Shown here piece by piece: positions 1 to 24,164 of a DNA stretch of 24,164 nt. The position numbers were made by a program, and so were the translations under genes. The notes under the pieces were generated by a model. The model did not search any database. It saw only the letters and a program-made list of their open reading frames with translations, and was not told the origin of the DNA. Every line of letters starts with the position of its first letter. Positions within the stretch are counted from its first letter, which is position 1. The stretch is from a virus. The DNA lies in the IMG/VR virus record IMGVR_UViG_3300027770_000250, positions 1-24,164 of that record; one strand, given 5' to 3'.

Positions 1-1
1 A

Positions 2-127
2 CTTGGAATAGCTACAGTAGAAAAAAGAAAAGTAAGAGGAACTAGATATGACATGATACCAAAAAACATAAGAGTTAGAGGCAGGGCTTCAGCAATAATG
101 GCAAAAAGAAACAAATGGAGATTATAA
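2..127 (+). CDS. C-terminal end of an unidentified basic protein (partial)
   Basis: An open frame enters from the left edge and ends at TAA 125-127, giving 41 residues. It is very rich in Arg and Lys, with segments such as VEKRKVRGTRYDMIPKN and RVRGRASAIMAKRNKWRL. The next gene starts one base after the stop, and the GGAG just before this stop serves as that gene's ribosome binding site, which supports real, coupled translation. The basic tail would suit a nucleic-acid-binding protein, but I do not recognise the family. It lies on the opposite strand from the structural operon and converges on it. Confidence 0.5.
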   Translation, partial: LGIATVEKRKVRGTRYDMIPKNIRVRGRASAIMAKRNKWRL

Positions 128-128
128 A

Positions 129-434
129 ATGTACCTAAATCCATACTATCGCCATATTCAAGAGATGAAACGATTCTATGTCAAATCCATTACGGAAGAA
201 GACATGGCCGTTGTAAAAAACTGCCTGATTAGAAAAATCAGGGGTGGCAACATGAAAGCTGTAGAACTATTTGTTAAGTTTACCGAATGGCAAAAAGACC
301 TTGATGTTGCTTCGGATGCTAGACATGAAATTCAAACCATCATGGGTTCACCTACGGATGGGCTGATGAAATCGCTTCGCCCAGGGTCAATGAATATTTC
401 TACTGGACAGCTTGAAGAAAAGAAACAAGCTTGA
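129..434 (+). CDS. Small helical hypothetical protein
   Basis: This encodes 101 residues from an ATG with GGAG about eight bases upstream, one base after the preceding stop, so the two plus-strand genes form an operon. The middle of the protein, with SITEEDMAVVKNCLIRKI followed by GGNMKAVELFVKFTEW, reads as two amphipathic helices. It recalls short planctomycete and phage proteins with a 'vteeD..aiv..li.kA..GD..A..ll' pattern, sometimes found near small terminase-like genes. That resemblance is from memory and weak. No catalytic motif is visible. The gene ends about 95 bases from the 3' end of the convergent minus-strand operon. Confidence 0.65.
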   Translation: MYLNPYYRHIQEMKRFYVKSITEEDMAVVKNCLIRKIRGGNMKAVELFVKFTEWQKDLDVASDARHEIQTIMGSPTDGLMKSLRPGSMNISTGQLEEKKQA

Positions 435-446
435 TATATTGACATA

Positions 447-538
447 GTCCGAATGATTCTAGGGCTTGTTTTAGCAATTTCCTGAGACTAATCCCGCCCG
501 AAGTAGAATTGCGACAGGGCGGGAAGTTTCATTCGGAC
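447..538. terminator. Nested inverted repeats between convergent genes (possible bidirectional terminator)
   Basis: An 8-bp GC-rich perfect stem (TCCCGCCC 492-499 with GGGCGGGA 517-524, 17-base loop) lies inside a 10-bp perfect outer pair (GTCCGAATGA 447-456 with TCATTCGGAC 529-538). The right outer arm covers the last codons and stop of the 1291-residue gene. Two operons converge here, so a two-way terminator is expected. There is no clear T-run on either side, so simple intrinsic termination is not certain. Confidence 0.5.
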
Positions 539-3500
539 ACTTTAAAATCTTTGCATTGCATACAATTTTTCCAATCCGTTTTTCCATGAACATCACATAA
601 CCGAATCCACTTTTTAGGACAGTTGCAATTTTTCCTGTCTATTACTTTTCCAATGTGTTCGCATTGTTCGGGGTTAATCATTTGCATTGGTGTTCTTGAA
701 TTTATCAAATTTGATGTTTGAATATATTCAACATTTTCAAGGATCTGGTTGAACTCTACTGGTAGTGCTTCTTCAATAAATTCATCAACCACTTCTTCTA
801 CAATCATGTCGCACATAAAACCATATTTTCTTGAAGCAGAAAAATCTGGAACAGTAATATTATCCGGTGTAATCAAATCAGATATCGTATAAGTTTTAGA
901 ACTTTGAGATAAAAACCTTGTTCCAACATATTTTATTATTAGAGGTGATAATGAAATAACTTCAAGTCGATCATAACTAGAATAATAAATTCCCTGCCAA
1001 TAAAAAGATGGCACAGGAAAGTTGCTGCTTCCATATATATCTATTAACCCGCTGGTGTTTACGGTAAATTCCCCAACTTCACTAGCAGAAGCACCAATCT
1101 TGTCTACATTAAAGTTGGAGAAATCTAATCCATTTGGATCAAATTCTTCTTCATACTGAGGTGCATTTGTTCTTGCTGAATCTTCCCATCCATAAAGAAA
1201 AGTGACAGTAAGCGATTTTCCACTATAAGGGTACGCAAGACCAACATTAGGTATGTAAACCCCATCATTTGCATCTTGCAAAGTTGTTGCAATCCTGATT
1301 AATGATTGGCCAGCAGTCTGCTTTTCATCTTTAATTTCTTCCATGTATATAGAATAATAAACAGTTGCACTTGACCCAAATTTAACTTCGTTTCCTGTTG
1401 CCCAAACATCAGCATCACCATTGATTAGTAAACAACTTTTAAATCTGTCAGGAACACCAAAATCAGGGTAAACCCTTCCAGGGGAAAAGGTTAAACTTTT
1501 TGAAACAGGAGGATCTATTTCATCAAACTGCTTGAGTATTTCGTAAGCTCCAGTTTTAACCCTTAAAAATATTGGTTCATCTTCATTAATACTTGGTGGA
1601 GCGAAAGCTATATTAGCTAATGCATCTGACATATACGAGTAACTATTGTAGTTGAAATATCCATCTGGTGTTTCGGGTGTTGCATCAATAAATGACTGCT
1701 GATAGTCATATATCAAAGTGTTTACTTGAGGTATCTTTTCGTAGTTTTCAAAAGTAACTTTTACCTGAGAAACCCTTTTCATCCTGTCTACTATATTTTG
1801 ATTTTTGCATATTGCTACACTTTGAAATCCAACTTCAATATCAGATTCAAAACCACCTTTAAGAGTTGCATCATAACTAGCTGGAATCCTTTGACCATTA
1901 GCCAAAAAATTCCTGTTGTCTTCAATTTCAACAACAAAATTTATATTGTATATACCGGCAACTGTAGCAGTTGGAATTGTTATATATCCAGAACCAGGAT
2001 TTGTTATTGTTACTCCGGTAAGAACTTGTCCAGTCATTATCGGAATAGCTGTAGCTTGAATAGGATTAGGCCCAGTTGGAGCAGATATGCTAACAACTGT
2101 TGGAGTGTAATAATAATTTTGATTTGTATAAATAGGAGTTATTTTTGTAACACCACCATTTAAAATATAAGGCGAGTTTTCGTTATAATATGTTTCCGTT
2201 AATAATGTTTTTCCAATCCAAAGGACATTCTCAATCAGCATGGTTGTCCAACCGCTAGAATCAGTTCTTGATGTTGTTCTTGTTCTTTCTGTTTTTTGTG
2301 CTACATACTGATACAAAGCTCCAACATAGCTTTTGTTCATAAATCCTTGGCAAGCATCTTCATAATATACAAATGGTAATATAGAACTATGTCCGCTAAA
2401 ATAACCATTGGTATAGCTATTAATTACATCTTGACTTTCATATTCAAAAAATTGAAGCGGTATAGCATCTGGTATAAATTCGCCTTTATAAAGCAATGGA
2501 GATGAATAATTATTAGCATTAGAATAAAGATTCCACCAATACATATAGTATCGACTAACACTATCTGAAATTCCAACATCGTAATATGCACAAGTGGAGG
2601 GCACCCCAACACCACTATAAAGAAATCGAGGTGATCTTGTTACTCTGTAACTTGATTCAAGTCCAACTGAATAAAAAGGAGATTCTTTTACAATAGATAA
2701 TGTTGACAAAAAAGAACCATTATCGCCAATTTGAAACCTGTCAAGAACATACCCTTTTTTATAAACATTTGATAGCGAATTAATTGTTTGAAATTCAACA
2801 GTTTTTGCTAGTGGTTCTGAAGGATAACTTGGTATCCAGGGATCACTTGTTGTTGCTCTACTATATGTTATTTGACAATCAGACCAAGAAGTTCTATCTG
2901 GAACAAGAAATTTGTCTGTCATGTAAAAACTTTTTTGTTCCATTGTGTAGTTAGGATGAATGAAAGAAAAACTATAATCATCAAAATCTGCAAAAAAGAC
3001 TGGTTCCATAACCTTTACAATTCCATTAGCACACCCTGCATCAGATTTAAACCCTTTTTGACTGTAGTCATGTGAATCTATGTAATCAAAATACTCTTGA
3101 GCAGAACCTATATCTGCTACTGCAAGAGGAATTGATTTTGGAACTAAATAGCTTTGGGCATCTAAATTAGGAAGAAAAATAATTTGATTTACATTGTCAA
3201 GCAACTGTTGTTCAGTACATGATGGAACAAAAGCATCATTAGGATTTGGCTCTAACCATGTTGTCCTAGATTCATTCAGACCTGTTTCTTCGTTATACAC
3301 ATAAGAACTTCCTCCATTTCCACCAGTCTGAAAGTCTGACAATGGAAGAAAATGCTCCCCATCTCCATAATTAAAAAAACCACCATTGTAAGTGTTATAC
3401 TGGAAAATATTTGACTGGGCAACAAAACTTGAAGTTGGGCCTGATTCTAAAACATTTATTAAATTATAACTTAATTCACTAGCAAAATCCAAATTTACCA

Positions 3501-4404
3501 CCCTTGGAAACATAAAATAATTGTAATAATTATAATAGTTGTAGTTTAAATAAAAGCCGTGTTCTAATGCGTAAGTTAATGTGGCTTTCATCAAATAACT
3601 ATTAGTTGCATAAAAGGAATAGTAATAAACAGGATCTCTTCCCCATTTATAAAAATCAGATTGATTAGGACAAGAATTTGCAGAAACCGTATCAGGAGGA
3701 TTAGAAAAATAACTGCATATACTTGGATTAAAATACGAAAGAGTTATTTCTGTATTGCTATAACTATATCCAGATGATGGATATGAATACGCAAAACTTC
3801 CAAACTCAATTGGATCGTAAGCAACGCTATCACTATATTGAGAGTAAATATTTGAGCCTATATTTACAAAATACATTGATGCAGTATTGTCAGATAATTC
3901 TGGATTAGGTGCTACTAATGAGTTCCCATACGGAGTACCAAAATAATAATAATAATAACTTACATAAGAAAAAGAAGAACCGTACTGAATATTATTTTTA
4001 ACAGGGTTTAGAGATGAACCATAAGTAGAAATTATAGGTGTTGTTTGAACTCCATCGCATCTAAGGAAGGGATAATAGGCCAGTCCTGTTGCAAACTTGT
4101 TATCGCTAATAAGGGATTCGTCTTGCAAAGAAGAAACGGACACAGGGTATTTATAAGGTGTTAGAGAATACTCAAAAGACCCAACAGGTATCATGTAATC
4201 AGAAAACTCTATTATTGTTGACCCAATAGAATTCTCGTTCACTAAAGGATCTGCTGCTTTAAAATTAGTTAATGTTAAGCTTGCATCTTCAGTTTTTTCA
4301 ATGCAATTTCCACAAGTGCAACATGAAACCATTCCCTGAGAATCAAAGATTGTGTTTCTATGAATTACATTTTCTTGAATATTGTTTGTTGGTTTATATG
4401 CCAT
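529..4404 (-). CDS. Giant Tyr-rich putative adhesin/tail protein with Cys clusters at both ends
   Basis: This encodes 1291 residues. I chose ATG 4404 because AAGGGAAAC lies just upstream, directly after the previous gene's stop; a longer frame to 4431 would overlap that gene. Near the N-terminus is a Cys cluster (C28, C29, C31, C34). Residues about 120-310 are very rich in Tyr, Asn and Ser, including five consecutive TAT codons. Around residue 800 is an ITNPGSGY-type motif often seen in phage beta-rich structural proteins. The C-terminus holds Cys at 1248, 1260, 1262, 1270, 1281 and 1284 plus H1250 and H1273, resembling a 'C.HlG...C.C...C..HG...C..C' motif I associate with planctomycete proteins. 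It follows a fibre gene in what looks like one transcript. A role as virion adhesin is inferred from composition and context only. No enzyme motif was seen. Confidence 0.75.
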   Translation of the reverse strand: MAYKPTNNIQENVIHRNTIFDSQGMVSCCTCGNCIEKTEDASLTLTNFKAADPLVNENSIGSTIIEFSDYMIPVGSFEYSLTPYKYPVSVSSLQDESLISDNKFATGLAYYPFLRCDGVQTTPIISTYGSSLNPVKNNIQYGSSFSYVSYYYYYFGTPYGNSLVAPNPELSDNTASMYFVNIGSNIYSQYSDSVAYDPIEFGSFAYSYPSSGYSYSNTEITLSYFNPSICSYFSNPPDTVSANSCPNQSDFYKWGRDPVYYYSFYATNSYLMKATLTYALEHGFYLNYNYYNYYNYFMFPRVVNLDFASELSYNLINVLESGPTSSFVAQSNIFQYNTYNGGFFNYGDGEHFLPLSDFQTGGNGGSSYVYNEETGLNESRTTWLEPNPNDAFVPSCTEQQLLDNVNQIIFLPNLDAQSYLVPKSIPLAVADIGSAQEYFDYIDSHDYSQKGFKSDAGCANGIVKVMEPVFFADFDDYSFSFIHPNYTMEQKSFYMTDKFLVPDRTSWSDCQITYSRATTSDPWIPSYPSEPLAKTVEFQTINSLSNVYKKGYVLDRFQIGDNGSFLSTLSIVKESPFYSVGLESSYRVTRSPRFLYSGVGVPSTCAYYDVGISDSVSRYYMYWWNLYSNANNYSSPLLYKGEFIPDAIPLQFFEYESQDVINSYTNGYFSGHSSILPFVYYEDACQGFMNKSYVGALYQYVAQKTERTRTTSRTDSSGWTTMLIENVLWIGKTLLTETYYNENSPYILNGGVTKITPIYTNQNYYYTPTVVSISAPTGPNPIQATAIPIMTGQVLTGVTITNPGSGYITIPTATVAGIYNINFVVEIEDNRNFLANGQRIPASYDATLKGGFESDIEVGFQSVAICKNQNIVDRMKRVSQVKVTFENYEKIPQVNTLIYDYQQSFIDATPETPDGYFNYNSYSYMSDALANIAFAPPSINEDEPIFLRVKTGAYEILKQFDEIDPPVSKSLTFSPGRVYPDFGVPDRFKSCLLINGDADVWATGNEVKFGSSATVYYSIYMEEIKDEKQTAGQSLIRIATTLQDANDGVYIPNVGLAYPYSGKSLTVTFLYGWEDSARTNAPQYEEEFDPNGLDFSNFNVDKIGASASEVGEFTVNTSGLIDIYGSSNFPVPSFYWQGIYYSSYDRLEVISLSPLIIKYVGTRFLSQSSKTYTISDLITPDNITVPDFSASRKYGFMCDMIVEEVVDEFIEEALPVEFNQILENVEYIQTSNLINSRTPMQMINPEQCEHIGKVIDRKNCNCPKKWIRLCDVHGKTDWKNCMQCKDFKVSE
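3943..3957 (-). repeat. (TAT)5 trinucleotide tract coding five tyrosines
   Basis: Five consecutive TAT codons lie inside the Tyr-rich protein (plus strand ATA repeated). Slippage here would change the number of tyrosines by whole residues without breaking the frame. Confidence 0.8.
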
Positions 4405-4412
4405 TGTTTCCC

Positions 4413-5594
4413 TTATGGTAAATCGTACCAACCTTTAACACCTGATCCATTAGTTCCGTAATATTTATTTGCACCTGGAGTCAGAGCATCATTAACAAGT
4501 TTAAATTCTGTAGTCGAATTCAATGCGTTCTGTTTTGGAATAACTGAGGAATCACTTGGTGTTGTAAACGCAACGGTTGTGAATGTTAAACCACTTCCTG
4601 TTGCTGTAACTATTTTGCCAGTAGAACCAGAATAAGAATTAGGGCAATCTTTAAGATTAATAAATGACAATGAAGGAACAATAACCGAAGCGGGATTTGT
4701 CGAGGTAAATGTTAAAGCTGTTGCACCAGAATTTACAGCAACAAAGTAATTTGCAACACCAGAATATGAATCAGGAGTATCATTTAAGCTTAAAAAACTT
4801 TTCCGTGTATCTTCTGCAATTTGAACTGTTTCAGAAGGGTAAAAAGTTGCATAGGTATTTGACAAAACACCATTCACGCAAGTTGTATCCGTAACAACTG
4901 TAATACCTGTTGGGCCAGAAACTAAAGAATTTAACAGCGTTACCCTTGGCCTTGGGTCTGTATTGACTGGATCATTAGGAAATGGGTTGTATGATGTTCC
5001 AGCATAGTATCCTACATATTTTCTTCCAGCAACTAATTCACCACCGTTAATATCCTTGGCCCAAAATGTACCCATATTTGCGGAAGATTGAGAAAGGGTG
5101 TCAAAACCCAATGCGGGGTAATATCCGTTAATGATGCCTGTTTCATCGATTTCAACAAAGCATTTTGAAGATGGATCAAGGCTTCTTAGAAATTCGTAAA
5201 CATCTCTTCCATCAGTCGAATCCACTCCACGAAGTCGGGCCATGTAAACTAAACCTTGGCCTGACACACCAATATTGCCAGTAAAGTTTCCCTGATTACT
5301 TGGTTCGTCAATATCGTATGGCATGGCATACATTTTAGGACAATGTTCTCTGGACTCAAAATTCGCTTTTAAACCACCAATATCTTCAACAAAATCAACT
5401 CCATCCCAAATAACTTCATAGAAATCGTAGAACCGATAGTACCCTGTGACTTCAACTTCATCGCCAAAGGGAATCTTATTGTTTACCCGAACATAAAGAA
5501 ATGGGCTATTGCCTTCATTAGAAATCGTGATTGAACCTGTGGATGCATCATATCCAGCGTTCATCCCGCTACCTTGAACTGGTTGTATTCTCAT
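4413..5594 (-). CDS. Tail fibre / receptor-binding protein with SYSG repeats
   Basis: This encodes 393 residues from an ATG preceded by AAGGGAAGC. Residues 267-299 and 311-341 are two copies of a repeat known from many phage fibres ('FLxLxDTPxSYxGxxGxxVxVNxxxxxLxF'); here they read FLSLNDTPDSYSG and FINLKDCPNSYSG. The C-terminus, KYYGTNGSGVKGWYDLP, is a typical fibre ending. The first 220 residues are of unknown type. A terminator and a promoter-like sequence lie just upstream, so it probably starts a separate transcript with the 1291-residue gene, whose ATG is eight bases after this stop. It is separated from the main fibre cluster by the lysis-type cassette, suggesting a second receptor-binding unit. 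Confidence 0.8.
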   Translation of the reverse strand: MRIQPVQGSGMNAGYDASTGSITISNEGNSPFLYVRVNNKIPFGDEVEVTGYYRFYDFYEVIWDGVDFVEDIGGLKANFESREHCPKMYAMPYDIDEPSNQGNFTGNIGVSGQGLVYMARLRGVDSTDGRDVYEFLRSLDPSSKCFVEIDETGIINGYYPALGFDTLSQSSANMGTFWAKDINGGELVAGRKYVGYYAGTSYNPFPNDPVNTDPRPRVTLLNSLVSGPTGITVVTDTTCVNGVLSNTYATFYPSETVQIAEDTRKSFLSLNDTPDSYSGVANYFVAVNSGATALTFTSTNPASVIVPSLSFINLKDCPNSYSGSTGKIVTATGSGLTFTTVAFTTPSDSSVIPKQNALNSTTEFKLVNDALTPGANKYYGTNGSGVKGWYDLP

Positions 5595-5606
5595 TTTGCT
5601 TCCCTT

Positions 5607-5641
5607 AAAAAAAAACAGGACACAGTTTTAATTGTGTCCTG
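5607..5641 (-). terminator. Strong intrinsic terminator
   Basis: On the minus strand a perfect 9-bp stem (CAGGACACA 5641-5633 with TGTGTCCTG 5624-5616, 8-base loop) is followed at once by nine T residues (5615-5607). It ends the transcript of the lysis-type cassette. The ribosome binding site and ATG of the next gene follow within 13 bases, so that gene needs read-through or its own promoter. Confidence 0.88.
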
Positions 5642-5643
5642 CA

Positions 5644-5672
5644 ATTATCATACACATTTGCTTTTTAATCAA
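5644..5672 (-). promoter_or_regulatory. Candidate sigma70-type promoter overlapping the terminator
   Basis: On the minus strand TTGATT (5672-5667, overlapping the preceding stop codon) is followed by a 17-base spacer and GATAAT (5649-5644). The predicted start, near 5637, falls inside the first arm of the terminator stem. A transcript from here would lack most of that arm and could escape termination. This is a pattern match only, against the general bacterial consensus. Confidence 0.35.
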
Positions 5673-5947
5673 GGGTTTTTGATCAATAAAGCCATGCATT
5701 GAATCACTTGTGGATACTGCATGAAGTTACTAGATTCAGCGGATAACACCGATTTGGCTAGACTAAGTTCTGGAACAGGGATTCCCCTGATACCAGTCAT
5801 CACATAATCTGCAAAAGCATTTACTGCTTCATCTCTAGTAGCTTCTCCCTTGATAAATCTTGCGAAAATATCAAGTGAGGGATGCGATGGAGGCATCCCA
5901 AGCTGACCACCCATCATATTAGGAGGCATAGACATTTGCGGATTCAT
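5669..5947 (-). CDS. Small hypothetical protein with a Met/Pro-rich N-terminus
   Basis: This encodes 92 residues from an ATG with GAAAGGAAG upstream. Residues 1-24 are rich in Met, Pro and Gly and are probably disordered. The rest looks helical, with LDIFARFIKGEATRDEAVN and a later FMQYPQVIQCMALLIKN. There is no signal peptide or membrane segment. It is the last gene before the strong terminator and lies 12 bases after the small secreted Cys protein. I do not recognise the family. By position it belongs to the lysis/accessory cassette or is a small virion component. Confidence 0.65.
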   Translation of the reverse strand: MNPQMSMPPNMMGGQLGMPPSHPSLDIFARFIKGEATRDEAVNAFADYVMTGIRGIPVPELSLAKSVLSAESSNFMQYPQVIQCMALLIKNP

Positions 5948-5959
5948 AAAACTTCCTTT

Positions 5960-6172
5960 CTATCGACCACAGCAACTAGAACCTCGAAGACTAAAACGAA
6001 GTTTGCCACCACGGAAAACCCTCGTATCCGTCTTTACGGATTCAATCTTGATTGTTTTTTCAACTTTCTTATCGACCTTTACTGCTACTGGAGCAGAACA
6101 TTGCCCGTTAGCACAACCCCTGCGAACAGGGAGATCGATCACCATAGCCACCGTCAACACTAAACTAAACAT
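5960..6172 (-). CDS. Small secreted Cys-containing protein of planctomycete type
   Basis: This encodes 70 residues from an ATG with a strong AAGGAGGAAG ribosome binding site. A short hydrophobic start (MFSLVLTVAMVIDLP) looks like a signal peptide. It is followed by CANGQCSAPV, a basic middle stretch and a C-terminal GSSCCGR. Tiny proteins with a leader, a C..GQC.AP motif and a basic Gly/Cys end are, from memory, common in Gemmata-like planctomycetes. I know of no function. It sits between the cysteine peptidase and a small hypothetical protein, in the same orientation. Confidence 0.6.
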   Translation of the reverse strand: MFSLVLTVAMVIDLPVRRGCANGQCSAPVAVKVDKKVEKTIKIESVKTDTRVFRGGKLRFSLRGSSCCGR

Positions 6173-6209
6173 AACGCTTCCTCCTTAAAGAAAAAAGTAC
6201 CCAAGCACA

Positions 6210-7229
6210 TTATATTGACCAATCAACAGTTCGTGCAGGGTATCCATCAAAATTTGAGAAAGAAAACACTTCCTCAAGACAGATTCTATCCATGTCCTTG
6301 GCTTTAAGCCAGTAGGAACCTTTAGGTTCACCGAAATTGCCTGGCGGGGTTCCATGAGCATTACCCCATGAATTTTGAATCAAAAAGATTAAACCAAAAT
6401 CTGGATGGGTGGTAAACCCTAAACATGACTGCTGATGGCCCCAGCTTTGATTCCTTGAGGCTAATTGAACAGCAGGGGTTCCAGATGGTTTAATCTTAAT
6501 ATCGCTAAATCCCCACCAAGACGAGGCTATAGTGACAGGGTATCCATGCGATAAAGCTTGTTTAACTTCATCACTATTTTTAAGTTTTGAAGTGCTTTGA
6601 ACCTTGAACTTATGGGCTGAACTAGAAAGGTCAACAGGTGGCTTATCGCCATTTGACCAAGAGGTTTCTGCTGATGCTCCAAAAGTCCATGACCCATCTT
6701 GCTCTTTGATGGGTTGCGGGCAATTTTCATCAATAGGGGGGCAACCATCTTCATGGAGAGATTCAGCCATTGAACTACCAAAAGACCCTTCTCCTGTTCC
6801 ATGCAATCCACCACGCTTACGAGATTGACCATAGTTATAAAGAATGAATGGAATCCTCCATTCCTCAAAATCTTGTCTTTGGCTAATGATTTCAACTGCT
6901 TGCAGGGTTGCCATTACTGCCAATGCACCATGACCTACGCATGAACCAGTTTTCTGATCCCAAGGAAAGAATTCGTATTTAGCAGCTTGATTCACCACCT
7001 TGTACAAAAGTGATTCTTTCAGATCCAATGGAGGGCCAGCGATTTGAAAAGGAACTAACTTTGCGTTGAACTTGTCTTGAAGTTCTTGAGGTTGCGATTC
7101 AATTGGTAGCCACCCAAATTTGCTAGATGGCATTTCGGGTTCTACTACTGGTGGTTCTACTGGTGGTGTGGGTGGAACTATTGGGTTATTTTTTCTTTCG
7201 CCAAACTTAGGTTGGTTTTCCATGCTCAT
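6210..7229 (-). CDS. Papain-like (C1 family) cysteine peptidase
   Basis: This encodes 339 residues from an ATG overlapping the previous stop as ATGA. The catalytic set of the C1 fold is complete and in order: Q92 in DQKTGSCVGHG with the nucleophile C97, H265 in SWGHQQSC, and N286 in QNSWG. A Pro-rich linker at residues 16-33 precedes the domain. There is no obvious signal peptide or cleavable propeptide, and the insert between C97 and H265 (including WRIPFILYNYG and GSFGSSM) is typical of bacterial members. The context is two membrane proteins, secreted proteins and no recognisable muramidase or amidase. It could therefore cut peptide cross-links or the proteinaceous envelope at lysis, or act as a virion-borne peptidase. 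The activity is well supported; the target is inference. Confidence 0.85.
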   Translation of the reverse strand: MSMENQPKFGERKNNPIVPPTPPVEPPVVEPEMPSSKFGWLPIESQPQELQDKFNAKLVPFQIAGPPLDLKESLLYKVVNQAAKYEFFPWDQKTGSCVGHGALAVMATLQAVEIISQRQDFEEWRIPFILYNYGQSRKRGGLHGTGEGSFGSSMAESLHEDGCPPIDENCPQPIKEQDGSWTFGASAETSWSNGDKPPVDLSSSAHKFKVQSTSKLKNSDEVKQALSHGYPVTIASSWWGFSDIKIKPSGTPAVQLASRNQSWGHQQSCLGFTTHPDFGLIFLIQNSWGNAHGTPPGNFGEPKGSYWLKAKDMDRICLEEVFSFSNFDGYPARTVDWSI

Positions 7230-7864
7230 TGCTTTAATTCCTTTGCAATTAAATTGAATTCGTTAGTAAGAAGATCCCTGAGTTTTTGATCAAGCTTTAA
7301 CGAGGCATCCTTGGGAAGTCTTTCGTTAAGCCTTTTTCCAATTACATCTCTAAGCTTGGCAAGTTCGTTTTCCATGAATTGTTTATTGATAGTTGCCTTT
7401 GCTGCCTTGAAAATATCTGTAAGAAATTCGTAGTCGTTTTTCTGACACTCTTTTGCAAGTTCTTCGTAAAACATAGACAACCACTTTACTTGATCCTTAT
7501 CTTCTTTTGCTGCTGCTGCTTTGATGTCGCTATCAGGATTTACTGGTGGTGCGGGCGGGATGGGAGCGGGTTCATCGCCAATCACAACAGATGTAAACGC
7601 TGGATCGGATGGGCCAAATCCGTCACCTACATAAGCAAACAATCGATATACACCTGTGATCTGCGAGGTGACTACCAGAGTCTTGGAGTCCTTCAGCAGA
7701 TCCACAGGGAAAATATTCAAACCTTTATCGATTGAAACCCATTTTACAAACTTAGATTCAGTCTTTGCTGGAACGCTTATAAAAGCTCCTGGTTGGCCAG
7801 AAACCTTTAACGGAAGTTCTATGGTGGGAATTTGAAGAAACACTAAAAAAAGAATGTTAATCAT
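7226..7864 (-). CDS. Exported or anchored protein: beta domain, Pro-rich linker, helical tail
   Basis: This encodes 212 residues. The ATG overlaps the HNH stop codon as ATGA, and GGAAG lies upstream. The first 12 residues (MINILFLVFLQI) form a hydrophobic leader or anchor. Residues about 22-97 look like a small beta-sandwich, with GVYRLFAYVGDGFGPSDP and VVIGDEP. A Pro-rich linker at 98-110 follows, then a helical, Lys-rich C-terminal half. The pattern 'KWVxxDxGLxxFPxxxLKDSKxxVVxS...GxYRLxAYxGDxxGPSDP' resembles proteins I recall from planctomycete genomes. It overlaps the peptidase gene by four bases, so the two are translationally coupled. A spanin-like or envelope role at lysis is possible but unproven. 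Confidence 0.7.
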   Translation of the reverse strand: MINILFLVFLQIPTIELPLKVSGQPGAFISVPAKTESKFVKWVSIDKGLNIFPVDLLKDSKTLVVTSQITGVYRLFAYVGDGFGPSDPAFTSVVIGDEPAPIPPAPPVNPDSDIKAAAAKEDKDQVKWLSMFYEELAKECQKNDYEFLTDIFKAAKATINKQFMENELAKLRDVIGKRLNERLPKDASLKLDQKLRDLLTNEFNLIAKELKQ

Positions 7865-8112
7865 GGTCGCTTCCTTATTTTTTCAGCCATTATCCTACAG
7901 TCAGATAAACAAGTTGGGTTATATGAACACCAGTTTTTGAGATGACCCAAAAGCAGATGACAAATTTTGCACAAAGTTGCCATGTTTTCCTGATCATATT
8001 CCCCCTCTGGATACAGCGAATATGGGATCAGATGGTGTACTTGGAGCTTTTTGGGATCGTCTTCAAGGCAAGCTATACATCTAGGATTCTTCTTGATGTA
8101 CTCGTTTCGCAC
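7861..8112 (-). CDS. HNH endonuclease, small
   Basis: This encodes 83 residues from a GTG. The zinc and active-site pattern is clear: C12-x2-C15 (PRCIAC), H26-H27 (LQVHHLIPYS), N43 (QENMATLC), and C48-x2-C51-H52 (CKICH), with H57 a possible final HNH histidine. In phages such proteins often assist DNA packaging or act as homing nucleases. Here the gene lies in the lysis-type cassette, far from any terminase in this window. The frame is open upstream of the GTG and would add R-G-S-V-W-G-K, matching the usual 'W.kvR' lead-in of HNH proteins, but no ATG, GTG or TTG lies in that stretch before an upstream stop. The true start is therefore uncertain. Confidence 0.85.
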   Translation of the reverse strand: MRNEYIKKNPRCIACLEDDPKKLQVHHLIPYSLYPEGEYDQENMATLCKICHLLLGHLKNWCSYNPTCLSDCRIMAEKIRKRP

Positions 8113-8131
8113 TTTTCCCCAAACCGATCCC

Positions 8132-8452
8132 CTACAATAAAAAAAGCGAAATCAGTATCTTAAGACCAATCTTCAAAATGTTTGCCCAAGGCAGCTTCCG
8201 CTTTTCGTCAGAGTCAGGAGAATTTTCGATTATTAATGCCTGTTCGAGACAAGCTGCAAAGTCTTCCATATCAAGTTCTTGGCCATCGTTAAAGATAGGC
8301 TTTTCATCAGAAATAGCTTGATCAGCAGCGTAGCCCACAATGTTCCAAAGTGCTTGAGCAAATTCTTTTGTACCTACATCTTGTTTACCCCTGATCTTAT
8401 CAATCACAAGGGTAAAAGAATCCATAGGCAGAGATTCAGGGAACTTAATCAT
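8132..8452 (-). CDS. Small protein with a C-terminal membrane segment
   Basis: This encodes 106 residues. The ATG overlaps the end of the preceding gene by eight bases (ATGATTAA), with AAGGAAGC upstream. The first 80 residues are soluble and acidic, including ELDMEDFAACLEQALIIEN. A basic KRK precedes a C-terminal hydrophobic helix at about residues 88-106 (PWANILKIGLKILISLFLL), as in tail-anchored proteins. Coupling to a one-helix protein upstream suggests the two act together in lysis, but this is positional reasoning. I do not recognise the family. Confidence 0.65.
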   Translation of the reverse strand: MIKFPESLPMDSFTLVIDKIRGKQDVGTKEFAQALWNIVGYAADQAISDEKPIFNDGQELDMEDFAACLEQALIIENSPDSDEKRKLPWANILKIGLKILISLFLL

Positions 8453-8717
8453 GTTTTGCTTCCTTTTTTAGAATCCTAGTGTAATTCAAAACCTCTGTCA
8501 AAATCTTCAAGCTTTCCGCTTGAGCCTTGGCTACCTCGCCAATAGAACCTTCCAATCTATCTATAAATAACATATGTCTCTGGTGCAAGGGAAGTATAAT
8601 ATTTTGGCCCAACCAACTAAAACCCTTATACACCACCCATAATAGAAAAACTAAACAACTTAAAGTAACTCCGAATCGTTCAAAAATGTCTACGATATTT
8701 AAGTCTGCAAACATCAT
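8445..8717 (-). CDS. Putative one-helix holin-like membrane protein
   Basis: This encodes 90 residues. I start at ATG 8717 because GGAG sits nine bases upstream; a TTG at 8732 opens the frame further, but it and the ATG at 8726 overlap or precede that ribosome binding site. One hydrophobic helix spans about residues 15-38 (FGVTLSCLVFLLWVVYKGF). It is followed by a long charged amphipathic helix (HMLFIDRLEGSIGEVAKAQ onward) with a basic end. Size and layout resemble small holins with one membrane span and a cytoplasmic coiled coil. It is first in the cassette that holds the peptidase. A structural helper role cannot be excluded. Confidence 0.6.
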   Translation of the reverse strand: MMFADLNIVDIFERFGVTLSCLVFLLWVVYKGFSWLGQNIILPLHQRHMLFIDRLEGSIGEVAKAQAESLKILTEVLNYTRILKKEAKHD

Positions 8718-8786
8718 TTGAATCATCTCCAATAAATAAACATTCTAGCATTTATGGCTACAAATTGAAATAGTATTTCACCATGT

Positions 8787-9149
8787 TTACACCTGTGCCT
8801 TAAGTAATTTTCGGATCGCTTTAATTTCGGCTCTGGTTAGAAAGTTATCCTCTTGCTCTGCGTCACGCTGATCCTTGTCGGCTTTGCGTTTCGCTTTTTC
8901 CTCTACGCTGATATCTTTGACTTTGGTTTTCACTGTCCATTTGCCCTTCACCTTCTGCGGTGGTTGCACTTCTGTGTCTTGCGTGAGGTAGTCGGTCTGC
9001 GGTGTGTCCTCAATTTCCACAAGGACATAGGTGCTGCCTTCAATCTCGCCACCCTGCCAGCCATCACCGAAAGAGGTTTGCGGATGGTCTCGCTGTGGAT
9101 AGGATGGAAACTCTAGGATCGTGTCACCGTTTATTTTTGCGTATTGCAT
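8787..9149 (-). CDS. Putative tail fibre assembly or fibre-associated protein
   Basis: This encodes 120 residues from an ATG three bases after the propeller stop, with GGAG about eight bases upstream. The N-terminal half has beta-like segments (GDTILEFPSYPQRDHPQTS, STYVLVEIEDTPQTD). The middle, VQPPQKVKGKWTVKTKV, resembles the '..P....G.W...w.V.d' stretch of small phage fibre chaperones. The C-terminus is a charged helix (VEEKAKRKADKDQRDAEQ) ending in KAIRKLLKAQV. A short gene directly after a fibre or adhesin gene is the normal place for such a chaperone. Hand-counted GC over 8821-9120 is about 50%, higher than in the neighbouring fibre genes, so it may have arrived together with the propeller gene. 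Confidence 0.55.
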   Translation of the reverse strand: MQYAKINGDTILEFPSYPQRDHPQTSFGDGWQGGEIEGSTYVLVEIEDTPQTDYLTQDTEVQPPQKVKGKWTVKTKVKDISVEEKAKRKADKDQRDAEQEDNFLTRAEIKAIRKLLKAQV

Positions 9150-9152
9150 GGG

Positions 9153-10160
9153 TTAGCTCCGAGTGAAGATTGAGACAGTGCTAGAACTGTAATTAGATGC
9201 GTAGACATTGGCACCGTCTGCGGAAATACAGATATGGGAAGTTGCAGTTCCAGCAGCAATCGTAGTGGTTCCGCTTAAAGCGCCTGTGCTGGTATTGCGA
9301 GTGAAAATTGAAACTGTGTTAGAGGTCTGATTTGTTGCATAAACACTCAGCCCATCCGCAGAAATGCAACTTTGAGTTCCTCCAGACCCAAGGGGTATCG
9401 TAGTGGTTCCGCTTAAAGCGCCTGTCGTGGTATTGCGAGTGAAAATTGCGCAGGCGGAGTCTTTGGCTACATATACATTCTTGCCATCCGCAGAAATGCA
9501 AAGTCCTACAGGTGAAGAAGCAGCAGCAATCGTAGTGGTTCCGCTTAAAGCGCCTGTGCTGGTATTGCGAGTGAAAATTGAAACTGTGCCGGCACCTCCG
9601 TTAGATGCGTAGACGCTCGCACCATCGGCCGAAATGCAAATACCACCCGGCCTAGACCCAGCAGCAATCGAAGTGGTTCCGCTTAAAGCGCCTGTGCTGG
9701 TATTGCGAGTAAAGATTGAGACTGTGTTGGTAGTCCAATTAGGGGTATACACGCTCGCACCATCCGCAGAAATGCAAATATCTCTTGGCCCTGTCGCTGT
9801 GGCAATCGTAGTGGTTCCGCTTAAAGCGCCTGTTGTGGTATTGCGAGTAAAGATTCTGGCCGTGTTGTTGTTTACATTTGTTGCGTAGACGCTCGCACCA
9901 TCCGCAGAAATGCAAATACCCCAGAGGTTGATTCCAGCAGCAATTGAAGTGGTTCCACTTAACGCTCCTGTGCTGGTATTGCGAGTGAAAATTGAAACTG
10001 TGCCGCTGGTGTAATTAGCTGTATAAACATTTTTACCATCCGCAGAAATGCAAATGCCTCTAGGGTTGGTGCCGGTGGCAATGGTAGTTGTACCGCTTAA
10101 TGTAGGAACATAAACTACTGGCCCCCTTGAAACACCCATGATTTTTCTAGAGATTGGCAT
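9153..10160 (-). CDS. Seven-bladed YVTN/lactonase-like beta-propeller protein
   Basis: This encodes 335 residues. I chose ATG 10160, which overlaps the previous stop as TAATG; a longer open frame to 10436 runs antisense-like through the end of the upstream fibre gene. Seven units of about 46 residues repeat the pattern 'GICISADGxxVYxxN...TVSIFTRNTSTGALSGTTTIA'. The protein starts mid-unit (VVYVPTLSGTTTIATG) and ends at SIFTRS, so the first and last strands would complete one blade, the usual 'velcro' closure of a seven-bladed propeller. The repeats match the YVTN and 6-phosphogluconolactonase-like pattern, but I claim no enzyme activity. Its place among fibre genes points to a binding role, perhaps as a tail-tip adhesin. 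There is no signal peptide. Confidence 0.85.
   Translation of the reverse strand: MPISRKIMGVSRGPVVYVPTLSGTTTIATGTNPRGICISADGKNVYTANYTSGTVSIFTRNTSTGALSGTTSIAAGINLWGICISADGASVYATNVNNNTARIFTRNTTTGALSGTTTIATATGPRDICISADGASVYTPNWTTNTVSIFTRNTSTGALSGTTSIAAGSRPGGICISADGASVYASNGGAGTVSIFTRNTSTGALSGTTTIAAASSPVGLCISADGKNVYVAKDSACAIFTRNTTTGALSGTTTIPLGSGGTQSCISADGLSVYATNQTSNTVSIFTRNTSTGALSGTTTIAAGTATSHICISADGANVYASNYSSSTVSIFTRS
9156..10130 (-). repeat. Seven tandem 138-bp propeller units
   Basis: On the plus strand the marker GTAGTGGTTCCGCTTAAAGC, or a close variant, recurs at 9262, 9400, 9532, 9670, 9808, 9946 and 10084. Spacings are 138, 132, 138, 138, 138 and 138 bp; the short one is missing two codons. 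The outer four or five copies are nearly identical over the central 50-60 bases. Confidence 0.92.
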
Positions 10161-11734
10161 TAGAAATTCTGGCCTCCAATCATGGCATACCAAGTTGTAC
10201 CGCCATCCCATGTGGTCAAAACAAAGATGTCTATTTTTGCACTCGTAGATGTCAGAGTTGGAGCAGTACCTGCTGGCCACTTTACCGCTGCTGGCCATGT
10301 TACTGCTCGAGCCGTTCCATCTGCGGTGAATGCAAGGGTCAAACCATATGCGGTTCCTGTGGTCGGAATATTGCTGAAGGTAATGCTGGTGATAGCTGCA
10401 TTCAGCGAGACATGAAACACATTCCCCAAGGCACAATTCAAGGCTAACACCCCTGCCGAGATTGCTGGTGCGGTTTGCTTTTCATTTAGTCCGGTAATCG
10501 TTGGGGTTGTTAATGCTGCTGAAGCTGCAAGTCCAGTAGCACTTCCAGTTAATGAAGCTGTAATTGTACCAGCGGAAAAGTTGCCAGAAGCATCTCTTTG
10601 AACTACATAAGAAGCAGTATTTGCACTAGCTGCATTAATCCCAATTGTACCTGTTCCAGTTATTGTTCCACCTGTAATTGGTGAAGTGGTTGCAATAGAT
10701 GTAACAGATCCAGTTCCGTAAGCAGTCGTATCTAAGGAAAATGTTCCCGCTGCTGTCATCTTGACAAACGAAGCAGAGGCATAAGTTAACCCAGATAAAG
10801 AAGTTAAATTAGTAGACGAAGCTTGCCCACCTAGCCCGCTTAAAGTGTACGCTGGAATGTTAAGAGTATTTGTGACTAAAGTGGCAGATCCACTTGAGCC
10901 AGTTGTAGTTAAACTGGTGATTCTGTTTGTATAAGCGGTATCCCAATTTGTTTGGGAAGTTGTAGTTGGAATTGAATAACCAGCAGTCAAAGTTACTGCT
11001 AAAGTTCCTGATGCTGTTATTGGGGTTCCTGTTACAGATAACCCTGTTGGAACTGTAATTGCTACTGAAGTAACTGTACCTGTTGTTGATGAAGTTCCAG
11101 CACCAATAGCAGTTCTAAAATCAGCAGCGTTTAATGCAGTAACTGTGTTATCTAAGTTAAATCTCGGGAATGTAACCGCAGTTGGATTTGTGAGGGTAAA
11201 CAGGTTACCGCCTACAGTGGTTGCTCCTAAACTTGTTCTTCCTGTTGAAGCTGTTAATCCTGTTGAACCACCATTCCATTGCAAGTAATTTGAATAAGCG
11301 GTATCCCAGTTCCCTTGGGAAGCGGTTGTTGGGATTGAATAACCAGTATTAAAGGTTACTGCTAATGTTCCAGTTGTTGTAACAGGATTTCCACTTACCA
11401 GCAAACCAGTAGGAACAGACATATCAACAGATGTAACAGTTCCAGAACCACCACCACTACCATTACTTGCAGCAGTTATTCTTCCTTCAGCATTAACAGT
11501 AATATTTGCATTAGTGTAAGATGCAGCAGTAACAGCGGTTGCACTTAACTGAGAATTAGATACTGTTCCGGTATGATCAGAAAATGCTAAAGATGAAACC
11601 AAAACGCTTGCATTCCCTGCTGCATTTCCAATCCATATCTTGCCATCTGCTGCATTTACTCCTACTTCACCGCTAGATAAAGTAGGAGTATTTGAAGCTG
11701 TATAAGATCGCTTTGGTTTAATGGTATTAGCCAT
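10160..11734 (-). CDS. Modular tail fibre protein with a phage C-terminal beta domain
   Basis: This encodes 524 residues from an ATG overlapping the previous stop (TAATG). The N-terminus (NTIKPKRSYTASNTPTLSSG, then GKIWIGNAAG) is the fibre module shared with the two upstream genes. Two copies of a 'TSVxxxVPTGLxVxGxPxTxxGTLAVT...GYSIPTTxSQxNWDTAY' unit follow, with other Ser/Thr/Gly-rich segments. The last 100 residues (VFHVSLNAAITSITFSNIP, VTWPAAVKWPAGTAPTLTS, TTWDGGTTWYAMIGGQNF) form a beta domain that I know from many phage fibres. The protein is virion-associated and probably part of a trimeric fibre. The stop overlaps the start of the propeller gene. Confidence 0.85.
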   Translation of the reverse strand: MANTIKPKRSYTASNTPTLSSGEVGVNAADGKIWIGNAAGNASVLVSSLAFSDHTGTVSNSQLSATAVTAASYTNANITVNAEGRITAASNGSGGGSGTVTSVDMSVPTGLLVSGNPVTTTGTLAVTFNTGYSIPTTASQGNWDTAYSNYLQWNGGSTGLTASTGRTSLGATTVGGNLFTLTNPTAVTFPRFNLDNTVTALNAADFRTAIGAGTSSTTGTVTSVAITVPTGLSVTGTPITASGTLAVTLTAGYSIPTTTSQTNWDTAYTNRITSLTTTGSSGSATLVTNTLNIPAYTLSGLGGQASSTNLTSLSGLTYASASFVKMTAAGTFSLDTTAYGTGSVTSIATTSPITGGTITGTGTIGINAASANTASYVVQRDASGNFSAGTITASLTGSATGLAASAALTTPTITGLNEKQTAPAISAGVLALNCALGNVFHVSLNAAITSITFSNIPTTGTAYGLTLAFTADGTARAVTWPAAVKWPAGTAPTLTSTSAKIDIFVLTTWDGGTTWYAMIGGQNF

Positions 11735-12366
11735 TAAAATGTACCCCCATCGATGATGATGCCAGAGCCTAGTGCCGTTGCACTTAGCACCACAGTGCCG
11801 TTGATGTAGTAGCTTTTACCAGAAGCCAAATCCATATGTTCAGAAGATGTCCACGAGTCGGTAGCATTGATCCAACTAAAAGTCTTGGTTGTAGTTCCGA
11901 GCAAGGAAATACCACCACCATCAGCAGTTGTATCAGTTGGAGTTGCGACATTACCAAGAGTTATGTTTTTGTCAGCCACATCAATTTGTGTGGAGTTAAT
12001 CGTTGTAACTGTTCCATTGACGGTCAAATCTCCCGATAATATAAGAGAAGTTCCAGTCGCATCACCAATATCAGGGGTGGTTAATTCTGGTGAATCTTGA
12101 ACAACAAATACATCTCCAGTACCAGTCTGAGCAGCAATGCTAGTAACTCCTGCTGTTGCAGTAATTGGGCCAGTAAGATCCGAATAAAAATCCGGCCCAG
12201 CTATTGCAATTACGCTGGTTGCAACTCCAAATCCATCATCACCTAGTCCATAATATAAAACACGGCCAGTTGATGTTTCGTTAAAAGCAAGTTCTGCACT
12301 TGCTAATGTATTTGGCGAACCAACGGAAGAACTTAACCTACGCTTGATACGAATCGTATTAGCCAT
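11734..12366 (-). CDS. Short tail fibre protein
   Basis: This encodes 210 residues from an ATG with a clear AAGGAG upstream. The N-terminal module (NTIRIKRRLSSSVGSPNTL, then SAELAFNETSTGRVLYYG) is of the same kind as in its two neighbours. The stretch GDLTVNGTVTTINSTQIDV, then DKNITLGNVATPTDTTADG, and SWTSSEHMDLASGKSYYING is a very common phage fibre segment, well known from cyanophages and other tailed phages. It ends in IIIDGGTF directly on TAATG, coupling it to the next fibre gene. At this length it may be an adaptor or shaft piece rather than a full fibre. Confidence 0.85.
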   Translation of the reverse strand: MANTIRIKRRLSSSVGSPNTLASAELAFNETSTGRVLYYGLGDDGFGVATSVIAIAGPDFYSDLTGPITATAGVTSIAAQTGTGDVFVVQDSPELTTPDIGDATGTSLILSGDLTVNGTVTTINSTQIDVADKNITLGNVATPTDTTADGGGISLLGTTTKTFSWINATDSWTSSEHMDLASGKSYYINGTVVLSATALGSGIIIDGGTF

Positions 12367-12377
12367 GAAAAAACTCC

Positions 12378-14228
12378 TTAAAAGTTACCACCATCCACAA
12401 CATTTGAATTAACCCATTTTTGCGTTGGGGCAAAGTATCTTAACAGTTGCCCATCTGTTTTGCTGGTTATCTGCACATCAGTTAATTGTTCCAATGATGG
12501 TGCAGATGCAACGGCACTAATTGTAACATTACCCGTTGAATTATCTATATTTATTCCAGTACCAGCGATAATAGATGTAACTCCACCACCACTAGCATTA
12601 CCATCAAAAACTAAATGAATGATACCGTTTGAATCCCTTACATAACCTTTTTTATCTGCAACATTAATTGCAAATTCGTTAGTTTCCATATCTCCAGAAG
12701 TTGGGACTGATAATGGGATATATGATCTTTTGGGTTTAACTGGAATTGGAGGATTAGGATTACCAGCATCAGGAGTAAAAAACAATGTATCAGAATTTAC
12801 AGATGTTAAAGTTCCAGAAGTAAAAGTCAAATAAAATGATCCGTAGCCAGTAGCAATCAAATCAGAAAAAGATGCATATCCACCAGAAGCAGTTGCATTT
12901 AATGTTCCTGTTAAAACTGATGAACCAGTTACATCTACTAAAGAAACATCAACAACATCTGTTGCATCTGAAACTAAATCGTCAAGCCAATTTACAATTG
13001 AAATTATTGGTTGGGTAGTTAATAAATTACCTGATAAACCACTAAATGGTTGTTGATAAATAGCCAATGCTATAGGTGTTAAAGTTGCAATTTCATCTGA
13101 ATCTACTTCAGTTAAACCTGTTGAAGTAAATGTTAAATAAAACGATCCAGCACCAGTAAAAACTAAATCAGTAAAAGTTGCATATCCATCTACAGCAGTT
13201 ACTGTTGTTGTTCCTGTTAATGAACCAGAACCATTGACAACAGTTATTGCTACTTCAACATCATTTGTTGCAGTTGGAACTACATCTCCATTTGAATCCA
13301 CTATTTTGATTATTGGTTGCGTTGTAAATGGATCACCAGAAACAACTCCATAAGGCTGAACATCAATTAATAATGCAGTTTGATTAGGCAGAATAAAAGT
13401 AGGAAAAACTGCAATGCCATACGGAACAGATACGACAGCAATTGTTGATGTTCCACTCAACGCACCAGTTGAGATATTTCTGTCAAATATGGATACAGTA
13501 GCACTAGAACTATTTGCTACATAAACAGATGTTCCATCTGCGGAAATGCAAATTCCGTAAGGGCCAGTTCCAGTCGCTATAGTGCTAGTGCCACTTAATG
13601 CTCCTGTGCTAGTATTTCTTGTAAAAATAGAGCAAGTGCTAGATTCGTTATTAACTGCATAAACAGAGTTTCCATCCGCAGAAATACAAATATCATTTGG
13701 AACATTTTCTGTAGCAATTGTTCCACCAGAGGTCAATGCACCAGTACTAATGTTTCTTGTGAAAACCGAGCAAGTATTAGATCCCCTATTTGCAGTATAA
13801 ACAGATGTTCCATCCGCAGAAATGCAAATACCACAAGGGCCAGTTCCAGCAGCAATCGTGCTAGTACCAGACAATGCTCCAGTTGAGATATTTCTGTCAA
13901 ATATGGATACAGTAGCACTAGAACTATTTGCTACATAAACAGATGTTCCATCTGCGGAAATGCAAATTCCGTAAGGGCCAGTTCCAGTCGCTATAGTGCT
14001 AGTGCCACTTAATGCTCCAGTTGAGATATTTCTGTCAAATATGGATACAGTAGCACTTAAATAATTTGTTACATAAACATTTAATCCATCAGGTGATATT
14101 GCAACTCCAATAGGTTGTATGCCAGTCGAAATCGTTGAAGTTCCACTTAATGCACCAGTTGAGATATTTCTGTCAAATATGGACAGACCACCGATGCCCC
14201 CATTATTTACATATACATTTGAAGCCAT
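12378..14228 (-). CDS. Six-unit beta-propeller fused to Ig-like domains and a fibre module
   Basis: This encodes 616 residues from the ATG that overlaps the previous stop (TAATG); another ATG two codons upstream is less likely. Residues 1-278 hold six YVTN-like units (GICISADGTSVYVANSSSAT then VSIFDRNISTGALSGTSTIA). Residues about 290-383 and 390-486 are two Ig-like domains of invasin type, each with 'TTQPIIxIV', 'GYAxFxDL' and 'GSFYLTFTS'. Residues about 496-540 are the PKRSY fibre module that is N-terminal in the next two genes. The C-terminus has LEQLTDVQITSKTDGQLLRY and KWVNSNVVDGGNF, a typical fibre ending. This is a rare order: propeller first, then stalk, then fibre module. A receptor-binding role in the virion is inferred from context. 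Confidence 0.85.
   Translation of the reverse strand: MASNVYVNNGGIGGLSIFDRNISTGALSGTSTISTGIQPIGVAISPDGLNVYVTNYLSATVSIFDRNISTGALSGTSTIATGTGPYGICISADGTSVYVANSSSATVSIFDRNISTGALSGTSTIAAGTGPCGICISADGTSVYTANRGSNTCSVFTRNISTGALTSGGTIATENVPNDICISADGNSVYAVNNESSTCSIFTRNTSTGALSGTSTIATGTGPYGICISADGTSVYVANSSSATVSIFDRNISTGALSGTSTIAVVSVPYGIAVFPTFILPNQTALLIDVQPYGVVSGDPFTTQPIIKIVDSNGDVVPTATNDVEVAITVVNGSGSLTGTTTVTAVDGYATFTDLVFTGAGSFYLTFTSTGLTEVDSDEIATLTPIALAIYQQPFSGLSGNLLTTQPIISIVNWLDDLVSDATDVVDVSLVDVTGSSVLTGTLNATASGGYASFSDLIATGYGSFYLTFTSGTLTSVNSDTLFFTPDAGNPNPPIPVKPKRSYIPLSVPTSGDMETNEFAINVADKKGYVRDSNGIIHLVFDGNASGGGVTSIIAGTGINIDNSTGNVTISAVASAPSLEQLTDVQITSKTDGQLLRYFAPTQKWVNSNVVDGGNF
13400..14225 (-). repeat. Six tandem propeller units of about 138 bp
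   Basis: Six units code for the propeller of the fusion protein. At the DNA level they differ clearly from the units in 9153-10160 (lower GC, other codons), although the protein pattern is similar. This argues that each array has been homogenised separately. Confidence 0.88.
13465..14018 (-). repeat. Identical 140-bp direct repeat pair (13465-13604 and 13879-14018)
   Basis: The two stretches read the same base for base over 140 bp and lie 414 bp apart, exactly three 138-bp units. Both encode a full blade. The intervening units are diverged, so this is a recent copy event (gene conversion or duplication) within the array. Confidence 0.93.
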
Positions 14229-15388
14229 TACCATGTACCCCCATCAGAGTATACCCAAGCTTGTTCATCTTCATTATTGTAAGTTAATACTTGACTAGTT
14301 AATCCACCCGCTGGAAGCGGGCTAATTTCAGATGTAGTTACACTAGTTATAACCCCAAATGGATTAACAGTAACAATAGGGATATTAAAAGAATTTCCAT
14401 ATGTTCCAGCAATTACACCAGATGAAGTTAAATCAACCGCTAGAAATCCGTTGCTAGTAATTGGTGTCGCTGTTACTGATAATGTTGAAGATGTTAATCC
14501 AACAGATGTAACTGTACCAATTCCACTCCCTGGAGTTCCAACTGCTAAATTTACTGCTGATGTTATTCTACCATCAACACCAATGGTGATTTGTGGAATG
14601 GATGAATTAGATCCATATACACCTGTTGTTACTCCGGTTGGAGCAGTCTCTAAAGTTATGTTGCCATTTGTTGTTCTTGGAGAATTAGTAACTGTTAAAC
14701 TAGATGAAAGAATTCCAACGGATGTTAACCCTTGAGTTGGAATAGAAATTGAAACGGTAGAAGCGTTTGTAACCTGTCCTTTTGCATTAACTGTAAGAAT
14801 TGGAACTTGGGTTGAGCTTCCATAGGTTCCTGATGGCACACCTGTTGCAGTAAGATTTGCAATGAGTGTTCCAGACGAAGTTATAGGAGAACCGGAAATG
14901 GTAAAATCAGTTGAGGTCATTGCAACTGAATTCACAGAACCAACCGCCCCACCTGTGACCACTTGGAGCGGTGAAGCAGCAGTTCCATTTCCGGTAAGCG
15001 TGTTGTTGTGCGATACAGCAGTTAAATATGTAGAAGAGATGTCAGGAATATCAGCTTTGTTAATAACCCTAAACGAAGGCAATCCTGACCCACTTACTGG
15101 CCCTGCAAGAAATGTATTAGCACCAGTATTAATAAAGTTTAGATCAAATGTTCCATTGGTCGTGATCGGACTTCCTGTTACCGTAAACACATTGGCTTGA
15201 GCAGTAAGGCTTATCGATAAAGATGATGGAGTGAAACTAACATATCTAAGGATTGTGACACTACTATCGCCTAGTATTGTGACAGTAGAAGCAGGGTCAG
15301 ATAGTGTAGGAATAACCTGTGGAGCAGATATAAGCACTCCAACAGGGTCTTCTAATACGGTTACTCTGGCGAAAATGTCTGTTGGCAT
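14228..15388 (-). CDS. Tail fibre protein with three tandem GTYG repeats
   Basis: This encodes 386 residues from an ATG with AAGGAGAG upstream. After a unique N-terminus (DIFARVTVLEDPVGVLIS) and a beta-rich stretch, three units of about 65-70 residues repeat the pattern 'TSVxxTSSxLxVxxxPITSxGxLxxxLTxxGVxxGTYGxSxxxPxxTVxxxGxITxA'. This repeat is common in phage fibre shafts. The end, AWVYSDGGTW, is a fibre tip like those of the next genes. It is first of the fibre cluster and follows a small baseplate-type protein, so it may be the adaptor closest to the tail tip. The last base of its stop is the first base of the next ATG. Confidence 0.82.
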   Translation of the reverse strand: MPTDIFARVTVLEDPVGVLISAPQVIPTLSDPASTVTILGDSSVTILRYVSFTPSSLSISLTAQANVFTVTGSPITTNGTFDLNFINTGANTFLAGPVSGSGLPSFRVINKADIPDISSTYLTAVSHNNTLTGNGTAASPLQVVTGGAVGSVNSVAMTSTDFTISGSPITSSGTLIANLTATGVPSGTYGSSTQVPILTVNAKGQVTNASTVSISIPTQGLTSVGILSSSLTVTNSPRTTNGNITLETAPTGVTTGVYGSNSSIPQITIGVDGRITSAVNLAVGTPGSGIGTVTSVGLTSSTLSVTATPITSNGFLAVDLTSSGVIAGTYGNSFNIPIVTVNPFGVITSVTTSEISPLPAGGLTSQVLTYNNEDEQAWVYSDGGTW

Positions 15389-15396
15389 GACTCTCC

Positions 15397-15747
15397 TTAC
15401 GGTACTGGTCTAGTGACTTCGGGAGAAACCGTAAAGCTGCCTTGAACGAGTCTGATTACATCAGCATTAGTCTGAATTTCAAGGTCATATTTGTAAGCAC
15501 CAGTTGGCAACAATTCTGTGTCATCTGCGGTAATATCAAGCGTAATAGTATTATCTAAAAGAGTTATTCTGCTGTTTTCTGTAGTTAACTCAATAATAAT
15601 TGTCTCAGAAACAACGGTTGGGCGAACTTGCATTCTTGCAGTTGAAGAATTGTAATCGGGTTCGGTATTATCAGCGTTAACAACGGATAAATTTCGCTGA
15701 AAAGTCGCACCTTGCTCGCAGATTATGTTGTATGTTCCCGCTAACAT
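15397..15747 (-). CDS. Small beta-sandwich tail/baseplate-type protein
   Basis: This encodes 116 residues from an ATG with AAGGAG upstream. The pattern AGTYNIICEQGATFQRNLSV, ARMQVRPTV, ITLLDNTITLDITADDTEL, GAYKYDLEIQ, VIRLVQGSFTVSPEVTR is familiar from small structural proteins of cyanophages and other tailed phages, where they sit next to baseplate or fibre genes. All segments alternate as beta strands, so a single Ig-like fold is likely. It stands between a large tail protein and the first fibre gene, suggesting that it joins fibres to the tail tip. The exact role is unknown. Confidence 0.7.
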   Translation of the reverse strand: MLAGTYNIICEQGATFQRNLSVVNADNTEPDYNSSTARMQVRPTVVSETIIIELTTENSRITLLDNTITLDITADDTELLPTGAYKYDLEIQTNADVIRLVQGSFTVSPEVTRPVP

Positions 15748-15762
15748 AGGATACTCCTTATT

Positions 15763-17049
15763 CTACGGATTCTTTGACATTATATACGGTTTTGCGTTAA
15801 ACATCAACTCAAAAGGATAACTAGCATAAACAGGTGCTTTCCTAAATTCTGCTGCTATGGGTGGTGCTGGTGGTGCTGGGTCAACATCTTTTGAAATCAC
15901 AGGGTAATATTTTTTATTGAAGTTTGCGGGGCCAAGGTTATGACCAGCATTAATATAACTTAAATTGTCTGGATTTATAATTCCAGATGGAGAACTAGGA
16001 TATCGATCACCAGCAGCATTGTAAGAAAAAACAGGTATATAAAGAAAATTAAATGTAACATCAACATTCATTATTTGATTGATGTTTGGAACACCACCTT
16101 GAAACACAGATTCATTACTGTAATCATAAGTTGTAAATTGTGCTTTAGGTTTTGGAACATTTGTAAATCCGGTAAAAAGCAATTCTCCAGGGTTAAAACC
16201 AAAAAATTGTCTTTGATTTACCCTTCCAAGACCTTGAAAAATATTTGTTCCTTGTGTTGATTTTGGATCTATAAAATAATATGGAACCATATGCCAAGTT
16301 AATTTAACAGTAACTTTGGGTATCAATATTTTTCCAAAAAATCCAGCAACAGGAACATTTGCTATTTCTGGAACATCAGAATCAAACATATAAGCACCAG
16401 CTTTGAATGTTAAATATTCTGCTGATGTTTCTGTAGTATAAGAAACAAACCTTCTGTATTCACGATATGGAGTACCAGTTATTGTAACTAATGCTGCATT
16501 ATCTTTATAATAAATATTGTCTGGAGAAGTTATTTTATAAAGACCTGGAGATACTGTTTCAAGAATATCCATTGTGTTGTCATCTATAGCAACATATGGT
16601 CTTGAAGAAAACTCTACTACTACTTCGTATTTTTCATACACGGAATAATATGGTGGAACATATTGCCAAGAGGATGTTGCAGAAGTATTAAATCCAAATA
16701 GTCCTGATGTATTATCGTCTGGATTTATTCTTTTTGGGCCAATACCTTTTATACTAGATAACCTATCAGCATAAAGCCATCTATATTGAGGGTGAGTCAT
16801 CGGAGGTTTTCTTATTAAAGAACCATTTGCCTCATTGATTTCTGTTGATCCAAGAAGTCTTTGACAAAAAACATCTAATGGATTTTGAAAATCAGTATTA
16901 TTTGAAGGCCCATCGACTATATAAACTAATGTTGATCGACTTTCGCCATCAACAGCAATTGAAGACACTCCTGGAGATATACCTGATACTTTTTCAGATA
17001 TTCTTCCTAAATTCCACCAATCTTGATTATTATCAGGAACTAAAGGCAT
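15763..17049 (-). CDS. Large tail protein of unknown type (distal tail / baseplate candidate)
   Basis: This encodes 428 residues from an ATG with GGAG upstream, 12 bases after the tape measure stop. It is rich in Tyr, Pro and beta-forming residues. Features include a segment similar in tone to capsid-bound beta proteins (YVPPYYSVYEKYEVVVEFSS), repeated aromatic stretches (TWHMVPYYFIDP), and an internal NVDVTFNFLYIPVFSYNAAG. A Pro/Ala run (DPAPPAPPIAAEF) precedes a short C-terminal part. I find no lysozyme, peptidase or known baseplate motif. In siphophages the gene after the tape measure is usually the distal tail protein or tail hub, which fits the position. The assignment rests on gene order only. 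Confidence 0.6.
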   Translation of the reverse strand: MPLVPDNNQDWWNLGRISEKVSGISPGVSSIAVDGESRSTLVYIVDGPSNNTDFQNPLDVFCQRLLGSTEINEANGSLIRKPPMTHPQYRWLYADRLSSIKGIGPKRINPDDNTSGLFGFNTSATSSWQYVPPYYSVYEKYEVVVEFSSRPYVAIDDNTMDILETVSPGLYKITSPDNIYYKDNAALVTITGTPYREYRRFVSYTTETSAEYLTFKAGAYMFDSDVPEIANVPVAGFFGKILIPKVTVKLTWHMVPYYFIDPKSTQGTNIFQGLGRVNQRQFFGFNPGELLFTGFTNVPKPKAQFTTYDYSNESVFQGGVPNINQIMNVDVTFNFLYIPVFSYNAAGDRYPSSPSGIINPDNLSYINAGHNLGPANFNKKYYPVISKDVDPAPPAPPIAAEFRKAPVYASYPFELMFNAKPYIMSKNP

Positions 17050-17061
17050 TACATTTCTCCA

Positions 17062-19587
17062 TTAATTTATTGGGGTAATAGCACCAAATCTTGTTCCAGC
17101 AGTTCCAGGCAATGCACCCATATTTTCATTTACAACTGCGGGTGCGTGTGGATTTGGGCCAACAATTCTTCCAGCACCTGTGTTTTGTGGCATTTTTAAA
17201 TCTTTAAAAAGATCAACCAGTTCTCCAGTATTTTTTTCTATTTGATTCAAAGACTCTTCTTGGCTTTTTTGTCCTAGTCCAGCCATTAAAGCGTTCTTTC
17301 TCATTTCGTCACCAATTCCAACAATAGACATTGAACTTGCTTGCCTTACTGCTGCACCAAATGAAGAATCTTTTTGAAGACCTTTGTCACCTGACATTTC
17401 TCCAGCCTTAAATCTTTTTGGTTTACCTTCGCCAACTGCTTTAAAGTTATCTAATGATTTGTTGTAAAGTTTTTCACCAACTTTGCCAGCCTTCTCTCCA
17501 AAACCTTCTATTGATTCTCCAGCAAATCCAAAAGAAATGGTGTTAATCAAAGTGCCAAGCACTTCGATCATTTTTGCAACACCAACAACAAATGCACCTA
17601 TAATTAATTGAATTGTTCCAGCAACAATAGAAACAGCCCTAGAAAGTATTTCAATTGAATTGTTAAACACACCAAACAAGAATTCCGAATCTCCAAGAGA
17701 ACCCATCAACAATGTTACTGTTTCAAACAACGAAGAAAGTAAATCAATTATTGGGATAATAATTTTTACAATTCCACCAAATTGTAAAACAAGAAGTTTG
17801 GTGAAAGGCATTAATGCATTTGCTACTGTTGCCCCAAGTTCAAGTAACGGACTCATTAATTCTTTTGTTATCTTTATAATTGATTCGATTGCTGGTGCAA
17901 ATTTCTTTGCAGAGTAATCTACATAATCAGCAAATTGCCTTATCAACGGAATAAGCATAGTTATTGCTGGTGACAATGCTCTACCAACAACTGCTTGCAA
18001 GTCATCCATTGCAAGACCAACTTGTTCCATCAATGCTGGATTTGCCTTTTGAACTGCACCAGCAAAAGAGGATACCGCTTCACTAGCAATAGAAAATGAT
18101 TTCGCAACGCTGTTTATTGCAGAACCAACAGCAACAAATGCAACACCCGCTGCTGCCATAACTGGCCCACCAGCAGCGTAATAACCAACTCCACCAACAG
18201 AACCACCGGAAGAATGGTATTCAGTCTTCTTTTTGTTTTTACCGCTATTTATTGATTCAAGTTGCTTTCTGTTTTCTGGATCTTGGGAAGCATCTTTGTT
18301 TACAACGAACTCACCTGGAGTCAACATCGATGGTTGGGTATCAGTACCCTTTGGCTTCATCGCTTGGCCACCACTAGCAAGATAAGATACATCTCCACCC
18401 TTAGACATTGCTTTAGGTTGTTTGTATCCAATGCCTTTAGCTATCATTTTCAAGCCAAAGTTAACTAATGGGCCTTTAAATAGCGGAGTTAATCTTTGAA
18501 AAGCACCAATCAAACCATCTAATTCCTTTTGGGTTTTCTGATTGGCCTGTTCAAGATTTCTTGCAGCTTGTTCTTGCTGTTTAACTAAATCATTTGCAGC
18601 TTTTGCTTCTTCGTTTGCTTGTCCTTCTTTTTGTTTTCTAAAATAAGTCCTTAATGCTTTTTCTGCACTAGAAGCTTCTCGATCTGCATTTTCCCTTCTT
18701 TCTGACTCATCATCTTTTTCTTTTTCTGCTGCATCAGAAGCTTTTCTCTCGTTTTTATCAAAAAGCTTTTTAGGAGGCCCAACAAAATCTTTAGTTCCTT
18801 CTTTACCAGTTTTTGCAACTTTGTTTTCTTCTGCTTTTCTAATATTCTCTGTATCTACTATTGATTTTCTAATTCCAGAAATCATCTTAGACCAAGCATT
18901 ACCAGTTTGATTGATACCTTCGATTAAAGAAGAAATCTTTACTGGCTTAACCTTCTCTTGCCTTTTTTGTATTTCTTTTTCTCTGGCTTTTTCTTTAACT
19001 ACTCTTTCTTTTTCTTGAGGGTCAATTGTTTTTTTAGGTTCTTTTGCTGCCTTTGGTTCTTTTGGTGGCTTTGCTTCTTTGACTGGTTTTGGCTTTAATG
19101 CCTCTTCTAAACGCAAAGCAATTATTTTTGCTTGATCCCTTAACTTCTGACTTCTAACATCATCATCTTCTTGTTTTTGCTTTTTTGCCTTTTGCTTTTC
19201 CGCTTCTACTGTTGGATCTACAACCTTGGGTGCTTTAGGTTGCTTTGGAACATCTGTTTTTGCTGCTTCTATCTTCGGAGTCTTAGCCTTCTTCTCCGGT
19301 GCTACTTCAGTCTTTGTTTCTTTTTCTTTTACAACCTCTTTTGTAGATGTAGACTTATCCTTAGTTGCTGGCTTTTGAACCTTCTCAGGCTTTGCTACTA
19401 CTTGAATTTTTATCGCTTTAATTGCGTTTACAAGAGTTGTTTGCAATCTTTTGATTGCCGTAGTTAAGCCAGTAAAGCTTTTGGTGAAATCCCTCGATCC
19501 AGCCTTAACGCTTTGGGCGATATTTTCTACCGCACCAACCAGGTCATTCGTCATTTCGTCATCTGATTTTAATGGAATATCTGCCAT
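17062..19587 (-). CDS. Tail tape measure protein
   Basis: This encodes 841 residues from ATG 19587, which overlaps the stop of the chaperone fusion (TAATG); an earlier start at 19629 would overlap it by 43 bases. Residues 60-380 are extremely Lys/Glu/Pro/Ala-rich, with coiled-coil character. Around residues 417-430 is PSMLTPGEFVVNKDAS, a well-known tape measure motif, with Gly-rich turns nearby. Residues about 466-510 and 580-685 are long hydrophobic stretches (MAAAGVAFVAVGSAINSVAK; KIIIPIIDLLSSLFETVTLL), as is usual in this family. It sets tail length and may be ejected with the DNA. By the usual rule of thumb of about 1.5 Angstrom per residue, tail length would be near 120 nm. No peptidoglycan hydrolase domain is visible. 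Confidence 0.93.
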   Translation of the reverse strand: MADIPLKSDDEMTNDLVGAVENIAQSVKAGSRDFTKSFTGLTTAIKRLQTTLVNAIKAIKIQVVAKPEKVQKPATKDKSTSTKEVVKEKETKTEVAPEKKAKTPKIEAAKTDVPKQPKAPKVVDPTVEAEKQKAKKQKQEDDDVRSQKLRDQAKIIALRLEEALKPKPVKEAKPPKEPKAAKEPKKTIDPQEKERVVKEKAREKEIQKRQEKVKPVKISSLIEGINQTGNAWSKMISGIRKSIVDTENIRKAEENKVAKTGKEGTKDFVGPPKKLFDKNERKASDAAEKEKDDESERRENADREASSAEKALRTYFRKQKEGQANEEAKAANDLVKQQEQAARNLEQANQKTQKELDGLIGAFQRLTPLFKGPLVNFGLKMIAKGIGYKQPKAMSKGGDVSYLASGGQAMKPKGTDTQPSMLTPGEFVVNKDASQDPENRKQLESINSGKNKKKTEYHSSGGSVGGVGYYAAGGPVMAAAGVAFVAVGSAINSVAKSFSIASEAVSSFAGAVQKANPALMEQVGLAMDDLQAVVGRALSPAITMLIPLIRQFADYVDYSAKKFAPAIESIIKITKELMSPLLELGATVANALMPFTKLLVLQFGGIVKIIIPIIDLLSSLFETVTLLMGSLGDSEFLFGVFNNSIEILSRAVSIVAGTIQLIIGAFVVGVAKMIEVLGTLINTISFGFAGESIEGFGEKAGKVGEKLYNKSLDNFKAVGEGKPKRFKAGEMSGDKGLQKDSSFGAAVRQASSMSIVGIGDEMRKNALMAGLGQKSQEESLNQIEKNTGELVDLFKDLKMPQNTGAGRIVGPNPHAPAVVNENMGALPGTAGTRFGAITPIN

Positions 19588-20362
19588 TATTTTATCCCTG
19601 GTGGTAAACTTCCAAATTTCCTGATCCAAGAGCTTTTCATCTTAGATTCGCCAACCCCTAATGATGCTCCCATTTTCATAAAATCAAGGTATTTTTGCAA
19701 CACCATATCTTCAATAGGAACGATTTTCTTTCTTGTATTCCATTCATGCTTTTTGTCAGGAATATTAACAGGAACACCTTTATCATCTCTTCTTCGATAA
19801 TAAAGTTCGACTATCTGCCTATCGGTCAACTTCTCAATCTCCCAAGGCCGAAGGAGATAAGGCTTATCCATCAAATTCACATAGTAAGTTTTTAAATTAG
19901 GTGGAGGTATTGGTTCTTTTGGATTAAAAGAACCCTCACCTACACCTTCTTGCCGTTTGGGAATGATTTATCCCGAACTATCTCCATTACGGCTTCAAAC
20001 CTATCATTCTCAACAAGCATGACATCTTGAATTTCATTCTCAGGTGCAGAAAACAATATAGATGCGAATGCCAAAGCTCCTGATGGAGTAGACAACGATG
20101 CTATAGAGTTCTCGCTACCAAATGAATAAATCCCGCTCGCAATATCTCTTGTTACAGAAGAAATTGCTTCACGGAATTCAACAGGTTCTAACCTGTCCTT
20201 CATTGAAAAAATAGAATCGAGAGCTTTCTTCTCCATCCTCTTTTCAAATTCAGCTTTAACTTTTTGTGTAATGAGTCCAGCGGTGTATTTTTTTCCATTG
20301 TATTCAATGGTCAAAGACCCTTCACCGCTGGAATTTAACAAATTACCAACTGTATCTGACAT
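19587..20362 (-). CDS. Tail assembly chaperone, -1 frameshift fusion product (G-T type)
   Basis: Ribosomes reading the gene at 20362 can slip back one base at CCCAAAC (19961-19955) after Asn136 and continue in the -1 frame to TAA at 19587-19589. The product would have 258 residues. The -1 frame stays open across the overlap (RQEGVGEGSFNPKEPIPPPN...) and contains a helical, conserved-looking part (LLRPWEIEKLTDRQIVELYY). Its stop touches the tape measure ATG. This is the classic lambda G/GT arrangement found in most long-tailed phages: the short and long forms chaperone the tape measure in a fixed ratio. The slippery site fits X XXY YYZ in the correct frame, which I checked by hand. Confidence 0.88.
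19912..19934 (-). promoter_or_regulatory. Possible frameshift-stimulating hairpin
   Basis: A perfect 9-bp inverted repeat (GGTTCTTTT and AAAAGAACC on the minus strand, 5-base loop) begins 20 bases after the slippery heptamer and after the zero-frame stop. Most stimulatory hairpins begin 5-9 bases downstream, so the role is uncertain, but the perfect pairing in a coding region is notable. Confidence 0.45.
19940..20362 (-). CDS. Tail assembly chaperone, short form (G type)
   Basis: This encodes 140 residues from an ATG with AAGGAAGC upstream, ending at TAG 19942-19940. It begins SDTVGNLLNSSGEGSLTIEYN, followed by GKKYTAGLITQKVKAEFEKR and a mostly helical body with FASILFSAPENEIQDVMLVE and RFEAVMEIVRDKSFPN. 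Size, helical content and position between tube proteins and tape measure match the shorter tail chaperone of long-tailed phages. The sequence CCCAAAC at its end allows the -1 slip to the long form. There is no sign of an enzyme. Confidence 0.85.
   Translation of the reverse strand: MSDTVGNLLNSSGEGSLTIEYNGKKYTAGLITQKVKAEFEKRMEKKALDSIFSMKDRLEPVEFREAISSVTRDIASGIYSFGSENSIASLSTPSGALAFASILFSAPENEIQDVMLVENDRFEAVMEIVRDKSFPNGKKV
19955..19961 (-). promoter_or_regulatory. Programmed -1 frameshift slippery heptamer
   Basis: C CCA AAC in the zero frame (TTC CCA AAC GGC). After a -1 slip both tRNAs re-pair on CCC and AAA, and decoding goes on with CGG. It lies four codons before the zero-frame stop and the -1 frame is open for more than 120 codons beyond it. 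Confidence 0.88.
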
Positions 20363-20381
20363 GAATGCTTCCTTTCAAGAA

Positions 20382-20771
20382 TTACAAATCACCAATCTCA
20401 AAATCAAAATCACCATAAGTTGCAAGTGTTAATGATATTTTTTGAGCATCTTTAACATCTGAAGTATAATTAACAGCAGTTATTATACATTTCGTTATGG
20501 TTATTCCTTGGCCTGGTGGAGTACCGTCACCATCAAAAATAACTATAGACCCAATATCACCCTGTTTTAACCCATAACCATTATAAACTTCAAGAAGATC
20601 TAAGGTTATTTCTGCGGAATAAAGACCAATAACATGGGAGTCAAAGCCTTCATTTTGAAATGATGTGGTATCAATCACTTCCGCTTTTGAGTTAACAGAA
20701 ACATTAGTTGCTGGAACTCCAGTTAAAGCCCCAATATTTACTGTTGCTCGTCTTCCAGAAAGAATAGCCAT
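20382..20771 (-). CDS. Second tail tube-like protein
   Basis: This encodes 129 residues from an ATG with AGGAGA upstream. It shares with the previous gene a C-terminal pattern: 'SAEITxxxxxVY', then 'DGxxxPxxxITxxxCxITxVxYxxxVxDxQKxxxTLxxxGDFxFE'. The N-terminus, MAILSGRRATVNIGALTGVP, then TTSFQNEGFDSHVIGLYSAE, is typical of small tube-fold proteins. The position, just before the tail chaperones, is that of a major tail tube gene. It is shorter by about 37 residues than its paralogue and may be the main tube subunit, or a minor tube or initiator protein. Confidence 0.72.
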   Translation of the reverse strand: MAILSGRRATVNIGALTGVPATNVSVNSKAEVIDTTSFQNEGFDSHVIGLYSAEITLDLLEVYNGYGLKQGDIGSIVIFDGDGTPPGQGITITKCIITAVNYTSDVKDAQKISLTLATYGDFDFEIGDL

Positions 20772-20796
20772 TTTTAAATTCTCCTATATTGTTTTT

Positions 20797-21297
20797 TTAG
20801 AAAGCGAAATCGCCAAAATTAACACCCGCTGCGGAAGAAGGAACTAATGTAACTTTAAACTTTTGAACATCTCTTACAGCTACATCGTAAGTAACATTTG
20901 TTACCGTACAGTTATTAAATACAAATGTTAAAGGATCTCCTTCATACGCAAGATATTCATTTGTATCTAATGTTGCCTGATTAGCGGTTGGAGGAATTGC
21001 AGTAAACGGAGTTCTACTACCATCGGGAATGAAAACAACATCTGCTTTCATACCGGCAAATATAACAGGCATTTGAGTTTTGTCATAAACTGCTTCTACA
21101 GTTATTTCTGCACTTTGAATACCAGCAACAAGTTCTACAAACCCTAATGAATTGTAATTGCTTGCCTCTGGAGTATCAATTTTGGTTGCAATAGTAACTG
21201 ATGTACAAGGGATTGCAATTGGAACTGCTGTATCAGTTCTTTCAATAATAAGTCTTGCTGTTTTTCCTGTGATAAAAATATTATCTACTGCTGCCAT
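20797..21297 (-). CDS. Tail tube-like protein
   Basis: This encodes 166 residues from an ATG with AAGGAG upstream. Beta-rich segments (NIFITGKTARLIIERTDT, VPIAIPCTSVTIATKIDTPE, VELVAGIQSAEITVEAVYDK) and the C-terminal CTVTNVTYDVAVRDVQKFKV then VNFGDFAF fit the fold of phage tube proteins. The next gene is a shorter paralogue. It lies after the tail terminator candidate and before the chaperones, as in many siphophages. Whether this one or its paralogue forms most of the tube cannot be told from sequence. Confidence 0.75.
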   Translation of the reverse strand: MAAVDNIFITGKTARLIIERTDTAVPIAIPCTSVTIATKIDTPEASNYNSLGFVELVAGIQSAEITVEAVYDKTQMPVIFAGMKADVVFIPDGSRTPFTAIPPTANQATLDTNEYLAYEGDPLTFVFNNCTVTNVTYDVAVRDVQKFKVTLVPSSAAGVNFGDFAF

Positions 21298-21312
21298 GTT
21301 TAACTCCTTAAA

Positions 21313-21792
21313 TTAAACTAAACCTTGTTCCATGAACCCACATGATACCTTAAAACCAGTAACATTGTAAACTGTATTCGGGTTACTATTGACCGAAAAT
21401 GGTTGAATGCCTTTAATGTTTATTCGTGATGGGCTAAGTGAAGCCGTGAACTGGCTTATCTGATATATTTCTTTTCTTATCTTATACCTGTCATCAAGAT
21501 CGGTATACACTAGATCCCTTGCATACTCTTGAACATAATAAACCCTGACGGAATAGATGTACTCCGATATCCCGCCAAAGGTTTCTATACCTAATTCTTC
21601 GCCTTCTTCTGAAGGTGCTATTACTACGCATGGAAATGTGTCAGATTCTCTAATAACCGCACCTTTACGCTTATATACCGTGTAAGCTAAAGCAACAAGT
21701 TTTTCAGCCAATGTATCCATAATCGTAGTGTAACGATCTGCTGGATTAGCTGCCATAATCGGCCTTGGCTTGCGATATATTTTGTTATTCAT
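21313..21792 (-). CDS. Tail terminator / neck protein candidate
   Basis: I place the start at ATG 21792 (MNNKIYRKPRPIM), which follows the previous stop by two bases; a TTG-started frame from 21813 overlaps that gene. The product has 159 residues. The pattern is one helix (RYTTIMDTLAEKLVALAYTV) followed by strands with FPCVVIAPSEEGEELGI, EYIYSVRVYYVQEYARD and a C-terminal VYNVTGFKVSCGFMEQG. A helix and beta-sheet layout of this size between head-completion and tube genes is usual for tail terminator proteins. No diagnostic motif was seen. Confidence 0.6.
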   Translation of the reverse strand: MNNKIYRKPRPIMAANPADRYTTIMDTLAEKLVALAYTVYKRKGAVIRESDTFPCVVIAPSEEGEELGIETFGGISEYIYSVRVYYVQEYARDLVYTDLDDRYKIRKEIYQISQFTASLSPSRINIKGIQPFSVNSNPNTVYNVTGFKVSCGFMEQGLV

Positions 21793-21794
21793 AT

Positions 21795-22115
21795 TTAACT
21801 CTGTTGGGTGCAATCCAATCCGTAGTATTCTCTGTTTCCAGAGTTATCAACGCTGTTGACATAATACTTAACCGAGCTAGTATCAGTTATCTCGCAATCA
21901 ACCATTGGCTTAAACCCGCTAAGATTAGCCTTCCATACTAGAAATCTTGTAATATTTTCAATCTTAGCTACACCACTTTGATCGGTATAAGCTAAAGTCA
22001 TTGCCCTTCTGAATCCATAACTTGTTGTAACAGTAGCATTGTCTACATTCTTTAAAATAAGTACCTCTGGATTATCAAATACATGATATTCCTGAGATAG
22101 ATCTAATGTAGGCAT
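21795..22115 (-). CDS. Head completion protein candidate
   Basis: I use ATG 22115 (MPTLDLSQEYHVF) with AAGAGG five bases upstream; a GTG two codons earlier overlaps that site. The product has 106 residues. Strand-rich stretches include VLILKNVDNATVTTSYGFRR, MTLAYTDQSGVAKIENITRF and KYYVNSVDNSGNREYYGLDC. From memory, similar small proteins with a 'Y.vFDnPE.v....' opening occur in planctomycete phages and prophages at the same place, as head-tail stoppers. The function is inferred from gene order. Confidence 0.6.
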   Translation of the reverse strand: MPTLDLSQEYHVFDNPEVLILKNVDNATVTTSYGFRRAMTLAYTDQSGVAKIENITRFLVWKANLSGFKPMVDCEITDTSSVKYYVNSVDNSGNREYYGLDCTQQS

Positions 22116-22124
22116 ACACACCTC

Positions 22125-22337
22125 TTACATAAATTGTGTTTTAAATGTCTGAGGATTAACATAAGTCATCAACTTATTTACCTGGGTAATATGTTGCAAA
22201 GTCTGCTGCCTCCACTCTGTCCTAGAAACAGCAACACCTTCCCATGAATAAGAAGGTTGCGGACTGGCAGAATCAGTCACCAATGCGTTTATGTAGTTAT
22301 CTCTTATAGTCAGGAGGTTTTCGGCTGGAGTTGGCAT
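22125..22337 (-). CDS. Small hypothetical head-tail region protein
   Basis: This encodes 70 residues from an ATG preceded by AAGAGG. It looks helical, with NLLTIRDNYINALVTDSASP, SYSWEGVAVSRTEWRQQTLQ and HITQVNKLMTYVNPQTFKTQ. It is too short for a usual connector protein but is well placed between the capsid gene and the head-completion gene, nine bases before the latter. I recognise it only as the kind of small helical protein often found in planctomycete prophage head modules. Confidence 0.65.
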   Translation of the reverse strand: MPTPAENLLTIRDNYINALVTDSASPQPSYSWEGVAVSRTEWRQQTLQHITQVNKLMTYVNPQTFKTQFM

Positions 22338-22344
22338 AATAACC

Positions 22345-22380
22345 TCTTAAAAAGAAAGCTAGGGGCTAAGAGCTAGCCCC
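22345..22380 (-). terminator. Intrinsic terminator after the capsid gene
   Basis: On the minus strand GGGGCTA (22380-22374) and TAGCCCC (22368-22362) form a 7-bp GC-rich stem with a 5-base loop. A T-rich stretch, CTTTCTTTTT, follows. The next gene's ribosome binding site begins right after. It could be a partial terminator that keeps capsid mRNA in excess over the minor head-tail genes. Confidence 0.72.
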
Positions 22381-22399
22381 CAACTTTGGTTAGGTAGGA

Positions 22400-23617
22400 C
22401 TAAGCGGGAAGACCTTGAACCACATAGCGAGGATCAGTAACACCAGCAGAACCCCACCAAGAAGCTTTGATCGCAACAGCGATATCTTGGTTGAACTCGG
22501 CCCAGTTGTTAGCTGGTGCTTGCACAACTTCCATTGGCTTGGCTTCTCGCCATACAAAAGCCTTTTTGAAGTTTCCAAGGTAGACATATTTGTCTGCGGT
22601 GGAAGCAGCAACACCGCTAGTTACCAACAAGTTTCTCGCATGAGCGGATGTGAGAAGACCATAGTTAGTATCTAGTGGGTTAGGACTTTCCAACTGCTCG
22701 ACATCACCAGAAGTGGCAAAAGGCCCATTTTTGGTGGTAGTTGCAGGGTTAAGAATACGGCTAGCGGTATACTTCTGGAAAGGCATTACAAGCATCTGCA
22801 TACCAGGGCCAAAGATGTCGATTGGCTTACCAGTATTAGGGTCTTTCATCTGGTAGAACAATTGTTCTAGCGTATTAATGCTAGCAAAATTGCTCAACGC
22901 ATAAGAAGCAACCTTATTGATGAAACCAAAAGTCATCCCCGCCTGTGCGGTGGTTGAATAGGTATTCAAGGTTGATTCAGAACCAGTAGCAGTACCGTAT
23001 ACATAGCTACCTGTGAGGCCGAGTACCGTGTTAAGAATTCTTTCTTCACGAACTAGACCGCAATAAGTACCTACAGATTCAGCAGATGCTAAAGCCTGTG
23101 AAGTCTTATCCGAGTAAATCATTTCAGCGGTAATTGCACAAATTCTACCCACCTTTTCGATGGCTGGAAGTCGTACATAGTTACCGGAGAACTGAGTCTG
23201 TGGATAGGGCATACCAGGTTGAACCACTTCTGGCGAAGGACTGATGTCCGATAGCCAAGGAATGATCTCAGTAGAAAGGTTCTGACCAGCAGGGATGGTC
23301 GATACAAGTTGGTCACCAATGAATGATGCCAGCTTATACTTTTCTTGAACCGTAGTGATAAGAATCTGGCCTGTGATGGCAGCAAAGTTAGAAGCATCTA
23401 CTGCTTCGGTTGCTTCCATAAAGGTTCGATCAGGGCCATTGAAGCGATTAAGCTGTTCAGCCCAATCATCTCCCATGATACCTTCAGCAAGACCACGAAG
23501 CGAAATTCGGCTTACCGAAACATCGCCTTTGGAAATGGATTCAGAAAAGAACGCTTTGGTTTTAGCCAAACCATTTTGTTGGCCGAATTCCTTCAGCTTT
23601 TTACCTAGACTCTTCAT
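22400..23617 (-). CDS. Major capsid protein, HK97-like
   Basis: This encodes 405 residues from an ATG with TAAGGAGA upstream. Residues 1-70 are charged and helical and could serve as a scaffold-like delta domain. The body carries NFAAITGQILITTVQEKY, FIGDQLVSTIPAGQNLSTE, VVQPGMPYPQTQFSGNYV, KVGRICAITAEMIYSDKT and ends FNQDIAVAIKASWWGSAGV then DPRYVVQG. This fits capsid proteins I recall from planctomycete phages and prophages, where 'EGMPYPE' and 'VTxEAI(F/Y)xDxT' motifs recur. The gene is followed by a terminator and preceded by a small decoration-like gene. No maturation protease is visible in the window. Confidence 0.88.
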   Translation of the reverse strand: MKSLGKKLKEFGQQNGLAKTKAFFSESISKGDVSVSRISLRGLAEGIMGDDWAEQLNRFNGPDRTFMEATEAVDASNFAAITGQILITTVQEKYKLASFIGDQLVSTIPAGQNLSTEIIPWLSDISPSPEVVQPGMPYPQTQFSGNYVRLPAIEKVGRICAITAEMIYSDKTSQALASAESVGTYCGLVREERILNTVLGLTGSYVYGTATGSESTLNTYSTTAQAGMTFGFINKVASYALSNFASINTLEQLFYQMKDPNTGKPIDIFGPGMQMLVMPFQKYTASRILNPATTTKNGPFATSGDVEQLESPNPLDTNYGLLTSAHARNLLVTSGVAASTADKYVYLGNFKKAFVWREAKPMEVVQAPANNWAEFNQDIAVAIKASWWGSAGVTDPRYVVQGLPA

Positions 23618-23642
23618 ACTAATCTCCTTAAAAAGTTGTGGA

Positions 23643-24113
23643 TTATCGGGCCACAGGGTTTTGACTAGACAACAATTGGAATTTTACAGTACCAGTAGTA
23701 GCAAGTGCTTCAACAACTCGACCAATAGCTAAAGCAGCGGAAGCAACTTTAACCAAAGATTGTGGCTGAAGAACGCTAGATACGGAAGTGGGGCCAACGA
23801 AATCCCCAACAATAAGAGCGGAACCAGTATAAGTTCCAGCGTAGATACCAGAGCAATCAACACGAATTTGGTTGTCTACTGAGTTACCGTACACAAGAGC
23901 TATATCTTCTCTCTTTAATTGACCAGATACACCTAAAAAAGCACTTGCAAACGCAGTTTGAGTGGTTGCCAAGTTGGTATCCCAAGGAAAATCAAGAGCG
24001 GAGATCGCACTACCGGAAGATAGAGCTACAAGATCGCCAACTTGAATCGCCTTATTGGTGGCAACAGGAGCCACCACAGGATTAGTCGCATTGAAACTGT
24101 AAGTAATCGCCAT
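23643..24113 (-). CDS. Capsid decoration-like small protein
   Basis: I use ATG 24113 because AAGGAG lies nine bases upstream; the ATG at 24119 is only three bases from it. The product has 156 residues. It is Ala/Val/Ser/Thr-rich with strand-like stretches: NKAIQVGDLVALSSGSAISA, FLGVSGQLKREDIALVYGNS, LIVGDFVGPTSVSSVLQPQS, AALAIGRVVEALATTGTVKF. The order 'G(D)LVAL....A.......FLGV......V..GD.VG......A.aIGrV' fits the DUF2190 type of small capsid-associated protein. It is next to the major capsid gene, as expected for a decoration protein. Confidence 0.68.
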   Translation of the reverse strand: MAITYSFNATNPVVAPVATNKAIQVGDLVALSSGSAISALDFPWDTNLATTQTAFASAFLGVSGQLKREDIALVYGNSVDNQIRVDCSGIYAGTYTGSALIVGDFVGPTSVSSVLQPQSLVKVASAALAIGRVVEALATTGTVKFQLLSSQNPVAR

Positions 24114-24139
24114 AGTCATAGACTCCTTAAATGGATGGC

Positions 24140-24163
24140 TTACTTGCCAAGGACATTTTCTCG
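24140..24163 (-). CDS. C-terminal end of the upstream gene (partial, frame uncertain)
   Basis: A frame entering from the right edge reads RENVLGK and stops at TAA 24142-24140, some 26 bases before the next start. A second frame stops at 24130-24128. I prefer the first because the second would run into the ribosome binding site, but only a few codons are visible, so the choice is weak. Confidence 0.35.
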   Translation of the reverse strand, partial: RENVLGK

Positions 24164-24164
24164 A

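Follow-up and report, generated by a model that had tools for sequence, protein, structure and literature searches.

A separately encoded seven-bladed YVTN propeller as the proposed exchangeable tip adhesin of a phage tail fibre

The 24,164 bases analysed here (the window) make up an entire IMG/VR virus record, which probably represents part of a genome. At positions 9153–10160 (minus strand) it encodes a stand-alone seven-bladed YVTN propeller of 335 aa, which we propose to be a distal fibre-tip adhesin. The A of this gene's ATG, at 10160, doubles as the last A of the TAA of a 524-aa tail fibre gene (10160–11734, minus strand; PHROG 9017 and 7760, tail fiber protein), such that fibre stop and tip start overlap as TAATG (10158–10162, minus strand). 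Two elements meet at this junction: the fibre C-terminal domain ending GGTTWYAMIGGQNF (10163–10492, minus strand), the proposed socket for the tip leader, and the leader peptide MPISRKIMGVSRG (residues 1–13 of the propeller protein; 10122–10160, minus strand), the proposed docking plug, which is kept before both YVTN and PLL-like modules. The third gene of the cassette encodes 120 aa (8787–9149, minus strand); it is conserved in position and possibly a fibre-assembly helper, with no Pfam match and PHROG 4998 (unknown function) as its sole PHROG match. A sequence-only reading of this DNA had located the propeller between a fibre gene and a putative fibre-assembly gene; the PHROG assignments bear out the fibre half of that statement, and leave the assembly half unproven. 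The counterpart of the 120-aa gene in Limnohabitans phage DC31 matches PF16778, although its likeness to the window gene is weak (21.9 bits); an identification as Tfa was confirmed neither by Pfam, nor by PHROG, nor by comparison with the DC31 chaperone, and a fibre-assembly role in the window is plausible.

A blade HMM places seven units in the propeller, starting at residues 23, 69, 115, 161, 207, 251, and 297, with units 1–6 spanning 44–46 aa and unit 7 ending after strand C (unit consensus GTTTIATGxxPxGICISADGxSVYAxNxxSxTVSIFTRNTSTGALS). The repetition is also visible in the DNA as a 138-bp period (5.9 copies, TRF score 713). The protein belongs to the Pfam Lactonase family PF10282 (E 5.8e-38, 131 bits against a curated cutoff of 21.7) and also matches SGL; the Pfam search returned no match to PF05268 (GP38), placing it outside the GP38 sequence family. 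The seven YVTN/lactonase-like units claimed in the sequence-only reading are thus recovered by HMM, family match, and repeat period alike, and the claimed lack of a signal peptide agrees with our reading of the N-terminus by eye, in which no signal-like hydrophobic stretch was seen. Public predicted-structure data hold a 62%-identical homologue labeled ‘COG3391 Uncharacterized conserved protein’.

The AlphaFold2 model of the propeller (18 homologues; mean pLDDT 88.3, pTM 0.86) has seven blades. Residues 21–28 (10077–10100, minus strand) form an outer D strand ahead of the blade 1 A strand and the last strand of the chain is strand C of blade 7, hence the N-terminal strand completes blade 7; this is the ‘velcro’ closure by a half unit that had been anticipated from sequence, and the prediction returned a closed ring of seven blades rather than an open one. 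Residues 1–13 are disordered in the monomer model, with pLDDT <50 over most of the leader. In VIA-align comparisons, residues ~19–335 align with closed seven-bladed rings at Z 37–40, the top match being 7big (a designed seven-bladed WRAP propeller, Z 40.1), with the archaeal YVTN S-layer protein 1l0q (Z 38.4, 28% identity; phmmer E 3.6e-26) and the 6-phosphogluconolactonase 6nau (Z 37.0) among the other neighbors. The closed seven-bladed ring with its N-terminal velcro strand is therefore confirmed at the level of the predicted structure. WRAP-type propellers (2ymu; designed 7big and 7bie) likewise have highly similar blades, although theirs are WD40-type, whereas in the proposed phage adhesin amplification appears to be recurrent and the loops diversified. 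The window protein shares fold, repeat consensus, and blade number with YVTN/Lactonase propellers (PF10282; 1l0q; 6-phosphogluconolactonase), but unlike these is free-standing in a phage fibre cluster, carries a leader, and has no apparent export signal or evident catalytic site.

Variation among the 18 homologues is concentrated on one face of the ring. Entropy is high in the top DA and BC loops (1.41 and 1.71 bits) relative to the bottom AB and CD loops (0.70 and 0.50; permutation p<5e-5), conservation of the AB loop being in part a general property of the propeller fold. Nonsynonymous changes in the two closest pairs are concentrated on the top face (p 7e-4 and 7e-5), where dN exceeds dS (0.09/0.07 and 0.10/0.05); the third closest pair (L078/L094) displays no excess of top-face change. 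Two blades of one protein resemble each other more (0.677) than do blades in equivalent positions of different proteins (0.636), and the effect of position is slight (0.622); this suggests copying of blades inside the gene, as has been reported for propellers at large (PMC9218822).

The propeller recurs in other phages together with its neighbors. A blade-pair profile matches 44 loci in IMG/VR, in which a scan with the single propeller protein gave zero matches because patterns taken from loops that vary fail to match. In ~34 contigs from freshwater phages the propeller stands alone and has an MPI leader, and 17 distinct complete versions (including that of the window) comprise 16 with seven units and one with five. 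All of them immediately follow a fibre gene whose product ends ..W(Y/F)(A/S)M(V/I/T)GGQN(F/L/H), in nearly all cases (the window included) with the one-base TAATG overlap, and on contigs that extend further a 118–120-aa homologue of the window's 120-aa gene comes next. The sequence-only reading had looked to these neighbors for its support; the fibre–propeller–120 aa order does recur, and the close homologues sit in fibre clusters rather than solely among unconnected host genes. A more distant homologue (L132, leader MTISRKIMG) is without the 120-aa gene. The five-unit form (L116 and L117, 7737–8531) is a version of the seven-unit propeller of L105, arising either from a two-blade deletion or from assembly collapse; blade counts from metagenomes can err where units are near-identical.

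The tail genes that accompany this cassette differ (e.g., L089, L094, L101, and L115 compared with the window and L078), and a match to the propeller family occurs in only 8 of the 45 records whose major capsid protein is related; together these indicate that the propeller is accessory to the phage lineage and linked instead to the fibre end. The phages of the exact window family are all uncultured. A phage collection yielded one distant propeller match only and none to the major capsid protein, hence no isolate host can be assigned to the window phage. One contig binned with a Flavipsychrobacter MAG (L197, CAMDNC010000148.1) contains the complete cassette; it is a phage contig or prophage, and provides the only hint, a weak one, of a Bacteroidota host.

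We searched for other occupants of this slot at the DNA level, using the fibre-stop/tip-start junction alone and then the leader alone. Both searches returned mostly propeller genes, plus other proteins. Behind the same leader, eight contigs encode proteins with six repeats of the form ..KAIFGYG..TNLVSNxGVVSTDTTGVGTARxxLAAAGYGTD.., a profile of which (A3) matches the Photorhabdus PHL/PLL lectins (5mxe, E 5.4e-13; 6rfz, E 6e-12), a match of moderate weight given that the sequence is repetitive. These lectins are seven-bladed propellers (PMC6943638); they resemble the six-repeat module and not the window propeller, and sugar binding by the module is putative. Its count of six is by sequence, the AlphaFold2 model being poor (pLDDT 43). 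A kelch-like reading of the module was discarded: Pfam gave no kelch match, and the profile search gave PLL lectins. A further type of tip is found in L172, a 242-aa Gly-rich protein that passes the Pfam GP38 cutoff (36.2 bits versus 25) and matches PHROG 2056 ‘tail fiber protein; host specificity’; its junction is similar to that of the window, with a leader (MPIGVARAS) that differs from MPISRKIMGVSRG. The fibre C-terminal domain is homologous ahead of the YVTN, PLL-like, and L172 GP38 tips. Within the leader coding sequence pN is 0.14 versus a pS of 0.37, consistent with constraint as a peptide, so that leader conservation exceeds what a recently shared DNA junction would give.

Other arrangements were seen around these slots. 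PLL-like tips are followed by a conserved 206-aa gene (MPSKLNSEFNYRTQVIGET..; L193:11172–11867, minus strand, and equivalents) in place of a directly adjoining 120-aa gene; the L193 copy has no Pfam match. A second leader class, MISRMLMM.A, also with an overlapping ATG, follows fibres ending FLAFVAGQNL (L122:7869–9209, L138:913–2637, L140:1387–2508) and carries a YVTN propeller (L122) as well as other modules.

The fibre C-terminal domain (alignment A4) extends well beyond this family, with at least 583 relatives in IMG/VR and matches in 361 isolate records. Our IMG/VR tip survey covered the best 79 of these at least 583 relatives, behind which lie 67 non-redundant downstream genes. Position 5 is K or R and position 7 or 8 is hydrophobic in 41 of the 67 tips versus 39 among the 919 remaining genes at these loci (p ~1e-32), this strict pattern being missing from 26; acidic residues are absent from positions 5–13 in 65/67 tips versus 406/919 other genes (p 1e-19). 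Both p-values overstate independence, since the tips are phylogenetically linked. Pfam matches for 47 distinct tips include Gly_rich_2 (8), RCC1 (5), DUF7483 (5), Lactonase (5), and Laminin_G_3 (4), and the surveyed tips also include one WD40-like protein and one with an SBBP beta-propeller repeat. The slot has been entered by propellers of several lineages. Isolates contain the same arrangement: in Microcystis phage Mel-JY34 the gene after the fibre overlaps it (TAATG), is Gly-rich, and matches the PHROG tail-fibre family phrog_11439 (as does L172); in Limnohabitans phage DC31 the tip consists of FVAVGxxGxIxTSxDGxxWT repeats and is followed by a PF16778 tail assembly chaperone gene; and Roseobacter phages CRP-603 and CRP-13 have DUF7483 tips that also match a PHROG tail-fibre family.

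To our knowledge, it is mainly in the T-even phages that distal adhesins have genes of their own, and these share a single fold (gp38). The gp38 of T2 and S16 (PF05268; 6F45) resembles the window propeller in being a separate gene directly behind the distal fibre gene and in combining a conserved scaffold with hypervariable loops, and in L172 this slot is filled by a member of the GP38 family. The two differ in fold (a polyglycine sandwich in gp38, a seven-bladed propeller in the window) and in the size of the attachment part, ~113 residues in gp38 against ~13 in the propeller leader. It is the N-terminal part of T2/S16 gp38 that holds the protein on the end of the gp37 fibre (PMC12892980, PMC9608196), through three short helices in S16 (PMC9608196), and in T2 lacking gene 38 the gp38 of PP01 was functional only after its N-terminal 113 residues had been exchanged for those of T2 (PMC12892980); we propose a like role for the propeller leader. 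Beta-propellers are present in other proven or putative phage receptor-binding proteins (phi11 RBP, PRD1 P2, and PhiKZ gp131C; PMC4901313), although there the propeller is of another type and serves as one domain, or the head, of a larger protein, whereas that of the window has a separate, exchangeable gene and follows a conserved leader. Our literature search found no paper combining YVTN, phage, and tail fiber (mention elsewhere is possible), and within the literature searched we found no precedent for a propeller that has its own gene in a gp38-like slot and can be exchanged for other heads behind a shared leader.

We consider it likely that the propeller is the distal, interchangeable receptor-binding tip of the fibre, occupying a gp38-like slot, with its docking and its position on the virion extrapolated from gene order and from gp38. 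The gene would then provide a separately encoded tip protein, for which the conserved fibre C-terminal domain would act as socket and the first ~13 tip residues (basic, Met/Ile-containing, and disordered when alone) as plug; the closed propeller behind this plug would cap the fibre as a receptor-binding head, with the DA and BC loops of the top face contacting a structure on the host surface that varies. Heads would be swapped by recombination where fibre stop and tip start meet, with plug and socket left in place, and would diversify further through blade copying within the gene; presence of the family in so few of the capsid-related records is to be expected of a swapped adhesin. The sequence-only reading had suggested a tip binding the host surface, an idea now strengthened by the neighbors in ~34 contigs, by the slot held in common with GP38 and PLL-like tips, and by top-face hypervariability. 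That plug-and-socket attachment is common to many aquatic tailed phages we regard as somewhat favored by the evidence; such a system would pair a fibre domain of ~110 aa with a short, basic, acid-free, often A/G-ended leader, carrying exchangeable heads (YVTN, PLL-like, RCC1, WD40, GP38-type, Gly-rich, or LamG) and undergoing blade copying.

Translational coupling to the fibre gene would equally suit a folding chaperone that leaves the fibre before or after assembly, given that T4 gp38, encoded in the corresponding position, is released once assembly is complete (PMC12892980, PMC9608196). A chaperone serving a conserved fibre C-terminus should not, however, be hypervariable or replaceable by unrelated folds, and in DC31 a separate PF16778 chaperone comes after the tip gene; we judge this role improbable. 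The PF10282 and SGL matches, together with 6-phosphogluconolactonases among the structural neighbors, might instead point to an enzyme (a lactonase, or one degrading glycans or signals) acting at the cell surface, either on the fibre or after release. Against this, no internal column conserved in one blade only was identified in the 18 homologues (C-terminal S335 alone came up as blade-specific), which speaks against a unique catalytic site; moreover, the most variable part of the protein is the face on which many propellers carry their ligand site, and a GP38 adhesin uses this slot as well. An enzymatic role hence appears quite improbable.

YVTN propellers occur commonly among the surface proteins of cells, as the archaeal S-layer protein 1l0q illustrates, and the gene could in principle be host-derived cargo, such as a decoy or surface-protein mimic, that came to lie in a fibre cluster by chance. 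Such cargo is highly improbable considering that no signal peptide is apparent, that the best bacterial (GTDB) relatives reach only 50% identity over the blade pair (the phage-like L197 contig aside), and that leader and junction are common to other module types. The earlier suggestion of a decoy of a host surface propeller is not supported.

If the tip model is true, a shared plug and socket would explain the exchange of host-range determinants among uncultured aquatic phages, and the receptor-binding gene would become recognizable in many contigs from leader and neighbor alone. The isolates Mel-JY34 (Microcystis), DC31 (Limnohabitans), and the CRP phages (Roseobacter) would then offer test cases. 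The slot would also be a natural system in which to watch propeller blades amplify under apparent diversifying selection.

The window holds further genes of related interest. In its lysis-side gene block, a 339-aa protein (6210–7229, minus strand) has papain-like motifs (GSCVGHG .. QNSWG) and no Pfam match at E 0.1. A second propeller of the same family, overlooked in the sequence-only reading, is encoded at 12378–14228 (minus strand), where five full and two half units are fused to further fibre domains. It would have six blades if closed, a count that we do not take literally given that its units 2 and 5 have the same protein sequence and agree at 97% of their 138 bp of DNA, making assembly collapse possible. 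At a site corresponding to this second propeller in related phages (L082–L087, ~7572–12809), the fibre that follows one ending YSDGGTW starts MVM(A/S)L.. and its N-terminal domains differ between phages; this may be a second exchange site. All four fibre-type genes of the window (10160, 11734, 12378, and 14228, minus strand) end GG[QNT]-aromatic (GGQNF, GGTF, GGNF, and GGTW), as if every fibre joint reused one kind of C-terminus. YVTN-like repeats also occur in a very large phage contig (IMGVR_UViG_3300027782_000025, 274,625 bp; L125, L127, and L130), several proteins of which have between 6 and 14 such units.
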